In this document: positions 1 to 64,000 of the stretch, piece by piece
How positions within the stretch are numbered: the first letter of the stretch is position 1
Layout: every line of letters begins with the position of its first letter
Assembly: GCF_900109615.1 (NCBI RefSeq)
Contig: NZ_FOIX01000002.1
Location: 186,001 to 250,000, forward strand
Length of the DNA stretch: 64,000 nucleotides
DNA from: Kaistella antarctica
GTDB taxonomy: Bacteria; Bacteroidota; Bacteroidia; Flavobacteriales; Weeksellaceae
Direction of reading: 5' to 3'
Made by a program: the position numbers and the translations under genes
The notes under the pieces: model-generated
Database searches by the model: none
The model's input: the letters and a program-made list of their open reading frames with translations, nothing else
What the model was told of the DNA's origin: nothing

Positions 1-26
1 TGATTCTTTTTTGGCGAGATTAACAA

Positions 27-58
27 AAAAAGACCTGAAGTAAAATTCAGGTCTTTTT
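27..58 (-). terminator. Rho-independent terminator of metG
   Basis: A 13-bp stem (AAAAAGACCTGAA paired with TTCAGGTCTTTTT) closes a 6-nt loop. Read on the minus strand it lies just after the metG stop codon and ends in a U-tract. The A/T flanks on both sides could also let it work for a plus-strand gene upstream of the window. Confidence 0.85.
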
Positions 59-83
59 ATATATGAAGTGTTTGAATTGAATA

Positions 84-2117
84 TTAACCAATTTCCACAC
101 CGTTCTCAACTTGTACATCTGGAGTGACAAAGACTAATTTGCCGTTTGCGTCATTGGTTAAAAGCAACATTCCCTGAGATTCGATTCCGCGGATTTTACG
201 TGGCGCAAGATTTAATAAAATCATAACTTGTTTTCCCACACATTCTTCCGGAGTGAAACTTTCAGCAACTCCAGAAACAACCGTTCTTACGTCAACTCCA
301 GTATCAACAGAAAATTTTAATAATTTATCTGCTTTCTCTACTTTTTCTGCAGTTAGAATTGTAGCAGTTCTTAAATCTATTTTGATAAAATCATCAAATT
401 GAATTTCTTCTTTCATTGGGCTGGCTTTAGGATTTGTTTTTTTATTGGACTCTTTGGTATTTTCTAATTTCTGAATTTGAAATTCAATGGTTTCATCTTC
501 AATTTTTGAGAATAATAATTCCGCTGGATTTATTTGATGTCCAGTTTTAATCAATACTTTTTCTTTTTTAATGTCTTTCCAGGTTAGTTGAGAAACATTA
601 AACATTTTCTGTAATTTTTCTGCACTGAAAGGAAGGAAGGGTTCACAGATTTGAGCCAATCCAACTGCGATTTGTGCCGCAATAAATAAAGAGCTTGCTG
701 CTTTTTCTGGATTGTCTTTAATCGTTTTCCAAGGTTCTTCAATTTGAAGATATTGATTTCCGAAACGTGCTAAATTCATCATTGCAGTTAACGCATTTCT
801 GAATTCGTAATGCTCTAAGAAATTTTCAACTTCAGTCGCAGCTTTGGTAATCTCGTTTAATTCTTCTGCATTTTCATTTCCAGCCGGAACAACTCCGTCG
901 TAATACTTATGAATTAAAACTGCAACCCTGTTAATAAAGTTTCCGAAAATCCCGACCAATTCTGAATTGTTTTTGGTTTGGAAATCTTTCCAGGTAAAGT
1001 TATTGTCTTTGGTTTCTGGCGCTGAAGAAAGTAGGGCATAACGCAAAACATCTTGCTGTCCTGGGAATTCCTCAATATATTCATGTGCCCAAACTGCCCA
1101 ATTACGGGAAGTTGAAATTTTGTCGTTTTCTAAATTCAAAAATTCAAAAGCGGGAACATTGGTTGGCATAATGTAATCGCCATGGGCTTTCATCATCGCT
1201 GGGAAAATAATACAATGGAAAACAATATTGTCTTTTCCGATAAAATGAACCAAGTCAGAGTTTTCATTTTGCCAGTAATCTTTCCAGTCTTTTCCATTTT
1301 TTTCTGCCCATTCCTGGGTGAAAGAAATATAACCAATCGGTGCATCAAACCAAACATAAAGCACTTTTCCGTCAGCGCCAGGAAGAGGAACGGGAACGCC
1401 CCAATTTAAATCTCGGGTCATTGCTCTTGGTTTCAAACCATCAGTTAACCACGATTTAACTTGTCCGTAAACATTCGGTTTCCAGTCGTCTTTATGTCCT
1501 TCGATAATCCATTCGTTTAAGAAATTTTCATATTCATTTAAAGGAAGATACCAGTTTTTGGTTTCCTTTAAAATCGGAACATTTCCACTTAACATTGATT
1601 TTGGATTAATCAACTCTGACGGCGAAAGGGTAGAGCCGCATTTTTCGCACTGATCACCGTAAGCGTTTTCATTGCTACAATTTGGACAAGTTCCTACGAT
1701 ATATCGGTCCGCAAGAAATTCATTGGCTTGCTCATCAAAGTACTGTTCTGAAACTTCTTCAATAAACTTTCCTTTATTATATAGTGTTTTAAAAAAGTCC
1801 TGACTTACATCGTGGTGTCTTTTCGAAGTTGTTCTCGAATATTCATCAAAAGAAATTCCTAAATCTGCGAAAGATTTCTTGATAATTTCATGGTATTTAT
1901 CAACAATATCCTGCGGACTAACGCCTTCTTTCTTTGCGCGAATGGTGATCGGAATACCGTGTTCATCGGAACCGCATATAAAAGCAACGTCGCGTCCCAT
2001 TCGTCTTTGAAATCTTGCATAAACATCTGCGGGAATATAAACTCCGGCTAAATGGCCAATGTGTACGGGTCCATTTGCGTAGGGCAAGGCAGCCGTAATC
2101 AACTTTCTATTTGACAT
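84..2117 (-). CDS. metG: Methionine-tRNA ligase
   Basis: The protein charges tRNA-Met with methionine in the cytoplasm. It is a 677-aa class I synthetase. The HIGH signature is visible as VHIGH at residues 18-22, a zinc-binding CPNC...CEKC knuckle lies near residues 143-160, and the KMSKS-type loop reads KISTS near residue 333. The last ~100 residues form an EMAP-II/Arc1p-like tRNA-binding domain ([11 protein letters not shown]...), as in the longer dimeric MetG forms. Length and domain order are complete. It is a single transcription unit, divergent from the downstream SusC gene, with its own terminator and a TATATTTG -7 box upstream. The assignment is secure. Confidence 0.97.
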
Positions 2118-2136
2118 CTATTTATCTAATTTTTTG

Positions 2137-2144
2137 CAAATATA
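2137..2144 (-). promoter_or_regulatory. Candidate -7 box of metG promoter
   Basis: On the minus strand the sequence reads TATATTTG, an exact fit to the Bacteroidetes TAnnTTTG -7 element, about 20 nt upstream of the metG start. No convincing TTG -33 element was found at 17-23 nt, so only the -7 half is supported. Confidence 0.5.
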
Positions 2145-2448
2145 AGTGTTATCGAACGGACAGGAAAATTTAGATCTGGTTCAAAATCGTGATTGTTTCG
2201 TTTCTTAAAATCAGATTATACCAAATTACACCCGTATTGTGTTAAACATACGTTTGAGTTATTCATAATTTTTGACAATTATCAAAAAATAAGGCTAAAT
2301 AATAAAAGGTTGGTTATTAGGATTTTAAGTTGTAGGTTATCATAATATTAATGATACTTATCACGAATAATTAACATTAGGCCTAATTAAATTATGAAAC
2401 GTGAAAAAAATGTTAAATTGCATCGCTACTTCTAACGGAGGGCATAGA

Positions 2449-2478
2449 TTGAATATTAATCCATAAATTTTATTTTTG
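2449..2478 (+). promoter_or_regulatory. Candidate promoter of the sus-like operon
   Basis: TTG at 2449-2451 is followed after 19 nt by TATTTTTG at 2471-2478, an exact fit to TTG-N17-23-TAnnTTTG. The last base of the -7 box is the first base of the only available in-frame start (GTG 2478) of the SusC gene. Transcription from it would therefore begin inside the predicted coding region. Either the promoter or the start is misjudged; see findings. Outside this motif I see no other strong signal in the 360-bp gap between metG and SusC. Confidence 0.45.
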
Positions 2479-5219
2479 TGAGAAACTATACGAAAGTTTT
2501 AAAAATTGCACCAGCCTTCTTATTGCTTGGAGCAATGTTAGACGCACAAACAACCGACTCCTTAAAAACTGCCGACATTGAGCAAGTTGTTTTGATTGGT
2601 TATGGAAAACAGAAGAAAGAAGATCTTACGGGATCTATCGCTTCTATTACTTCCAAAGATTTTAACCCTGGTTCTACCTCCGCGGATCAATTGATTCAAG
2701 GTAAAGCGCCTGGTGTTACCGTTACAGGAAACGGTGGAAATCCTGGGTCAGGAGCAACCATTCGTATTCGAGGTGGTGCTTCCTTAACTGCAAGTAATGA
2801 TCCTTTAATTGTAATCGACGGAATCCCAATGGATTTTGGAGGAATTGCGGGAGCTTCAAATGCCTTAGCCTTGATCAATCCAAATGATATCGAATCGTTT
2901 GATGTTTTGAAAGATGCTTCTGCTGCAGCTATTTATGGTAACAGAGCCTCGAATGGGGTAATCTTAATTACCACTAAAAAAGGTTCATCAGGTAGAGTGA
3001 AAGTGAACTTCTCTACTTCAGCCTCGGTTTCGACCAAAATGGGAATTCAAGATGTTTTGACTGCTGAAGAGTTCAGAAAATTCGTAATTGAAAACTCAAA
3101 GCAACAGAAATATGTTGACATGTTAGGAACTTCCAATACCAACTGGCAAGACCTAATTTATCAGCAAGCTTGGGGAACAGACAATAACCTTGCGATCTCT
3201 GGGGGAATTAAAAAATTGCCTTACCGTTTATCTTTAGGATATAACGAACAAAATGGTATTGTAAGAACGAATGAATTCAGAAGAACTTCAGCCGCTTTAA
3301 ATTTAACGCCGAAATTCTTTAATAATCATTTGAGTGTTACCGCTAACTTAAAAGGATCCATGACAGAGAATCGTTTCCCTGCTGGAGTTATTGGCGCTGC
3401 ACAATTTTTCGATCCTACCCAATCAGTATATGACTATTCTGATAGAGGAGATAAAGTGAACAACTATTGGGAATGGTGGTTGAATGATACTAACCTTAAT
3501 ACGAATGCAACCAAAAATCCACTTGGTTCATTATATGGTAGAAGAGATGTATCTACCGTATTCCGTGGGATTGGTAATTTACATTTAGATTACAAATTTC
3601 ATTTTCTACCAGAATTGCATTTCAATGTAATTGGTGGTTATGATTACCAGAAAGGTACTGGTGCCGTTACAGAATATCCTGGTTATGCAGGAGTTTATCA
3701 AGGAAACCTAAGTACCCGTAGAGATTATTCTCAGGAAAAAACAAATAAATTGTTAGAGACTTATTTAAATTATGTTAAAACAATTTCATCAATCGATACC
3801 AAGATTGATTTATTAGCAGGGTATTCTTACCAACAGTTTCATGATAAAACGCCATCAGCGCTTACTTATTTTGGGGATACTACCAAGCCACCAGCAGGTA
3901 ATAATGATTACGAAGGGAAGCTTACTTTACTAGGTTTTTATGGTAGAGGAATTTTCACCATTGCTAATAAGTATATCTTAACAGGATCGGTAAGAAGAGA
4001 TGCTACTTCGAGATTTTATAACGGAATTGATTTGAAAAACAACTGGGGAACATTTTATGCAGCCTCTGGAGCTTGGAAAATTAAGAACGAAAGTTTCCTA
4101 AAAGATTCTAGCGTATTTTCAGATTTGAAATTAAGAGCAGGATGGGGAGAAACGGGACAACAAGAAGTTGGAAGTTATTATAACTCTTACGCCTCTTATG
4201 GAGTATCTACCACGACTGCACAATACGGTTTCGGAGATCAATTCTATTTTATGTATCGACCAACTCAGTACAATCCTAACCTAACTTGGGAAACAACAGA
4301 AACGATTAATGCAGGATTGGATTTTGGATTCTGGAGAAACAGAGTTACTGGATCAATCGACTGGTTTAAGAAAAACACGAGAAATCTATTAGCGAACGTT
4401 CAAGTTCCAGCGGGTGAATTCAGTAATAAGAACTTCAAAAATATTGGTCAAATGGAGACTGATGGATTTGAATTCTTAATTAATGTAAACCCAGTAAAAA
4501 CGGAAGACTTCACTTGGGATTTCAGTTTCAACGTGGCTCACTACAATCCGAAAGTAACTCAATTTGATGATGTAGCAGATGGTTATATCATTGAACAAGG
4601 TGGAATTTCTGGAGGAGTTGGTAATAACGTACAAGCACACAGTGTAGGATATACGCCTTTTAGTTTCTTAGTGTATCAACAACTTTATGATGCTGCTGGA
4701 AAACCAATGGACGGCGTTTATGTTGACAGAAACGGTGATGGTAAAGTTGATAAAGCAGATAAATATTTCTACCAATCAACTACACCAGATGCTACTTTCG
4801 GATTCTCAACTAAGTTCCAATATAAAAACTGGGATTTATCGACCTCACTGAGAGCAGTATTAGGAAATTATGTTTATAATAACTTTGCTTCGCAATCAAA
4901 TACTCAAAGTATTGCAACCAATGATTATTTGCAAAATATCTCCAGCACAACAGCGAATTACGGATTTAAATCTCCGCAATACTGGAGTGATGCCTTTGTA
5001 GAAGATGCTTCATTCTTGAGAATGGATAACTTAACTTTAGGCTATAACTTCGGAGATGTCTTCAATAAAGGAAGTAATCTTAGAGTATATGGTATGGCAC
5101 AAAACGTATTCGTAGTTACTGATTATTCAGGTGTGGATCCAGAGATTTTTGGTAATATTGATAATGGATTTTATCAAAGACCACAAGTATATTCATTAGG
5201 ATTAAACTTTCAATTTTAA
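2478..5219 (+). CDS. SusC/RagA-family TonB-dependent outer-membrane receptor (maltodextrin locus)
   Basis: This is a TonB-dependent beta-barrel importer in the outer membrane, expected to work with the SusD protein next to it to take up malto-oligosaccharides. After an export signal (residues 1-23, ending ...MLDAQ) the TonB box region and plug begin at once (IEQVVLIGYGKQKKEDLTGS, then IRIRGGAS and VIDGIPMD). The barrel ends in an aromatic C-terminus (GLNFQF). At 913 aa it is shorter than usual SusC proteins because the N-terminal carboxypeptidase-D-like domain is absent. The start is GTG; an in-frame stop lies 18 nt upstream, so no ATG alternative keeps the signal peptide. It is the first gene of the SusC-SusD-SusE/F series. 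The sugar specificity is inferred from the neighbouring GH97 and GH13 enzymes. Confidence 0.93.
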   Translation: MRNYTKVLKIAPAFLLLGAMLDAQTTDSLKTADIEQVVLIGYGKQKKEDLTGSIASITSKDFNPGSTSADQLIQGKAPGVTVTGNGGNPGSGATIRIRGGASLTASNDPLIVIDGIPMDFGGIAGASNALALINPNDIESFDVLKDASAAAIYGNRASNGVILITTKKGSSGRVKVNFSTSASVSTKMGIQDVLTAEEFRKFVIENSKQQKYVDMLGTSNTNWQDLIYQQAWGTDNNLAISGGIKKLPYRLSLGYNEQNGIVRTNEFRRTSAALNLTPKFFNNHLSVTANLKGSMTENRFPAGVIGAAQFFDPTQSVYDYSDRGDKVNNYWEWWLNDTNLNTNATKNPLGSLYGRRDVSTVFRGIGNLHLDYKFHFLPELHFNVIGGYDYQKGTGAVTEYPGYAGVYQGNLSTRRDYSQEKTNKLLETYLNYVKTISSIDTKIDLLAGYSYQQFHDKTPSALTYFGDTTKPPAGNNDYEGKLTLLGFYGRGIFTIANKYILTGSVRRDATSRFYNGIDLKNNWGTFYAASGAWKIKNESFLKDSSVFSDLKLRAGWGETGQQEVGSYYNSYASYGVSTTTAQYGFGDQFYFMYRPTQYNPNLTWETTETINAGLDFGFWRNRVTGSIDWFKKNTRNLLANVQVPAGEFSNKNFKNIGQMETDGFEFLINVNPVKTEDFTWDFSFNVAHYNPKVTQFDDVADGYIIEQGGISGGVGNNVQAHSVGYTPFSFLVYQQLYDAAGKPMDGVYVDRNGDGKVDKADKYFYQSTTPDATFGFSTKFQYKNWDLSTSLRAVLGNYVYNNFASQSNTQSIATNDYLQNISSTTANYGFKSPQYWSDAFVEDASFLRMDNLTLGYNFGDVFNKGSNLRVYGMAQNVFVVTDYSGVDPEIFGNIDNGFYQRPQVYSLGLNFQF

Positions 5220-5231
5220 TAATTAAGAACA

Positions 5232-6794
5232 ATGAAAAATTTCAAAATAAAAAATATTTCCCTAGCGCTTGCCTTATTAGGCGGTTCTTTCATGATGAAT
5301 TCTTGTATTGATGATTTAAAACAAGAACCCATCACTGAAATTACGGCCGCAAGTCTCTACAAAGATTTTGGCAATTACAAAAACCTTTTGGCTAAGTTAT
5401 ATGGTGGTTTAGCGATCGCTGGTCAAGAAGGTGGAGATGGTAATGGTGATATTGCAGATATCGACGGTGGTTTCTCCAACTACTTTAGATTAATGTACTA
5501 CATGCAAGAAATTACGACAGATGAAGCGGTAATTGGGTGGAATGACGGTACTTTACCTGAGTTCCATAAAATGTCTTGGACTCCTGCGAATGAATTCAAC
5601 AACGCCATGTATTATAGATTATATACAGAAATTGCTTTCTGTAATGAATTTATTAAAAATACAACAGACGAAATGCTTTCTTCGAATGGAATTTCAGGCA
5701 GTAATGCAGATGAGGCCAAAGTAATGAGAGCGGAAGCAAGATTCTTGAGAGCACAAACCTACTATCATTTGTTAGATTTATATGGAAACGTTCCTTTTGT
5801 AGATGAAACTACTTTAGGTACCGTACCAAAACAAATGGCTAGAGCTGAACTTTTCAAGTATGTTGAAAGCGAATTATTGGCATCTGCAGCAGATTTGAAA
5901 CCTGCGAAATCTAATGAATACGGACGCTTAGACCAAGGAGCTGCTTATACACTTCTTGCAAGATTGTATCTGAATGCGAAAGTATATACAGGAACAGAAA
6001 GAAATGCTGACGTTATTGCTAATACTCAAAAAGTAATTAGCGCTGGTTATGCTTTGAACTCGAAGTATGAGAATTTATTCTTAGCGGATAATAATCTTAA
6101 CAATCCAGAAAATATTTTCTCGATTGTTTATGATGGAGCCAGAACGCAAACCAATGGTGGAACTACCTTTATGGTACACGCTGCAATTGGTGGAACAATG
6201 AATCCCGTAGACTTCGGAGTGAATGGTGGTTGGGGTGGTATTAGAACTACCAAAGCTTTCGTACAGAAATTTGAGCCTGCAGATTTAAGAGGTCGTTTCT
6301 ATAAAGATGGTCAAACCTTAGAAATCAATGATCTAGGTAACTTTAATGATGGTTATGCTTTTATTAAATATAAAAACATAAAAAGCAACGGAGCTGCTGG
6401 AGTTGATACCAACTGGGTTGAAGCTGATTTATCTATTTACCGTTTAGCAGATGTATACTTAATGTATGCAGAAGCAGTCCTTAGAGGTGGCGGTGGTAAT
6501 ATGGCTACAGCTGTAGGATACATTAATGCTTTACGAACTAGAGCAAATGCCTCTCCTGTTTCATTCATCGACTTAAACTTCATCTTAGACGAAAGATCTA
6601 GAGAAATGTCTTGGGAGAATACGAGAAGAACCGATTTAATTCGTTACGGTAGATTTACTTCAGCAACATACTTATGGCCTTGGAAAGGGAATGCAAAAGA
6701 TGGTATCGCTGTTGGTGAGCACCGTAATTTATTCCCAATTCCGAACAATGATTTAGTTGTAAATCCGAATCTGGAACAAAACCCTGGTTATTAA
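5232..6794 (+). CDS. SusD/RagB-family surface glycan-binding lipoprotein
   Basis: The protein is a 520-aa outer-membrane lipoprotein that caps the SusC barrel and binds oligosaccharide. The signal sequence ends in a lipobox (MMNSC, Cys about residue 25). The helical TPR-like body typical of SusD follows (RAEARFLRAQTYYHLLDLYG; then DVYLMYAEAVLRGG), and the C-terminus carries the usual FPIPNNDL...NPGY ending. It starts 12 nt after the SusC stop codon, so the two are surely cotranscribed. The substrate is probably maltodextrin, judged from context. Confidence 0.94.
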   Translation: MKNFKIKNISLALALLGGSFMMNSCIDDLKQEPITEITAASLYKDFGNYKNLLAKLYGGLAIAGQEGGDGNGDIADIDGGFSNYFRLMYYMQEITTDEAVIGWNDGTLPEFHKMSWTPANEFNNAMYYRLYTEIAFCNEFIKNTTDEMLSSNGISGSNADEAKVMRAEARFLRAQTYYHLLDLYGNVPFVDETTLGTVPKQMARAELFKYVESELLASAADLKPAKSNEYGRLDQGAAYTLLARLYLNAKVYTGTERNADVIANTQKVISAGYALNSKYENLFLADNNLNNPENIFSIVYDGARTQTNGGTTFMVHAAIGGTMNPVDFGVNGGWGGIRTTKAFVQKFEPADLRGRFYKDGQTLEINDLGNFNDGYAFIKYKNIKSNGAAGVDTNWVEADLSIYRLADVYLMYAEAVLRGGGGNMATAVGYINALRTRANASPVSFIDLNFILDERSREMSWENTRRTDLIRYGRFTSATYLWPWKGNAKDGIAVGEHRNLFPIPNNDLVVNPNLEQNPGY

Positions 6795-6812
6795 TTTTTA
6801 ATAAAGAAAACA

Positions 6813-7946
6813 ATGAAAAATAATATATTTAAACATCTATTTTTGGCTGTTACCCTTATCTTAGGTTTATCATCGTGCGAAGATCGCGATATAGTGACCG
6901 TAGATAATGTTGCCTCGCCAATCGTGATGGATCTTTCAGCGAACAGTTTAATTTTAGATAAAAACTTTCCTGGCAATCCTGCGCTTACCGTAACGTGGCA
7001 ATCTGCAGCATATTCAGTACCTACAGAAATTTCGTACAGAATCGAAATTGCTGGTGACAAAGAATTTGCTAAACCTTACACTTTAGCAACGGTAATGGGT
7101 TCAGAAAGAGCAGCTGCTTTTAGCATGTTGCAAATGAATGATGCCGCTGCCGGAATTGGTTTAGCGCCAAGTGTAGCCGGTAAAATGTTTATGAGAGTAG
7201 TCTCTTACTTAGGATCTGGGCAATCATTAGCATCAACTTCTAATACGACCTCATTGATGGTTACGCCTTATGTATTGACTTATCCAAGTTTTTACATTGT
7301 TGGGGCAGCTTCATATGTTGGCTGGACTCCAGAAAAAGCACAAGTTTTTTATAAAAAAGATAACCTTTCTTATATCTATACCAACTTGCAGGGTGGCGAA
7401 AATTTCAGATTCCTAGGACAATTGGCTTGGGATGGTAAAAACTACGCGTTGAACACGACTGGTACAAAACCAGAAAACCAATATTTTAACCAGTGGAGTA
7501 CTAATTTAAGCAAACCAGATGGTGATGATGAAAACATCAAATTCACTGGTACAACTGGAGTTTATAAAGTAACAATTAATGCAACTTTAGGAGTTCAAAC
7601 GATTGAAGCAAAACCTTCAGTAATTCCAACTTATGATTTCCCAACAATTTATGTGGTAGGGAACATCGCAGGTAACGGATGGAGTGAAGGAAATGCAATC
7701 CCGATGACTACTATTGGTGATGGTGTTTACGAATTCACTTCAACACTTGCTGGCGATACTGAGTTTAAAATTTTAGGACAACAATCTTGGGGTGATCTAG
7801 ACTGGGGAAATATCTCTGGAAATGGTAACACAGGTTTCATTGGCCCGAAAGGAGATAATGGAAACATTAAATTTGTGGGTGACGGTGGTTCTTATAAAAT
7901 CACAGTAAACCTTAAAGGTGGAATTTACAAGATTATCAAATTGTAA
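6813..7946 (+). CDS. SusE/SusF-like outer-membrane starch-binding lipoprotein (short form)
   Basis: This 377-aa lipoprotein has a signal ending GLSSCEDRD, with the lipidated Cys near residue 22. It has an N-terminal SusE-type Ig-like domain (residues ~30-145) and two tandem starch-binding-like modules. Each module starts with an IVG/VVG...GW motif (FYIVGAASYVGW ~160; IYVVGNIAGNGW ~283) and contains a LGQ..W motif. It starts 18 nt after SusD. It is a paralogue of the next gene but lacks one inter-module Ig-like domain. In the B. thetaiotaomicron Sus system such proteins hold starch at the cell surface; that role is inferred here. Confidence 0.88.
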   Translation: MKNNIFKHLFLAVTLILGLSSCEDRDIVTVDNVASPIVMDLSANSLILDKNFPGNPALTVTWQSAAYSVPTEISYRIEIAGDKEFAKPYTLATVMGSERAAAFSMLQMNDAAAGIGLAPSVAGKMFMRVVSYLGSGQSLASTSNTTSLMVTPYVLTYPSFYIVGAASYVGWTPEKAQVFYKKDNLSYIYTNLQGGENFRFLGQLAWDGKNYALNTTGTKPENQYFNQWSTNLSKPDGDDENIKFTGTTGVYKVTINATLGVQTIEAKPSVIPTYDFPTIYVVGNIAGNGWSEGNAIPMTTIGDGVYEFTSTLAGDTEFKILGQQSWGDLDWGNISGNGNTGFIGPKGDNGNIKFVGDGGSYKITVNLKGGIYKIIKL

Positions 7947-7985
7947 TTTTTTAATCCTAAACTTTTAATTATTAATTAAAACAAA

Positions 7986-9419
7986 ATGAAAAATATTTTA
8001 AAATTATTGATGGTATTCTTGTTGCCATTGCTTCTACTAAATGCGTGTAGAAACGACGCAGATAGAGACTGGACCTCGCCGGAACCGTCTTTCAAATTGT
8101 ATGATACAACATTGGGAGCTACCGTTCTTTACCCAACTATGGATAATAATCCATTTATCCTGACGTGGGATAATGCAGTGGGTGGGACAGGTGGTTACTC
8201 AGTGGTAATCTCTGCAACTCCAGACTTTAAAAGTAAAGTGGAATTGGCGAAATCAGAAACCAATACCTTGAAAACAACAGTTGGTGCTTTGAATACTGCC
8301 ATGCTTCAAGCAGGTTTAAGTCCGTATTCTTCGCAGAATGCGTACGTACGAATAGAGCGTGGAACCGAGGTTTCAAACACGATTTCTTTTGCGGTAACGG
8401 TTTATCCAGGTGATGCACCCGTAATTACCAATCCAACTACTGGATCAAGTTTAGTTTTAGATGCTGCAAACCCAACGGTAACTGCAACTACGATCAAGTG
8501 GGCTGATTATACGTATGGCGTTAAGGTGAACTACAAAGTAGAAATGGCAGCTGCCGGATCTACACAATTTGTACTAGTCGGTAACACGCAAACTGTGAAA
8601 GAATTAGCAGTGTCGAACTTTGACATGAATGAAGTAGCTTCAAAAATTGAGTTACCAGTTAACGTAGCGTCCAATGTTGATGTTCGCGTAACTGCAACTT
8701 CAGAATCTACTGGCGGAACTATTATCAAGACTTCCAAAGTGGTTACTTTTAAATTAACGGCTTACCAACCAGATTTTAAATCACTTTACCTTGTAGGTGG
8801 TGGTACTGCGGTTGGCTGGGATGCTGGTAAAGCACAGCTTTTGTTTCAAAATCAAAACATCTCAGAAATCTATACTTATTTAGAAAACAACGGAGAGTTC
8901 ATATTTTTAGGACAACAAGATTGGGGTCCAAACAAATACGGCTTGAATACTGATGGGATTAATGGTGAGGTGAAATATTTCGCTACTTGGTCTACTAACT
9001 TAGAAAAATCAGGTGCCGAGAATATTAAGTTTACAGGAAACTCAGGAATGTATAAAATCACGATTGATCAAAACACAAAATCAATTGTTGTGACGCCTTC
9101 TACAGTTCCTACGATACCATCTAGCGTTTACTTAGTGGGTTCAATTCAAGGTTGGAATGCAGGTTCTGCAATTCTGATGGATCAAGTTGATGATGGTGAG
9201 TTTGAATATACGATCGCAATTCCAGCGGACGGTGAATTCAAGTTTATTGGTCAACAAGATTGGTCTGGTTTAGAGTGGGGGAATATTCACACTGGTGGAA
9301 ATTCTGGTTACCTAGGTCCAAATGGAGATAACAACAATATCAAATTTGTTGGGACAGGTGGCATGTATAAAATTACAGCCAACGTTAAATTAGGTACTTA
9401 CAAAGTTACTCCTCAGTAA
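7986..9419 (+). CDS. SusE/SusF-like outer-membrane starch-binding lipoprotein (long form)
   Basis: This 477-aa lipoprotein (lipobox LLLNACRND, Cys about residue 21) is built like its upstream paralogue. It has two Ig-like domains (residues ~30-140 and ~145-255), then two starch-binding-like modules introduced by LYLVGGGTAVGW (~261) and VYLVGSIQGW (~381). Both modules carry FLGQQDWG or FIGQQDW motifs, and they align closely with the modules of the shorter protein. It follows the paralogue by 39 nt, and a strong terminator follows it, so SusC through this gene form one unit. Confidence 0.88.
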   Translation: MKNILKLLMVFLLPLLLLNACRNDADRDWTSPEPSFKLYDTTLGATVLYPTMDNNPFILTWDNAVGGTGGYSVVISATPDFKSKVELAKSETNTLKTTVGALNTAMLQAGLSPYSSQNAYVRIERGTEVSNTISFAVTVYPGDAPVITNPTTGSSLVLDAANPTVTATTIKWADYTYGVKVNYKVEMAAAGSTQFVLVGNTQTVKELAVSNFDMNEVASKIELPVNVASNVDVRVTATSESTGGTIIKTSKVVTFKLTAYQPDFKSLYLVGGGTAVGWDAGKAQLLFQNQNISEIYTYLENNGEFIFLGQQDWGPNKYGLNTDGINGEVKYFATWSTNLEKSGAENIKFTGNSGMYKITIDQNTKSIVVTPSTVPTIPSSVYLVGSIQGWNAGSAILMDQVDDGEFEYTIAIPADGEFKFIGQQDWSGLEWGNIHTGGNSGYLGPNGDNNNIKFVGTGGMYKITANVKLGTYKVTPQ

Positions 9420-9441
9420 TAAAATAAGTCTTTATAAAACT

Positions 9442-9475
9442 AAACTGTTGCATTTTTGCAACAGTTTTTTTATTT
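9442..9475 (+). terminator. Rho-independent terminator after the SusC-D-E/F unit
   Basis: An 11-bp stem AAACTGTTGCA / TGCAACAGTTT with a short T loop is followed by TTTTTATTTTTT. It lies about 22 nt after the second SusE/F-like gene and separates the binding/import genes from the hydrolase genes. Confidence 0.9.
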
Positions 9476-9551
9476 TTTACTGATAAAGGTGTCCCAATTA
9501 ATTGGCTATCACTCGCAATTTCTTTAAATTTAATGATTGCAAATAATCCTT

Positions 9552-11705
9552 ATGAAAAATATTAAAATATCGGTACTTTTCCTCTTAATGGGAAGTTTCG
9601 CTCTCAATGCTCAATCATTAAAATCTCCCGATGGAAAGTTTGAAATGAACTTCCAATTAAAAGCTGGCGTCCCTTATTATGATTTAAAATATCAGGGCAA
9701 AACCGTGGTTGAAGATTCTAAACTAGGCCTAAGATTATTAAAAGATGGCGATATTAAATTCGCTTCAGAAATTGAAACATTAGCCGGAAAAGGAAAAGAT
9801 TTAGATAACGGCTTTACCAAAACCGCTGAAAAATACGATTCCAAAAATGAATCCTGGGATCCAATCATGGGCGAGAAGAAATCGTATCTCAACCATTACA
9901 ATGAACTGGCGGTGACTTTAAATCAAACAACAAATGACCGACATATGATTGTCAAATTTCGTTTGTTTAATGATGGTCTAGGATTTCGCTATGAATTCCC
10001 CGAGCAAAAAAATCTGAATTATTTCATTATTAAAGAAGAAGATACCGAAATTGATTTACCCACCGATATGAAAGCTTGGTGGATTGCTGGTGATTACGAT
10101 TCTCAAGAATACCAAACCCAAACGACCAACCTTTCCGAGGTTCCTGGCAGATGGCCCACTTCCTACGATGGAAATGCTTCGCAGACTTTAGTTAAAAATG
10201 CGGTACAGACGCCATTGATGTTAAAGAAAGAAGGCAAAGATCAATTGTATATGAATATTGCTGAAGCTGCGGTAATCAATTATCCAGCCTCTCATTTAGA
10301 ATTAGACGCGGCGAATTTCAAATTTAAAACGCACTTAACTCCAGATGCTCAAGGTGCCAAAGGATATATTCAAACGCCCGCAGTTTCGCCTTGGCGCACC
10401 ATTATTGTATCGCCTAAAGCAGAAGAAGTAATGGCGTCCAAAATGCTTTTTAATTTAAATGAACCAACGCATTACAAAGACACTTCGTATATTAAACCCA
10501 CAAAATACATGGGCGTTTGGTGGGAAATGATTATCGGAAAATCGCAGTGGGCGTATTCTACCGCGAATAACGTGCACATCGGAAAAACCGATTTTACCAA
10601 ATTAACGCCTAACGGAAAACACGCCGCCAGCAATACCAAAGTAAAAGAATACATCGACTTTGCTTCGGCCAATGGTTTCGATGCTTTATTAATTGAAGGT
10701 TGGAACACTGGCTGGGAAGATTGGTTCGGTCACAGCAAAGAATTTGTTTTCGATTTCATCACGCCTTATCCAGATTTCGATATTAAAATGTTGAACGATT
10801 ATGCGCATTCAAAAAATCTAACCTTGATGATGCATCACGAAACTTCAGGATCTGCAACCAACTATGAAAGATGGGCAGATGAAGCATTTAAATTGATGAA
10901 CAAATACGATTACAAATCCGTGAAGACAGGTTATGTTGGGAATATCATTCCACGTGGTGAACATCATTATTCGCAATGGACGATCAATCATTATTTAAGA
11001 ATTGCCGAAAAAGCCAATGATTACAAAATCATGGTAAACTCGCACGAATCCGTTCGTCCTTCCGGTTTAAGCCGTACGTATCCAAACTGGATTGCCGCAG
11101 AAGCAGCACGTGGAACAGAATTCGAAGCCTTTGGTGGAAACAATCCGGATCATCAAACGATTTTACCGTTTACTAGATTCATGGGTGGACCAATGGATTA
11201 CACGCCTGGAATTTTCCAAACCAAACTCGACTACTATTTTCCGGGCGATACCCGGTTTGTGAAAACAACGTTGGCGAAACAGTTGGCCTTATACGTGGTC
11301 ATGTATTCGCCGCTTCAAATGGCCGCAGATTTACCAGAGAATTACGCCAAACACATGGATGCTTTTCAGTTCATCAAAGATGTTGCTTTAGATTGGGATG
11401 ATACCAAAATTTTGTCGGCAGAACCTGGAGATTATATTCACACCGCGCGTAAAACGAAAGGAAAAGACGAATGGTTCGTAGGTGGAATCACCGATGAAAA
11501 TGCACGAACGTATACGGTCGATTTCTCTTTCCTTCCAAAAGGTAAAAAGTATGAAGCCACCGTCTATGCTGATGGCGACGATGCCGATTACATCAACAAT
11601 CCGCAATCTTATAAAATTTATAAAAAAACGGTAACAAGCAAATCGAAACTTCCCATGAAATTGGTAAGAAGTGGAGGTTATGCCATCTCAGTGAAACCTA
11701 TTTAG
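9552..11705 (+). CDS. Glycoside hydrolase family 97 (SusB-like alpha-glucosidase)
   Basis: This periplasmic alpha-glucosidase is predicted to cut imported malto-oligosaccharides to glucose. The ATG at 9552 puts a clean signal peptide (MKNIKISVLFLLMGSFALNAQ) at the N-terminus; an in-frame ATG at 9537 only adds five residues. The N-terminal beta-sandwich (~25-290), central (beta/alpha)8 barrel (MGVWWEMIIG...; EGWNTGWEDWFG) and C-terminal beta domain of GH97 are present. Glu-bearing motifs LMMHHETSG (~428) and NSHES (~498) and the RGTEFEAF stretch (~520) sit where SusB-type inverting enzymes carry catalytic and calcium-binding Glu. I see no Asp at the retaining-enzyme nucleophile position (KTGYVGN). 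Length (717 aa) is normal for the family. Confidence 0.93.
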   Translation: MKNIKISVLFLLMGSFALNAQSLKSPDGKFEMNFQLKAGVPYYDLKYQGKTVVEDSKLGLRLLKDGDIKFASEIETLAGKGKDLDNGFTKTAEKYDSKNESWDPIMGEKKSYLNHYNELAVTLNQTTNDRHMIVKFRLFNDGLGFRYEFPEQKNLNYFIIKEEDTEIDLPTDMKAWWIAGDYDSQEYQTQTTNLSEVPGRWPTSYDGNASQTLVKNAVQTPLMLKKEGKDQLYMNIAEAAVINYPASHLELDAANFKFKTHLTPDAQGAKGYIQTPAVSPWRTIIVSPKAEEVMASKMLFNLNEPTHYKDTSYIKPTKYMGVWWEMIIGKSQWAYSTANNVHIGKTDFTKLTPNGKHAASNTKVKEYIDFASANGFDALLIEGWNTGWEDWFGHSKEFVFDFITPYPDFDIKMLNDYAHSKNLTLMMHHETSGSATNYERWADEAFKLMNKYDYKSVKTGYVGNIIPRGEHHYSQWTINHYLRIAEKANDYKIMVNSHESVRPSGLSRTYPNWIAAEAARGTEFEAFGGNNPDHQTILPFTRFMGGPMDYTPGIFQTKLDYYFPGDTRFVKTTLAKQLALYVVMYSPLQMAADLPENYAKHMDAFQFIKDVALDWDDTKILSAEPGDYIHTARKTKGKDEWFVGGITDENARTYTVDFSFLPKGKKYEATVYADGDDADYINNPQSYKIYKKTVTSKSKLPMKLVRSGGYAISVKPI

Positions 11706-11741
11706 TTTAAAAAATTGATCAACAGATTGCAATAAGTTTCA

Positions 11742-12737
11742 ATGATACATAAATTGAAAGTCTTTAATCAGCAGAACATTTTTTTGATTCTCTTATTATT
11801 GATGGTGGTTTTGGGCAAAGTTCTTCCCTACGAAGAATCCTATCAGCAGGTTTTTAGTCTCAGTAGTTTTATCGATTGGGGAATCGCCGGAATTTTTTTG
11901 TTGTATGGACTCAAGCTAAACATTAAAGAAGTTAAGCAGGATATTGCCAATTGGAAATTGCATCTCGTGGTGCAGCTGGCGACTTTTATTCTGTTTCCAC
12001 TTTTAGTTTTGCTTTTTTATGGCTTTGCGATCGGTACTGCGTATTACGCTTTGTGGCTGTCCATCTTTTTCCTGGCGAGTTTGCCGTCCACGGTATCATC
12101 GTCGGTCGTAATGGTTTCGATTGCGAAAGGTAATGTGACGTCGGCGATTTTTAACGCGTCAATGTCTGGAATTATCGGAATTATAATGACGCCTTTGCTG
12201 ATGGGATTTTTCTTACAGCAAAGTGGTGAAAGTGGCGCAAATCAATCGGAGATTTTTTATCAACTGTTGCTTAAAGTTTTATTGCCCATTATTTTAGGTT
12301 TGCTTTTAAATCCAGTCTTTAAAAATTTCGTTCAAAAACATCGCAATCTTATTGCACAATTTGATAAACTCATTATTTTACTTATCGTGTATGAAAGTTT
12401 TTCCGAGGCTTTTTTGCAAAATGTTTTCACGGCCGTTCCAACTTTGGTTTTCATCATTCTCGTCGTCAGTGTTATCGCTCTCTTTTTTGCCGTCTTTGAA
12501 ATTCTTGAGTTCGTCACCACCAAAATGAAATTCTCTCGGGAAGATAAAATTACGGCCAAGTTCTGCGGATCCAAAAAGTCGCTCGTTCATGGTAGTTTAT
12601 TCGTGTTGATTCTGGAAATTCCTGACGATCAGAAAGTGCTTTTTCTTTTACCCGTCATGATTTTCCACAGCTTTCAATTGTTTTATGTGAGCTGGCTGGC
12701 AAGTAGATTAGCAAAAACCGCCCCAATAAATAGTTAA
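11742..12737 (+). CDS. SBF-like (bile acid:sodium symporter-fold) membrane transporter
   Basis: This is a polytopic inner-membrane protein of 331 aa with nine to ten hydrophobic segments. The conserved LASLPSTVSSSVVMVSIAKGN stretch near residues 107-127 and a later FCGSKKSLVHG motif (~275) are typical of the SBF-like/YfeH group of the bile acid:sodium symporter superfamily. It starts 36 nt after the GH97 gene, so it is probably cotranscribed. Its substrate is unknown. A transporter of this fold is unexpected in a maltodextrin locus, which already has an MFS permease further down. Confidence 0.85.
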   Translation: MIHKLKVFNQQNIFLILLLLMVVLGKVLPYEESYQQVFSLSSFIDWGIAGIFLLYGLKLNIKEVKQDIANWKLHLVVQLATFILFPLLVLLFYGFAIGTAYYALWLSIFFLASLPSTVSSSVVMVSIAKGNVTSAIFNASMSGIIGIIMTPLLMGFFLQQSGESGANQSEIFYQLLLKVLLPIILGLLLNPVFKNFVQKHRNLIAQFDKLIILLIVYESFSEAFLQNVFTAVPTLVFIILVVSVIALFFAVFEILEFVTTKMKFSREDKITAKFCGSKKSLVHGSLFVLILEIPDDQKVLFLLPVMIFHSFQLFYVSWLASRLAKTAPINS

Positions 12738-12757
12738 TAAAAATGAAGATTTTCTTT

Positions 12758-12860
12758 AGGAGCTTAATCCCGTTTTCCTCTGTACCTGCCTGCCGGCAGG
12801 CACGGTCTTTTGCTCTTCGTCCCTCATCACAAAAGGATGCCGCTCCAACCGGGGCTATGT
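12758..12860 (-). repeat. Dispersed flavobacterial intergenic element (TAGCCCCG...AGCTCC type) with central palindrome
   Basis: On the minus strand it begins TAGCCCCGGTTGGAGCGGCA, continues ATCCTTTTG, then an AAGAGCAAAAGA core, and ends GGGATTAAGCTCCT. A perfect 16-bp palindrome (TGCCTGCCGGCAGGCA, 12787-12802) interrupts the core. A divergent copy of the same pattern lies at 52549-52613. I recall similar sequences in many Flavobacterium and Chryseobacterium intergenic regions. The 60-codon open frame across it (12743-12925) is best read as repeat DNA, not a gene. Confidence 0.6.
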
Positions 12861-12999
12861 ATTACGCTTTTAACCTTGACAAGTTTAATAAGTTCCAACA
12901 TCCAATATTAATCTGCCAATATTGACAGCAAGAATTGAGTTAATAATTTAAATTTAAAATTAATGAAATTGGCGCTCGCGCCATCCAAAAAAATAAATC

Positions 13000-14859
13000 A
13001 TGAAAAAGTTATCCCTTCTGTTCCTGTTCCTATCCACTTTTGTATTTGCTCAAATTCAAAAAGTAGAACCCGCTTTCTGGTGGAAAGGAATGAAAAATCC
13101 TGACCTTCAAATCTTGGTCTATGGAAAAGATATTGCAAAATATCACCTGGAACTTTCTGATAATATTAAAGTAAAAGATTTGACCAAAACAGAGAATCCG
13201 AATTATGTGTTCATCACCATTAACACCGATGAAATTAAAAAGTCTTCTTTTAAAATCAATTTTAAAAATGGAAAGAAAACGGTCGATTCTTACATTTACG
13301 AACTTAAAACTAGAAAAGCCGGATCTGCTGAAAGAAATTCATTTTCCTCTAAAGATGTCATGTATTTAATAATGCCAGATCGATTTGCAAATGGCGATGT
13401 CTCCAACGATTCGCAACCTCATTTAATTGAAAAAGCAAACCGCAATTTACCCAGCGGACGCCACGGTGGCGATTTGCGTGGCATCATTAATAATTTAGAT
13501 TACCTGGAAAACTTAGGAGTTACCGCACTTTGGTTAACTCCCGCAAATGAGGACAATGAAAAACAAACTTCTTATCACGGTTACGCTCAAACAGATTTAT
13601 ATAAAATCGATGGCCGTTACGGAACCAATCAAGAATATCTGGAACTTTCCCAAAAACTTCAACAGCGCGGAATGATGCTGATTCAAGATTATGTCACCAA
13701 CCATTGGGGAATTTATCATTGGCTGATTCAGGATTTACCGACCCAAGATTGGATTCATCAGTTCAAAGATGGCGAAGGAAAATACGGTTTCAAAAGATCG
13801 AATTACCGAACAACTTCTCAGTTCGATACCAACGTCGCGGAAATTGATAAACAAGAAGCCTTAAACGGTTGGTTTGATACGACGATGCCAGATCTCAATC
13901 AAAGAAATCCGTTGGTTTTAAAATACCTGACGCAGAACGCAATTTGGTGGATTGAATACGCAGAACTAGGCGGTTTGCGAGTTGATACTTATCCGTACAA
14001 TGATAAAGTAGCCATGGCGAAATGGGCCAAAGCAATTACCGATGAATATCCAAAGTTCAATATTGTAGGTGAAGCATGGATGTACAATCCGGCTCATGTT
14101 TCTTACTGGCAAAAGGATTCTAAAATTGCCGAAATCGATAACTATAATTCTAACCTTCCGTCCGTTATGGATTTCACACTTTTCACGGATTTGCCGAATG
14201 CTTTGAAAGAAGAAGAAAGCTGGGATCAGGGAATGATTAAAATATATAATTCTTTTGGGAATGATTTTTTGTACCCCGACATCAACAATATTTTGGTCTT
14301 TTTTGAAAACCACGATACGCAAAGGTTCAATGAAATTTTTAATGGAGATATTCGCTACTACAAAATGGCGATGTCTTTAGTCGCCACGGTTCGTGGAATT
14401 CCACAAATTTACTACGGTTCAGAAATCGGCATGAAAGGCAACAAAGACAAAGGTGGTGACGCTGATATCCGCCGTGATTTTCCCGGTGGTTGGAAAGGTG
14501 ATTCGCAAAGTGCTTTTGATCCCAAAACTCAAACCTTAGAACAGAAAGAATTTCATGATTTCACGCAGAAACTTTTAAACTGGCGAAAAGGGAAAGAAGT
14601 GATTCACACTGGAAAAACCAAACATTACATGCCGAAAGAAAAGGTTTATGTTTACTTTAGATATAATGATAAAGAAAAAGTGATGGTCGTCATTAATAAC
14701 AATGAAAAAGAGCAAACTTTTGATTTAAATCGTTTCGCTGAATCCTTAGCTGGAATTTCTAAAGGAAGCGATGTTATCTCGGGTAAAGAAATTTCTGTTT
14801 CTACCCAAAATAAATTGACTGTTTCAGGAAAATCTTCATTAATTTTAGATCTTCAATAA
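13000..14859 (+). CDS. Glycoside hydrolase family 13 alpha-amylase / cyclomaltodextrinase-like
   Basis: This exported amylase (signal peptide MKKLSLLFLFLSTFVFAQ) is expected to cut starch fragments or cyclodextrins. It has an N-terminal cyclomaltodextrinase-type beta domain (~20-105), a catalytic barrel and a C-terminal beta domain (~525-619). The GH13 motifs are visible: DYVTNH (region I, ~228), GGLRVDTYPY with the nucleophile Asp (~328), GEAW with the acid/base Glu (~358) and FFENHD (~436-439). Length (619 aa) and architecture match SusA/neopullulanase-like enzymes of flavobacterial maltodextrin loci. It starts 262 nt after the SBF gene, across a repeat element. Confidence 0.95.
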   Translation: MKKLSLLFLFLSTFVFAQIQKVEPAFWWKGMKNPDLQILVYGKDIAKYHLELSDNIKVKDLTKTENPNYVFITINTDEIKKSSFKINFKNGKKTVDSYIYELKTRKAGSAERNSFSSKDVMYLIMPDRFANGDVSNDSQPHLIEKANRNLPSGRHGGDLRGIINNLDYLENLGVTALWLTPANEDNEKQTSYHGYAQTDLYKIDGRYGTNQEYLELSQKLQQRGMMLIQDYVTNHWGIYHWLIQDLPTQDWIHQFKDGEGKYGFKRSNYRTTSQFDTNVAEIDKQEALNGWFDTTMPDLNQRNPLVLKYLTQNAIWWIEYAELGGLRVDTYPYNDKVAMAKWAKAITDEYPKFNIVGEAWMYNPAHVSYWQKDSKIAEIDNYNSNLPSVMDFTLFTDLPNALKEEESWDQGMIKIYNSFGNDFLYPDINNILVFFENHDTQRFNEIFNGDIRYYKMAMSLVATVRGIPQIYYGSEIGMKGNKDKGGDADIRRDFPGGWKGDSQSAFDPKTQTLEQKEFHDFTQKLLNWRKGKEVIHTGKTKHYMPKEKVYVYFRYNDKEKVMVVINNNEKEQTFDLNRFAESLAGISKGSDVISGKEISVSTQNKLTVSGKSSLILDLQ

Positions 14860-14917
14860 AAGATATAGATACAGTTTTATATCTGTAGCAGAAATATCAA
14901 CCACAAAACTTTCAAAT

Positions 14918-16678
14918 ATGACACATCTTAATTCCTTTGGCACACATAAAGAACTGATAAGTAAGTATGGCGAAGAAAATGCTCATTTAATATGGGTTAT
15001 GGGATTGTATATAGATTCTCCCGATTTGGATCAATTAGCTGTAGAAAGCTTAACCGATGGAAGTGATGATAAAAAAATTGATTTTATTAAACTTGACGTG
15101 GAAAATAAAAAATTGATAGTTGTACAAGCATCGTATTCTAAAAGTGGAGCAATCTATAAAGCAAAAGCTAATAAGGCATCTGATTTAAATACAGCATTTG
15201 CATGGTTACTATCAGGAGATTTGGATGTTATTCGGGATGATGAAAACGGAAAATATCTGAATTCTCTTAAACAGACGGCAGAAGAGATAAGAAACGCATT
15301 GAAAGAAAACGAAATTGAAGAAGTAGATATTTTATATGTACATAATCTTGCGGAATCTCAAAACGTGCTAAATGAACTAAATACTGTCAAACAAAACTTA
15401 ATTAAAATTTTACAGAATGATGAAATCAATGTGAATGCTCGAGAATTAGGAATTGAAAATATTGAAAAACTGTATAGATTAAAAGAAACAGCAATCGTAG
15501 TAAAAGATCAAATCTTACTTCCGGAAAAAATGAAATATGAGGAAGTTAATGAAATGTGGAAATCTGCAATTTTTAGTGTCTCAGGCGCCTGGTTAAAGTC
15601 ACTTTATAATTCGTATGAAATGGATTTGTTTTCAGCAAACTATCGAAATTTTTTAGGAATAAGCAAAAGAGGCAGGAAAAGAATAAATCACGGTATCAAA
15701 AATACGACTGAGAATGAACCACAAAACTTCTGGGCTTTCAACAATGGTATTACAATATTAACAACAAAATATCTCGCAAATCCTGAAGATGAAAACGAAA
15801 CAATTCTAGAAGGAATTTCGATTATTAATGGGGCTCAGACTACTGGTTCAATTGCACATTCAGAATCTGATCAACTTGATAATGTAAAAGTTCTTTGTAG
15901 GGTTATTGAATCATCCGATGAAAAAACAATTAGTTCGATTATTGAGTTCAATAACACACAAAATGAAATTACAACTTGGGATAAATATAGTAAAAACCCT
16001 GAACAGGAAAGAATAGCAGAAGAATTTAGCAAGTTGGGATATAATTATTCTTTCAAACGTGGTTTTGAAAATAATTCCGCGTTGAGTATTGAAGTAGTTG
16101 CGCAACCTGTTTCAGCATTACATGGTAATTATTTAGATGCGGGAAGTGGAAAAAATAATATTTTCGAAAAATCGAGTCTTTATGATGATGCTTTTCATGG
16201 TACAAAATCTAAACATTTGCTGTTAGCGTATTGTTTATTAAAAGCTATAGATGCAAGATTTTATGATTTAAAAGTGAAAAATAATTCAGGATTATGTACT
16301 GAAGATGAAATTAAACAATTATCACTTTCAAAATTTTTAAGATTTAAATATTATATACTTTCCTTAATTGGGGACACATTTGAAACAATATTGGGACAAG
16401 GCGCGGACAAAAAAAATATTTCTTTCGCAAACGGAATAGCCACTTTCGAACATAATACTATTTTGGAATTAATTGAAAAATGTAAACCACTAGCTACGTT
16501 GATTATTACATACGTTTCAAAAACTATAGGGATTAACTTCACGGAAATTATGTACAATAAAGAGGAATATAATAGAGTTAAAGACGCTTTGAAAAATACT
16601 ATTGATACTATTAAATTGACCACACCAGAAAATAATCCCTTTACTACATTTGCAACTTTAATAGCACCGAAAGGCTAA
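14918..16678 (+). CDS. AIPR-family protein (abortive phage infection type)
   Basis: This 586-aa cytosolic protein has the AIPR domain, seen as FWAFNNGITILT near residue 270 and GISIINGAQTTGSIAHS near 300. The N-terminal ~120 residues carry IDFIKLD...KKLIVVQASYSK (~54-75), which resembles the D...(E/Q)xK core of restriction-endonuclease-like folds; that reading is tentative. AIPR proteins are linked to abortive infection and restriction-type defence, though the mechanism is not established for this subgroup. It sits 58 nt after the amylase and 57 nt before a secreted NTF2-like gene, in the middle of a carbohydrate locus. It has no recognisable methyltransferase or other defence partner and looks more AT-rich than its neighbours. 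That suggests later insertion. Confidence 0.85.
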   Translation: MTHLNSFGTHKELISKYGEENAHLIWVMGLYIDSPDLDQLAVESLTDGSDDKKIDFIKLDVENKKLIVVQASYSKSGAIYKAKANKASDLNTAFAWLLSGDLDVIRDDENGKYLNSLKQTAEEIRNALKENEIEEVDILYVHNLAESQNVLNELNTVKQNLIKILQNDEINVNARELGIENIEKLYRLKETAIVVKDQILLPEKMKYEEVNEMWKSAIFSVSGAWLKSLYNSYEMDLFSANYRNFLGISKRGRKRINHGIKNTTENEPQNFWAFNNGITILTTKYLANPEDENETILEGISIINGAQTTGSIAHSESDQLDNVKVLCRVIESSDEKTISSIIEFNNTQNEITTWDKYSKNPEQERIAEEFSKLGYNYSFKRGFENNSALSIEVVAQPVSALHGNYLDAGSGKNNIFEKSSLYDDAFHGTKSKHLLLAYCLLKAIDARFYDLKVKNNSGLCTEDEIKQLSLSKFLRFKYYILSLIGDTFETILGQGADKKNISFANGIATFEHNTILELIEKCKPLATLIITYVSKTIGINFTEIMYNKEEYNRVKDALKNTIDTIKLTTPENNPFTTFATLIAPKG

Positions 16679-16735
16679 GGATAAAGCTTTAAACCAAATT
16701 TATTGAACCCTTTTTAATTTTAAAATTTAATTCGA

Positions 16736-17254
16736 ATGAAAAAGAATATCGCATTTACCGTAATCACATTTCTCCTGATTTTCTCCAATTCCCTTTTCTC
16801 GCAGAAAAAAGGTTTTTATGAAAATGTTCAGAAAAAGCATGTGAGCAAAGTTTTAGATGATTTGAATTTGTATGCGTCCACCGCAGACTTTAAAAATTAC
16901 TTTGATCTCTATGCCGAAGAATCGACCTTCATCGGAACGGACGCCAATGAAGTCTGGAATAAGAAAGAATTCATGGACTATTCTAAACCGCATTTCGATA
17001 AAGGGAAAGCCTGGAGTTTTACTTCTTTAAAAAGAAACATTACGTTCAGCGCTGACGGAAAATATGCCTGGTTCGATGAGTTACTCGATACTCAAATGAA
17101 AATCTGTCGCGGAAGTGGCGTTCTGGAAAAAATAGGAACACAATGGAAAATCAGACAGTATGTTTTGTCAATGACGATTCCTAACGACGTAAACAAAGAA
17201 ATTATTAAAATAAAAACTCCAATTGAGGAAGCATTAATTCAAAAATTAAAATAA
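16736..17254 (+). CDS. Secreted NTF2/SnoaL-like protein
   Basis: A signal peptide (MKKNIAFTVITFLLIFSNSLFSQ) precedes an NTF2-like cone fold of about 140 residues. Its features are FKNYFDLYAEESTFIG, FMDYSKPHFDKGKAW, and the closing VLEKIGTQWKIRQYVLSMTIP. Such domains in Bacteroidetes are often annotated as nuclear transport factor 2 family or DUF4440 proteins, and the ligand is unknown. It ends 5 nt before the MFS permease gene, so the two are cotranscribed and may serve the same sugar. Confidence 0.8.
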   Translation: MKKNIAFTVITFLLIFSNSLFSQKKGFYENVQKKHVSKVLDDLNLYASTADFKNYFDLYAEESTFIGTDANEVWNKKEFMDYSKPHFDKGKAWSFTSLKRNITFSADGKYAWFDELLDTQMKICRGSGVLEKIGTQWKIRQYVLSMTIPNDVNKEIIKIKTPIEEALIQKLK

Positions 17255-17259
17255 CATCA

Positions 17260-18672
17260 ATGATATCAAAACAAACCGATACCGTTTTTACCAAAAGAGT
17301 AAAACCTAAACTGTCGATTCCTCAGATTATCAATATGAGTATGGGTTTCCTCGGAATCCAGCTGGCTTTTGGTTTACAAAATGGAAATGCGAGTAGAATA
17401 TTTGCAAATCTAGGCGCCAATGTGGAAGACCTGTCTTTATTTTGGTTGGTCGCACCCATCATGGGTTTAATCGTTCAACCTCTAATTGGCCATTTTGGCG
17501 ATAATACCTGGTCTGAAAAGTGGGGAAGAAGAAAACCTTATTTTTTGGTAGGTGCCGTTTTGTGCGCCGTAGGTTTGGTTTTACTTCCGAATGCTCCCTC
17601 AATGTCTCATCTTTTAGCGGGGAATGCTTTAATTTTAGCAGTGATTTTCATGGCAATGATGGATGGATCCATTAACGTTGCCATGGAACCGTTCCGTGCT
17701 TTGGTCGGAGATATGTTGCCGAAATATCAGGGAACTTTAGGCTTTTCAATCCAGACGATATTGATTGGTATTGGTGCCGTGATTGGATCTTATCTGCCAA
17801 GTGTGCTTACTAATTTTGGAATTTCCAACGTAGCACCAGAAGGATTTGTGCCCAACAATGTCATCTATTCATTTTATGTGGGTGCCGTCATTTTAATTTT
17901 ATCAATATTATATACCATTTTTACAACCAAAGAATATTCCCCAAAAGATTTCGCAGATTTTGCCGGAAATGATGAGGTTGTAGAGCCTTCAAAATTCAGT
18001 GATATTTTTACCGATTTTGCGAAGATTCCTTCCAAGATGAAAAAATTGGGTGTCGTCCAATTTTTCTCCTGGTTTGCCTTGTTCACCATGTGGGTTTTTA
18101 CGACCAGTGCTTTAGCTACGCATCATTTTGGACTTTCGCCTGAAGACACCCAATCAGTCGGATTTAGTAACGCCGGTGAATTAACTGGAAGACTTTTCGG
18201 GATGTATAATTTCTGGGCGATTCCTTTTGCCTTTTTATTAACGCCATTGGCAATTAAGATTGGTAAGAAACAGACTCACGCCTTGGCTTTACTTTGCGGA
18301 GGATTAGGTTTAATTTCGATGTTCTTAATTAAAGATACCAGCTTGCTTTGGATTTCTATGATCGGGTTAGGATTCGCCTGGGCGAGTATATTAGCAATGC
18401 CTTACGCGATGTTAATCGATGCAATTCCACAACATAAAATGGGAATTTATATGGGGATTTTCAATTTCTTTATTGTAATGCCACAGATTATTAATGGTCT
18501 TTTCGGCGGAATGATTGTTTCCAAAGTTTTTGGAAATATGGCCATTGATTATGTCGTAGTTGGTGGAGTCTGTATGTTGATTGCAGCCGCCGTTACCATG
18601 TTTTTAATTAAAAATGATGAAGACGAAACTCCGAAAGAGATTGCGGAAGAAATTAAAACCGTTCATTTTTAA
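17260..18672 (+). CDS. MFS sugar permease, maltose/SLC45-like
   Basis: This 470-aa inner-membrane major facilitator has 12 predicted membrane segments. The N-terminal half shows LGIQLAFGLQNGNASRIF, the MFS loop signature GDNTWSEKWGRRKPYF (~90), and a DGSINVAMEPFRALVGDMLP motif characteristic of the glycoside/SLC45 branch that includes bacterial maltose and sucrose permeases. It would move maltose or short maltodextrins, released by the GH97 and GH13 enzymes, into the cytoplasm. It is the last gene of the locus and is followed by a bidirectional terminator. Confidence 0.9.
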   Translation: MISKQTDTVFTKRVKPKLSIPQIINMSMGFLGIQLAFGLQNGNASRIFANLGANVEDLSLFWLVAPIMGLIVQPLIGHFGDNTWSEKWGRRKPYFLVGAVLCAVGLVLLPNAPSMSHLLAGNALILAVIFMAMMDGSINVAMEPFRALVGDMLPKYQGTLGFSIQTILIGIGAVIGSYLPSVLTNFGISNVAPEGFVPNNVIYSFYVGAVILILSILYTIFTTKEYSPKDFADFAGNDEVVEPSKFSDIFTDFAKIPSKMKKLGVVQFFSWFALFTMWVFTTSALATHHFGLSPEDTQSVGFSNAGELTGRLFGMYNFWAIPFAFLLTPLAIKIGKKQTHALALLCGGLGLISMFLIKDTSLLWISMIGLGFAWASILAMPYAMLIDAIPQHKMGIYMGIFNFFIVMPQIINGLFGGMIVSKVFGNMAIDYVVVGGVCMLIAAAVTMFLIKNDEDETPKEIAEEIKTVHF

Positions 18673-18697
18673 ACCGTAGATTTAAAATATAATTAAC

Positions 18698-18728
18698 AAA
18701 ACCTCAAATCTAATTTGAGGTTTTTACT
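18698..18728. terminator. Bidirectional terminator between MFS permease and ECF sigma gene
   Basis: The stem AAAACCTCAAAT / ATTTGAGGTTTT has a 3-nt loop (CTA) and A/T tails on both sides. It lies between two convergent genes. The minus-strand sigma factor stop codon (18724) falls within the right arm. Confidence 0.85.
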
Positions 18729-19257
18729 TTTCTGTCAAGGCTTCTCTGATTTGTTTCAACGCTTTAGTCATATGACTTTCGATGGTTTTGGTAGAGATAT
18801 TGAGTTGCTCGGCAATCTCTTTATATTTCATCCCATTAATTTTACTCAGGATAAAAACCTCGCGACATTTCGGCGGTAAATTGTCAATTTCTTTTCGAAT
18901 TTTATCTAATAAAACTTGATTGTCCTGTTCATCTTCAATTTCGTCAATGGCTTCAATAACTGCATCTTCAATATTCTGGAATTTACTGCTCTTTCGAATA
19001 TGCATTAAGTATTCGTGATAAGAAACTTTATATAAATAGGATTTTAAGGAAGTGGTTAAAATAATCTTTTCGCGCTGCTCCCAAACTTTTACCATGGTTT
19101 GCTGCGCCATTTCTTCAGAAAGGTTTTGGTTTCGGGACATTTTAAAAATGAACTGGGTGAGTTTGGCAAAATATTCCTCATAAACTACTTTAAAGGCAGT
19201 TTGAGAATTATCTTTAATGGCGTCAAATAGCCGTTTGTCATCTACAATACCAAACAA
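18724..19257 (-). CDS. ECF RNA polymerase sigma factor
   Basis: This 177-aa sigma-70 family, extracytoplasmic-function protein has region 2 at ~20-90 (YEEYFAKLTQFIFKMSRN...EEMAQQTMVKVWEQRE) and region 4 at ~118-172 (LPPKCREVFILSKINGMKYKEIAEQL, a helix-turn-helix). It is divergent from a FecR-type anti-sigma factor, so it probably controls the SusC/SusD genes beyond that. The only in-frame start near the N-terminus is TTG at 19257; an in-frame stop lies 24 nt further upstream and no ATG or GTG occurs between. The unusual start may keep its level low. Confidence 0.92.
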   Translation of the reverse strand: MFGIVDDKRLFDAIKDNSQTAFKVVYEEYFAKLTQFIFKMSRNQNLSEEMAQQTMVKVWEQREKIILTTSLKSYLYKVSYHEYLMHIRKSSKFQNIEDAVIEAIDEIEDEQDNQVLLDKIRKEIDNLPPKCREVFILSKINGMKYKEIAEQLNISTKTIESHMTKALKQIREALTEK

Positions 19258-19353
19258 AATCGAAAATAATTTAAAATAAAATTAAAAAAAATAGAAAAAG
19301 AGTAGGGGATTGCTAATTACTATGCATCATACTATAAAGCAAAAGTAATCCTT

Positions 19354-20448
19354 ATGAATCAAAATTCTGAAATTTTTACCATTATTAGCAATTATTTCTT
19401 CGATGAAATCTCGATTGAAGAGCAGGAAATATTGAATGAGTGGTTGAAAAGTCCTGAGAATAAAGCGGTTTTTAAAGATTTTGCAAAAGCGAATTATCTC
19501 TACACTGCAGAGCCCAATTATAAGATTGTAAAACTGCCAAGCCGGATCAATGTTTTTGCCAGGAAGGCGATGAGATATGCAGCGTTACTTTTACTTATTG
19601 TGGCTGTTGGGATTTACTGGAAATTGAGTACGAATAAAATGTCGACTCCAAATTCTGAATTCATCAGTGTTGCAGTAAACGGTGAATATCAAGTTCTGAA
19701 AAATCCTGAATCGAATAGTATTTTAACCGATGAAAATAAAGTTCAGTTAGCAAGTTTAGAAAACGGCACGCTTCGTTTGATGGCTAACCAATCAGATTCA
19801 AACTTAATCATTAATGTTCCAAATGGTAAAAATCTTAAAGTGATTTTGTCTGACGGGTCTGAAGTTTTACTAAACGCTGGAACTCAAATTTCTTTAGAAA
19901 ATGATTTTGTAAAAAGCGATTCTCGTAAAGTAACTTTAATTGGAGAAGCATTTTTTGAAGTTACTAAAGATTCGGCGCATCCTTTTTATGTGATCACCGA
20001 TCAGTTTACAACTAAAGTATTAGGAACCAAGTTTAATATTTCCTCTTATAAAAATCAACGGGAAACGTTTGTCAATCTTGTGGAAGGAAAAATTGAAGTC
20101 AGCGGTAAACAAATCGCGGCGAAAGAGATTTTAACTCCCGGTCAAAAAATCACTTTTAATCCTAGCAATAAAATTTCCGTGGTAGCACCCGCAAAACCAG
20201 AACAGGATATGGACTGGCTCAATAAAGAAATTGCTTTCGACAATAGTACTACCGAAGAAGTCCTCAGTAAGATCGAGCGCGTGTACGGACTTGAAATTGT
20301 TCGCAACCGCGTGGAAGTTGAAAACTTTCATTTCTCCGGAACCTTTAAAATTGAAAATCTAGATCAAATTACCCACAGTTTAGAAATCCTGCTGAATTGC
20401 AAAATTCAAAAAGATGGAAGTAAGCTGATATTAATTTCAAAAAATTAA
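19354..20448 (+). CDS. FecR-family anti-sigma factor
   Basis: This 364-aa single-span inner-membrane regulator has a cytoplasmic N-terminal sigma-binding region (~1-70, including SIEEQEILNEWLKSPENK) and a membrane helix (AALLLLIVAVGIYW, ~76-90). A periplasmic FecR domain follows (GKNLKVILSDGSEVLLNAGT, IGEAFFEVTKD), then the C-terminal DUF4974-type domain (WLNKEIAFDNSTTEEVLSKI). It lies divergent to the ECF sigma gene and 19 nt upstream of a SusC protein with an STN domain, the usual signal-sensing partner. The trio should form a trans-envelope switch in which substrate-loaded SusC signals to FecR, freeing the sigma factor. Confidence 0.93.
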   Translation: MNQNSEIFTIISNYFFDEISIEEQEILNEWLKSPENKAVFKDFAKANYLYTAEPNYKIVKLPSRINVFARKAMRYAALLLLIVAVGIYWKLSTNKMSTPNSEFISVAVNGEYQVLKNPESNSILTDENKVQLASLENGTLRLMANQSDSNLIINVPNGKNLKVILSDGSEVLLNAGTQISLENDFVKSDSRKVTLIGEAFFEVTKDSAHPFYVITDQFTTKVLGTKFNISSYKNQRETFVNLVEGKIEVSGKQIAAKEILTPGQKITFNPSNKISVVAPAKPEQDMDWLNKEIAFDNSTTEEVLSKIERVYGLEIVRNRVEVENFHFSGTFKIENLDQITHSLEILLNCKIQKDGSKLILISKN

Positions 20449-20467
20449 AACAAACAAACCAGTAAAC

Positions 20468-23400
20468 ATGAAGAAAGTTAATCATGGCAAAAAGACATTT
20501 CTCAATGTCCGCTTAGTTATTGCCGCCAGTTTTTTATTGTTCGGTCTTTCAAACGCTCAGATTGCTGGGTCAGGTGAATCGGTAACTATAGAAAGCGCGT
20601 TCAAAACAATTGAACTGAAAACAGGTTACAGCATTTTTTACAAAAAAGAATTACTGAGTGCCGATACTAAAATTAATCTTGAAAATCAGGATGATAACAT
20701 TCAAAATTATTTAGCGGAACTCACCAAAAAAACGGGATTAAAATTCACCGTTATTGGGAAGCAAATTATTGCCAGCGAAATTACTGCAATGAAAGTTTCG
20801 GGAAAAATTACTGAACCAAATGGCCAGATTGCTGTAAATGCTACTGTTGAGAATCTTAACCGTTCATCCTCAACTGTAACTGATGACTACGGAAATTATG
20901 AGGTATCTGCTAAGCTAGGTGATATCCTTCAAATTTCTAAAGGAGCTCTTTCAGAGAAAGTAACCGTACAATCCAATACCATGGATTTTGTTCTTGAACC
21001 ACTTTTGACTGACGCTGCGAACGAAGCTGCCATTGAGGGAATTTTAATCACAGGTTACCAGAGAATTGATCCGAATAAAGCGGCCGCTTCTTATACAAGT
21101 GTGAACATGGAAAATTTTCAGAAACGAGGAAATAGCGATATTTTAAGTTCGTTAGAAGGTTTAACTCCAGCTTTGACGGTTTATTCTGATCCTTCAAACC
21201 CAGGTTCTAAATTATTTAACTTAAGAGGTGTTGCAACCCTTTCTGGAAATACAAAACCATTAATCGTTGTTGATGGATTTCAATATGATGGAGATTTAAA
21301 CACCATCAATCCTTATGAAGTTGAAAGTATTACTTTATTAAAAGATGCTGCTTCTGCTTCAGTTTATGGTGCCAAATCAAGCAACGGTGTAATTGTTATT
21401 ACGACCAAAAAAGGAAAGAAAGGTAAAACGGTTTTCCGTTACACCACCAACTATTCGATCAGTGAGAAAACCGATTTGAATTACGCTATGAATCGTGCAA
21501 GCTCTTCACAATTAGTCGATGCACAAAGTGTTTACCCTAAAAGTGAAATCGCGAATGGTGGAAATTTATATGATTATGAAAGTGAATTTAATGATCCTTA
21601 TAATTATTTAGGAAATTTATTCGCTGGGTCAAAAAATCAAGTTTATTTATTGTATGCTGATTTGCAACAAGGTAGAATTACGCAGGAACAGCTGGATGCA
21701 AAATTAAATATTTTGCGCGGTCGTGATAATACCAATGATATCGCGAAACTTTATTTGCAAACGCCAATGGTTTCTCAGCATAACATTTCTGCTGCTGGCG
21801 GTGGTGATAATTTCAAATACCGAACTTCTTTAAATTATACTAAAGAATACGGTAACATTCAAGGATCGTCCAACGATAAAGGACTTTTTGATTTCGTAAG
21901 TGAAATTAATTTAAGCCCAAGATTAACGCTGGATTTGCAAACTAATTTATCCTTGAGTCAGGAGAAAGCAACGCCGATTGATTTTTACAGTACGAATCCG
22001 AATGATTTAACTTCTATTTTCAAAATAAGTTCTTACCAAAATTTCTACGGTGCGAACAATGAAGCGTTGTCTGTTTTCAAACCAGTTAATTACGATACAA
22101 GCTACAGTTATGGTGGGAAAGAACCTTACGAAATTCAAAGGTTGAAAGAATTAGGCCTTTATGATGAAACTTTTTCTCCCGTAAATGATTTCAATAAATA
22201 TTCGAATAATTCAGAAAACTGGTCTTCAAGAGTTCAAGGTTTGTTTAATTATAAACTAACCTCCGATTTGAAATTGAAATTTGGTGGACAGTTCATGAAA
22301 AGCAGCCTCAACAATCAAAGAATTGCTGATGGAGATTCCAACGAAATGGCAGGTTTGCTGAACAACACAACGGCCCTTTTAGACTATACGGGTGGTGTGA
22401 AGAAAATGTATCTTCCAGTTGGGGGTCGTAAAATCGAAAGTCAAACTGATATTACCAATTACTTACTGAGAGTTCAGTTGGATTATGACAAAAAATTTGG
22501 AGATCATTACCTCAACGCGATTGTGGGTGGTGAGGTTCAAAGCAATCATGTTAAAGGGACGGTGAGCGATTTATTCGGTTATAGCAGAACCAGCAATACT
22601 TTTGTGCAGGCAGATAAAATGTTTTTGAATTCTCTAATTTTCGATACTTATAATCCAGGTGGTTATACCGATGGAGTTAATTTCTTCGATGAACTCATTG
22701 ACAACACGGACCGATTTGTTTCGATGTACGCCAATGCTAATTATTCCTTTAAAAATAAATATATCTTAACGGGAAGTGCTAGAATCGATCAATCGAACTT
22801 CTTTGGTACCGATCCGCAGTACCGTTACAAACCGTTCTGGTCTGTAGCTGCGAAATGGCGTGCTGGTCAAGAAGATTTTATGGGAAGTGGTGAGCGGACT
22901 TTAGATCTAAGAGCATCTTACGGTGTTAACGGAAATATCGCCAACAAATACGGACCTTACGATGTAGGCCGAATTGTACAAGGATATATTACGGATTACA
23001 ACGCTGGACTTGCGATTGAAAATTATAAAGTAAATGATTTGAGATGGGAACGTACCGATATTTTAAATTTAGGTGCAGATGTTTCGCTCTTCAAAAAGAG
23101 ATTGAATTTGGCTTTGGATTATTATAAAAAAGATTCTCATGATTTGCTTTCAATCATCGATGCTGACCCAACTTTAGGTGCTTCACCAATTATTAAAAAT
23201 ACAGCGTCGATCGTTAATGACGGTTACGAAGCTTTACTAACTTCCAGAAATGTTGATACCAATGATTTCCGTTGGGACACGCAATTTAACTTTAGATATA
23301 ATAAAGGAAAAGTAACCGAGGCTTATACAGAAGATTCTGGCGTAAGACAGATTTTAGGAAAGATTCAGAATATCAAAGGGTTTGAACCGAATTCTATTAT

Positions 23401-24022
23401 GGTACTTGATTACGCAGGTGTTGATAATGAAGGTTATGGTTTAATTAGAAAGAAAGATGGATCATTAGTACAAATCACCGATCGGATCTATCGTGAAGTA
23501 TTCTCTAAAGAAGATTTGGTTTCTGGTGGAACAACGTTACCAAAATACACGTCTTCAATTAATAACAATTTCTATTATAAAGGATTTGGACTATCGTTTA
23601 TGTTCATTTATCAAGGTGGTTTCTCTTTGTTGAAAGACGGTTACAACGGTGAAGCTTTAATGGATGAGGTTTCTTTAGTCAATGCAGAAGCAGGTAACGC
23701 TTGGACACAACCTGGTGATGAATTGAACACCAATATTCCAAGAATCAACAGTACATTCCCGGTTTCTTACATCGCTTCATCAACCAAGAATATCATTGAT
23801 GGGGATTTCGTTAGACTTCGTGATGTGATTGTGAGTTACACCATTCCGATGGAAATGAGCAAAAACTTTGGGTTCTCAGAATTTACTGTTAATCTTCGTG
23901 CGAACAACTTGTATTTATGGACTAAGAATAAAGAAGGAATCGATCCTGAATCTCATGGTTTAGGTTTCAGATATTACAAAATTCCAAAAACGGTTAGTTT
24001 AGGTCTTAACGTTAGTTTTTAA
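20468..24022 (+). CDS. SusC/RagA-family TonB-dependent transducer with STN domain
   Basis: This 1184-aa outer-membrane receptor is both importer and signal transducer. After the signal sequence (to ~30, ...SNAQ) it has an STN domain (~38-100; IELKTGYSIFYKKELL), a carboxypeptidase-D-like domain (~102-175; KVSGKITEPNGQ), a plug (ILITGYQRIDPNKAAASY; FNLRGVATL; VVDGFQYDG) and a barrel ending GLNVSF. The STN domain and the adjoining FecR/ECF pair mark it as a regulated uptake system distinct from the first SusC in the window. The substrate is unknown; downstream thioredoxin and peptidase genes hint at protein or peptide. Confidence 0.94.
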   Translation: MKKVNHGKKTFLNVRLVIAASFLLFGLSNAQIAGSGESVTIESAFKTIELKTGYSIFYKKELLSADTKINLENQDDNIQNYLAELTKKTGLKFTVIGKQIIASEITAMKVSGKITEPNGQIAVNATVENLNRSSSTVTDDYGNYEVSAKLGDILQISKGALSEKVTVQSNTMDFVLEPLLTDAANEAAIEGILITGYQRIDPNKAAASYTSVNMENFQKRGNSDILSSLEGLTPALTVYSDPSNPGSKLFNLRGVATLSGNTKPLIVVDGFQYDGDLNTINPYEVESITLLKDAASASVYGAKSSNGVIVITTKKGKKGKTVFRYTTNYSISEKTDLNYAMNRASSSQLVDAQSVYPKSEIANGGNLYDYESEFNDPYNYLGNLFAGSKNQVYLLYADLQQGRITQEQLDAKLNILRGRDNTNDIAKLYLQTPMVSQHNISAAGGGDNFKYRTSLNYTKEYGNIQGSSNDKGLFDFVSEINLSPRLTLDLQTNLSLSQEKATPIDFYSTNPNDLTSIFKISSYQNFYGANNEALSVFKPVNYDTSYSYGGKEPYEIQRLKELGLYDETFSPVNDFNKYSNNSENWSSRVQGLFNYKLTSDLKLKFGGQFMKSSLNNQRIADGDSNEMAGLLNNTTALLDYTGGVKKMYLPVGGRKIESQTDITNYLLRVQLDYDKKFGDHYLNAIVGGEVQSNHVKGTVSDLFGYSRTSNTFVQADKMFLNSLIFDTYNPGGYTDGVNFFDELIDNTDRFVSMYANANYSFKNKYILTGSARIDQSNFFGTDPQYRYKPFWSVAAKWRAGQEDFMGSGERTLDLRASYGVNGNIANKYGPYDVGRIVQGYITDYNAGLAIENYKVNDLRWERTDILNLGADVSLFKKRLNLALDYYKKDSHDLLSIIDADPTLGASPIIKNTASIVNDGYEALLTSRNVDTNDFRWDTQFNFRYNKGKVTEAYTEDSGVRQILGKIQNIKGFEPNSIMVLDYAGVDNEGYGLIRKKDGSLVQITDRIYREVFSKEDLVSGGTTLPKYTSSINNNFYYKGFGLSFMFIYQGGFSLLKDGYNGEALMDEVSLVNAEAGNAWTQPGDELNTNIPRINSTFPVSYIASSTKNIIDGDFVRLRDVIVSYTIPMEMSKNFGFSEFTVNLRANNLYLWTKNKEGIDPESHGLGFRYYKIPKTVSLGLNVSF

Positions 24023-24043
24023 TCAAAATAAATTATTTAAAAA

Positions 24044-25441
24044 ATGAAAAAATATATAGTACTACTGGCAAGTTCTCTGCTTCTGTTTTCTTGTAGAGAG
24101 TATCTGGATGTTGTTCCGAAAGGATATATAATTCCGACTTCTGTAGCTGATTATGAATTGTTATTGATTGGTGGAGATGGCGGACCCAACTTTACCAGAA
24201 ATGAAGAAATCTTGCATTTAACCAATGACAACTTTTATCTTTCTTCAAATGAGGTTGGGAATGTAAATAATAATCTAAACACCAACTTCGCTCTTTATTC
24301 TTGGAGTAATTTTAGATTTTCTGATCCCACTCTTTCCAACAGTGCTTGGAATGATGCTTACAAAAACATCTACACTTTTAATAAAATCATCAACGAAATC
24401 GATGCAGCCACTTTAGAAGTTGGCGATACCGAAGAAGCAAGATTGAAAGTAAAAGCACAAGCCCTTTACGGTAGAGCTTACGAATATTTGTTTTTGGTTA
24501 ATACGTTCTGTAAACAATACACCAAAGCGTCTGCGGGTACAGATTACGGAGTTCCATTGGTTTTAAAAGCTGATGTTACCCAAACCTTACCTTCCCGCGG
24601 AACGGTGGCCGAAGTGTACACTCAGATCATTGGAGATTTGCAATTAGCCTTACCGAATTTACCAGCTAAAGCGAAGATTCTTGTTTTGCCAAGTTCAGGC
24701 TCAGGATATGCACTTTTGGCGAGAACTTATTTGTATCAAAGTGATTATGAAAATGCCAAGAAATATGCTGAATTGGCCCTGGAGAAAAAATCTCAGATCG
24801 TAGATTATACCCAACCTGATTTCTCCAACTTTACTTTATCAATGAAAAATAATGAGCAATATGCCATTCATTACATGTCCCAACCCGGGAATGGTTATTT
24901 AAGCGCTGATGCCATGGAGTTATTTCCAGAAGATGGAACCATGGACAAAAGGTTGTTCGAACAGTTCATCGAAAATCCTATAATAGAAGCTGGTGAAGTG
25001 ATCGGGTTTCAATATTTAATGGGCTCTTACGATTATGAATTCAAAGGAACAACTTCTACTTCGGTCCCAGAAATGATGATCACCCTTGCAGAATCACAAG
25101 CGAGATTAGGGAATGCTGGAGCAGCGATTGCAATTGTTAACGATATTAGAAATAATAGAATTGAGGGAAATGTAGAAGTTTCTGAAGCAGATTTCCCAAC
25201 GCCAAATTCATTGTTGAAATTTATTTTAGAGGAACGTCGTCGGGAAATGATTTATTCAAACACGCGTCTTTTCGATTTGAAACGTCAGAATTTAGAACCA
25301 GCTTTTGCGAAAACAACGTTGCATAAGATTGAAGGTAAAAATCCTTTAAGTTTTACGGCTCAAGCAAATTCTAATCAACTCGTAATTCCAATTCCGGCGC
25401 AAGTTTTAAAATTTAATCCAGGAATGCCTCAAAACCAATAA
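24044..25441 (+). CDS. SusD/RagB-family surface lipoprotein
   Basis: The 465-aa lipoprotein (lipobox LLLFSCREYLDVVPKG, Cys ~17) pairs with the STN-type SusC, 21 nt upstream. SusD helical features are present: NKIINEIDAA, KVKAQALYGRAYEYLFLVN, SGYALLARTYLYQSDYENAKKYAE, and the C-terminal EERRREMIYSNTRLFDLKR...IPIPAQVL. It is somewhat shorter than the first SusD in the window and not closely similar to it, so a different ligand is likely. Confidence 0.93.
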   Translation: MKKYIVLLASSLLLFSCREYLDVVPKGYIIPTSVADYELLLIGGDGGPNFTRNEEILHLTNDNFYLSSNEVGNVNNNLNTNFALYSWSNFRFSDPTLSNSAWNDAYKNIYTFNKIINEIDAATLEVGDTEEARLKVKAQALYGRAYEYLFLVNTFCKQYTKASAGTDYGVPLVLKADVTQTLPSRGTVAEVYTQIIGDLQLALPNLPAKAKILVLPSSGSGYALLARTYLYQSDYENAKKYAELALEKKSQIVDYTQPDFSNFTLSMKNNEQYAIHYMSQPGNGYLSADAMELFPEDGTMDKRLFEQFIENPIIEAGEVIGFQYLMGSYDYEFKGTTSTSVPEMMITLAESQARLGNAGAAIAIVNDIRNNRIEGNVEVSEADFPTPNSLLKFILEERRREMIYSNTRLFDLKRQNLEPAFAKTTLHKIEGKNPLSFTAQANSNQLVIPIPAQVLKFNPGMPQNQ

Positions 25442-25464
25442 CCTTTAATTATTAAAAATTTATA

Positions 25465-26616
25465 ATGAAAAATAGTACCAAAACATTTCTACTGACCATC
25501 ATGGCGTTTTTCGTAGCGTCTTGTTCCAAAGAAAAATCGGAGTATCAGTTAACTGCCACTCTTCCAAAAGAGGTTAAAGTAGATTCTCTTTATCTTTTAG
25601 ATTATAAAGGAGAGAAAATTAAAGGCGTTGTTGCCGACAAAGAGGGAAAATTTGTTTTCACAGGAAAAGCTGCAGAAGCTGCTCCGGCCGGAATTTCTAA
25701 TGAAAAAGCACATCTTTATATTCCCTTTATTTTGGAAAATGCAGATATCGCCATCGATGTGAAAGACACCGATATGAACACGGATATCAAAGGTGGCGAA
25801 ATCCACAACATCGTTTATGGATATGAAAAAGATCCTAAATACGCAAAATTAAATTTGGAACGTCGTAAAGTTTCCAAAGAACAGTTTACGGATTTAGATA
25901 TGACCGATGAGAAGAAAGTAGAAGAGGCGAGAAAAATCGTCAACACAGTAGGTGATCAGGTGTATAAAATCAAAAATGACTATCTGAAAAAAGTGGTTGC
26001 AGATGATAATCCACCGATGGCGAAAGCGATTGCATCAACCATGATTAGTGATAGAGATTATACGGCAGAGAAAATATTGGCGAGACTGGCGAAGTATAAA
26101 AAAGAAATCGGAAAAAGCGACTACATCACCTACTACGAAAAAATGATGAATGAGTTTAAGGAGATGCAGGATAACGCCGAAAATGTGACCGTTGGAAGTA
26201 CGTACAAAGATATTATCGGGAAAGACAGAAATGGAAAAGACATTAAATTGTCTGATCTGGTAGCGAAAAACAAATACACCATCCTAGAATTCTGGGCAAG
26301 CTGGTGTGGACCATGTCGTGGTGAAATCCCGAATTTGAAAAAAGCTTACGCTAAATACAATTCTAAAGGTCTCGAAATTATGTCGGTTTCTTTAGATTCT
26401 AAAAATGATGCCTGGATTAAGGCTTTAGATGACGAAAAAACCATCTGGCCGAATGTAATTGTCGATGGTGAGTTTCGAAATCCTCAGGTCGTAAATTATG
26501 GTATTACAGGAATTCCGGCGAGTTACCTAATCGATCAAGATGGAAAAATTGTCGCTTCTAATTATGATCTTCGGGAGTTCGATTTAGACCGAACGCTTTC
26601 CAAATTTATCAAGTAA
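25465..26616 (+). CDS. TlpA-like thioredoxin lipoprotein with DUF4369-type N-terminus
   Basis: This 383-aa envelope thiol-disulfide protein has a lipobox at FVASCSKEK (Cys ~20). Its N-terminal beta domain (~25-120, YQLTATLPKEVKVDSLYLLDYKG) resembles DUF4369. A helical linker follows, then a C-terminal TlpA/AhpC-TSA fold (~245-383) with the active site WASWCGPCR near residue 283 and the cis-Pro loop GITGIPASYLID. It follows SusD by 23 nt and completes the SusC-SusD operon. Its redox partner may be the DsbD-like protein just downstream. It is probably a reductant or isomerase for imported or exported proteins. Confidence 0.9.
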   Translation: MKNSTKTFLLTIMAFFVASCSKEKSEYQLTATLPKEVKVDSLYLLDYKGEKIKGVVADKEGKFVFTGKAAEAAPAGISNEKAHLYIPFILENADIAIDVKDTDMNTDIKGGEIHNIVYGYEKDPKYAKLNLERRKVSKEQFTDLDMTDEKKVEEARKIVNTVGDQVYKIKNDYLKKVVADDNPPMAKAIASTMISDRDYTAEKILARLAKYKKEIGKSDYITYYEKMMNEFKEMQDNAENVTVGSTYKDIIGKDRNGKDIKLSDLVAKNKYTILEFWASWCGPCRGEIPNLKKAYAKYNSKGLEIMSVSLDSKNDAWIKALDDEKTIWPNVIVDGEFRNPQVVNYGITGIPASYLIDQDGKIVASNYDLREFDLDRTLSKFIK

Positions 26617-26727
26617 AATATCTTTAAAGGCTGCCGGCTGATTACTATTCTGATTGTCAAATATCAAATTTTTTTAAGGTTAATACGTTAGTTCGGCAGT
26701 TTTATTTTAAATAAGTTCCTTCGCAAT

Positions 26728-28719
26728 ATGAAAAAGTTTTTTCTCTTATTTCTCGGATTTTTAAGTATTCTTTTTACAGCTCAAGTTAAAGATCCTGTTA
26801 AAATCGATTACAGCATTCAGCCATTGGGCGATAATGTTTATGAAGCAGTTTTCAAAGCAACCATCGATGATACCTGGCATTTGTATTCCAAAGATTTGCC
26901 GCCAAATTCTGGTATTCCAACCGAGATAAAAATTTCTGGTGACGATGTTGAATTGATTGGTGGCGTAGAAGAAGTCGGTGAGAAACACGATGAATATTCG
27001 AAAGCCTTCAAAGCGCGGATTATTTATTTCTCCAATCAAGTTGATTTTAAACAAAAATTTAAAATCAAGAATCCGGAGAAATTAGCCAAAATCGATGCTG
27101 AGATTTATTACCAAACTTGTGATGATAAGATCTGTTTAGCACCGAATACCTTGTCTTTTGAGAAATCAATCGAGAATGGAAAAGTCTTAGAAACTGAAAC
27201 GGATGTCGCTGCAGATACAGCAGAAGGAATAGATTCTAATTCAATTAAAGTCGCTTCATTAGATATTGAAAATACTTTAACCGATTGTGGAATTGCCTCA
27301 GAAACTCCGTCTGAAAATTACTGGTCTTACTTATTATTAGGTTTTATTGGAGGTTTAATCGCCTTGTTAACGCCGTGCGTTTTCCCAATGATTCCCTTAA
27401 CGGTTTCCTTCTTTACAAAAGGTTCCAAAGACAAATCAAAAGGAAAAAGAGATGCCTTTATCTACGGATTTTTCATCCTCTTAATTTTCGTTTTGTTAAG
27501 TGTTCCTTTTCACGTTATTGATGGAATTGCTGGAAACATATTTAATGAAATCTCAACTTCAGTTTGGTTGAACATCGCGTTTTTCGTGATCTTCTTATTC
27601 TTTGCTGGAAGTTTCTTTGGATATTATGACATCACTTTGCCGAGTTCAATCGCCAATAAATCGTCCAAAGCAGAAGACGCTGGTGGAATTATCGGAATCT
27701 TTTTCATGGCCTTAACTTTAGTGATTGTTTCATTCTCTTGTACAGGACCAATCTTGGGAAGTTTGCTCGGAAGCGCCGTTACAGGCTCTTCAAATGTTCC
27801 AATGTTGTTGACTTTTGCTCTCGCAGGTTTCGGCGTAAGTTGGGCAATCGTTTTCGGACTGTTGGCCTTATTTCCACAAGCACTTCAAAGTTTACCAAAA
27901 TCTGGTGGCTGGATGAATACGGTGAAAGTAGTTTTAGGGTTCATCGAATTAGGTTTGGCTTTAAAGTTTTTATCAAAAGCAGATTTAGTGACGAAAACGT
28001 TCTTACTGAAAAGAGAATTGTTCATCGCACTTTGGATCTTGATTACCATCGGATTGGTATTATACTTATTCGGTATTATTAAATTTCCTCACGATGATAA
28101 AAAAGCAAAAATTTCTCCGCTAAGAAAATTGTTCGGAGTTTTAGGTATTGCCTTTTTAGTCTATTTAATTCAAGGTTTAATTCCGTCAGAAAGACCAAGA
28201 CTAACAATGTTATCAGGAATTTTACCTCCTGTAAATGTGAGTTATTTCCATAACGAAGAAGATGGTATTTTCGGAATGCATCCAGAAAACGATTATTTCA
28301 AAGCGTTAGCGTTAGCCAAGAAAGAAAACAAACTAATCCTCGTCGATTTCACCGGTTACGGTTGTGAAAACTGCCGTAAAATGGAAGAGTTCGTTTGGAA
28401 TGAACCGGATATTTTACCTCTGCTACAAGAAGAATTCATCTTGGCGTCACTTTATGTTGATGACAAAGAAGCACTTCCTGAAGACGAACAAAAATCAATC
28501 GACATGGGCGGTGGCAAAATGAAGAAAATTAAAACCATTGGCGATAAATGGAGCATGTTCCAGCAAGTCAACTTTAATAATAATTCACAACCTCATTATG
28601 TTTTGGTTACGCCAGACGGACAAATTATCAACAAACCAGTTTCAGGCTACATGCCAAAAGAAGATTTCAAAGCCTTCCTACAATGTGGTTTAGAGTACTT
28701 CAAGAAAAATAAAAAATAA
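26728..28719 (+). CDS. DsbD-like protein-disulfide reductase
   Basis: This 663-aa inner-membrane electron carrier passes reducing power from the cytoplasm to periplasmic thioredoxins. The order is signal peptide, periplasmic DsbD-alpha-like domain (~20-150, cysteines in YYQTCDDKICLAP), a membrane core with TPCVFPMIPLTVSFF (~214) and SCTGPILGS (~336) supplying the two transmembrane cysteines, and a C-terminal thioredoxin domain with GYGCENCRKME (~545). All three cysteine pairs are present. It follows the TlpA-like gene by 111 nt and could recharge it. Confidence 0.93.
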   Translation: MKKFFLLFLGFLSILFTAQVKDPVKIDYSIQPLGDNVYEAVFKATIDDTWHLYSKDLPPNSGIPTEIKISGDDVELIGGVEEVGEKHDEYSKAFKARIIYFSNQVDFKQKFKIKNPEKLAKIDAEIYYQTCDDKICLAPNTLSFEKSIENGKVLETETDVAADTAEGIDSNSIKVASLDIENTLTDCGIASETPSENYWSYLLLGFIGGLIALLTPCVFPMIPLTVSFFTKGSKDKSKGKRDAFIYGFFILLIFVLLSVPFHVIDGIAGNIFNEISTSVWLNIAFFVIFLFFAGSFFGYYDITLPSSIANKSSKAEDAGGIIGIFFMALTLVIVSFSCTGPILGSLLGSAVTGSSNVPMLLTFALAGFGVSWAIVFGLLALFPQALQSLPKSGGWMNTVKVVLGFIELGLALKFLSKADLVTKTFLLKRELFIALWILITIGLVLYLFGIIKFPHDDKKAKISPLRKLFGVLGIAFLVYLIQGLIPSERPRLTMLSGILPPVNVSYFHNEEDGIFGMHPENDYFKALALAKKENKLILVDFTGYGCENCRKMEEFVWNEPDILPLLQEEFILASLYVDDKEALPEDEQKSIDMGGGKMKKIKTIGDKWSMFQQVNFNNNSQPHYVLVTPDGQIINKPVSGYMPKEDFKAFLQCGLEYFKKNKK

Positions 28720-28730
28720 AAAATAAAAAA

Positions 28731-28959
28731 TTTTAACGCAAAGACGCAGAGGTTTTTTTTACAAAAATGCTGTTTTGCATACGTTTTTAAGTTCGCCAAG
28801 GCGTTTCACTCAGCAAAGAAAAAAAATAAAAATAGACTAATATCCATTTTGAAAATAAGCAGGAAATTTTCCTGCGAACTTGGCTAAGTGAAACGCCGTT
28901 GCGATCGTAATTTAAGCATCGCATCTCTCAAAAACCCTTGCGCCTTCGCGTTAAAAAAA
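28731..28959. repeat. MITE-like long inverted repeat
   Basis: The left end TTTTAACGCAAAGACGCAGAG mirrors the right end read backwards, TTTTAACGCGAAGGCGCAAGG. The inner arms match too: GTTCGCCAAGGCGTTTCACTCAGCAAAG against GTTCGCAG/ACGGCGTTTCACTTAGCCAAG in reverse complement. The two ~90-nt arms enclose a ~50-nt AT-rich centre. A right-arm-like partial copy lies at 32384-32470. No gene is inside, and it fills the whole gap between DsbD-like and M16 genes. Confidence 0.7.
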
Positions 28960-29020
28960 ATCCCCATTAAAACGGATTTCAATAATTAGAATTAAAAATA
29001 AAAAATAAATAGAAAGTTAA

Positions 29021-31951
29021 ATGAAAAGAATTAAATGTTTATTTATTCTGTTGTGTGCCCTGGGAACTTCGGTTCTCAGTAACGCGCAGGAGCATGTGTG
29101 GAAAACAGAAACGTCAAACGGTTACACCTATAAATATGTGACCAATGATCCAATGCAAGCGCGTTTCTACACTTTAAAAAATGGCTTAAGTGTCATTTTA
29201 AGTCCAACCAATAAAGAACCTCGAGTTCAGGCTTTTATCGCGATCAAAGCCGGTAGCAAAACTGATCCTTCGACCAACACAGGTTTAGCGCATTATCTGG
29301 AACACTTGATGTTTAAAGGAACCGACAAATATGGTGCCCTGGATTATGCCAAAGAAAAACCTGAATTAGATAAAATCGATGCCTTATACGAAACGTTCAA
29401 TAAGACGAAAGATGAGGTGAAAAGAAAAGCCATCTATCATCAAATTGATTCTATTTCTGGCGTGGCTTCAAAATATTCCATCGCCAATGAATATGATAAA
29501 ATGATGACTTCGATTGGAGCACAGGGAACAAACGCTTTCACCAGTTTTGAGAAAACCGTTTATACCGATGATGTACCTGGAAACTCATTAGATAAATACA
29601 TGGCCGTGCAAGCGGAGCGTTTTAGAAATCCGGTTTTCCGTATTTTTCATACCGAACTGGAAGCCGTTTATGAAGAGAAAAACCGAAGTTTAGATAATGA
29701 CGGAGCGCGTGCTTTTGAAACCATGTTAGCCAACCTTTTCAAAAACCATAATTACGGACAGCAAAGTACAATTGGTACCATCGAAGATTTAAAGAATCCA
29801 TCTTTAGTGGAGATTCGTAAATATTACGACAAATACTATGTTCCTAATAATATGGGCTTGGTGCTTTCGGGAGATTTTAATCCTGATGAAGTGATTAAAA
29901 AAATCGACCAGGATTTTTCATTTTTAAAGAATAAAGAAATTGTTCCGTACACTTTTCAGCCTGAGCAAGAGATCACCACTCCGATTGTAAAAGAAGTTAC
30001 GGGTCCTGATGCTGAGAAAATAATGATTGGTTATCGTTTGCCAAATAATAAAAGCAAAGATATTTTGATTGCTGGTTTGGTCGGTCAAATTTTAAGCAAC
30101 GGAAAAGCCGGATTGCTCGATTTGAATTTAGTGAAGAAACAAAAATTGCTTTGGGCTTCTGTGAGCGTAATGCCATTGATCGATTACGGAATGTTTGTTG
30201 TTTCCGCGGCACCAACTTCGGGACAAACTTTAGATGAAGTGAAAACTTTATTGTTCCAAGAAATCGACCGTTTAAAAGCCGGAAATTTCGACCAAGAATT
30301 GTTGACGTCAATTGTCAATAATATGAAGAAGAGCGAAATTATGGAAAGCGAACATTACAGTTCTCGTGCAGATGCTTTGATGGAAGCCTTTAGCGACGAA
30401 CTAGATTGGAGAGATCAAGTTGCGGGTGTGGAAGATATTTCTAAAATCACCAAACAGCAAGTTGTAGATTTTGCCAATAAATATTTTGCGAATAATTATG
30501 TTGCAGTTTTAAAGAAAAAAGGCGAAAGTCCTGCCTCGGCACAAATTGAGAAGCCAGCGATTACGCCAGTTGAAACCAACGCTGATCAACAAAGTAGTTT
30601 TGTGAAAATGATTGACGAACTTCCTTCCACCAAGGTGAGTCCAGTCTTTTTAGATTATGACAAAGACATTCAGCGTTCAAAAATTGGTAAAGCAGAAATC
30701 CTGTACGTTCCGAATAAAGACAATCAATTGTACAGACTTCGTTACCGATATAAAATCGGAAAAAACAACGATCTGAAACAAGATCTAGCCGCGAAATATT
30801 TGTCTTTCCTAGGAACCGACAAAAAATCTTCGGAAGATATTTCTAAGCAATTTTACGAAATCGCCAGTAGTTTTAGCATTTACACCGCTGAAGATTTTAC
30901 GCTGGTAACCATTGAAGGTTTGCAGGAAAACTTTGATAAAGCCGTGAAATTATATGAAGATTTAATTTTGAATGCGAAGCCAGATGAAGAAGCCTTGACC
31001 GCTTTGAAAGCCAGACTTTCTAAGTCTAGAGCCGATATGAAGAATAACAAAGGCGCCATTCTTCAAGGATTGACTAGTTACGCGATGTACGGAAAAGACA
31101 ATAAGTTTAACTACAACTTTTCTGATGAAGCCTTGAATAAAGTAACTTCAAAAGAATTATTAGAATCGATTAAAAAACTGAATAGTTACGATCAAACGAT
31201 TATGTATTACGGTCCAGAAAGTTTAAAAAAATTGACTTCAACTTTGAAAAAACTGCATCCAGTTCCGAAGAAATTTGCAACGCCAATTGCACCAAAAGTA
31301 TTTTTTCAAAAACAGACTGATAAAAATGAAGTGTTGTTTGCAGACTATGAAATGGTTCAGGCAGAAACGCAGTGGACAAGAACTGGCGGAAACTATGACC
31401 CGAAAATGCAACCTGTTGTAACCGTTTTCAATAATTATTTCGGCGGTGGAATGGGAACCGTTGTGATTCAAACGATCCGTGAAAGTAAAGCCTTGGCTTA
31501 CAGTACGTATGCGATGTTTGTGACGCCGCGAAAAGTAGAAGACAAATATTTCGTGACGGCTTATGTTGGTTCGCAATCTGATAAATTTAAAGATGCTACC
31601 AACGCGATGAACGAGTTGTTGAACGACTTTCCACAACTTCCAGAAAATCTTGCTTTAGCCAAAACGCAAACCAAAAAGGATATTGAAAATGAAAGAATCA
31701 CCCAGGATAATATTCTTTTCGATTATTTAGGTGCGCGAGATTTAGGCTTGAAAACAGATATCAGAAAAGAGATTTATGAGCAAGCAGGCGCAGTAAGTTT
31801 CACCAACCTGAATGATTTCTTCAAAAAGAATATCGCTGGGAAACCTTATATCTATTCAGTTGTTGCTTCAGAGAAAAATCTTACGGAAGCCGATTTGAAA
31901 AAATTAGGAGACTACGAGAAATTATCATTGACGGAAATATTCGGTTATTAA
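29021..31951 (+). CDS. M16-family (insulinase-type) zinc metallopeptidase
   Basis: This 976-aa exported protease (signal to ...LSNAQ) has two fused M16 halves. The first half has the inverted zinc motif HYLEH (~90-94) and the distal metal ligand Glu in AVYEEKNRSLDND (~210). The second half (~540-976) has the same fold without an HxxEH motif, as expected for the inactive clamshell partner. Signal peptide and length fit a periplasmic oligopeptidase. It lies alone between a MITE-like repeat and a strong terminator, so its link to the upstream SusCD/thioredoxin operon is positional only. Confidence 0.93.
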   Translation: MKRIKCLFILLCALGTSVLSNAQEHVWKTETSNGYTYKYVTNDPMQARFYTLKNGLSVILSPTNKEPRVQAFIAIKAGSKTDPSTNTGLAHYLEHLMFKGTDKYGALDYAKEKPELDKIDALYETFNKTKDEVKRKAIYHQIDSISGVASKYSIANEYDKMMTSIGAQGTNAFTSFEKTVYTDDVPGNSLDKYMAVQAERFRNPVFRIFHTELEAVYEEKNRSLDNDGARAFETMLANLFKNHNYGQQSTIGTIEDLKNPSLVEIRKYYDKYYVPNNMGLVLSGDFNPDEVIKKIDQDFSFLKNKEIVPYTFQPEQEITTPIVKEVTGPDAEKIMIGYRLPNNKSKDILIAGLVGQILSNGKAGLLDLNLVKKQKLLWASVSVMPLIDYGMFVVSAAPTSGQTLDEVKTLLFQEIDRLKAGNFDQELLTSIVNNMKKSEIMESEHYSSRADALMEAFSDELDWRDQVAGVEDISKITKQQVVDFANKYFANNYVAVLKKKGESPASAQIEKPAITPVETNADQQSSFVKMIDELPSTKVSPVFLDYDKDIQRSKIGKAEILYVPNKDNQLYRLRYRYKIGKNNDLKQDLAAKYLSFLGTDKKSSEDISKQFYEIASSFSIYTAEDFTLVTIEGLQENFDKAVKLYEDLILNAKPDEEALTALKARLSKSRADMKNNKGAILQGLTSYAMYGKDNKFNYNFSDEALNKVTSKELLESIKKLNSYDQTIMYYGPESLKKLTSTLKKLHPVPKKFATPIAPKVFFQKQTDKNEVLFADYEMVQAETQWTRTGGNYDPKMQPVVTVFNNYFGGGMGTVVIQTIRESKALAYSTYAMFVTPRKVEDKYFVTAYVGSQSDKFKDATNAMNELLNDFPQLPENLALAKTQTKKDIENERITQDNILFDYLGARDLGLKTDIRKEIYEQAGAVSFTNLNDFFKKNIAGKPYIYSVVASEKNLTEADLKKLGDYEKLSLTEIFGY

Positions 31952-32007
31952 TAGTTAAGTGTTTTAAACACGATTTTATCATCAATTAATTAGTTTTTGT
32001 TGTTATT

Positions 32008-32045
32008 AAAGGAGTTCGGTATTGTACCGGACTCCTTTTTTATTT
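32008..32045 (+). terminator. Rho-independent terminator after M16 peptidase
   Basis: The 13-bp stem AAAGGAGTTCGGT / ACCGGACTCCTTT contains one G-U pair and a 5-nt loop (ATTGT). It is followed by TTTTTATTTTT and lies 57 nt after the peptidase stop. Confidence 0.9.
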
Positions 32046-32141
32046 TTTAAAATTGATACGAATTTGGTTCTAATCGGTTTCTAACTTCCTAATTTGTGTT
32101 CGATTATTTATATATTATCAATTGTAAAAAATTGTAATTTT

Positions 32142-32276
32142 TCAATAGCATCGGGCTTTAGCCCGATTTGGGAATAGGTGAGGTGAATTGGCTTTAGCCG
32201 AAACTTATAGTAGATTTTGTCTAAAGCCAATTTACACTGAAATCTCGTAAAAGCTCGAGAGCCCATTCCTATTGAT
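32142..32276. repeat. Compound REP-like palindromic element (GGCTTTAGCC core)
   Basis: A perfect palindrome ATCGGGCTTTAGCCCGAT (32150-32167) is followed by TTGGCTTTAG (32188-32197), which pairs with CTAAAGCCAA (32221-32230). The outer edges TCAATAG and CTATTGA (32142-32148, 32270-32276) are also inverted. It lies in a 551-bp gene-free gap. Apart from the terminator, this element and the partial MITE-like copy, I see only AT-rich sequence there. Confidence 0.6.
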
Positions 32277-32383
32277 TATTTTAAATTAATAATTGGATTC
32301 AGGTTCTTATCTTAAATCAATGTTTTTAAATTGTTGTCGATGTATTTTTGTGTGATAGTTAAAAGCCAAGTAAAAACAGTTTT

Positions 32384-32470
32384 ATTGCGAACCTCGCTAA
32401 GTGAAACGCCTTTGCGATCGTAATTTTAAGAAGTATTATAAATAAAATCTTTGCGACTTTGCGTTAGAAA
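32384..32470. repeat. Partial copy of the MITE-like repeat at 28731-28959
   Basis: The stretch GCTAAGTGAAACGCC, then TTGCGATCGTAATTT, then TTTGCG.CTTTGCGTTA follows the same order as the right arm of the larger element at 28872-28952, with few differences in the first 45 nt. The left arm is absent. It ends about 30 nt upstream of the pirin gene. Confidence 0.65.
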
Positions 32471-32502
32471 TATTTCTATAAACAGATATACACACAACAG
32501 AT

Positions 32503-33225
32503 ATGAAAACAGTTTACCACAAATCAGATTCCAGAGGTTTTGCAGATCACGGTTGGTTAAAATCTCACCATACCTTTAGTTTCGCAAACTATCACAATCC
32601 TGACAGAATGCACTTCGGAGTTTTACGTGTTCTTAATGATGATCAGGTTGATTCAGGAATGGGTTTCGGGACGCATCCGCATCGTGACATGGAAATTATC
32701 TCCATTCCCTTGGAAGGTGGTTTAGAACACAAGGATTCTATAGGAACAACGTCGGTGATTAGAAAAGGAGAAATTCAGGTGATGAGCGCTGGAACGGGTG
32801 TGCAACATAGCGAGTACAATAAAAACAAAGAAGAACTCGTGAAGTTTTTGCAGATTTGGATTGTTCCAAACAAAAAGAATGTAGAACCTCGTTACGATCA
32901 AATCAGTATTAAAGAAGGCGAAAGTTTAAATCATTTCCAGCAGATTCTTTCACCAAATCCAGATGATGAAGGAGTTTGGATTCACCAAAACGCCTGGTTT
33001 AATTTAGCTAAATTCGAAAAAGGAAATTCAAAAGAATATCAATTACACGATTCAAAAAATGGAGTTTATATTTTCGTTTTAAAAGGTTCCGCTAAAGTAG
33101 GTGACCAAAATTTAGAAACCAGAGACGGCTTCGGAATCTGGGAAACTGATTCCTTTATGTTAGAAGCAACAGAAGATTCCGAAATATTATTAATGGAAAT
33201 TCCCATGGATTTTCCAAAGATTTAA
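32503..33225 (+). CDS. Pirin-family bicupin protein (YhaK/quercetinase-like)
   Basis: This 240-aa cytosolic cupin belongs to the pirin family. The N-terminal cupin carries the metal-binding set: HPHRDMEIIS (His near 59 and 61), LEHKDS (His ~76) and MSAGTGVQHSEYN (His ~103). YhaK/YhhW homologues bind metal and some show quercetin dioxygenase activity. The true substrate here is unknown. It is monocistronic with its own terminator. Confidence 0.92.
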   Translation: MKTVYHKSDSRGFADHGWLKSHHTFSFANYHNPDRMHFGVLRVLNDDQVDSGMGFGTHPHRDMEIISIPLEGGLEHKDSIGTTSVIRKGEIQVMSAGTGVQHSEYNKNKEELVKFLQIWIVPNKKNVEPRYDQISIKEGESLNHFQQILSPNPDDEGVWIHQNAWFNLAKFEKGNSKEYQLHDSKNGVYIFVLKGSAKVGDQNLETRDGFGIWETDSFMLEATEDSEILLMEIPMDFPKI

Positions 33226-33250
33226 TTTTTCCTTTAAATCGAATAAAAAC

Positions 33251-33283
33251 AAAAACGGGTTGCAGTAATTGCAACCCGTTTTT
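33251..33283. terminator. Bidirectional terminator after pirin gene
   Basis: The 14-bp stem AAAAACGGGTTGCA / TGCAACCCGTTTTT has a short loop and T/A tails on both sides. It separates the convergent pirin (plus) and DUF808 (minus) genes. Confidence 0.9.
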
Positions 33284-33301
33284 GTTTTATATTTTAAAAT
33301 C

Positions 33302-34165
33302 TTATTTCTTCACCAGAGAATACACTTTCTTTCCGCCAGTTACAATTGCAAACATTGCTAAACCTGCCACAATTCCGAAAAGCGCATGTTTTGCCATTTC
33401 GGTAACTTTCGGTAAAAACTGATGAACCAATTCAATATTGTGATCAAAAATTCCACCTGAGACCAATAATAGCGCAATCGTTCCGATAATCGATAAGGCT
33501 TTAATAATAATAGGAAGAGCCTTTACTAAAAAATTCCCCAGGAAATTGAAAAATCCTTTTCCGTGCGAATTTTTGATAAGCTTATAGCCCGCATCGTCCA
33601 TTCGAACGATTACTGCTACAATTCCATACACTCCGACCGTTGCTAAAATGGCGACCACAGAAACCGTCAATATTTGGATGGCTAAATCTTTCTCTAAAAC
33701 AGAACCCAAAGCAATAATTACAATTTCTAAGGATAAAATAAAATCAGTGGTAATGGCAGACTTTACTTTAATTTTTTCGGCCTCAGCGTCATCTTTTATT
33801 TCTTCAACAACTGCTTCATGTGGATCTTTTTTATGAAATAAATATTCGATTATTTTCTCAACTCCTTCATAAGCCAAATAAAGTCCACCCAAAATCAGAA
33901 TGAATTTAATCGCTGGCGGATAAATAAACTGCAATAAAAAAGCAATCGGAATGATAATCAACTTGTTGATAAATGATCCTTTTGTAATCGACCACAGAAC
34001 GGGAATTTCACGGGAAGATAAAAAACCGGTAGCTTTCTCAGCATTTACGGCAAGATCGTCGCCCAATATTCCGGCCGTTTGTTTGGTCGCTATTTTTGAA
34101 GCAACTGCAACATCATCCATTAAAGCCGCTATATCATCTAATATTGCGAAAAATCCTGAAGCCAT
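33302..34165 (-). CDS. DUF808-family inner-membrane protein
   Basis: This 287-aa polytopic membrane protein of the DUF808/YedI family has unknown function. The N-terminus MASGFFAILDDIAALMDDVA is the family hallmark, and several hydrophobic helices follow (FINKLIIIPIAFLLQFIYPP, FILILGGLYLAYEG, AIQILTVSVVAILATVGVYG). I chose ATG 34165 over the longer frame starting with TTG at 34183, because a full promoter lies at 34181-34212 and transcription would begin between the two. Confidence 0.88.
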   Translation of the reverse strand: MASGFFAILDDIAALMDDVAVASKIATKQTAGILGDDLAVNAEKATGFLSSREIPVLWSITKGSFINKLIIIPIAFLLQFIYPPAIKFILILGGLYLAYEGVEKIIEYLFHKKDPHEAVVEEIKDDAEAEKIKVKSAITTDFILSLEIVIIALGSVLEKDLAIQILTVSVVAILATVGVYGIVAVIVRMDDAGYKLIKNSHGKGFFNFLGNFLVKALPIIIKALSIIGTIALLLVSGGIFDHNIELVHQFLPKVTEMAKHALFGIVAGLAMFAIVTGGKKVYSLVKK

Positions 34166-34180
34166 ATTTTTTGTTTGTCG

Positions 34181-34212
34181 CAAAAATAGAAAATTCCAGA
34201 AGATATTATCAA
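34181..34212 (-). promoter_or_regulatory. Promoter of DUF808 gene
   Basis: On the minus strand TTG (34210-34212) is followed after 21 nt by TATTTTTG (34181-34188), an exact match to the Bacteroidetes promoter consensus. The -7 box ends 15 nt upstream of the ATG, leaving a short leader. Confidence 0.7.
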
Positions 34213-34325
34213 GATTAATTCAATTTCGTTTAAAATTTACTACGATAAAATTGTGGAAAAATTATCATTTATAATTTTAATGTCAGCTTAAAAAATCTTA
34301 TTTTCGCAGAACTAAATTTTTAAAA

Positions 34326-34400
34326 GTGAAACTGCATTTATTACATTCACCAAAAGAAATATTCCAAGATTTTGGAAATGTAATCGACGCTGAAAAATAA
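34326..34400 (+). CDS. Possible 24-codon small protein in a short transcript
   Basis: A GTG-started frame reads MKLHLLHSPKEIFQDFGNVI and four more residues before TAA. It lies 25-30 nt after a TATTTTCG motif, one base off the -7 consensus, and a strong terminator follows immediately. I do not recognise the peptide and it has no signal sequence or membrane segment. It could equally be part of a non-coding RNA or a remnant. It is in the 307-bp gap between DUF808 and purM, which otherwise shows only the DUF808 promoter. Confidence 0.25.
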   Translation: MKLHLLHSPKEIFQDFGNVIDAEK

Positions 34401-34402
34401 AG

Positions 34403-34438
34403 AAAAAGCCGACGGTCAAAATGACTGTCGGCTTTTTT
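34403..34438 (+). terminator. Rho-independent terminator upstream of purM
   Basis: The 15-bp stem AAAAAGCCGACGGTC / GACTGTCGGCTTTTT contains one G-U pair and ends in TTTTTT. It lies 3 nt after the small frame at 34326-34400 and about 50 nt before purM. It therefore ends a transcript that starts in this gap. Confidence 0.85.
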
Positions 34439-34490
34439 ATTTTACTTAAATTCAAGATGTTTTTAGAATCCCAATATTAAAGAAGCAAAA

Positions 34491-35480
34491 ATGAGCAATA
34501 CTTATAAATCCGCCGGTGTCGATAAAGAAGAAGGTTATAAAACGATTGACAAAATAAAAACTGCGGTGGCAACAACGCACAACAAAAATGTTTTAAATAA
34601 TCTCGGCAGTTTCGGAGCATTCTACGAAATCGCTGGGTACAAAAATCCGGTCTTGGTAAGTGGAACTGATGGCGTAGGAACCAAATTGAAAGTCGCTTTA
34701 GATTCTAAAAGATACGATTCAATCGGCGTAGATTGTTTTGCGATGTGTGCCAATGACATTATTTGCCATGGTGCAAAACCTTTGTTTTTCCTGGATTATT
34801 TAGCCTGTGGAAAACTAGACGCTGATATCGCAGCCGAGATTGTGATGGGAATGGTGAAAGCTTGTAAAGACAATAATTGCGCTTTGATCGGTGGTGAAAC
34901 GGCAGAAATGCCTGGGATGTACAAACCAGGCGATTACGACGTGGCAGGTTTTTGTGTCGGAATTGTTGAAAAGGAAGATATTATTGACGGTTCAGGAATC
35001 AAACCGGGCTGTAAAATTATCGCCTTGCCAAGTTCAGGATTTCACTCGAATGGATTTTCTTTAGTACGAAAAATATTCACAGACTTTAATGAAGAGTTTG
35101 AAGGAAGACCTTTGTACGAAACGCTTCTTGTCCCCACAGAATTATATTATCAGCCGATTCATAAGATTTTAGAAGAAGTTGCGCTGTGCGGAATCGCTCA
35201 TATTACTGGTGGCGGAATTATTGAAAATATCCCGCGCATTATTCCTGAAAATATGTGTGCAACAATTGATGCGTCAAAAATTAAAATTCCATCTGTGATG
35301 TTGGAATTAGAAAAGCGCGGAAACATTGACCGTTTGGAAATGTATGGAACCTTCAACATGGGAATCGGAATGGTGGTCGTGGTTGATGAGAAACACGCTG
35401 AAAAAGTATTAAATCTTGTCGACAATGCGTACGAGATCGGAGTAGTAACGGAAGGTCCAGAAAAAATAAGTTTAGTTTAA
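34491..35480 (+). CDS. purM: Phosphoribosylformylglycinamidine cyclo-ligase (AIR synthetase)
   Basis: PurM closes the imidazole ring of AIR using ATP, the fifth step of purine synthesis. The 329-aa protein has the family features: GTDGVGTKLKVA (~62-73), the VDCFAMCANDIICHGAKPLFF core, IGGETAEMPGMY, and the C-terminal HITGGGIIENIPRI and MYGTFNMGIGMV. It is the first of the purM-purN-purH-purD-guaA series and has 78 nt to purN. Confidence 0.97.
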   Translation: MSNTYKSAGVDKEEGYKTIDKIKTAVATTHNKNVLNNLGSFGAFYEIAGYKNPVLVSGTDGVGTKLKVALDSKRYDSIGVDCFAMCANDIICHGAKPLFFLDYLACGKLDADIAAEIVMGMVKACKDNNCALIGGETAEMPGMYKPGDYDVAGFCVGIVEKEDIIDGSGIKPGCKIIALPSSGFHSNGFSLVRKIFTDFNEEFEGRPLYETLLVPTELYYQPIHKILEEVALCGIAHITGGGIIENIPRIIPENMCATIDASKIKIPSVMLELEKRGNIDRLEMYGTFNMGIGMVVVVDEKHAEKVLNLVDNAYEIGVVTEGPEKISLV

Positions 35481-35501
35481 TATTTTAAAATATCGATAAC
35501 C

Positions 35502-35541
35502 AATAAGCAAATGGCTCATTACCCATTGCTCATTGCTTATT
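35502..35541. repeat. Imperfect palindrome between purM and purN
   Basis: AATAAGCAA at 35502-35510 is the inverse of TTGCTTATT at 35533-35541. The inner part also pairs loosely (ATGGCTCATT... ACCCATTGCTCA), giving a 40-nt hairpin-forming unit. It may be a stabilising intercistronic structure in the purine operon or a degenerate repeat. Confidence 0.35.
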
Positions 35542-35558
35542 ATGTATTGTCAGAATAA

Positions 35559-36128
35559 ATGAAGAATATCGTAGTTTTAGTTTCCGGTGGCGGAACCAAC
35601 TTACAAAGAATTATAGACTGTATTGACAGTGGACAAATCCCGAATGCCAATATTTCTTTAGTTGTTGCCGACCGCGATTGTTTTGGATTGGACCGTGCAA
35701 AAAACCACGGCATTCCAACACAATTGATTCCAAGTGGGAAATCATTCTCGTCAGAATTAAAACAAATTCTTCCGGAGAACACTAATCTAATTGTCCTTGC
35801 TGGGTTTTTATCTATTTTAAATAAAGAGTTCTGCGATTCTTTTTCAGGAAAGATTGTCAATATTCATCCATCCTTATTACCAAAATTTGGTGGAAAAGGA
35901 ATGTGGGGACATCATGTTCATGAAGCTGTTTTAGCTGCCAATGAAAAAGAAAGTGGAGCAACCGTACACTACGTTACCTCCGGAATTGATGAAGGCGAAA
36001 TCATTCTTCAAAAATCATTTGAGATTTCAGAAGATGAAACTTTAGAAACCTTAGCGGAAAAAATTCATGCAGTCGAATATGAAATTTTTCCCAGAGCGAT
36101 AAATAAAGTGCTGGGAATTCCCCTCTAG
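35559..36128 (+). CDS. purN: Phosphoribosylglycinamide formyltransferase (GART)
   Basis: PurN formylates GAR with 10-formyl-THF, the third step of purine synthesis. The 189-aa length is normal. Visible motifs are VLVSGGGTNLQRII at the N-terminus, the catalytic NIHPSLLP (~107-114; Asn and His) and ATVHYVTSGIDEGEII with the catalytic-loop Asp. The final codons and TAG stop (ATTCCCCTCTAG) lie inside the left inverted repeat of the DUF559 element. The C-terminal IPL is therefore encoded by element sequence and the native end may have been replaced. Confidence 0.96.
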   Translation: MKNIVVLVSGGGTNLQRIIDCIDSGQIPNANISLVVADRDCFGLDRAKNHGIPTQLIPSGKSFSSELKQILPENTNLIVLAGFLSILNKEFCDSFSGKIVNIHPSLLPKFGGKGMWGHHVHEAVLAANEKESGATVHYVTSGIDEGEIILQKSFEISEDETLETLAEKIHAVEYEIFPRAINKVLGIPL

Positions 36129-36636
36129 TAAGAGGGGTGTCCGTAGGACGGGGTGTGTACTTAATATTATGGATAAAAAACTATTAACATATATTGACGG
36201 AGTTGAAATTTTTCGAAGAAAAATAGAAGTGCTTCCAAAGAATAAGGAACTTTTAGCCAGATCGAGAAGCTTAAGAAAGGGATACATATTGTCAGAAGTT
36301 ATATTTTGGAAACAGGTTCGAAAAAATGAATTTCATCAAATAGATTTTGACCGACAAAGAATAATTGGAAATTATATAGTTGATTTCTATATTAAATCTT
36401 TAGGAATTGTGATAGAGATAGATGGTTCAAGTCATAATTATAAAGAAGAATATGATGGAAAAAGGCAACAGTTTTTGGAATCATTAGATTTGAAAGTTTA
36501 TAGAATCTCAGATTTTAGAGTTAAGAATGATTTATTAAATGTGATGAAAGAGCTGGAAGATTATATTATTGAATATTTTTCATAATCAAATCTAACACCC
36601 CGCCTTCGGCACCCCTCTTTCAAAAAGAGGGGAATT
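36116..36636 (+). mobile_element. DUF559 endonuclease unit bounded by ~42-bp inverted hairpin repeats
   Basis: The left end (36116-36157) reads AATTCCCCTCT-AGTA-AGAGGGGTG then CCGTAGGACGGGGTGTG. The right end (36595-36636), reverse complemented, reads AATTCCCCTCTTTTTGAAAG, then AGGGGTGCCGAAGGCGGGGTGTT. Each end holds two hairpins (CCCCTCT/AGAGGGG, then a small GC stem). Between them is a single DUF559 gene. The unit separates purN from purH. There is no transposase, so movement would need help in trans or endonuclease-driven homing. I saw no clear target duplication. Confidence 0.6.
36169..36585 (+). CDS. DUF559-domain protein (Vsr-like small endonuclease fold)
   Basis: This 138-aa protein has a PD-(D/E)xK-like core of the DUF559/Vsr group. 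The sequence runs SEVIFWKQVRKNEF, FDRQRIIGNYIVDFYIKSLG with the catalytic Asp in IVDFY (~79), IVIEIDGSSHN with Glu and Asp (~89-91), and a final RISDFRVKNDL helix. Biochemical function in the family is not established; nicking or cleaving DNA is inferred from the fold. It is the only gene between two inverted hairpin repeats in the purine cluster, and it has no metabolic link to its neighbours. It looks more AT-rich than the purine genes around it. Confidence 0.85.
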   Translation: MDKKLLTYIDGVEIFRRKIEVLPKNKELLARSRSLRKGYILSEVIFWKQVRKNEFHQIDFDRQRIIGNYIVDFYIKSLGIVIEIDGSSHNYKEEYDGKRQQFLESLDLKVYRISDFRVKNDLLNVMKELEDYIIEYFS

Positions 36637-36683
36637 GAAAAAGAACTTGAAATAAACTAATAAATAGTAAAAAAGAAAGAAAG

Positions 36684-38201
36684 ATGTCAAAAAAAAGAGC
36701 GCTGATCTCCGTTTCCGATAAATCCGGACTCGTAGATTTTGCAAAGTTTTTAGAAGCCAACAATTACGAATTAATTTCCACGGGCGGAACTTTTAAACAT
36801 TTAAAAGACGCTGGTTTAAATCCAATTCAAATTGAGGAGGTCACCGATTTTCCTGAAATGTTGGACGGTCGTGTAAAAACTTTACACCCGAAAGTTCATG
36901 GCGGATTGCTTGCAGTTCGTTCCAATGAAGAACATATGAATACGGTGAAGCAACACGAAATCGGTTTAATTGATATGGTTGTCGTTAATCTTTATCCATT
37001 TTTCGCTCATGCAAATACGGATATTTCTTTAGAAGATAAAGTAGAATTTATCGATATCGGCGGACCTTCAATGTTGCGTTCTGGCGCCAAGAACTTTCAG
37101 TCTGTTGCGGTAATTACCAATGTTGAAGATTATGCTTTGGTTCAAAAAGAAATGGAAGAATCGGGCGACACGACTTTAGAAACGCGTAAAAAATTAGCCG
37201 GAAAAGTATTTAATTTGACTTCTGCTTATGATGCGGCGATTGCTCAAATGCTTTTAGATGAAGATTATCCACAATATTTAAAGGCTTCTTATCAGAAGGT
37301 TTCAGATTTGAGATATGGCGAAAACCCACATCAAACAGCGGCCTATTATACGTCCACAACCGAAAATGGTGCGATGAAAGATTTCGAAATTTTAGGAGGA
37401 AAAGAATTGTCCTTCAATAATCTTCGAGATATGGATTTATGTTGGAAAGTCGTGAATGAATTTAAAGAGCAGATGGCTTGTTGCGCAGTGAAACATTCTA
37501 CACCTTGCGGAGTCGCCATCGGAACAACGGCCGTAGGAACGTATAAGAAAACCTTCGAATGTGATCCAGTTTCGATCTTCGGCGGTATTATCGGAATGAA
37601 CTTTAAAGTAGATTTAGCCACGGCTGAAGAATTGAGCAAAACATTTTTAGAAATTGTAATGGCTCCAAATTTCGATGACGATGCGATTGAATTTTTAAAG
37701 AAGAAAAAAAATCTTAGAATCATTAAAATTAAAAACCCAGTGACCGATCAGCAAACTTGGGTGAAAATTGATGGTGGAATGTTAGTTCAGGATAATGACA
37801 ATCAGTTTTCTGAGGACATTAAAACGGTGACTGTGGCTCAGCCAACAACTGAACAGGAAAAGGCTTTATTATTCGCGCAACGCGTTGTGAAATATGTGAA
37901 GTCCAACGCAATAGTAGTTTCCAATGGCTATCAGGCTTTAGGAATTGGCGGCGGACAAGTCAACAGAATTTGGGCAACCGAACACGCCGTGGAAAGAGCA
38001 AAAGCAAAATTCGACGGAGATCTAGTTTTAGCTTCAGACGCCTTTTTCCCTTTCCGAGATGTCGTTGATTTCTGTGCCAAAGAAGGTATCAAAGCCATCA
38101 TCCAACCCGGCGGAAGTATGCGCGACGAGGACAGCATAGAAGCAGCAAACGAACATGGGATTCCTATGATGTTTACCAACATGAGACATTTTCTGCATTG
38201 A
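36684..38201 (+). CDS. purH: Bifunctional AICAR transformylase / IMP cyclohydrolase
   Basis: PurH performs the last two steps to IMP. The N-terminal MGS-like cyclohydrolase domain (~1-195; [33 protein letters not shown]) joins the transformylase domain (~200-505), with [12 protein letters not shown], the catalytic Lys-His in [13 protein letters not shown] and SDAFFPFRD. The 505-aa length is complete. It begins 47 nt after the right repeat of the DUF559 unit and probably depends on read-through or on a promoter within or after that unit. Confidence 0.97.
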
Positions 38202-38377
38202 TTTTGCTATACCAAAAGAGAATAAAAATTATTTGCAACTAAATTTGAAATCAGTTTTCAAATGAGTATTTTTGTAAAACGCAAATAAACGAGTGAAAGC
38301 GCAGCAAAAGAAATACTTAAGTCACAGCTAAGGTCATGCGATTTCATAACATCAATATAAATAACAAATAGCTACAT

Positions 38378-39613
38378 ATGAAAATATTAATCGTAGGAAA
38401 CGGCGCCAGAGAATCTGCCATCGCACTGAAATTGAATAGCGATCGCAGGGTTAGAAAATTGTTTTTCGCCAAAGGAAATGCAACTACAGAACTGTTGGGC
38501 CAAAATGTCTATGACGATAGCATTGAAGGATTACGGGATTTCGTGATCAAAGAAAGAATCGATTTAACCATTGTAGGTCCAGAAGCTCCGTTGGTTGCTG
38601 GGATTGTAGATGAGTTTAAAAAACATAATCTTAAAATTTTCGGACCGAGAAAAAGAACTGCAGAGTTGGAAGGCAGCAAAGCGTTTTCTAAAAAATTCAT
38701 GCAGACTCACAATATCAAAACGGCGAAAGCAGTCGTATTTGAAGCGTATCAAAATGCAATCGACTACGTAAGAACCCAAGAATTTCCTTTAGTAATCAAA
38801 GCGAGCGGACTAGCTGGTGGAAAAGGAGTGGTGATCGCTGACGATTTAGCTGAAGCAGAAACCACGATTCACCGATTTATGATTGATAGAATCTTCGGCG
38901 ATGCTGGGATTCAGTTGGTCATTGAGGAGTATCTTAAAGGCTTTGAAGCCTCGATTATTGCCTTCTCCAACGGTGACAAATTATTTCCATGTATTCCGGT
39001 GAAGGACTACAAAAAAGCCGGCAGCGGCGATTTAGGCCCTAATACGGGTGGAATGGGCAGCGTGGCGCCAAGTCCGGAATTTACCGAGGAACATCAGAAA
39101 GATTTTGAAGAAAACATCTTAAAGCCAACGCTAAAAGGTCTTCATTCTCAAAATATCCGTTTCAAAGGTTTCATCTTTTTTGGTCTAATGGTCACTGATA
39201 ACGGAACCTATTTGCTAGAATACAATATGCGTCTAGGCGATCCTGAAACTCAGGTAATTATGGCGTTGCTAGAAAATAATCTGTACGACGTTATCATGGA
39301 TTGTTTAGATGGAAAAGATATCGAATTGAAGTTCAGCGATAAGAAAGCGGTTTGTCTGGTGATGTGTTCTGGAGGTTATCCTCGTCAAATCGAAACTGGA
39401 TTTACCATCAGAAATACGGATAAAGTAACTAGTCAGCTTCTTTTCGCAGGTGCCAAAATGAAAGGAGATCAGATTATCACCAATGGTGGCCGCGTTTTAA
39501 GTTTGGTTGCAACTGGCGATACTTTCGACGAAGCTCGTGAGAAAGTATACCACGATGCCAATTTAATTCATTACGATTACGAATATTACAGAGACGATAT
39601 CGGTAAATTTTAA
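38378..39613 (+). CDS. purD: Phosphoribosylamine-glycine ligase (GARS)
   Basis: PurD joins glycine to phosphoribosylamine with ATP. The 411-aa protein shows the N-terminal dinucleotide-like fold (MKILIVGNGARESAIALKL), the ATP-grasp region (VIKASGLAGGKGVVIADD, VIEEYLKGFEASIIAF) and the family motif NTGGMGSVAPSPEF with LLEYNMRLGDPETQ. It follows purH by 176 nt and has its own terminator. Confidence 0.97.
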   Translation: MKILIVGNGARESAIALKLNSDRRVRKLFFAKGNATTELLGQNVYDDSIEGLRDFVIKERIDLTIVGPEAPLVAGIVDEFKKHNLKIFGPRKRTAELEGSKAFSKKFMQTHNIKTAKAVVFEAYQNAIDYVRTQEFPLVIKASGLAGGKGVVIADDLAEAETTIHRFMIDRIFGDAGIQLVIEEYLKGFEASIIAFSNGDKLFPCIPVKDYKKAGSGDLGPNTGGMGSVAPSPEFTEEHQKDFEENILKPTLKGLHSQNIRFKGFIFFGLMVTDNGTYLLEYNMRLGDPETQVIMALLENNLYDVIMDCLDGKDIELKFSDKKAVCLVMCSGGYPRQIETGFTIRNTDKVTSQLLFAGAKMKGDQIITNGGRVLSLVATGDTFDEAREKVYHDANLIHYDYEYYRDDIGKF

Positions 39614-39618
39614 TTGAT

Positions 39619-39645
39619 AAGGCGTGGTTTCCCACGTCTTTTTTT
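39619..39645 (+). terminator. Rho-independent terminator after purD
   Basis: The 9-bp stem AAGGCGTGG / CCACGTCTT contains one G-U pair and a TTTC loop, and is followed by TTTTTTTC. It lies 6 nt after the purD stop. Confidence 0.75.
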
Positions 39646-39654
39646 CTATTGTTT

Positions 39655-39775
39655 TTTGAAGCCGGGAACCTGCTCTACGTTGCAATTCCTCAGTCGGCGC
39701 TCTCCGCCAAAGGCGGCTCTCGCCTCCTTCCGGGATTTTCACTGCGATCAGGGCTAGGGTTTCGGGATTAAAAGA
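39655..39775. repeat. GC-rich intergenic element with nested hairpin
   Basis: In an otherwise AT-rich gap between purD and guaA, a GC-rich block contains GGCG-CTCT-CCGCC-AAA-GGCGG-CTCT-CGCC (39696-39724). This is a hairpin with an internal symmetrical loop. The flanks (GGGAACCTGCTCTACGTTGCA on the left, ACTGCGATCAGGGCTAGGG on the right) are unlike neighbouring DNA. It is probably a dispersed repeat, though no second copy is in this window. The rest of the 340-bp gap is A/T-rich with short TCTATTATCT-like tandem repeats at 39899-39931. Confidence 0.4.
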
Positions 39776-39953
39776 AAATTGGTTTACAAATAGGAAAAAG
39801 GAAAGAGCCAGTAAAAAGAGCCAAGTAAAAAGTAAAAAGGCCACTTTAAATCTATTTGGGGTTAATAACAGACTGTAAATTTTAAATCAAAATCAAAGTC
39901 TATTATCTATCGTCTATTCATCTATTATCTAAAATAAAAAACATCCAACATAT

Positions 39954-41483
39954 ATGCAAAACGGAATTATCATCCTCGATTTTGGATCACAATACAATCA
40001 ACTTATCGGACGAAGAATTCGCGAAATGGGTGTTTACTCAGAAGTTCTGCCTTTCAACACGCCACTGTCAGAAATTATGGAACGCGAACCATCTGGAATT
40101 ATTCTTTCTGGCGGTCCAAGTTCGGTAAATGCAGAAAATGCAAACTTAGTTGACAAAGAATTATTCGAACAAAATATTCCTGTCTTGGGAATTTGTTATG
40201 GAATGCAGTTAACTACTCATTTATTAGGTGGAAAAGTGAAGAAAGGAGAAAAAGGCGAATACGGAAAAGCCAAACTTCAAATCCAGAAATCAAATACTTT
40301 GCTTTCTGGGGTTAGTCGTTTCTCAACCGTTTGGATGAGCCATTTCGACGAAGTTGAAACTTTGCCTGAAGGTTTTGTCATCAACGGAATGACCGATGTT
40401 ATCTCAGCGATCTCAAACGAAAACAAGAAAATCTATTGCGTGCAGTTTCACCCTGAAGTTTCGCACACAGAAGAAGGTGCCAGAATGATGGAGAACTTTG
40501 TCTTCAATGTTTGCAAATCACCAAAAAACTGGAAACTCACCAACTATATTGAAGAAACAATCGCAGACATCAAAGAAAGAGTAGGCGACCAAAAAGTAAT
40601 CCTCGGACTTTCCGGTGGAGTAGATTCATCAGTTGCGGCGGTTTTAATTCACAAAGCGATTGGCGATCAGTTGCAGTGTATCTTCGTCGATACGGGACTT
40701 TTAAGAAAGGACGAAGGTAAAAAAGTAATGGAAAATTACGGTGAACATTTTAACTTAAAAATTAAAATGATTGACGCTGCCGAAAGATTCTTATCTAAAC
40801 TCGATGGAGTTTCTGATCCAGAAGCAAAACGTAAAGCCATCGGAAACGAATTCGTGGTAGTTTTCGATGAAGAATCTAAGAAAATCGAAGGCGCAAAATT
40901 CTTAGCGCAAGGAACTATTTATCCAGATGTGATTGAAAGTCAGTCTGTAAAAGGTCCATCTTCTGTGATTAAATCTCACCACAATGTGGGCGGACTTCCC
41001 GAGGAAATGGATTTTGAATTACTGGAACCTTTGCGTGAACTCTTTAAAGATGAGGTTCGTAAAGTAGGAGAGGAATTAGGAATTCCACATCATTTGGTTC
41101 ATCGTCATCCTTTTCCTGGCCCAGGCTTAGGAATCAGAATTTTGGGTGCAGTCGATGAAGAGAAAGTTAGAATCCTTCAAGAAGCAGACGATATTTTCAT
41201 CGAAGAATTATATAAGAATGATTTGTACGATAAGGTTTCCCAGGCGTTCGTCGTTTTACTTCCAGTAAAATCTGTAGGAGTGATGGGAGACGAAAGGACA
41301 TACGAATATACAGCAGTTGTTCGGTCTGCTAACACGACCGATTTTATGACCGCAACTTGGAGCCGACTTCCGTATGAGTTTTTGGATACCATTTCCAATA
41401 GAATTATCAATGAAGTACGTGGAATCAACCGCGTTGCTTATGATATTTCCAGCAAACCACCAGCAACGATTGAGTGGGAATAA
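39954..41483 (+). CDS. guaA: GMP synthase (glutamine-hydrolysing)
   Basis: GuaA aminates XMP to GMP. The N-terminal class I amidotransferase (~1-195) has the nucleophile Cys in LGICYGMQ (~80) and the VQFHPEVSHTEEG His/Glu pair. The ATP pyrophosphatase domain has the PP-loop LSGGVDSSVAAVL (~219). The C-terminal dimerisation domain ends in the family PPATIEWE. The 509-aa length is normal. Confidence 0.98.
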   Translation: MQNGIIILDFGSQYNQLIGRRIREMGVYSEVLPFNTPLSEIMEREPSGIILSGGPSSVNAENANLVDKELFEQNIPVLGICYGMQLTTHLLGGKVKKGEKGEYGKAKLQIQKSNTLLSGVSRFSTVWMSHFDEVETLPEGFVINGMTDVISAISNENKKIYCVQFHPEVSHTEEGARMMENFVFNVCKSPKNWKLTNYIEETIADIKERVGDQKVILGLSGGVDSSVAAVLIHKAIGDQLQCIFVDTGLLRKDEGKKVMENYGEHFNLKIKMIDAAERFLSKLDGVSDPEAKRKAIGNEFVVVFDEESKKIEGAKFLAQGTIYPDVIESQSVKGPSSVIKSHHNVGGLPEEMDFELLEPLRELFKDEVRKVGEELGIPHHLVHRHPFPGPGLGIRILGAVDEEKVRILQEADDIFIEELYKNDLYDKVSQAFVVLLPVKSVGVMGDERTYEYTAVVRSANTTDFMTATWSRLPYEFLDTISNRIINEVRGINRVAYDISSKPPATIEWE

Positions 41484-41575
41484 TCTGAATATTTCACAAA
41501 AATAGTCAATGATAAATGTTCCCCTTTTTTAAATAATTGGGGAATGCTTTTTGAGAGTAATTGTAAAACTTTTTT

Positions 41576-43222
41576 ATGTTCGATAAACAGCAGAGAAAAC
41601 TAAAACGTTCTGCAAAATTAATTTCCATTTTTAGCAAATATGGGTTCAAAGATATTTTAGCCCGAATGAATCTTGCGAAAAACAATGAACCATCCATTGA
41701 CGAAAATGAAATCATTTTTACCAATTCTGTGTACGAAAGAATCAGAATGGCGATAGAGGAATTGGGTCCGACGTTTGTGAAACTAGGTCAGACTTTTTCC
41801 ACCCGTGAAGATTTATTACCGCCAGAATTAATTATCGAATTACAAAAACTTCAGGATAAAGTAGAAGAAGTTGATTTAAATCTGGAAGAAATTTTAGAAC
41901 AAGAATTTAATATTTCACCGTATGAACATTTTAGCGAAATTCAGAAAAAACCAATGGCGACGGCTTCAATTGCGCAAGTTTATAAAGCAGTTTTGAATGA
42001 TGGTTCAGAAGTAATTCTGAAAGTGAAGAAACCAAATGTTCAGGAAAATATTCAGGATGATTTGTTATTAATTCACGATTTGGTCAAAGTGATTACGACT
42101 TATTCGGAAATGGGAGAACGCCTCAATTTAAAAAGCGCAATTTCAACTTTTGAAAAATCATTGCTGGAAGAAATTTCTTTAACCAACGAGAAGAATAATA
42201 TTCAGCAATTTGCTCTCAATTTTAAGAACAATAAAGAAACGTACGTTCCGAAAGTGTATGAGGAGTTTTGCAGCAACAATATCCTTTGTATGGAATTTGT
42301 GGATGGCATCAAAATTACCAATAAAGAAGCGCTTTTAGAAAATGGTATTGATCCTGTAAAAATTTCGGAAGTTGGATTAAGAGTTTTTGTTTCTCAGATT
42401 CTAGATTATGGATTTTTCCACGCTGATCCGCATGCTGGAAATATTTTAGTCAAGAAAGATGGGAAAGTGGTCTTTATTGATTTTGGTGCAGTCGGAACAA
42501 TTCAGCCGAATGAAAAAGAAATTCTGGAACAGATGATTGTGGCTTTCGTTTCTAAGAATGCTCCTAAGATCGTCATGAGTTTGAAGAAGATGGCGGTGAG
42601 TTATGAGATTCCCGACGACAAAGCCTTTTTAAATAATGTTGAAGAAGTCCTTAATTTTGTTCACAGTACGTCATTAGAAAAAATAGATGTTCCAGTCTTG
42701 GTCGGAAAAATGGTTAATACTTTAAAGATTAACCGCCTTAACATGCCGGATTATTTATACTTGCTTTTAAAAGGGATTAGTTTAATTGAAGGTGTGGGAA
42801 GATCTATTAATCCCGACTTAGATGTTGTAAAAAGTCTGCAACCTTTTACGAAGAAAATTCTCTTTAATAAAATATCTCCAAAAAAATTAGTGAAATCTGG
42901 CTCTCAGAAATTGATGGCTTTGAGTGAAAATATGGAGGAAATTCCAAAAGAATTACGGTCGCTTTTGCAAAAGTTGGATGAAAATAAATTTACGGTCGCC
43001 ACTGAAAACAAAAGTATTGAGAAGACGCACCAACTCATTAAGTCGAGTATGGTCAATCTTATTTTAGCGATGGTTTTATGTGCTAATATTATTTCAACGG
43101 CGATTATCTGGAATGTAGAAAGTAGTAATAATGTTGGCGGAATTCCCGTTTTGATTATCACAAGTCTCCTATTCTCCATTTTTCTGGTGCTAGCTCTTTT
43201 CTTAAGATTAATGAAAAGATAA
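41576..43222 (+). CDS. UbiB/ABC1-family atypical kinase (AarF-like)
   Basis: The 548-aa protein has the UbiB kinase-like motifs: KLGQTFSTREDLLPPELIIELQ (KxGQ, ~70), the Ala-rich nucleotide loop MATASIAQVYKA, the lysine in VILKVKKP, FFHADPHAGN and VFIDFGAVG. Two hydrophobic helices end the chain (~488-540). Members support ubiquinone/menaquinone-type lipid metabolism by an ATPase activity. Flavobacteria use menaquinone, so that role is inferred. It lies between guaA and a convergent lipoprotein gene. Confidence 0.92.
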   Translation: MFDKQQRKLKRSAKLISIFSKYGFKDILARMNLAKNNEPSIDENEIIFTNSVYERIRMAIEELGPTFVKLGQTFSTREDLLPPELIIELQKLQDKVEEVDLNLEEILEQEFNISPYEHFSEIQKKPMATASIAQVYKAVLNDGSEVILKVKKPNVQENIQDDLLLIHDLVKVITTYSEMGERLNLKSAISTFEKSLLEEISLTNEKNNIQQFALNFKNNKETYVPKVYEEFCSNNILCMEFVDGIKITNKEALLENGIDPVKISEVGLRVFVSQILDYGFFHADPHAGNILVKKDGKVVFIDFGAVGTIQPNEKEILEQMIVAFVSKNAPKIVMSLKKMAVSYEIPDDKAFLNNVEEVLNFVHSTSLEKIDVPVLVGKMVNTLKINRLNMPDYLYLLLKGISLIEGVGRSINPDLDVVKSLQPFTKKILFNKISPKKLVKSGSQKLMALSENMEEIPKELRSLLQKLDENKFTVATENKSIEKTHQLIKSSMVNLILAMVLCANIISTAIIWNVESSNNVGGIPVLIITSLLFSIFLVLALFLRLMKR

Positions 43223-43263
43223 TTTCAAATTGCTGCTAAAGTAAAATGTAGAAGTTCTCAATT

Positions 43264-43905
43264 TTACTCCACTTTAATTCCGTGCTTTCTTAATCTGACT
43301 TTGGAGTAGGGAATTTCGATTTTTAAAGTATCAGGATATTCGAAGTGTTGGACTTCATTTTTGTTAAAATTGTATTTCATCATAAAGGGAACTTTCTCAT
43401 ACGTGTTTCCGAGTAAAACGGCAACCGAATCTCCTTTCCAATAAGCATCTTCGATCCAGTAAGATGGTCCAAAGAAAGCAACTTGCCTGGCTTCTTTCTT
43501 TTTGTAATCGACCAGAACAACTTGTTGATCAGCTTCAAATCCTGCGCTACCATCGGGTTGCAAAAACCATTGATAACTGTCGAAATCTAAATATTTATTT
43601 TTACTTTTATTAAAAATGAGAAAAGGCTTATAGATTTCGTTAAATCCTTTTTCATTCAAAATCGTAACCGACGAATTCTGAAAAGATATCGGTGAAGTTT
43701 GTTTTAGATTAAATAAAGCCGAAGTGAAATCAGTATTTTCTTTTTGATAATATTGAAACCACGGAAGTAAGTCGATCGAATCATTCGCTGTAGATGTGGT
43801 AGTATTTTCAACTTTCGGTGTTTCTACATCTTTTTCCGGATTCATTTTTACCTTTTTCTCACAGGAAAAAAATAGAAGCAGTGCTAAAAATAGTAAACGT
43901 CTCAT
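43264..43905 (-). CDS. Lipoprotein of unknown function
   Basis: This 213-aa protein has a lipoprotein signal (MRRLLFLALLLFFSCEKKVK, Cys ~15) and a mature part of mixed beta character (STANDSIDLLPWFQYYQ; GSAGFEADQQVVLVDYKKKE). I do not recognise a domain. I prefer ATG 43905 to the in-frame ATG six codons upstream because it gives a compact n-region. It is divergent from the DEAD-box helicase gene, with about 50 nt between starts. Confidence 0.75.
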   Translation of the reverse strand: MRRLLFLALLLFFSCEKKVKMNPEKDVETPKVENTTTSTANDSIDLLPWFQYYQKENTDFTSALFNLKQTSPISFQNSSVTILNEKGFNEIYKPFLIFNKSKNKYLDFDSYQWFLQPDGSAGFEADQQVVLVDYKKKEARQVAFFGPSYWIEDAYWKGDSVAVLLGNTYEKVPFMMKYNFNKNEVQHFEYPDTLKIEIPYSKVRLRKHGIKVE

Positions 43906-43945
43906 TCTTCCAAAATACAACATATTATAATCCTATCAAAAAAAC

Positions 43946-43953
43946 TATCTTTG
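43946..43953 (+). promoter_or_regulatory. -7 box of the DEAD-box helicase promoter
   Basis: TATCTTTG matches TAnnTTTG exactly and ends only 4 nt before the ATG at 43958. The transcript would be leaderless or nearly so unless translation begins at the second ATG (43967). No clear TTG was found at 17-23 nt upstream. Confidence 0.5.
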
Positions 43954-43957
43954 CAAA

Positions 43958-45310
43958 ATGGAAAAAATGACCTTTGCCAATTTCGATCTTCCGGAAAAAA
44001 TTCTTAATGTTTTAGCAGATGAAAATTTATTTGAGCCGACACCGATTCAATTAAAGACATTGAGCCCGATTCTTTCAGGCCGAGATGTGATGGGAATTGC
44101 CCAAACCGGAACCGGAAAAACATTGGCTTATCTCCTTCCAGTCCTTAAAACTTGGAAATATAATAAGACAGGAAATCCAACAGTGCTTATTTTGGTGCCA
44201 ACACGTGAGTTGGTAGTACAAGTAGCAGGAATTGTTGAGAATCTGACCAAAGATATTACCGCCAGAGTAATCGGTATTTATGGTGGGAAAAATATAAAAA
44301 CTCAAAAATTACTTTTTGCTGACGGCTGCGATATATTGGTCGGAACTCCAGGTAGAGTAATGGATTTGGCGATTGACAATGCAATTTCTTTAAAAGAAGT
44401 TTCGAAGTTAATCATCGATGAATTTGACGAAATGCTGAATTTGGGTTTTAAAGCACAATTGACGCATATTTTCCAGATGATGAAAGAGAAGAGACAAAAT
44501 ATTCTTTTTTCTGCAACCATGACTGAAGCTGTTGATGCTTTATTGTACGAATATTTTTCTGGTCCAATGGAAATTTCCCTGGCGAAATCAGGAACGCCGC
44601 TGGAGAAAATTGAACAGATTGGTTATAAGGTAGAAAACTTTAATACTAAAATAAATCTTCTTGAACATCTCTTAAAAACAGATGAAGACTTTTCGAAAGT
44701 GCTTATTTTCTGTAATAATAAAAAACACGCCGATTTATTATACACTAAAATTGAGGAATTATTTCCAGATCAATTTGACGTTATTCACTCGAATAAATCA
44801 CAGAATTACCGTTTGAATGCGATGCGTAGTTTTGAAAAACAAGAAGTTCGCGGATTAATTACCACAGATATTATGGCGCGTGGTTTAGATATCTCGGATA
44901 TTACCCACGTTATCAATTTTGAAATTCCAGAAGTTCCGGAACAGTATATCCACAGAATTGGTCGTACCGGTCGTGCTGATAAAAATGGTATCGCGGTTTC
45001 GTTCGTTACTAAGAATGAAGATTCGCAGTTATTGGATATTGAAGTTTTAATGGACAAGGCAGTCATCATTAAAGATTTCCCGGCGGTAGTTAAAATTAAT
45101 CCAGTAAAAATTGCTTCTGAGAAAGACGAGGTGGTGATGAAAAATGCACACACCGTAAAATTAGAAGAAGGTGGCGGAGCATTCCACGAGAAAAAAGATA
45201 AAAACAAAAAAGAAAACTGGGGTGGACCACACGCTAGAAAGATTCCGAAAAAAGTGGGATCGAATAGAGCTCACGAAAAAGCAAAATCAGTAGCGAAGAG
45301 AAAGAAATAA
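43958..45310 (+). CDS. DEAD-box ATP-dependent RNA helicase with DEFD motif II
   Basis: This 450-aa SF2 helicase shows the Q motif (FEPTPIQLKTL), Walker A AQTGTGKT (~48-55), PTRELVVQV, TPGRVMDL, SAT, RGLDISDI and HRIGRTGRA. Motif II reads DEFD (~153-156) rather than DEAD. A Lys/Glu-rich basic tail (~395-450, KKDKNKKENWGG...KSVAKRKK) follows the core and probably binds RNA. Roles in ribosome assembly or mRNA decay are typical but not shown here. Starts at 43958 or 43967 are both possible. Confidence 0.93.
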   Translation: MEKMTFANFDLPEKILNVLADENLFEPTPIQLKTLSPILSGRDVMGIAQTGTGKTLAYLLPVLKTWKYNKTGNPTVLILVPTRELVVQVAGIVENLTKDITARVIGIYGGKNIKTQKLLFADGCDILVGTPGRVMDLAIDNAISLKEVSKLIIDEFDEMLNLGFKAQLTHIFQMMKEKRQNILFSATMTEAVDALLYEYFSGPMEISLAKSGTPLEKIEQIGYKVENFNTKINLLEHLLKTDEDFSKVLIFCNNKKHADLLYTKIEELFPDQFDVIHSNKSQNYRLNAMRSFEKQEVRGLITTDIMARGLDISDITHVINFEIPEVPEQYIHRIGRTGRADKNGIAVSFVTKNEDSQLLDIEVLMDKAVIIKDFPAVVKINPVKIASEKDEVVMKNAHTVKLEEGGGAFHEKKDKNKKENWGGPHARKIPKKVGSNRAHEKAKSVAKRKK

Positions 45311-45347
45311 TTCTCTCATTAGTGATTTTTCAAAACAAGAAATAAAA

Positions 45348-45375
45348 AAAGCAACTCAATTTGAGTTGCTTTAAT
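45348..45375. terminator. Bidirectional terminator between helicase and rpsO
   Basis: AAAGCAACTCAA and TTGAGTTGCTTT form a 12-bp stem with a minimal loop. A runs on the left and T-rich sequence on the right serve the convergent helicase (plus) and rpsO (minus) genes. Confidence 0.85.
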
Positions 45376-45392
45376 TTTGTCTGGAAAAGTGA

Positions 45393-45662
45393 TTATTTTC
45401 TTAAACCAAGTTCCGCGATAATTGCTCTGTAACGATTAATATCTTTTTTCTTAAGATAATCTAAAAGCGATTTTCTTTTACCTACTAAAAGTACCAAAGA
45501 ACGCTCAGTTGCGTAATCTTTATGATTAGCTTTTAGGTGTTTAGATAAATGATTGATTCTGAAAGTGAAAAGGGCTACTTGTCCTTCTGCGCTTCCTGTG
45601 TCTGAGTCAGACTTTCCATGTTTTGCGAAGATTTCTTTCTTCGTGTCGGTTGTTAAGTACAT
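45393..45662 (-). CDS. rpsO: 30S ribosomal protein S15
   Basis: S15 binds 16S rRNA and helps assemble the platform of the small subunit. The 89-aa sequence has the full family pattern: GSAEGQVALFTFRINHLSKHLK, HKDYATERSLVLLVGKRKSLLDYL and the C-terminal YRAIIAELGLRK. It is monocistronic with a TATTTTTG -7 box about 37 nt upstream and a terminator downstream. Confidence 0.98.
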   Translation of the reverse strand: MYLTTDTKKEIFAKHGKSDSDTGSAEGQVALFTFRINHLSKHLKANHKDYATERSLVLLVGKRKSLLDYLKKKDINRYRAIIAELGLRK

Positions 45663-45698
45663 TCCAATATTATTTTAATGATTATTATGTAACGGGTG

Positions 45699-45706
45699 CA
45701 AAAATA
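45699..45706 (-). promoter_or_regulatory. -7 box of rpsO promoter
   Basis: On the minus strand this reads TATTTTTG, exactly matching TAnnTTTG, 37 nt upstream of rpsO. A well-spaced TTG partner was not evident. Confidence 0.5.
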
Positions 45707-45787
45707 CAATTAATTATTCAATCTTAAAAGTACTTTTGATTTTATACATAAAATCATTACGAATAAATGTTAAAAAAATCTTAATAT

Positions 45788-45822
45788 TTTGCCGGGTATG
45801 TTGTTGGATGGCAGTATCTTTG
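45788..45822 (+). promoter_or_regulatory. Promoter of the 203-aa secreted protein gene
   Basis: TTTG (45788-45791) and TATCTTTG (45815-45822) are separated by 23 nt, at the upper limit of the accepted spacing. The start codon is 14 nt after the -7 box. Confidence 0.6.
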
Positions 45823-45836
45823 CATAACACAAAGTC

Positions 45837-46448
45837 ATGAAAAATCTTTATTTATTCGGAACACGCTTTACGGTATTGTTACTGCTCACAACCTTTTGTA
45901 CGGCATGTGCCCAAATTAGCTCCATTGATAAAGATTCTAAAACCTATCAAATTCTATACTTTAACCCTGAAGTTTTCCCCGATATTGAAGAAATTATAGA
46001 GCCTACTTATTCGGCGTTTTTCTCCGCTTTATCAGATAAACTCAGTACTTCCCGAAACAATAAATTGCTTCGCGTAGATTATAATATTCCCTTTGATGAG
46101 CCTGAAACAAGCTTGATCGCTGAGTTTTGTACCAATAATAATGCGCAGTATGCCGTTGTTCCCAAGGTAAAATACTTTAAGGTAGGATTTGGAAAATACG
46201 TTTTTTCTAACCAGGTAATTGTCAGCATGAAAGTGTACAATGAATCTGGTGAATTACTCGCCGAAACTTCATACGATACCTACAGAAAAAGTGGTCGGCT
46301 TTTGGGTTCTGCCGAGAACTCCATAAAAATCGGAACGAATGGAGCGCTGAAAAATCTCAATAAAATTCTTCGTAAAAATTACCGGTCTACAACCAATACT
46401 TCGAGTGAATTTGAAATGTTCCCGACCGAGCAATTTTCATTTAATTAA
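45837..46448 (+). CDS. Secreted or lipid-anchored protein of unknown function
   Basis: The 203-aa protein begins with a hydrophobic export signal ending TTFCTACAQ, so either signal peptidase could act. The mature part has no domain I recognise. It shows an alpha/beta pattern (DIEEIIEPTYSAFFSALSDKL; NNAQYAVVPKVKYFKVGFG; VIVSMKVYNESGELLAETSY) that recalls small LpoB/DUF-type envelope proteins, but this is only an impression. It has its own promoter and no operon partners. Confidence 0.75.
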   Translation: MKNLYLFGTRFTVLLLLTTFCTACAQISSIDKDSKTYQILYFNPEVFPDIEEIIEPTYSAFFSALSDKLSTSRNNKLLRVDYNIPFDEPETSLIAEFCTNNNAQYAVVPKVKYFKVGFGKYVFSNQVIVSMKVYNESGELLAETSYDTYRKSGRLLGSAENSIKIGTNGALKNLNKILRKNYRSTTNTSSEFEMFPTEQFSFN

Positions 46449-46494
46449 AGTTTTTCACATTCTGGATATTGCTTAAAACTCAATTGTGACTTAC

Positions 46495-46887
46495 TTATTC
46501 TGCACTTTGTCTTGGCCAGGTAAAAGCCTTCCACACAATTATCAAAGTAAATATTGATTCTACGATTGCTAGAAATACATAGAAGCCGTACCAGCCTCTC
46601 AAGGAATCAAACGCGATAAAAATCATCATTACGGTGAATAATGAACCAAATATGATATTCAGTATTTTGTTAAAGTTAGGTTTTAAAATCAGCGATAAGA
46701 AAATCATTATCGGCGGAATCGCTAAAACCAATGAGGCTGTAAAAAGTATTAAAGGATTGTTCAAGGCATTTTCTCCACTCCTTAAACTCTCTATTTTACC
46801 TGGAGTGTACAATTCAAAATAATCTCCATATAAGTAACAAAGGGTCGTTGCAGTCCAGAGAGCGGCGAGTGTAATTTTAATATTAAT
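46495..46887 (-). CDS. DUF6326-like four-helix membrane protein, canonical start codon missing
   Basis: The readable frame encodes a small integral membrane protein with four hydrophobic helices. It closely follows the DUF6326 pattern as I recall it: ITLAALWTATTLCYLYGDYF, ELYTPGKIES, PPIMIFLSLIL, and the end VWKAFTWPRQ. Family similarity begins well upstream of the first usable start (TTG 46812). Between that TTG and the next in-frame stop (TGA ~46971) there is no ATG, GTG or TTG. ATT (46887) or ATA (46932) could serve as rare starts, or the gene may be decaying. I give the ATT end as a compromise. Function is unknown. Confidence 0.55.
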   Translation of the reverse strand: MNIKITLAALWTATTLCYLYGDYFELYTPGKIESLRSGENALNNPLILFTASLVLAIPPIMIFLSLILKPNFNKILNIIFGSLFTVMMIFIAFDSLRGWYGFYVFLAIVESIFTLIIVWKAFTWPRQSAE

Positions 46888-47112
46888 CTCAAAATCAACG
46901 AGTTCTTGCTTCTTTAAATTTGAATTTTTTATATATTCTGAAGTTTTAACTTTTAGATTAGACGATTTTCAATTACCCATTGTTACAGTTTTAGATAAAT
47001 TTATAACAATTACTAAAGAAGAAATCCAGGTCATATGCTCTTAATCCATTCAAACATCAGTCTCAAAAAATATTGGTGAAGGTGGATTTATTTGAAAAAT
47101 CTTGAGAAGCAT

Positions 47113-48063
47113 TTATTTCTTTCCTAATTTTTCCGCCAATCTTTCCGCCAAATCTTCAATGTCTTCTTTACGAGCCAATTGCTCCATACAACTTTCCGGA
47201 ATAGAATCAAACCCGTATAGTAAGCCAGCAGGTCCACCTGTAATTGCGGCAGTCGTGTCGGTGTCTTCTCCTAAGTTGACGGCTTTCAAAATCGCATCTT
47301 TATAATTTTCGGTCGTCAGTAAACACCAAATACTTGCTTCCAAAGAATGAAGAACATAGCCGCTGCTCAAAATTTTATGTTCTGCTAATTCTGAAATGTC
47401 GTCTTTTAATAGTCGGTCGAATAAGGAGATTTCGTGCGGATTGATTGAAAGTGAATTTAAAAAGCCTGGGATTTCCGTTTGTAGCTTTTGATAAATTTCA
47501 AACTTGTCTTTTCCTAACAAAATCTCTCTGGAAAATTCAAGATAGTAAAAACAGGAAATCACCGAGCGAATGTGACCATGCGTTATTGAAGAAACTTTTT
47601 TTGTGATTTCATACCGTTCTGAAATCGGTAAATCTTTAATGTAAAATAGAAGTGGTAAAATACGCATCAAGGAGCCATTTCCGTTGGATGAAGCGTCGGT
47701 ATTTCCAGCGAATTCTGGTTGTTCACCGTTGGAAATTTGGTTAATTGCTTCTCTCGTTGCAATGCCGATATCGAAAACTTCACCGCGGGCGGTCCAGAAA
47801 TTCTCATGATACCATTTTACAAAATTCCCTCCGATTCTGTTTAAGTCGAAATCATGGGTGAGCGCTTCTGCCAAACAAAAAGTCATCGAGCTGTCATCTG
47901 AAAAAGTTCCGGGAGGTAAATTATAAGTGCCGTAACCAATCATGTCGGTCACTGGTTTTTGAAGAATCGTTTCTCTGCTTCGAAATTCTACTGGAACCCC
48001 AAGTGCATCGCCGATCGCAACGCCGAAAAGGCCAGATTTGATATTGTAGTTTAAGTCTTCCAT
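47113..48063 (-). CDS. ADP-ribosylglycohydrolase family protein
   Basis: This 316-aa cytosolic hydrolase belongs to the ADP-ribosyl-glycohydrolase (DraG/ARH) superfamily. The metal-binding motifs are visible: GVAIGDALGVPVEF (~13-26), GTFSDDSSMTFCLAEAL (~55) and GEDTDTTAAITGGPAGLLYG (~266). It could remove ADP-ribose from a protein, RNA or small molecule; the target is unknown. ATG 48063 fits the family N-terminus, and a TATATTTG -7 box lies upstream at 48081-48088. The longer frame from 48105 would start upstream of that box. Confidence 0.92.
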   Translation of the reverse strand: MEDLNYNIKSGLFGVAIGDALGVPVEFRSRETILQKPVTDMIGYGTYNLPPGTFSDDSSMTFCLAEALTHDFDLNRIGGNFVKWYHENFWTARGEVFDIGIATREAINQISNGEQPEFAGNTDASSNGNGSLMRILPLLFYIKDLPISERYEITKKVSSITHGHIRSVISCFYYLEFSREILLGKDKFEIYQKLQTEIPGFLNSLSINPHEISLFDRLLKDDISELAEHKILSSGYVLHSLEASIWCLLTTENYKDAILKAVNLGEDTDTTAAITGGPAGLLYGFDSIPESCMEQLARKEDIEDLAERLAEKLGKK

Positions 48064-48080
48064 ATTATTGATACTGTACT

Positions 48081-48088
48081 CAAATATA
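48081..48088 (-). promoter_or_regulatory. -7 box of the ADP-ribosylglycohydrolase gene
   Basis: The minus strand reads TATATTTG, an exact TAnnTTTG, 17 nt upstream of ATG 48063. A TTG lies only 14 nt further upstream, which is short for this promoter class. Confidence 0.45.
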
Positions 48089-48147
48089 AAAAACTTTAAT
48101 CTCAATTGGTAATTTAGGAGATAATTTAAAAGTGTTTGATGTAGAAA

Positions 48148-48417
48148 TTATTTCTTTCTAGAAATAAGTTTATAGATCCAAGTTCCGAGAAAGTAGAATG
48201 CTGATAAATAGGCGATGAGCACCAAACCTCCCACAATCCATCCGATCGTACCCATCATGAATACAAAGGTGAAAAAGAAACCGCTTAGACTGTCAATGGG
48301 ATTGAAAGAGATGGCGACATTGTCTGGTTTAGATAGTAAATCAATTGCTAAAATTGACCCTGCGAATCCTATTATTACGGAAAGTAGACCGGAAAGTATT
48401 TTGTTTTGATTTTTCAT
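48148..48417 (-). CDS. Small membrane protein of unknown function
   Basis: From ATG 48417 the product is 89 aa with two or three hydrophobic helices (ILSGLLSVIIGFAGSILAIDLL; GFFFTFVFMMGTIGWIVGGLVLIAYLSAFYFLG) and a basic tail (KLISRKK). An in-frame ATG at 48459 would add a hydrophilic stretch and is less likely. No family is recognised. It lies in a minus-strand run of unknown envelope genes. Confidence 0.65.
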   Translation of the reverse strand: MKNQNKILSGLLSVIIGFAGSILAIDLLSKPDNVAISFNPIDSLSGFFFTFVFMMGTIGWIVGGLVLIAYLSAFYFLGTWIYKLISRKK

Positions 48418-48512
48418 ATCATAATCGGTTGATTCTTTTGAATTTACATCTCCGTCCAATTTTGCGCTAAAATCGTTTAATTTTTTGAGCTTATTAAAAT
48501 AAGACTGGAATT

Positions 48513-49208
48513 CTACTTTTTTAATCTGAACGTTTTGTAATCATATTCATAGCGAAGATTATTGTTCCTAACCAGCTCATCCTTATCGCCAGGTTTGAGT
48601 AAAATAGAATCTGACTCAAATGAAAAGGTAATAATCTTTTTATTCTCCTTGATGCGCAAAATATCAAGTAAGGGAATTTCCATGCTTTTGCTTTCGATAT
48701 CGATGTTACCTAGATATTTTAAACGGTCGTTTTGTAGCAAATAAGCTTCCGCCCCAAAGTAGTATTCATACGCTAACTGACATACAATAAGGATGTTTTC
48801 GTTTGCATCATTTTTGTAAAAATAAGGTTGGTTGAGATAAACTTCACCAACTCCTTTTGATTTAGAAATGATTTCATTTTTATTATTCAAAATTAATAAT
48901 CTCCGGCCCTGATCTCTTTCTGTATCAGGAGCAACCATTATTCCATCAACCGGTTTGTAATATCCTTCTGCAATCTTGACATTTTTCAATTGATATGAAG
49001 CCAGAATTTCAAAACCGGGAATGTTGAGATTAGTTAAAGTATCCGCTTTGAATTGGTGATATTTTACGTTGTTCTCAGTGACCAGATCATTGCGGTTGAC
49101 GGTACTTACTGACGTTGAAGATAAATTCTCCTTTTCATTCTCAGAAATAGGTGGTTTTTCTTGACAAGCAAAAGTTGAAAGTAAACAAAAAGTTAAAAGT
49201 TTATTCAT
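48513..49208 (-). CDS. Lipoprotein of unknown function
   Basis: The ATG at 49208 yields a 231-aa protein with a clear lipoprotein signal (MNKLLTFCLLSTFACQEKPP, Cys ~15). The longer frame to 49280 would bury this signal and is rejected. The mature part is polar with beta-strand character (ILASYQLKNVKIAEGYYKPV; RRLLILNNKNEIISKSKG; LKYLGNIDIESKSMEIPLLD). No domain is recognised. Confidence 0.75.
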   Translation of the reverse strand: MNKLLTFCLLSTFACQEKPPISENEKENLSSTSVSTVNRNDLVTENNVKYHQFKADTLTNLNIPGFEILASYQLKNVKIAEGYYKPVDGIMVAPDTERDQGRRLLILNNKNEIISKSKGVGEVYLNQPYFYKNDANENILIVCQLAYEYYFGAEAYLLQNDRLKYLGNIDIESKSMEIPLLDILRIKENKKIITFSFESDSILLKPGDKDELVRNNNLRYEYDYKTFRLKK

Positions 49209-49298
49209 GGAGAAATTATTTAAAATTTGCAGAACCAATTTATTATTTTTAAGGCTTATTTTATTGATAGAAGTTATCATTTTTAAAGTAGACCATTT

Positions 49299-49784
49299 TT
49301 AGGTTTGCTTCTTTTTAAAAATCCAGAAATTGATTAAAGTTCCTATAAGTAATCCTGCAAACAGGAAGATTTCAAAATGGGTATCATCAAAGCTCATCCA
49401 TGCGATATGATCTAAACTGGTATATTCTGCCAGTCGTAATTTTTCCTGCAGGGAAGCAAGTGCAAACCGCAAATATAAAATTCGAAGAAGCCAAGATATA
49501 ATGCCGAAACCTATTATGATGCTGCTTATAAAGAGGCTTTCCTTGGGTGAACTAATTCTGGCGAACTTATTTACCCGAAGAAGCAACAGCGGAATTACTC
49601 CGATTGCAACAACGAACAAAATTGTTTCAACCAATCTAACTTTTGGATTTTCAAAATAACTTAAAGAAAGACTCGCATCTGACACTAGGGAAACCGACAG
49701 ATCAAAAAATTGCTTTGTGAATACAAATGCCAAAAAAGCAAGCGTGAGCGCTGCAAAGAAATATTTAAAATATGCATTTCTCAT
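49299..49784 (-). CDS. Four-helix membrane protein of unknown function
   Basis: This 161-aa integral membrane protein has helices near residues 7-25, 52-70, 82-104 and 138-156 (FFAALTLAFLAFVFT; TILFVVAIGVIPLLLL; LFISSIIIGFGIISWLLRILYL; FLFAGLLIGTLINFWIF) and a short basic C-terminus. I do not recognise it. It ends 90 nt before the start of the downstream lipoprotein gene. Confidence 0.7.
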   Translation of the reverse strand: MRNAYFKYFFAALTLAFLAFVFTKQFFDLSVSLVSDASLSLSYFENPKVRLVETILFVVAIGVIPLLLLRVNKFARISSPKESLFISSIIIGFGIISWLLRILYLRFALASLQEKLRLAEYTSLDHIAWMSFDDTHFEIFLFAGLLIGTLINFWIFKKKQT

Positions 49785-49817
49785 TCTACTACTTATGAAC
49801 TGCGTTTACTTTTTAAA

Positions 49818-50270
49818 TCAACTGCCGCAATTCAGATGAAATCGTGGAATATTTGTGGCGCTTTCATCTTTATCCAATCCCTCAAAAAAAACGTGATCGC
49901 CCAATTCTTTGGTGGTCATTTGCTGATGCAGCTTATATAATAATTCTAAAGCGGTAAAGTTTTTGCCGTTATCCGCTCTGAATCGAGCCTCAACCTCAGC
50001 TTGAAATAATCCGTCTTCACTGTTTTCTTCATCCTCAAAAAAATCATCAGTTTCTAAAAGGGTTTCGTTTTCTGCCAAACTATCTCTATCAATCCAAACC
50101 GTGTAGGAAATATCAACGAGTCCACGCGTGATAACAATTTCTTCAGGTTTCCAGGAGGCTTTTTCTTTGAGAATTAGGTTTTGATATTGATGTACTTTGG
50201 CATTAAAATCATCGATTGATTTGTATTCAATATCGTTAAAAGTCCAAACGACTTGGTTTAATAATCCCAT
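49818..50270 (-). CDS. Acidic cytosolic protein of unknown function
   Basis: This 150-aa protein has no signal or membrane helix. It has a strongly acidic middle (ETDDFFEDEENSEDG, ~74-88) between two mixed segments (WTFNDIEYKSIDDFNAKVHQ; FTALELLYKLHQQMTTKELG). The FNDIEYKSIDDF opening resembles small immunity-type or stress proteins, but no family can be named. It is surrounded by envelope proteins of unknown role. Confidence 0.65.
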   Translation of the reverse strand: MGLLNQVVWTFNDIEYKSIDDFNAKVHQYQNLILKEKASWKPEEIVITRGLVDISYTVWIDRDSLAENETLLETDDFFEDEENSEDGLFQAEVEARFRADNGKNFTALELLYKLHQQMTTKELGDHVFFEGLDKDESATNIPRFHLNCGS

Positions 50271-50309
50271 TTTTTATGTTTTAAATTTGTAATTGGAAGC
50301 AAGAGCTTT

Positions 50310-50918
50310 TTAATAATTTTGCAAGTCGAAGTGCTTTAAAACCTGAATTTTTGGCAAAGGTTTTAGCGGCATTTTCTTTTCTCTTTTATTTAAGATTTTC
50401 TCTGACCCCAGATTTTTGTCAACATCGATTTTATTACCAGTGCGTAAATTATACTCAGTCTCGGTCGTTGTGTTTTTACCGTCCCAGGTGCTTTTTGAAA
50501 TATGGATTAATTCAAAATTTCCCTTTTGATATTTAAAGGAATAACTGGCCATTCCGCCTTTTATTTCTGAGATCATATTTATAATACCTTCTTCAATTTC
50601 GAAGGTGGGAATTTGATACTCTGAAGTTTGGTTTTTCCCTCCATTTGGGTACATTGCTTCAATGATTTGGGTGGTAGATACCACTCGTTTTAATTTTCCG
50701 TCGGGTTGAGAAAGAAAAATTTGCAATTGGATGGATCTTCGTTGATCAATGGTATCTATGCTTACAATGATTTTGTCGTCAATTCTGTCATTGTTCAAAT
50801 CTCCCTTTTTCTCTTGGAGTTGTAAAGTAAAAGAATCTTTAACGGTGGAACTTTGGGCATTTATTTGCGTCGTAAAAATCAGCAGGAATAGCAAAATAAA
50901 AAATGGTGACGTTTTCAT
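50310..50918 (-). CDS. Secreted protein with one EF-hand-like LNNDRIDD motif
   Basis: The 202-aa protein has a signal peptide (MKTSPFFILLFLLIFTTQINAQ). A calcium-loop-like KGDLNNDRIDDKIIVSID segment (~34-51) follows, as seen in FG-GAP/VCBS-type or dockerin-like proteins. The rest is beta-rich (QLQIFLSQPDGKLKRVV; GGMASYSFKYQKGNFELIHIS). It is probably periplasmic or surface exposed. The role is unknown. Confidence 0.7.
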   Translation of the reverse strand: MKTSPFFILLFLLIFTTQINAQSSTVKDSFTLQLQEKKGDLNNDRIDDKIIVSIDTIDQRRSIQLQIFLSQPDGKLKRVVSTTQIIEAMYPNGGKNQTSEYQIPTFEIEEGIINMISEIKGGMASYSFKYQKGNFELIHISKSTWDGKNTTTETEYNLRTGNKIDVDKNLGSEKILNKREKKMPLKPLPKIQVLKHFDLQNY

Positions 50919-51014
50919 ACTTATTTTTATTTATTATAAATTTTATTCATTTTTCGGAAGGTTAATTACCTTAAAATTTTAGTCTTCTCATTTAGTGTTC
51001 ATTTCTCGAGCATT

Positions 51015-51797
51015 TTAAAACTTCACTTTTTCAAAATATTTTCCTTTAAATTGATAGTGGATTTTTTCGCCAGTTACTTTTGAGTTCTCAAGAATTAGTG
51101 GAATACTAATTACTTTATTTTTTTCATCATATTCAATTTTGTAATTGCCTACTTCTCTGTCTCTGTTGGTTCTTGAGGTTAAATCAACCTCATAGCCGAT
51201 TTGATTTCTAATGCCTGTTTTCGTTTTAATTAATTTGGCATTTTCGTTCAGTTTAGCATCTTCAATTGAAAATATTTTAATGGTATGGTAAGATAGTCCT
51301 GAACTTAAAATCGAGGTGCCCAATGTGATGTAGAATTTTTTGTTGCCAGAATTAATATCATTAATTTGATAATAAAAACATCCTGCATCCTTTTCATCAT
51401 ACTTTGGACTGTTTTTAGAAAATACTTTCTGATTTACCTTATATTGATAAATATTTTTGAAAAAACGCATGGTGCCACCAGTTCCATCATCCCAGGAGTA
51501 GATTCGGAAAAGCCCATCTTCAGAGGTAGCGATGTGTAATCCATTGTTCTTTAATAATTCAAAATTATAGTTGATGGTTTCCGGTAAAGTTGAGGTGTAT
51601 TTTAGAAGCAATTTCTCAAACTTCATATTTGACGTGTAGAGTGAATCAAAAGAATGTTTGTCGGTTCGATCATTGGAGCTCCAATAATCAATTTTCTGAA
51701 AACTTTCGTTTAATATATTTTCAACGGTTTTTAAGCTTTGCGCAAACGCGAATGTGGAAAATAACGTCAAAATTAGAATCGTGAATTTTACTTTCAT
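51015..51797 (-). CDS. Secreted protein of unknown function
   Basis: A 260-aa exported protein (signal MKVKFTILILTLFSTFAFAQ) has a helical N-terminal part (~22-85) and a beta-rich remainder (LHIATSEDGLFRIYSWDDGTGG; FYITLGTSILSSGLSYHTIKIFS; EKIHYQFKGKYFEKVKF). I remember similar proteins from flavobacterial genomes but cannot name a family or role. Confidence 0.7.
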   Translation of the reverse strand: MKVKFTILILTLFSTFAFAQSLKTVENILNESFQKIDYWSSNDRTDKHSFDSLYTSNMKFEKLLLKYTSTLPETINYNFELLKNNGLHIATSEDGLFRIYSWDDGTGGTMRFFKNIYQYKVNQKVFSKNSPKYDEKDAGCFYYQINDINSGNKKFYITLGTSILSSGLSYHTIKIFSIEDAKLNENAKLIKTKTGIRNQIGYEVDLTSRTNRDREVGNYKIEYDEKNKVISIPLILENSKVTGEKIHYQFKGKYFEKVKF

Positions 51798-51955
51798 TAT
51801 TTGTTTTATTATTTAATTAGATGATTCATCTATTTTAACTAAACCAGTTTTTAAATTGATGGACATTTACATTATTATTTTTTTGAAATATTTATCTTTG
51901 TCAAGTTGCGCAGGATGATCCCTTTTTTCTGTTGTATTTTTTAATGTTATTTTGA

Positions 51956-52414
51956 TTATTCGTGATTGACATATTTTGATTGGAGCTGCAATATCTTATT
52001 CCAGGTTTTATTATCATAAGCGTTCCTCTTAGAAATGTCTTTTCCGTCCAAATTTAAGATGATGGTCTGATCGACACCATCTACAGGCTGTTTTGACTCT
52101 TTTTCTATCGCTTTTTTAAAATTCTCGATATCAATATAGTTAAATATTTTTTCTGATTCTGCATTTGGAATTGCTTTCTTTGACTCGATTTTTTTATTTT
52201 CTGAGGCCATCATATCTGATTGAAAAATCACGGAATCTTTCGAAATTATAAAATGAGAAACGTAACCTAATTGTCCGCCGGCACTGTTAATTTCGATTGA
52301 TTTTATATTTTCTTTTTGCACGCTTTCAGGATTTTCTTTAGGAGAAGTTGCAGTTGAATTCTTTTCGCCGCAGCTGTTGAGTAAAAGAAAGGAGACGAGT
52401 AGTAATTTGTTCAT
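51956..52414 (-). CDS. Small lipoprotein of unknown function
   Basis: This 152-aa lipoprotein (LLVSFLLLNSCGEKN, Cys ~15) has a polar Ser/Thr/Lys-rich linker. Its mature domain begins KSIEINSAGGQLGYVSHFIISKD and includes a DGVDQTIILNLDGKDISKRN segment. No family is recognised. It is the first gene of the minus-strand run of unknown envelope genes. Confidence 0.7.
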   Translation of the reverse strand: MNKLLLVSFLLLNSCGEKNSTATSPKENPESVQKENIKSIEINSAGGQLGYVSHFIISKDSVIFQSDMMASENKKIESKKAIPNAESEKIFNYIDIENFKKAIEKESKQPVDGVDQTIILNLDGKDISKRNAYDNKTWNKILQLQSKYVNHE

Positions 52415-52548
52415 TGTTTTGAGTTTGATTGTTGACTTTATAAATATAGGAGTTTTTGGACTTCTAAAATATTCTCTGGTAAAGTTAAATTAGATTGACT
52501 TATTGAACATATTTCAAAATCCTGTGAATAAAATTCTGCTCTTTATTC

Positions 52549-52613
52549 TAGCCCCGAGCGAAGTGGAAATCCTTTTTTTTCCTAAAAAAAAGATTGCAAC
52601 GAAGAGCGGGACC
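52549..52613 (+). repeat. Second, divergent copy of the TAGCCCCG intergenic element
   Basis: It starts CTAGCCCCGAGCGAAGTGGA, continues AATCCTTTTTTTT, then AAAAAAAAGATTGCAACGAA and GAGCGGGACCG. The TAGCCCCG, ATCCTTTT, AAGAT and AGCGGGA blocks keep the order of the element at 12758-12860 (minus strand there). The T8/A8 blocks form a hairpin. The rest of the 408-bp gap before ssb holds AT-rich sequence with a short tandem ATACAAACG (52690-52708). Confidence 0.55.
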
Positions 52614-52822
52614 GAAATTTTAAAAAAATATAAACTTGTTGCTCCCAAAAAATAAAATTTCAAATAATTGATTTCCAATTAAATAAACGATACAAACGGA
52701 TACAAACGATATTAAGCGGTTCCTTACCGACTAATTTTTGAAAGCTGGTGAAACTTTGCAACAGAGATTCGAGACAGATCAGTGAGACTCGTTTCTAATG
52801 TCTAATTATAAAATTTAATACC

Positions 52823-53152
52823 ATGTCACTAAGAAACAAAATTACCTTAATCGGTAGAACAGGAAAAGACGTTGAAATCGTACAATTCGAGAACGGGAAA
52901 TTAGCTAAAGTAAGTTTAGCAACCAGCGATTACTACACCAACGCTTTGGGCGAAAAAGTAGAAGAAACGCAATGGCACAATTTGGTTTGCAACGGAAAAT
53001 TAGCAGACTTGATGGAAAAGTATGTGGAAAAAGGCAAAGAAATCGCCGTGGAAGGAAAAGTCGTATACCGAAATTACGACGATAAAGAAGGTCAGAAACG
53101 ATATATAACTGAAGTTCGGGTCGATCAACTGGTGTTATTGGGAAGTAAATAG
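52823..53152 (+). CDS. ssb: Short single-stranded DNA-binding protein
   Basis: The 109-aa protein is a single OB-fold SSB (KITLIGRTGKDVEIVQFENGK, WHNLVCNGKLADLMEKYVEKG, KRYITEVRVDQLVLLG). It stops right after the OB fold and lacks the Gly/Pro linker and acidic DDxIPF tail that normally recruits partner proteins. Such short SSBs occur as accessory copies in Bacteroidetes beside a full-length one. It is followed after 82 nt by an HRDC-domain gene, probably in the same transcript. Confidence 0.92.
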   Translation: MSLRNKITLIGRTGKDVEIVQFENGKLAKVSLATSDYYTNALGEKVEETQWHNLVCNGKLADLMEKYVEKGKEIAVEGKVVYRNYDDKEGQKRYITEVRVDQLVLLGSK

Positions 53153-53234
53153 AGGGCGAGAAGAGCATGCTGGATTTTATCCCATGGAATTCAGCTTGCT
53201 CAAGTCCTCCCATTAATATTAAAAACACACTATC

Positions 53235-53681
53235 ATGAAAGTCAAGATTTTTAAAATAAGATTGTCAGACGAATTTATTTACGCTGACCAAAAAGTGCTC
53301 GATCGTTTTCTGCAGGAAAATAATGTGCTGAAATACGAGACCGCCTTTGTGAAAGAGGATGAAAGTTATTGGTCGGTTGTTTTGTATTTTGAAGAGTCGA
53401 AAGTACAAGTCAGCGAACCAAAAACAGAACGATATAGCGCAACGCAAGAAGATCTCAGTCAGGATGAAATGAAGATTATGAATTCGCTGAAATTATGGCG
53501 CTCCGAAAAAGCCAGGGAGAAAAGTTTGCCTGTTTATCTGATTGCCACCAACAAAGAATTATTTTCTATTGCCAAATATAAACCGGCGAAAAAAGAAGAA
53601 TTGCTTGATATCAAAGGTTTCGGCAAATATAAAATTGAAAATTACGGTGAAGAAATCATTGAGATTTTAGAAACAGTTTAA
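53235..53681 (+). CDS. HRDC-domain protein
   Basis: This 148-aa protein has an N-terminal ~75-residue domain of unknown type (KIFKIRLSDEFIYADQKVLDRF) and a C-terminal HRDC domain (~78-148). The HRDC part reads MNSLKLWRSEKAREKSLPVYLIATNKELFSIAKYKPAKKEELLDIKG in outline, closing in GFGKYKIENYGEEIIEIL. HRDC domains bind DNA in RecQ helicases and RNase D. Its pairing with a tail-less SSB suggests a nucleic-acid role, perhaps in single-strand handling, but no enzyme domain is present. Confidence 0.85.
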   Translation: MKVKIFKIRLSDEFIYADQKVLDRFLQENNVLKYETAFVKEDESYWSVVLYFEESKVQVSEPKTERYSATQEDLSQDEMKIMNSLKLWRSEKAREKSLPVYLIATNKELFSIAKYKPAKKEELLDIKGFGKYKIENYGEEIIEILETV

Positions 53682-53707
53682 AAACACAAACTCTATATAT
53701 TTTTATT

Positions 53708-53739
53708 AAAGCCGGAGAATTATTCTTCGGCTTTTTTTT
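53708..53739 (+). terminator. Rho-independent terminator after ssb-HRDC pair
   Basis: AAAGCCGGAGAA pairs with TTCTTCGGCTTT through a 3-nt loop with G-U pairs, and is followed by TTTTT. It is 27 nt after the HRDC gene. Confidence 0.85.
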
Positions 53740-53805
53740 GCTTTGAAAATTGTTAGTAAATACTTTTTACGGTAGTATTTCACCAAGTTTTTTTAAATTT
53801 ATAAA

Positions 53806-54288
53806 ATGGAAACTATTATTAGAAAAATTCAGAAGTCAGATAATACATTATTAGCAGAAATAATACGCAGTTGCTTTGATGATTTTAAGGTTCCGACTGC
53901 AGGAACTGTATATGAAGATCCAACGACAGATCATTTATCTGAATTGTTTAAAGAAGAATATTCAGCCTTGTTCGTAGCTGAAGTTGATGGCGAATTATGC
54001 GGTTGTTGTGGGATTTTTCCAACCGAAGGTTTACCTGAAAAATGTGGCGAACTCGTTAAGTTTTATATCTCAAAGGATTTTCGAGGTAAAGGACTGGGAA
54101 AGAAGTTAATGGAAGAAAGCATTGAGTTTGCAAAAAAGTCGGGATATCAATCGATTTACATAGAAAGTTTACCTGAATTTTCAACAGCAGTTTCTATCTA
54201 CGAAAAACAAGGTTTTAAATATCTGGAGAAACCATTGGGCAATTCTGGACATAGTGGTTGCAACCTTTGGATGATCAAGCATCTTTAA
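53806..54288 (+). CDS. GNAT-family N-acetyltransferase
   Basis: This 160-aa GNAT fold has the acetyl-CoA-binding motif A, seen as LVKFYISKDFRGKGLGKKLMEESIEFAKK (RGKGLG, ~98-103) and the motif B region IYIESLPEFSTAVSIYEKQGFK. The substrate cannot be inferred from sequence. It lies alone between the ssb unit and hisS. Confidence 0.9.
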   Translation: METIIRKIQKSDNTLLAEIIRSCFDDFKVPTAGTVYEDPTTDHLSELFKEEYSALFVAEVDGELCGCCGIFPTEGLPEKCGELVKFYISKDFRGKGLGKKLMEESIEFAKKSGYQSIYIESLPEFSTAVSIYEKQGFKYLEKPLGNSGHSGCNLWMIKHL

Positions 54289-54309
54289 AGATTTAGATGA
54301 ATAATTTTG

Positions 54310-54317
54310 TATTTTTG
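54310..54317 (+). promoter_or_regulatory. -7 box upstream of hisS
   Basis: TATTTTTG matches TAnnTTTG exactly and lies 63 nt before the hisS start. No TTG was found at the expected spacing. Confidence 0.45.
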
Positions 54318-54380
54318 CAGCCTGACGCAAGTATATTGCCTGCCTAATTACTCATTATTTATTTTTGATTACCCATAACT

Positions 54381-55736
54381 ATGAAGCCCAGTTTAGCAAA
54401 AGGAACCCGAGATTTTTCTGCCGAAGAAGTTTACCGAAGAAAATTCATCATCAACATTTTACAGAAAAATTTTGAACTTTTTGGTTTTCAGCCATTAGAA
54501 ACTCCGAGTTTCGAAAACCTATCTACTTTAACCGGAAAGTATGGTGAAGAAGGAGATCGTTTGATTTTTAAGATTTTGAATTCTGGTGATTATGCTTCGA
54601 AGACAAAAGACGAAGATTGGTCGGCTAAAAATTCGCAGAAACTGATTTCGCAAATTTCGGAAAAGGCGTTGCGTTACGACCTAACCGTTCCTTTCGCAAG
54701 ATACGTGGCAATGAATCATGGACAAATGACTTTCCCTTTTAAGCGGTATCAAATCCAGCCCGTTTGGCGCGCGGATCGTCCACAGAAAGGAAGGTTTCGT
54801 GAATTCTATCAATGTGACGCGGATGTTGTTGGAAGTGTGAGTTTGTGGCAAGAAGTAGAATTGGTTCAATTGTATTTAAAGTCGTTCGCGGAATTAAATG
54901 TGAAAGTTGTTCTTCATTTAAACAATAGAAAAATTCTTTCTGGCTTAGCAGAATTTGCAGGAATTTCTGATCAGTTAATTGACTTTACAGTTGCACTCGA
55001 CAAACTGGACAAAGTTGGTAAAGAAGGCGTTGTTAAAGAATTGTTAGAAAAAAATATCAATCAGGAATCAATTGATAAACTGGATTTCCTTTTTACGCAA
55101 AGTGAAAATGCTCTCGAGAATTTAACTCAATTAAAAGAGAAATTCCAAGGAAATGAAATCGGAACAAGTGGAGTAGAAGAGTTAGAGTTTGTACTTAATC
55201 AATCTTTCGAATTAGGGATTTCTGAAGAAAGTTTAAAATTCGATATCACTTTAGCCAGAGGACTTGATTATTATACAGGAGCCATTTTCGAAGTAAAAGC
55301 AACAGAAGTTGCAATGGGTTCGATTGGTGGCGGTGGTCGCTACGATAATTTGACCGAAGTTTTCGGAGTGAAAGATATTCCCGGAATTGGAATTTCATTT
55401 GGATTGGATCGAATTTATTTGGTGATGGAAGAACTTAGTTTGTTTCCGGAAGATTCTGTAAAAACAGTTCAATATCTGTTCGCCAATTATGGTGAAACCG
55501 AATCTTTGGCCGCGATGAAAATTATAGGTCAACTTCGCGCGAAAGGAATTTCTGCAGAGCTCTATCCGGAATCTGCAAAATTGAAAAAACAATTTACCTA
55601 CGCTGAAAAGAAAGGCATTCCAAACTTGATTTTCTATGGCGACCAGGAAATTTCAGAAGGAAAAATAACCGTTAAGAATTTGAAAACGGGCGAACAGAAA
55701 ACCATAGCAGCTAATCTGTTTTTAGATGGAGAATAA
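54381..55736 (+). CDS. hisS: Histidine-tRNA ligase
   Basis: HisS charges tRNA-His. The 451-aa class II synthetase has motif 2 ([23 protein letters not shown]), the histidine-specific [15 protein letters not shown], motif 3 (GGGGRYDNL...[15 protein letters not shown]) and a C-terminal anticodon-binding domain (~350-451, [21 protein letters not shown]). It is complete. Its 3' end overlaps the next gene by 11 nt. Confidence 0.97.
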
Positions 55737-56127
55737 TTACGATTTTTTAGGAACCATTTTTTTAACGATTGTTTTTCTATTAGCTATTAGTTTTGTAATT
55801 TTTCTTTTGGTTTGCAGATGGAAAATTTTTACTAAAGCAGGAAGAGAAGGTTGGGAAAGTTTGATTCCTATTTATAATATTATAATCTACTTAGATATTG
55901 TTAAAAAACCAATTTGGTGGATTTTTCTTTTTCTGATCCCTTTTTATAATATTTATATTGCAATAGTGTTGAATATTAGATTGGCCAAATTCTTCGGAAA
56001 AGATGATTTGTTTGGTATAGGATTAACTTTTTTTAATTTTATTTTCGAACCTATTTTAGCTTTCGGAAATTCAACTTATAATCCTGAAGCTTTACCTGAT
56101 GAAAGAAATTCAGATAAATGGAGTTAA
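55726..56127 (+). CDS. DUF5684-type small membrane protein
   Basis: This 133-aa protein has a first helix ([21 protein letters not shown]), then the pattern [47 protein letters not shown] and [30 protein letters not shown] recall this as DUF5684 or the signal-peptidase-I-associated membrane domain. It overlaps hisS by 11 nt, so the two are translationally coupled. Function is unknown. Confidence 0.8.
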
Positions 56128-56178
56128 ATTTAACAACTGAAATTTAAGCTTCATCTAAGTAAAATTAACAAGAAAAAA

Positions 56179-56595
56179 ATGTGGTGGATTTACGCTTTAC
56201 TATCAGCTTTCTTTGCTGCACTAACCGCGATTTTCGCGAAAGTCGGCGTAGAAAATGTAAACTCGAATTTAGCTACTGCCATACGAACGGTTGTTGTTTT
56301 GGTGATGATTTGGATGATTGTTTTCTTCCGAGAGGAATATAAAGCAATCGGTCAATTATCTTCCCGAAACTGGATTTTTCTTGGAATCTCAGGAGTAGCC
56401 ACAGGATTTTCCTGGATCTTTTATTTTAAAGCCTTACAAATGGGCGAAGTTTCAAAAGTTGCCGGAATCGATAAACTTAGTTTGGCGCTAACCATTATTT
56501 TTGCAGTGGTATTTTTAGGTGAAAACTTAACCTGGAAAACTGCTGTTGGCGCAGGGTTAATTATCGCTGGCACTTTATTTTTAATCTGGAAATAA
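56179..56595 (+). CDS. EamA/DMT-family half transporter
   Basis: The 138-aa protein is a single EamA unit with five hydrophobic helices (WWIYALLSAFFAALTAIFAKVG; AIRTVVVLVMIWMIVFF; WIFLGISGVATGFSWIFYFKAL; LALTIIFAVVFLGENL; GAGLIIAGTLFLIWK). Full DMT transporters have two such units, so this one would dimerise. The substrate is unknown. It is 51 nt after the DUF5684 gene and convergent with a small secreted protein gene 8 nt away. Confidence 0.88.
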   Translation: MWWIYALLSAFFAALTAIFAKVGVENVNSNLATAIRTVVVLVMIWMIVFFREEYKAIGQLSSRNWIFLGISGVATGFSWIFYFKALQMGEVSKVAGIDKLSLALTIIFAVVFLGENLTWKTAVGAGLIIAGTLFLIWK

Positions 56596-56602
56596 TGGAA
56601 AA

Positions 56603-56821
56603 CTAATCTTCCCAGCCGCAAAGATCTTTATCTAAAGTCTGTGCTTTTTGAATAGTTACCTTGATGATTTGCGCTTTGCAATTAGACAATCCTCTGCAGT
56701 TTTTTGAGTAATGGTATTTTTTTCCGCCGCTGCTGTTACAAATATAAACATCGGTTTTTGTGACCACAGTTCCTTGCCAATTTAAAATAACGACTAAAAA
56801 GAGGAGTAAAGATTTTTTCAT
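56603..56821 (-). CDS. Small secreted Cys-containing protein of unknown function
   Basis: From ATG 56821 the product is 72 aa with a signal peptide (MKKSLLLFLVVILNWQGTVV). A short conserved-looking domain follows, with YICNSSGGKKYHYSKNCRGL, then SNCKAQIIKVTIQKAQ and DKDLCGWED. Four cysteines and a histidine suggest a metal knuckle or disulfides. I recall similar small proteins in Bacteroidetes but no function. A TATATTTG box lies at 56882-56889 on the same strand. Confidence 0.75.
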   Translation of the reverse strand: MKKSLLLFLVVILNWQGTVVTKTDVYICNSSGGKKYHYSKNCRGLSNCKAQIIKVTIQKAQTLDKDLCGWED

Positions 56822-56970
56822 TGATAGCAAATTAAATTTAGATGGATTAATTAGTTTTCTACTCTTCTAAGTTATTGGGTGCAAATATAAATAATACGTG
56901 TCAAACTCTGTGACCCAAAATCGTTCACCCAAAATTTGTTTTAAATTTCTATTTTTACGGAAAACCTCCC

Positions 56971-57762
56971 ATGGAAAACTATCTTGACATTAATCGCAAA
57001 TTATGGAATGCAAAAGTAGATTCGCATCTTAAATCTGATTTCTATTTTGTAGATGAATTTTTAAAAGGAAGAACTTCTTTAAACTCAACAGAATTAAATC
57101 TTTTAGGAGATATCAAAAACAAAAAAATCCTGCATCTTCAATGTCATTTCGGGCAGGATTCTATTTCGCTTTCTCGATTAGGCGCAAAAGTGACAGGAAT
57201 TGATTTGTCTGATAAATCTATTGAAGCGGCGAAATATCTTGCTGAAAAATGCGGAACAGATACCCAATTCATCGTTTCAGATGTTTACGATTTACTGAAT
57301 GTTTTGGACGAGAAATTTGACATCGTTTACACCAGTTACGGAACAATTGGCTGGCTTCCTGATTTGAAAAAATGGGCCGAGATTATCAATCATTTTCTAA
57401 AACCTACTGGTAAATTAATCTTTGTGGAATTCCATCCCGTCGTTTGGATGTACGATAACGACTTCACATATGTGCAATACAGTTATTTCAATGACGGTGT
57501 AATTGTAGAAACCAACGAAGGTACTTACGCCGATCGATCTGCAGATTTGGCAAATCAAGAAGTTAATTGGAATCACCCAATTTCCGAAGTTCTGACGGCT
57601 TTGCTAAGTGAGAGTCTGCACCTGGAATCCTTTCAAGAATACAATTGGTCCCCGTATCCATGTTTTAAGCATATTGAAGAAATAGAAAAAGGGAAATATC
57701 AAATTCCGCAGTTTGGAAATAAGATTCCACTTGTTTACTCCCTTGTCGCTGAGAAAAAATAA
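56971..57762 (+). CDS. SAM-dependent class I methyltransferase
   Basis: This 263-aa Rossmann-fold methyltransferase has motif I (KKILHLQCHFGQDSISLSRLGAKVTGIDLSD, ~49-80), with the acidic Asp ending strand 2, then a motif IV-like region (FDIVYTSYGTIGWLPDLKKWAEII). The C-terminal part is substrate-specific (FVEFHPVVWMYDNDFTYVQYSYF). The acceptor is unknown. It lies just upstream of tRNA-Ala, the edge of the integrated element. Confidence 0.9.
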   Translation: MENYLDINRKLWNAKVDSHLKSDFYFVDEFLKGRTSLNSTELNLLGDIKNKKILHLQCHFGQDSISLSRLGAKVTGIDLSDKSIEAAKYLAEKCGTDTQFIVSDVYDLLNVLDEKFDIVYTSYGTIGWLPDLKKWAEIINHFLKPTGKLIFVEFHPVVWMYDNDFTYVQYSYFNDGVIVETNEGTYADRSADLANQEVNWNHPISEVLTALLSESLHLESFQEYNWSPYPCFKHIEEIEKGKYQIPQFGNKIPLVYSLVAEKK

Positions 57763-57850
57763 AAGCCAAGACTCTTGGTTTGAACTCACAAAAATGTGTA
57801 TCATTGCAAATCTAAAATTTAGAGTTCAAAATCTAAATTTTTAGAGAAAC

Positions 57851-57924
57851 GGGGGATTAGCTCATCTGGCTAGAGCGCAACACTGGCAGTGTTGAGGTGG
57901 TCGGTTCGATCCCGATATCCTCCA
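57851..57924 (+). tRNA. tRNA-Ala (anticodon GGC)
   Basis: The 74-nt cloverleaf has acceptor arms GGGGGAT / ATCCTCC, a D stem GCTC / GAGC, an anticodon stem CAACA / TGTTG with loop CTGGCAG (GGC), and a T stem GTCGG / CCGAT with loop TTCGATC. The G3-U70 pair, the identity element of tRNA-Ala, is present. CCA is not encoded. The tRNA marks the left edge of a foreign-looking region, as tRNA 3' ends are common integrase targets. Confidence 0.95.
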
Positions 57925-57938
57925 CATTTACAAATTAG

Positions 57939-57970
57939 AAACTCCTGATTATCAGGAGTTTCTTGTTTTT
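57939..57970 (+). terminator. Terminator after tRNA-Ala
   Basis: AAACTCCTGAT pairs with ATCAGGAGTTT through a very short loop and is followed by CTTGTTTTTT. It lies 15 nt after the tRNA. Confidence 0.8.
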
Positions 57971-57981
57971 TAAAAAATTAC

Positions 57982-58000
57982 TTGTCTTGTATTTGTCTTG
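57982..58000. repeat. Direct repeat TTGTCTTG next to tRNA-Ala
   Basis: Two identical 8-mers (57982-57989 and 57993-58000) lie 58 nt after the tRNA, one helical turn apart (11 nt). That position suits arm-type integrase sites, but no integrase gene is seen. The remainder of the 462-bp gap up to 58386 is AT-rich. It shows only the tRNA terminator and the promoter-like region at 58292-58314. Confidence 0.3.
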
Positions 58001-58291
58001 CAAAAGATAAATTCTTCTAAAAATTCTACAAATTTCCATTTTAGATTTTACAAACAATTAGTAAAATCAAACAGCTTTCAAATTAGCAATTTTCGATTTC
58101 AAATTCTTAATTGACTACTTCAAATTTAAAAAATTATTTTTTTAAATATTTACCCATTTTATAGGATTGTATTTCCTTAACATCCTTTAACATTTCCTTC
58201 AAACCACCTAACTCTTTTTTAATAGTATTTAATCCACAAGTACAATGGGATAGTTAAAGTTGTAGCAGAAAGAATTCCAAAGCATAAAATT

Positions 58292-58314
58292 CTGGAGTTT
58301 CCAGTCTAATTTTG
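58292..58314 (+). promoter_or_regulatory. Promoter -7 box with adjacent short inverted repeat
   Basis: TAATTTTG (58307-58314) matches TAnnTTTG. Immediately upstream is CTGGA-GTT-TCCAG (58292-58304), an operator-like inverted repeat in the -33 to -7 spacer. It could be a site for the DNA-binding protein encoded from 58387. No good TTG -33 is visible. Confidence 0.35.
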
Positions 58315-58386
58315 TCGTGTTCAAATCAAAGAAATAGTTGAATTCTCAACTTTTCAATTAATCACAAAATACAAAATTATACTATT

Positions 58387-58662
58387 ATGCAAATTACTTT
58401 CGAAACATTACCAATGGCAATTGAAATCCTCATCAAAGAGGTAAGAAGTTTAAAAACGGATATTGATAAAAATAATTCTAAAGACAACGAAGGGAAAGTT
58501 GTTGATCGTTTAGAAGCACGAAGAATTCTTGGAACGCATGGGAAAAGATTGTCTGAAGCACGTTTTGCCCAACTGAAAAATGAAGGACGAATTACCACTT
58601 ACGGTTTTGGTGGCAAACATTTTTACAACGTGGAAGAATTAGAAAGTCTGAAGCGTAAATAA
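58387..58662 (+). CDS. Small DNA-binding protein (excisionase/HTH-like) of an integrated element
   Basis: The 91-aa protein has an N-terminal coiled region (LPMAIEILIKEVRSLKTDID) and a C-terminal winged-helix-like domain (~40-91: DRLEARRILGTHGKRLSEARFAQLKNEG then RITTYGFGGKHFYNVEELESLKRK). This order is common in Bacteroidetes integrative elements just upstream of primase-helicase genes, where it may act as an excisionase or regulator. No Cys or zinc motif is seen. Confidence 0.75.
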   Translation: MQITFETLPMAIEILIKEVRSLKTDIDKNNSKDNEGKVVDRLEARRILGTHGKRLSEARFAQLKNEGRITTYGFGGKHFYNVEELESLKRK

Positions 58663-58772
58663 TTCTGTGAACAAAATCTGTTCATCCATTAAAAGGAAAT
58701 TGATGATGTGAAATTTCATCAAATGTTTCAAGTTCCTTTTAACTATTCCGTAAATCATTAAAATTCTAAAAA

Positions 58773-60011
58773 ATGTCCCAACATAACCCCTATTTACGAG
58801 TAGGAACAACCTACTACAAAACCATAGAAAAACCATTGATTTCTGGTGATAAAATTTCCATATTAGTTCGATGGAATCGAGAAACTATAATTAGCGATCA
58901 CGGAAAAACCTACGTTTCTAAAGTACCGAAATATGATGGATTTTGCTGTATTCCCAGTCATCTCAATTATCAAAAAGTAATAGAGGAATTTTACAATATG
59001 TATAATGAAATTCCCAATCAACCTGATGATGATAAAGCAGATTTACATTCCATCAAAGAACAGATCCCTTTTTCCCTGGATTTTATGGAACATATTTTTG
59101 GTGAACAAATAGAGTTGGGATTAGACTACTTGAAGATTCTACTGCTATATCCGACACAAATCCTTCCGATACTTTGTTTAGTCAGTAAAGAAAGAGTAAC
59201 CGGAAAATCGACCTTTATCAAATGGCTAAAAGCAATTTTTGGTTTGAACATGACTTACATCAAAGGAGACTCGTTCGGAAGTCAATTTAATGCAGATTGG
59301 ACTTCAATGTTGATCGTTGCCATTGACGAAGTTTTCTTTGATAAAAAGGAAATTACTGAACGATTAAAATATCTTTCCACAACAGACAAGGATAAAAAAG
59401 AAGCCAAAGGAAAAGACCGGGAAGAAATCGATTTTTTCGCCAAGTTTATTCTTTGTTCTAACAATGAAGATAATTTTATTCAGATTGATGAAAATGAAGT
59501 CCGTTTCTGGATTATCAAAATTAAATCGATTAAATCTGAAAGGACAGAATTTCTGCGTGATCTAAATTCTGAAATTCCTTATTTCTTAAACTACTTGATT
59601 CAAAGACCATTTTACAGCCAAAAGAAAACAAGAATGTGGTTCACTCATGCCGAACTCAGAACCCAGGCACTTCAGAAATTAGTTTGGAAAAATAATAACA
59701 AACTAGAATCCCGAATCATTGAATTATTGTTTGAGTTTTTTGAAAGCGTGGAAGATCAGGAAATCTATGTTATTCCTCAAGACATTCTGAATATGCTCAA
59801 CAAAATGTTTAAAAGCAGTTACTGGACAATTAACGACGTGAGAAAATTACTTAAGGAAGTTTGGAATCTCGAACCTCAGAGTAATTCCTTAGCCTACGTA
59901 AAATATGACATGGATTACGGCGGCACTTTTTATCAACAGAATAAAACAGGAAGGTATTTTACGATAGAAAGAAATTTTATTTCTCAAAAATTTGATGAAA
60001 TGATGAATTAA
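58773..60011 (+). CDS. Primase-helicase family protein (SF3-like, DUF5906-type)
   Basis: This 412-aa replication ATPase has a Walker A-like ERVTGKSTFIKWLKAIFG (~145-160), a Walker B MLIVAIDEVFF (~182-192), and a sensor-type FILCSNNEDNFIQIDENEVRFW (~226-247). The N-terminal ~110 residues are not recognisable. Such proteins are the replicative helicases of integrative mobilisable elements and phage satellites in Bacteroidetes. It is followed by a gene-free 220-bp stretch packed with short repeats and then by a Toprim primase gene. Confidence 0.85.
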   Translation: MSQHNPYLRVGTTYYKTIEKPLISGDKISILVRWNRETIISDHGKTYVSKVPKYDGFCCIPSHLNYQKVIEEFYNMYNEIPNQPDDDKADLHSIKEQIPFSLDFMEHIFGEQIELGLDYLKILLLYPTQILPILCLVSKERVTGKSTFIKWLKAIFGLNMTYIKGDSFGSQFNADWTSMLIVAIDEVFFDKKEITERLKYLSTTDKDKKEAKGKDREEIDFFAKFILCSNNEDNFIQIDENEVRFWIIKIKSIKSERTEFLRDLNSEIPYFLNYLIQRPFYSQKKTRMWFTHAELRTQALQKLVWKNNNKLESRIIELLFEFFESVEDQEIYVIPQDILNMLNKMFKSSYWTINDVRKLLKEVWNLEPQSNSLAYVKYDMDYGGTFYQQNKTGRYFTIERNFISQKFDEMMN

Positions 60012-60044
60012 TTGATAATGAAAAGAAAATCAACTACTTACTAT

Positions 60045-60198
60045 TCATCAAAGTACTCATCAAATTTGAAAACCTTCCTTTTTGATGAGAGAATGATGAG
60101 CAAATAAAATCGTGTTTGATGAGATGATGAGTGTTTGATGAGAGTTTAACTTATTATAATATAAATAAATACAAGTGTTGCTCATCACTTCATCAAAT
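60045..60198. repeat. Iteron-like array of TTTGATGAG / CTCATCAAA
   Basis: Nine units share the core TGATGA(G/A). TTTGATGAG occurs at 60082-60090, 60116-60124 and 60135-60143, with variants at 60093-60101 and 60124-60132. The inverse unit appears at 60045-60053, 60057-60065, 60182-60188 and 60190-60198. They flank a short AT-rich segment (TTATTATAATATAAATAAATA, 60152-60172). The array sits between the helicase and primase genes and could be the element's replication origin or a multi-site operator. Confidence 0.55.
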
Positions 60199-60231
60199 AT
60201 CTACTAAAACCAAACCCGGAAAATTACAACA

Positions 60232-61119
60232 ATGAATTGCAAACAATTTAATACAATATTGTTGGAAGAAGTCCTGCTTTCTCTCGGACACCTTCCCACA
60301 AAACAAACGGAAAAAGAAGCGTGGTTTCTCAATCCGTTCGTGAAAGAAAACCACGCCTCTTTTAAACTGAATAAACGACTCAATATTTGGTATTTATTTT
60401 CAGAGGGAATCGGCGGAAACAACATCGATTTTATGAAGAGATATTTAAATACTTCGATAAGCGAGGTTTTAGATTGGGCAGAAAATCAAAATTTTTCTTC
60501 TTTTCAACATCAAAGAATTGCAAACCGAATATTAGAAAATCTTGATAAAACTTATGATATAACTGAAGTGAAAAATATTCAACATCCTGCACTTTTTGAA
60601 TATTTGAGAGAAAGGAGAGTAGAAAATCAAACTGAATTTTTAAATGAAATTCATTACCGAATGAACGATAAAAATTATTTTGGAATAGGTTTTAAAAATA
60701 ATTCTGATGGTTATGAAATCCGGAACGCTTATTCTAAAATCTGTTTGGGTAAAAAAGACATTTCAACCATAAATGACGGCTCCAACTCAATCCGAATATT
60801 CGAAGGCTTCTTTGATTTTCTTTCATTTAAAAATGTAGAAAAATTTTTAGATAAAGAACCTTCAGATTATCTCATTTTGAATTCAGTTTCGATGGTAAAT
60901 AAAATAAAAAATGACCTAGGTAATTATCAAAATATTGAACTTTATTTTGATAATGATGGAGCAGGAAATCATGCCGTTGAAATGATAAAAAGTAAAAACG
61001 AAAAGGCAGAAGATTGTCGGATTTTATATTCAAGTTTTAAAGATTTGAATGAATGGCTGATTCATGAATATCCATCAAATGAAGTAAAAATTCATCATAA
61101 ATCTGCATTTAAAAGATGA
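60232..61119 (+). CDS. Toprim-domain primase-like protein
   Basis: The 295-aa protein resembles DnaG-type primases of mobile elements. The N-terminal zinc-finger-like region (~28-75, WFLNPFVKENHASFKLNKRLNIWYLF then SEGIGGNNIDFMKRYL) keeps the CHC2 fold pattern but lacks the Cys/His ligands. A Toprim domain follows (~185-270), with Glu in IRIFEGFFDFLSF and the DxD pair in IELYFDNDGAGNHA. It overlaps the next gene by 4 nt (ATGA), so they are coupled. It would prime replication of the element with the SF3-like helicase. Confidence 0.87.
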   Translation: MNCKQFNTILLEEVLLSLGHLPTKQTEKEAWFLNPFVKENHASFKLNKRLNIWYLFSEGIGGNNIDFMKRYLNTSISEVLDWAENQNFSSFQHQRIANRILENLDKTYDITEVKNIQHPALFEYLRERRVENQTEFLNEIHYRMNDKNYFGIGFKNNSDGYEIRNAYSKICLGKKDISTINDGSNSIRIFEGFFDFLSFKNVEKFLDKEPSDYLILNSVSMVNKIKNDLGNYQNIELYFDNDGAGNHAVEMIKSKNEKAEDCRILYSSFKDLNEWLIHEYPSNEVKIHHKSAFKR

Positions 61120-61754
61120 AAGATTCCAAAATTTATGAATCAGACTTATTTGAAAAGATTTTTGAATTAAATTCAAATAATAAAATTGGTGCAACTACGA
61201 TAACTGTTTTTACATTCATTCTGTACAAATGTGAAGATCCTCGAAAAGAAATTGTTTTGTCTGATTACGAAATGGCGAGAGAACTTGGGCTTTCTAGACA
61301 GACGGTAATCACTGCAAAAAAGAAACTAAAACTTTTGGGAATATTAAATTATGAAAGAAATCCTGGTTTTCCGAATCGTTTAATTTTGAATAAAAATGAA
61401 TTACCAAAAAAAATTACTAAAAGAGTTGAAATAGAAAAAATTCTGGTTGAAAAAATAATTTCAATTCCAGAACCGAAAATTATTGTAAATACTTCATTTT
61501 CCAGAGATCCGACTTTAACTCAGTTTTTAGATTTTGCGAAAAGTTTACCAGATTATTCCGAAAAATTAGATGATATATTGATTGAGAAATTTAATACTTG
61601 GGAAAAAGCGGATTGGAAAAATACAATCGGAAGACCGATAATAAATTGGAAGTCTGTTCTAGAAAAAAATATGGTAATGTTTGAATTGCATCATTCCTTG
61701 GAAAATAATTCTGCACTGAAAATTCCAAATATAAAAAGACCGAAAGTAGACTAA
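61116..61754 (+). CDS. HTH-domain protein of the element replication module
   Basis: The 212-aa protein has a helix-turn-helix segment near residues 48-85 (VLSDYEMARELGLSRQTVITAKKKLKLLGIL), of the kind found in plasmid and element replication or transcription regulators. A basic linker and a C-terminal helical domain follow (FLDFAKSLPDYSEKLDDIL; WEKADWKNTIGRPIINWKSVL). It is translationally coupled to the Toprim gene by a 4-nt overlap. No mobilisation gene follows it. Confidence 0.75.
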   Translation: MKDSKIYESDLFEKIFELNSNNKIGATTITVFTFILYKCEDPRKEIVLSDYEMARELGLSRQTVITAKKKLKLLGILNYERNPGFPNRLILNKNELPKKITKRVEIEKILVEKIISIPEPKIIVNTSFSRDPTLTQFLDFAKSLPDYSEKLDDILIEKFNTWEKADWKNTIGRPIINWKSVLEKNMVMFELHHSLENNSALKIPNIKRPKVD

Positions 61755-62011
61755 AATAAGGTAGACTAAATAAAATTTCTTAATTCTTAAAAAAGCACTA
61801 GCAAGATGTGTCTTTGTGCATACAAAATTTACATTTTATACTACCCAAGACTTTCTTGCCTTTTCGTTGAAAAGGGTAAAAAAACTTCGGAACTCGTTTT
61901 TTTTAAGTATATATTTCAGATAATGAGTTTGGCAGATAGTTTTAAAGTTCTGATTTGTTATTATAAAAATTATATTCGAATAAAATAAATATAGCGACTT
62001 TGAAATAATTT

Positions 62012-62196
62012 TTGAAAGAGCATACAAAAATTGATGACGTTAATGTTCTTTTTTTGTTTTATGCCAGTCGTCCTTTAGACAGCAATGGTGAAAAACTGGT
62101 TATAATAGAGAAATTGCTGACTTTGCTTTCCCCAATACCGAATCAGAACCACTGGTAATAAATTTTGATGATCATCTATACCAAACATTAATTTAG
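62012..62196 (+). pseudogene. Frameshifted gene remnant of unknown family
   Basis: Two adjacent frames read like parts of one protein: DVNVLFLFYASRPLDSNGEK, then, after a one-base shift at an A run near 62093, TGYNREIADFAFPNTESEPL continuing VINFDDHLYQTLI and a TAG stop. Neither has a normal start. I cannot name the family. It lies in the 613-bp gap between the replication module and the metal-resistance genes. The rest of that gap is AT-rich with only a doubtful 60-codon frame at 61806-61988. Confidence 0.3.
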
Positions 62197-62317
62197 CATT
62201 CATAAGTGGCGAATAATGATTCTCTTTAAAAATAGTTTTTACAAAATGATTGTCGTTGAATAACTACTTTCGGTGTAATTTAAAACAGTTTTCCCGTTCA
62301 TTATGGTGTACCAGGAA

Positions 62318-62346
62318 TTGATATATAAATTTTTTAATTAACTTTG
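62318..62346 (+). promoter_or_regulatory. Promoter of the metal-resistance module
   Basis: TTG (62318-62320) and TAACTTTG (62339-62346) are 18 nt apart, a full match to the Bacteroidetes consensus. It overlaps the TTG at 62344 that would otherwise start the next frame, so translation should begin at GTG 62368. Confidence 0.7.
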
Positions 62347-62367
62347 TACTCATATCCAATAAATCTG

Positions 62368-62778
62368 GTGTCACATTATTACAAAATAATATCATTTTTA
62401 TTCGTTTTGGGAATATTCCTGATGCCGGTTTCTTCGTATGCGTGTGCCACCAAAGTAAAAAAAGTGCATAGTACCGAAAAAACGGATATTAAATCTACTG
62501 CGACATTTTCTAAAATCGATAATTCCTGCGAAAGCGGAACCTGTGAAGAAAAATGTTGTCACGACGATTCCAAAAATTGTGCTCACAACAGTTGCAATGG
62601 AAACTGCAGTTCAACTTCTTGTACAACAGGTGGCTTTACCTTTCTGGGTAATCTGCCATTTTATGGAGTGAAAAATAATTTGCTTTTTTCATTATTAAAA
62701 AAAGATAGTTTCCACTATTTAAACTCAGATTATTCTTTCGGATTTCAGTCTATTTGGCAACCGCCGAAAATAGGATAA
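62368..62778 (+). CDS. Exported Cys-rich protein of the heavy-metal module
   Basis: The 136-aa product from GTG 62368 has an export signal (VSHYYKIISFLFVLGIFLMPVSSYA). A Cys/His-rich stretch (~53-85) follows, with eight Cys in about 30 residues (CESGTCEEKCCHDDSKNC then CNGNCSSTSC). The C-terminal segment is hydrophobic and aromatic (GGFTFLGNLPFYGVKNNLLF). Short proteins like this precede cation efflux genes in flavobacteria. Metal binding is inferred from composition only. I chose GTG because the promoter -7 box overlaps the upstream TTG start. Confidence 0.7.
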   Translation: MSHYYKIISFLFVLGIFLMPVSSYACATKVKKVHSTEKTDIKSTATFSKIDNSCESGTCEEKCCHDDSKNCAHNSCNGNCSSTSCTTGGFTFLGNLPFYGVKNNLLFSLLKKDSFHYLNSDYSFGFQSIWQPPKIG

Positions 62779-62854
62779 ATTTCCTTGTACAGCCGTACGT
62801 GCGTTCTTTCGGGAACACCATAATTTCATCTCATATTCTAGTATAGGAAGATAT

Positions 62855-62977
62855 TCAACTATTTATTTTGATAAACTCTTTCATTGTACTATTAAGAGTA
62901 ATCTGAAGAAGCATTGCTTCATCATAGGCTGTCATCGAAATCTCAAATCCATCTATCAAACTTTTACGTTGTAACAA
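62855..62977 (-). other. Orphan 40-codon frame or gene remnant
   Basis: On the minus strand a frame from TTG 62977 reads LLQRKSLIDGFEISMTAYDE then AMLLQITLNSTMKEFIKINS and stop. It looks like real protein composition (amphipathic helices) but has no family I know, and its upstream part is closed by a stop. It is probably the tail of a decayed gene. The other parts of this 316-bp gap show nothing I recognise. Confidence 0.25.
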
Positions 62978-63094
62978 CCTATTTGTATTTCACCAGATTG
63001 GGTTCGCGAATATGGTCGGCAATTCGTAAAAAGTCGTGATGTGGTCTCTATTAAACTTCATAAACATAAAATTAATTTTTAAAATTCAATCAAA

Positions 63095-63739
63095 ATGAAA
63101 ACACTATTTTCAACAGTATTCGCCGTTTCTGTACTTTTTCTTACCTCTTGTAACGATAAAAAAGAAACCACAACAGAAACCATGATGTCTCCAGACATGC
63201 AAGGGATGAACCATAATAGTTCGGATAGTTCTGATATGCAGAACATGCAATCAATGGGAAACACCGACACTCCTGTTCCAGTAACTAATGCACCTAAAAC
63301 TTCAAAAACAGATTTTTCTAATTTGTTTGCTAATTATCAGCAAATGGCAGACGCTTTATCTTCTGATGACGATAAAAAAGCCGTGACGGTCGCGACCACT
63401 ATGTTGGCTTCTTTAAGTAAAGTAGATAAAACCACAATTCCTGCCGACCAGAAAAAAGAGTATGCGGATCTCGAAGCAGACATGAAAGAGCACGTGGAAC
63501 ATATCAAAGATAATGGAGGAAATATAGAACATCAGCGCGAGCATATGGAAATGCTGAGCAAAGATTTCTATGACCTGGCAAAAACTTTTGGTACAGCGAA
63601 ACCGATCTATAAAATATTCTGTCCAATGTACAACGACAACAAAGGTGCGTATTGGCTAAGTTCTTCGAAAGAGGTGAAAAATCCTTACTACGGTAAAGGA
63701 ATGCTTACCTGTGGCGAAGTACAGGAGGAAATTAAGTAA
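63095..63739 (+). CDS. DUF3347-domain lipoprotein with Met-rich linker
   Basis: This 214-aa lipoprotein (LFLTSCNDKKE, Cys ~19) has a Met/His-rich linker (~28-55: MMSPDMQGMNH, DMQNMQSMG), typical of periplasmic Cu(I)/Ag(I) carriers. A DUF3347 domain follows (~70-214: FANYQQMADALSSDDDKKAV, HREHMEML-like region, and CPMYNDNKGAYWLSSSKEVKNPYYG then MLTCG). This domain accompanies CusB-type efflux proteins. It is 14 nt upstream of the CusA/CzcA-like pump gene, so a copper or silver efflux role is likely. Confidence 0.87.
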   Translation: MKTLFSTVFAVSVLFLTSCNDKKETTTETMMSPDMQGMNHNSSDSSDMQNMQSMGNTDTPVPVTNAPKTSKTDFSNLFANYQQMADALSSDDDKKAVTVATTMLASLSKVDKTTIPADQKKEYADLEADMKEHVEHIKDNGGNIEHQREHMEMLSKDFYDLAKTFGTAKPIYKIFCPMYNDNKGAYWLSSSKEVKNPYYGKGMLTCGEVQEEIK

Positions 63740-63753
63740 AATGCTACAGGATT

Positions 63754-64000
63754 ATGATTCAAAATTTAATAAGATTATCTCTTAAAAACAGATACTTTGT
63801 ACTGCTGATTGCCGCAGGTCTGTTTATCTGGGGTATTTTTGCCGTTCGAAATAATCCGATTGATGCGATTCCTGATTTGAGTGAAAATCAGGTAATCGTT
63901 TTCACCGAGTGGATGGGAAGAAGTCCGCAGATCATCGAAGATCAGGTTACTTTTCCTTTGGTCAGCAATCTGCAGGGGATTCCAAAAATTAAAAACATCC
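63754..64000 (+). CDS. CusA/CzcA-family heavy-metal RND efflux pump (5' part, runs off the window)
   Basis: Only the first 82 codons are present. They read MIQNLIRLSLKNRYFVLLIA, a first membrane helix (AAGLFIWGIFAV), then NPIDAIPDLSENQVIVFTEWMGRSPQIIEDQVTFPL. This is the highly conserved N-terminus of heavy-metal efflux RND proteins (DAxPDxSxxQV; P..EDQVTyP). The open frame continues past base 64000. With the DUF3347 lipoprotein it should form part of a tripartite Cu/Ag (or divalent cation) exporter. Confidence 0.93.
   Translation, partial: MIQNLIRLSLKNRYFVLLIAAGLFIWGIFAVRNNPIDAIPDLSENQVIVFTEWMGRSPQIIEDQVTFPLVSNLQGIPKIKNI

Follow-up and report, generated by a model that had tools for sequence, protein, structure and literature searches.

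Several described systems share features with the unit reported here. The REP/RAYT (TnpA-REP) systems resemble it in having inverted hairpin units around one small gene, dispersed solo units, and units that follow the protein, and in-frame REP insertions are reported for RAYT subclass 2.4 (PMC6006769). Here, however, the enzyme is a Vsr-type nuclease and not a Y1/HUH transposase, and none of the 30 Y1 loci examined has the unit. Homing endonuclease genes, such as that of the Vsr-like I-Bth0305I, match it in fold, in clades bound to one site, in patchy presence, and in certain insertions at conserved gene sites, but in our case no intron or intein is seen, the inverted ends are palindromic, and homing is what we infer. 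For TnpB of IS200/IS605 it has been proposed (PMC8612924) that the enzyme cuts the element-free joint, the element then being restored from a sister copy; the unit described here differs in that neither a guide RNA nor TnpA is known for it, a symmetric palindrome would form the joint, and the corresponding role is putative. Terminal inverted repeats, as in insertion sequences and MITEs, are present as well. Rickettsia palindromic elements, too, are palindromic repeats inserted into protein genes with the reading frame kept; the translated ends of our unit differ in flanking a nuclease gene, and the review on those elements (PMC10969869) nowhere uses the word nuclease. The DUF559 domain itself is shared with 3hrl, the nearest solved fold, and with Caulobacter VsrA, studied as a mismatch-repair candidate (PMC12907096).

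We found no description of the unit among the matches listed for DUF559, REP/RAYT, REP in Bacteroidetes and Chryseobacterium, Vsr-like homing, and Flavobacterium palindromic repeats (subscription journals lay mostly outside the scope of this search), and such a selfish element seems not to have been described yet. Comparison of its loci shows that the ends are cognate to the nuclease, that the element stays long at its sites and under selection, that a single palindrome is left when it is lost, and that it occurs in frame within genes. The explanation that we favor, and to which we give about an even chance on these comparative grounds, is a selfish element consisting of a Vsr/I-Bth0305I-type nuclease and its cognate palindromic ends, lost by recombination of those ends and probably kept by homing-type cutting. 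In short, the unit may behave as a homing gene whose ends resemble REP sequences.

A nuclease gene with two-hairpin ends between purN and purH

The window, by which we mean the whole 64 000-nt stretch of Kaistella antarctica DNA that was analysed, contains the unit described in Table 1. The initial annotation, made from the letters of the window, had described inverted ends of ~42 bp, each of two hairpins, around a single small nuclease gene and no transposase, separating purN from purH. The ends lie exactly where it placed them, gene positions confirm the location, and on both strands of both ends the two-hairpin fold is better than that of any of 200 shuffles (z −3.64 to −4.19). No second ORF of at least 60 aa lies wholly inside the unit, and the element has no transposase gene. 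Because the purN stop codon falls inside the left outer hairpin, the last PurN residues come from the element.

Table 1. Positions of the DUF559 unit and its neighbouring genes in the window
Feature	Positions	Strand	Details
purN, left neighbour	35559..36128	+	final codons supplied by element
Left terminal unit, two hairpins	36116..36156	+	41 nt; outer stem 36120-36137, then short inner hairpin
purN stop codon	36126..36128	+	within left outer hairpin
DUF559 nuclease gene	36169..36585	+	138 aa; PF04480 match, modelled fold
Right terminal unit, imperfect inverted copy of left unit	36595..36636	-	42 nt; outer hairpin 36612-36632
purH, right neighbour	36684..38201	+	

The end pair was absent from the output of a repeat finder at default settings, probably because of indels between the arms. 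In the window's own genome (G000) the hairpin-unit pattern has two matches, both of them the ends of the purN-purH unit, and none elsewhere. That genome has one other DUF559-like match (L002, G000:C3:26815-27081), a weak one of 22 bits; it is part of a long helicase-type ORF, and we therefore reject the presence of further element copies there.

The 138-aa protein matches PF04480 at 85.3 bits (E 3.4e-24; cut-off 20.6 bits). The nearest solved structure to a model of 36169-36582 (pLDDT 92.3) is 3hrl, an uncharacterised DUF559 protein (Z 14.2), with further matches to the catalytic domain of the homing endonuclease I-Bth0305I (3r3p; Z 11.6 over 94 residues) and to Vsr (Z 9.3 over 98 residues); by sequence profile, the match is clear for 3hrl and weak for I-Bth0305I (E 0.043). 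The modelled fold thus supports the assignment to the PD-(D/E)xK type made in the initial annotation, and more particularly a Vsr/I-Bth0305I-like fold. Among the candidate active-site residues, E43, D72 and E83 do not vary across the 48 sequences compared, and D85, H89 and D96 occur in at least 90%; by analogy with Vsr, these conserved residues are presumably catalytic. The dN/dS ratio of DUF559, where computable, was 0.04-0.34 and mostly near 0.1, which indicates purifying selection.

The same model also matches mitoribosomal proteins of Toxoplasma and Tetrahymena (Z 8.6-9.5); we presume that these may be RAP-type domains.

Inverted ends at other DUF559 loci

A DUF559 protein match was found in 45 of 120 genomes of the same family, the window's own genome included, and the flanks of 30 loci from this set have similar ends at nearly all of them. 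The main survey set comprises the best 80 of 445 relatives from a scan of named records, with loci from Kaistella, Chryseobacterium, Epilithonimonas, Flavobacterium, Mariniflexile, Polaribacter and some MAGs. Strict end patterns recognize the left end at 55 of these 80 loci, the right end at 53, and both at 40. By a sequence-free inverted-repeat test, 67 of the 80 exceed the highest-scoring of 78 control windows (medians 49 vs 18), and the other 13 have no upstream/downstream inverted repeat above the controls. The initial annotation had mentioned DUF559 genes in similar repeat contexts in other flavobacteria, and this is borne out: the own genome has just the two ends, and many relatives have repeat-flanked copies.

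The hairpin occurs somewhere in the locus at 76 of the 80 DUF559 loci (3.5-6.4 kb long) vs none of 30 Y1/RAYT-type loci, which are shorter (2.6-3.4 kb) and come from a single genus, that of the window. Counted by genome, it is found in 30 of the 31 with a close DUF559 (at least 95 bits, a line drawn after inspection of the match scores) vs 20 of the 89 others (Fisher p 7e-14, from genome lists transcribed by hand); a reversed-pattern control had no match in any of the genomes listed. Pairing is kept in the inner hairpin although its sequence changes: for 161 distinct inner segments, 527 of 4830 shuffles fold equally well.

Beyond the family, in other Bacteroidota and on cyanobacterial plasmids, the ends differ in sequence and share a build, namely a palindrome followed by a G-rich tail. 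Thirty of the 48 loci in a further set score above 26 for inverted ends, a count that includes places fetched twice, five own-family loci, and some repeats not of the hairpin type (L257/L284, L281, L288, L289). On the cyanobacterial plasmids the ends are strong at L304 (128) and L305 (79) and weak at L303 (27) and L306 (21). Carriage by plasmids or phages we reject: at E 1e-10 or better the plasmid matches come to four records, each of them from Cyanobacteria, and the viral contigs have three weak relatives. The compared loci support the conclusion that repeat-flanked DUF559 is a real and widespread unit.

Two variants of the pattern can be recorded here. In the Chryseobacterium genome G098, which has no DUF559 match, clusters of 3 to 6 hairpin units lie within a few kb (L205, L206, L207) and share longer flanks, as if they were pieces of a larger repeat. 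The purN-purH element of G130 (L058) is longer by ~244 nt, which lie between its left unit and its nuclease gene.

Divergence of the ends with the nuclease and residence at sites

Distances between nuclease proteins and distances between ends are correlated (Mantel r 0.55, 0 of 2000 permutations) over 42 loci, hand-picked from about 70 at about one per site, with an inverted repeat >28 and a G or C run. A rerun on 38 loci, dropping L103 (16-nt repeat), L289 (odd long alignment) and the near-duplicates L252 and L265, gave r 0.51 (0 of 2000), and the correlation was weaker in stricter subsets (r 0.40, 0.34 and 0.34; 1, 2 and 7 of 2000). This is the co-divergence that would be expected of a nuclease and its recognition ends, with linked descent contributing too.

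For the most part, each nuclease clade keeps to one chromosomal site. A tree of 78 proteins, from which the truncated L122, L148 and L174 were left out, has one group each for purN-purH (8 proteins), uvrA (11), odhB (5), photolyase (6, not starred) and the 3′ side of hutU (6); copies 5′ of hutU form a group of 31, two members of which are located elsewhere. Descent looks vertical for the most part. DUF559 divergence on the whole tracks that of the neighbouring genes, and we reject a general excess of element exchange: the fourfold-site difference is lower in DUF559 than in the neighbour in 27 of 45 pairs for uvrA, 89 of 378 for hutU and 6 of 15 for purN, these pairs not being independent of one another. 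Non-monophyly of the Kaistella DUF559 genes was also rejected as proof of transfer, since a single Kaistella clade is not rejected (purN-purH set, AU p 0.125).

For one pair, G000 and G138, the numbers are suggestive of an element exchanged at its site after the species split. Their DUF559 genes differ at 5 of 27 fourfold sites vs 0.65 of 115 in purM, and dS is 0.48 in DUF559 vs 1.05-1.73 in purM, purN and purH. The low divergence is clear for this pair only and is weaker in pairs with G143; the lower GC3 of DUF559 than of its neighbours may be part of it. Among G000, G138 and G143 the ends are 91-100% identical and the adjacent spacer 68-84%.

The proposal of the initial annotation that nuclease and ends move together could at best apply to long time spans, since most copies diverge like their neighbours. 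Of the two routes it had offered, homing gains from the fold and the site-bound clades, and nothing was found for single-strand transposition.

A different reading is that DUF559 is a true transposase that recognises the hairpin units and carries the whole element, along with solo units, to new sites, the solo units being non-autonomous copies. Solo hairpin units, lacking the nuclease gene, do exist. The hairpin is present in 50 of the 120 genomes, many of them without a close DUF559, and a solo unit in an R-M gene of L125 is absent from the relative L151. There are also up to seven DUF559 matches per genome in other Bacteroidota. Against a transposase stand the site-bound clades, the high-identity pairs among the 80 loci, which nearly always share flanks, and the fold, which is of homing/repair type. 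Furthermore, and this weighs on the favored explanation too, we found no target-site duplication and no fresh, clean recent insertion pair among the loci compared; AATT is present at both outer ends of the element, but it is self-complementary. We consider this reading unlikely, and prefer the homing-type element with cognate ends.

Loss, scars and a proposed cycle

As for homing genes, element-free alleles of the same site exist, both at purN-purH and at hutU. From the 36 genomes of the genus we read 30 purN-purH junctions, of which 5 are filled, 2 are scarred, and 23 lack the element. The scars, in G118 and G125, belong to one clade near G000 and look like a left outer arm fused to a right outer arm, diverged since. 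Empty and scarred alleles thus exist within the genus and repeat-flanked DUF559 copies in related genomes, contrary to both of the outcomes that the initial annotation had held fatal to its mobile unit, namely purN-DUF559-purH conserved across the family without empty-site alleles and no other such copies.

In the purN-purH spacers of G123 (L037) and G140 (L039), other short palindromes, unlike the DUF559 ends, lie at the position of the relatives' element.

Upstream of hutU in Chryseobacterium we compared 90 regions, 7 of them selected for a palindrome already known there. The element fills 52 (23 plus, 26 minus, 2 short, 1 tandem), 8 have a solo symmetric palindrome, 1 has a lone hairpin of another form, and 29 have neither. 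In G154 and G303 both flanks match a filled relative up to the joint (identity 86-87% over 160 nt on the left, 87-93% over 150 nt on the right); for the six other solo palindromes the flank match to a filled relative is partial. Across 173 Chryseobacterium genomes the symmetric palindrome occurs in 15, once each. Nine of these 15 palindromes are found 98-215 nt 5′ of hutU, a position that the element occupies in relatives (one of the nine, in G296, is in a filled allele), and for this reason we read the palindrome as, in the main, a scar of the element. Against the explanation that we favor, many element-free alleles have no scar, namely the 23 of 30 at purN-purH and the 29 of 90 at hutU.

Both orientations of the element are thus known at the hutU site, along with the one tandem copy. 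The plus/minus pair that compares best has 85% similarity in the left flank up to ~20 nt short of the element, and the two elements themselves are 80.5% alike after inversion vs 53.8% uninverted. On the right, however, the flanks can be aligned no closer than 171 and 90 nt, and we do not accept a clean in-place inversion, re-insertion being plausible as well. The two orientations possibly arose by inversion through hairpin recombination, or else by separate insertions.

These observations suggest how a selfish element with cognate ends might be lost and regained. Each outer hairpin repeats the other in inverted as well as in direct orientation; if the two recombined, the element would be deleted and one palindrome would remain, and such recombination would also explain the tandem copies and perhaps the two orientations. 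The nuclease would then cut the element-free allele, perhaps at the post-loss palindrome; this is the predicted target because in no other form is the outer hairpin flanked by AATT at both ends. When the break is repaired on an element-bearing template, the element would be restored or spread, as for homing endonucleases and in the role put forward for TnpB, and new sites would be reached rarely. Two further lines do not bear on the cutting step. DUF559 is absent from scarred (4 of 4) and scar-free (6 of 6) empty genomes alike, so presence data say nothing on it, and we rejected the rarity of the palindrome (5 of 120 genomes) as a sign of it, scars being rare in any case.

The purifying selection and the neighbour-like divergence could instead belong to a vertically inherited host gene with a useful function, such as Vsr-type mismatch repair, whose hairpins are terminators; a Caulobacter DUF559 protein is a putative Vsr (PMC12907096). 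Such a gene would not be expected to show patchy presence with loss, a single site with copies in either orientation and one in tandem, ends that diverge with the protein, or in-frame insertions in unrelated genes (below). We regard a host function as quite unlikely and retain the selfish element.

Copies in frame inside genes

In-frame read-through copies with translated hairpins were found in HsdS, in HsdR ahead of the Walker A motif, and in type ISP genes. A cyanobacterial Eco57I-type methylase also holds an in-frame copy, presumably inserted just before motif I. In G442, where our search found one pheT, that gene contains an in-frame copy in a frame of 994 aa; the uninterrupted frames of relatives are 809 and 811 aa. 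Among 30 loci listed for the phylum search, five sit in open frames of at least 699 aa. When the element inserts inside genes, its stop-free hairpins may serve as tolerated linkers.

The hosts of these copies raise the idea of a defence or restriction part, with DUF559 working together with the R-M or BREX genes that hold or adjoin some copies, as the HsdR, HsdS, type ISP and Eco57I-type insertions might suggest. We think this very unlikely, given that housekeeping genes are the neighbours of the window copy and of the larger site groups, that one copy is in pheT, and that PADLOC matches were weak only. Finally, the initial annotation's term REP-like is apt for the architecture, which resembles REP pairs around a RAYT, and Y1_Tnp genes occur in 30 of the 36 genomes of the genus, but mobilisation of the hairpins in trans by a RAYT transposase, with DUF559 as cargo, is rejected as extremely improbable, since the hairpin is at none of the 30 Y1 loci of that one genus, the ends track DUF559, and G094 has hairpins without a Y1 match.

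Returning to the selfish element, a fuller claim can be formulated, which we consider possible rather than probable: that it represents a distinct class of selfish DNA, extending from Bacteroidota into Cyanobacteria, in which loss makes the palindrome that the nuclease targets, repair restores the element, and insertion in frame without splicing is accommodated even in an essential tRNA synthetase. The selfish element itself would provide a nuclease-based counterpart to the REP/RAYT pairing, a biological setting for the DUF559 family, and a homing-type gene able to persist without an intron or intein; translated hairpins would moreover account for odd Pro/Gly-rich insertions in R-M proteins. 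Given the scars, the copies in frame and the ends that co-diverge with the nuclease, short DNA substrates and a single protein of 138 residues would suffice for a direct test of the mechanism.

Two observations on R-M and methyltransferase loci may be added. The type ISP-like R-M ORFs of L125 (64-4032) and L151 (1027-3759) contain several in-frame translated hairpin units besides the DUF559 insert. At L303 and L306, on plasmids of Synechocystis sp. B12, DUF559 lies beside apparently split or adjoining methyltransferase genes (DUF1156, PglX-like).
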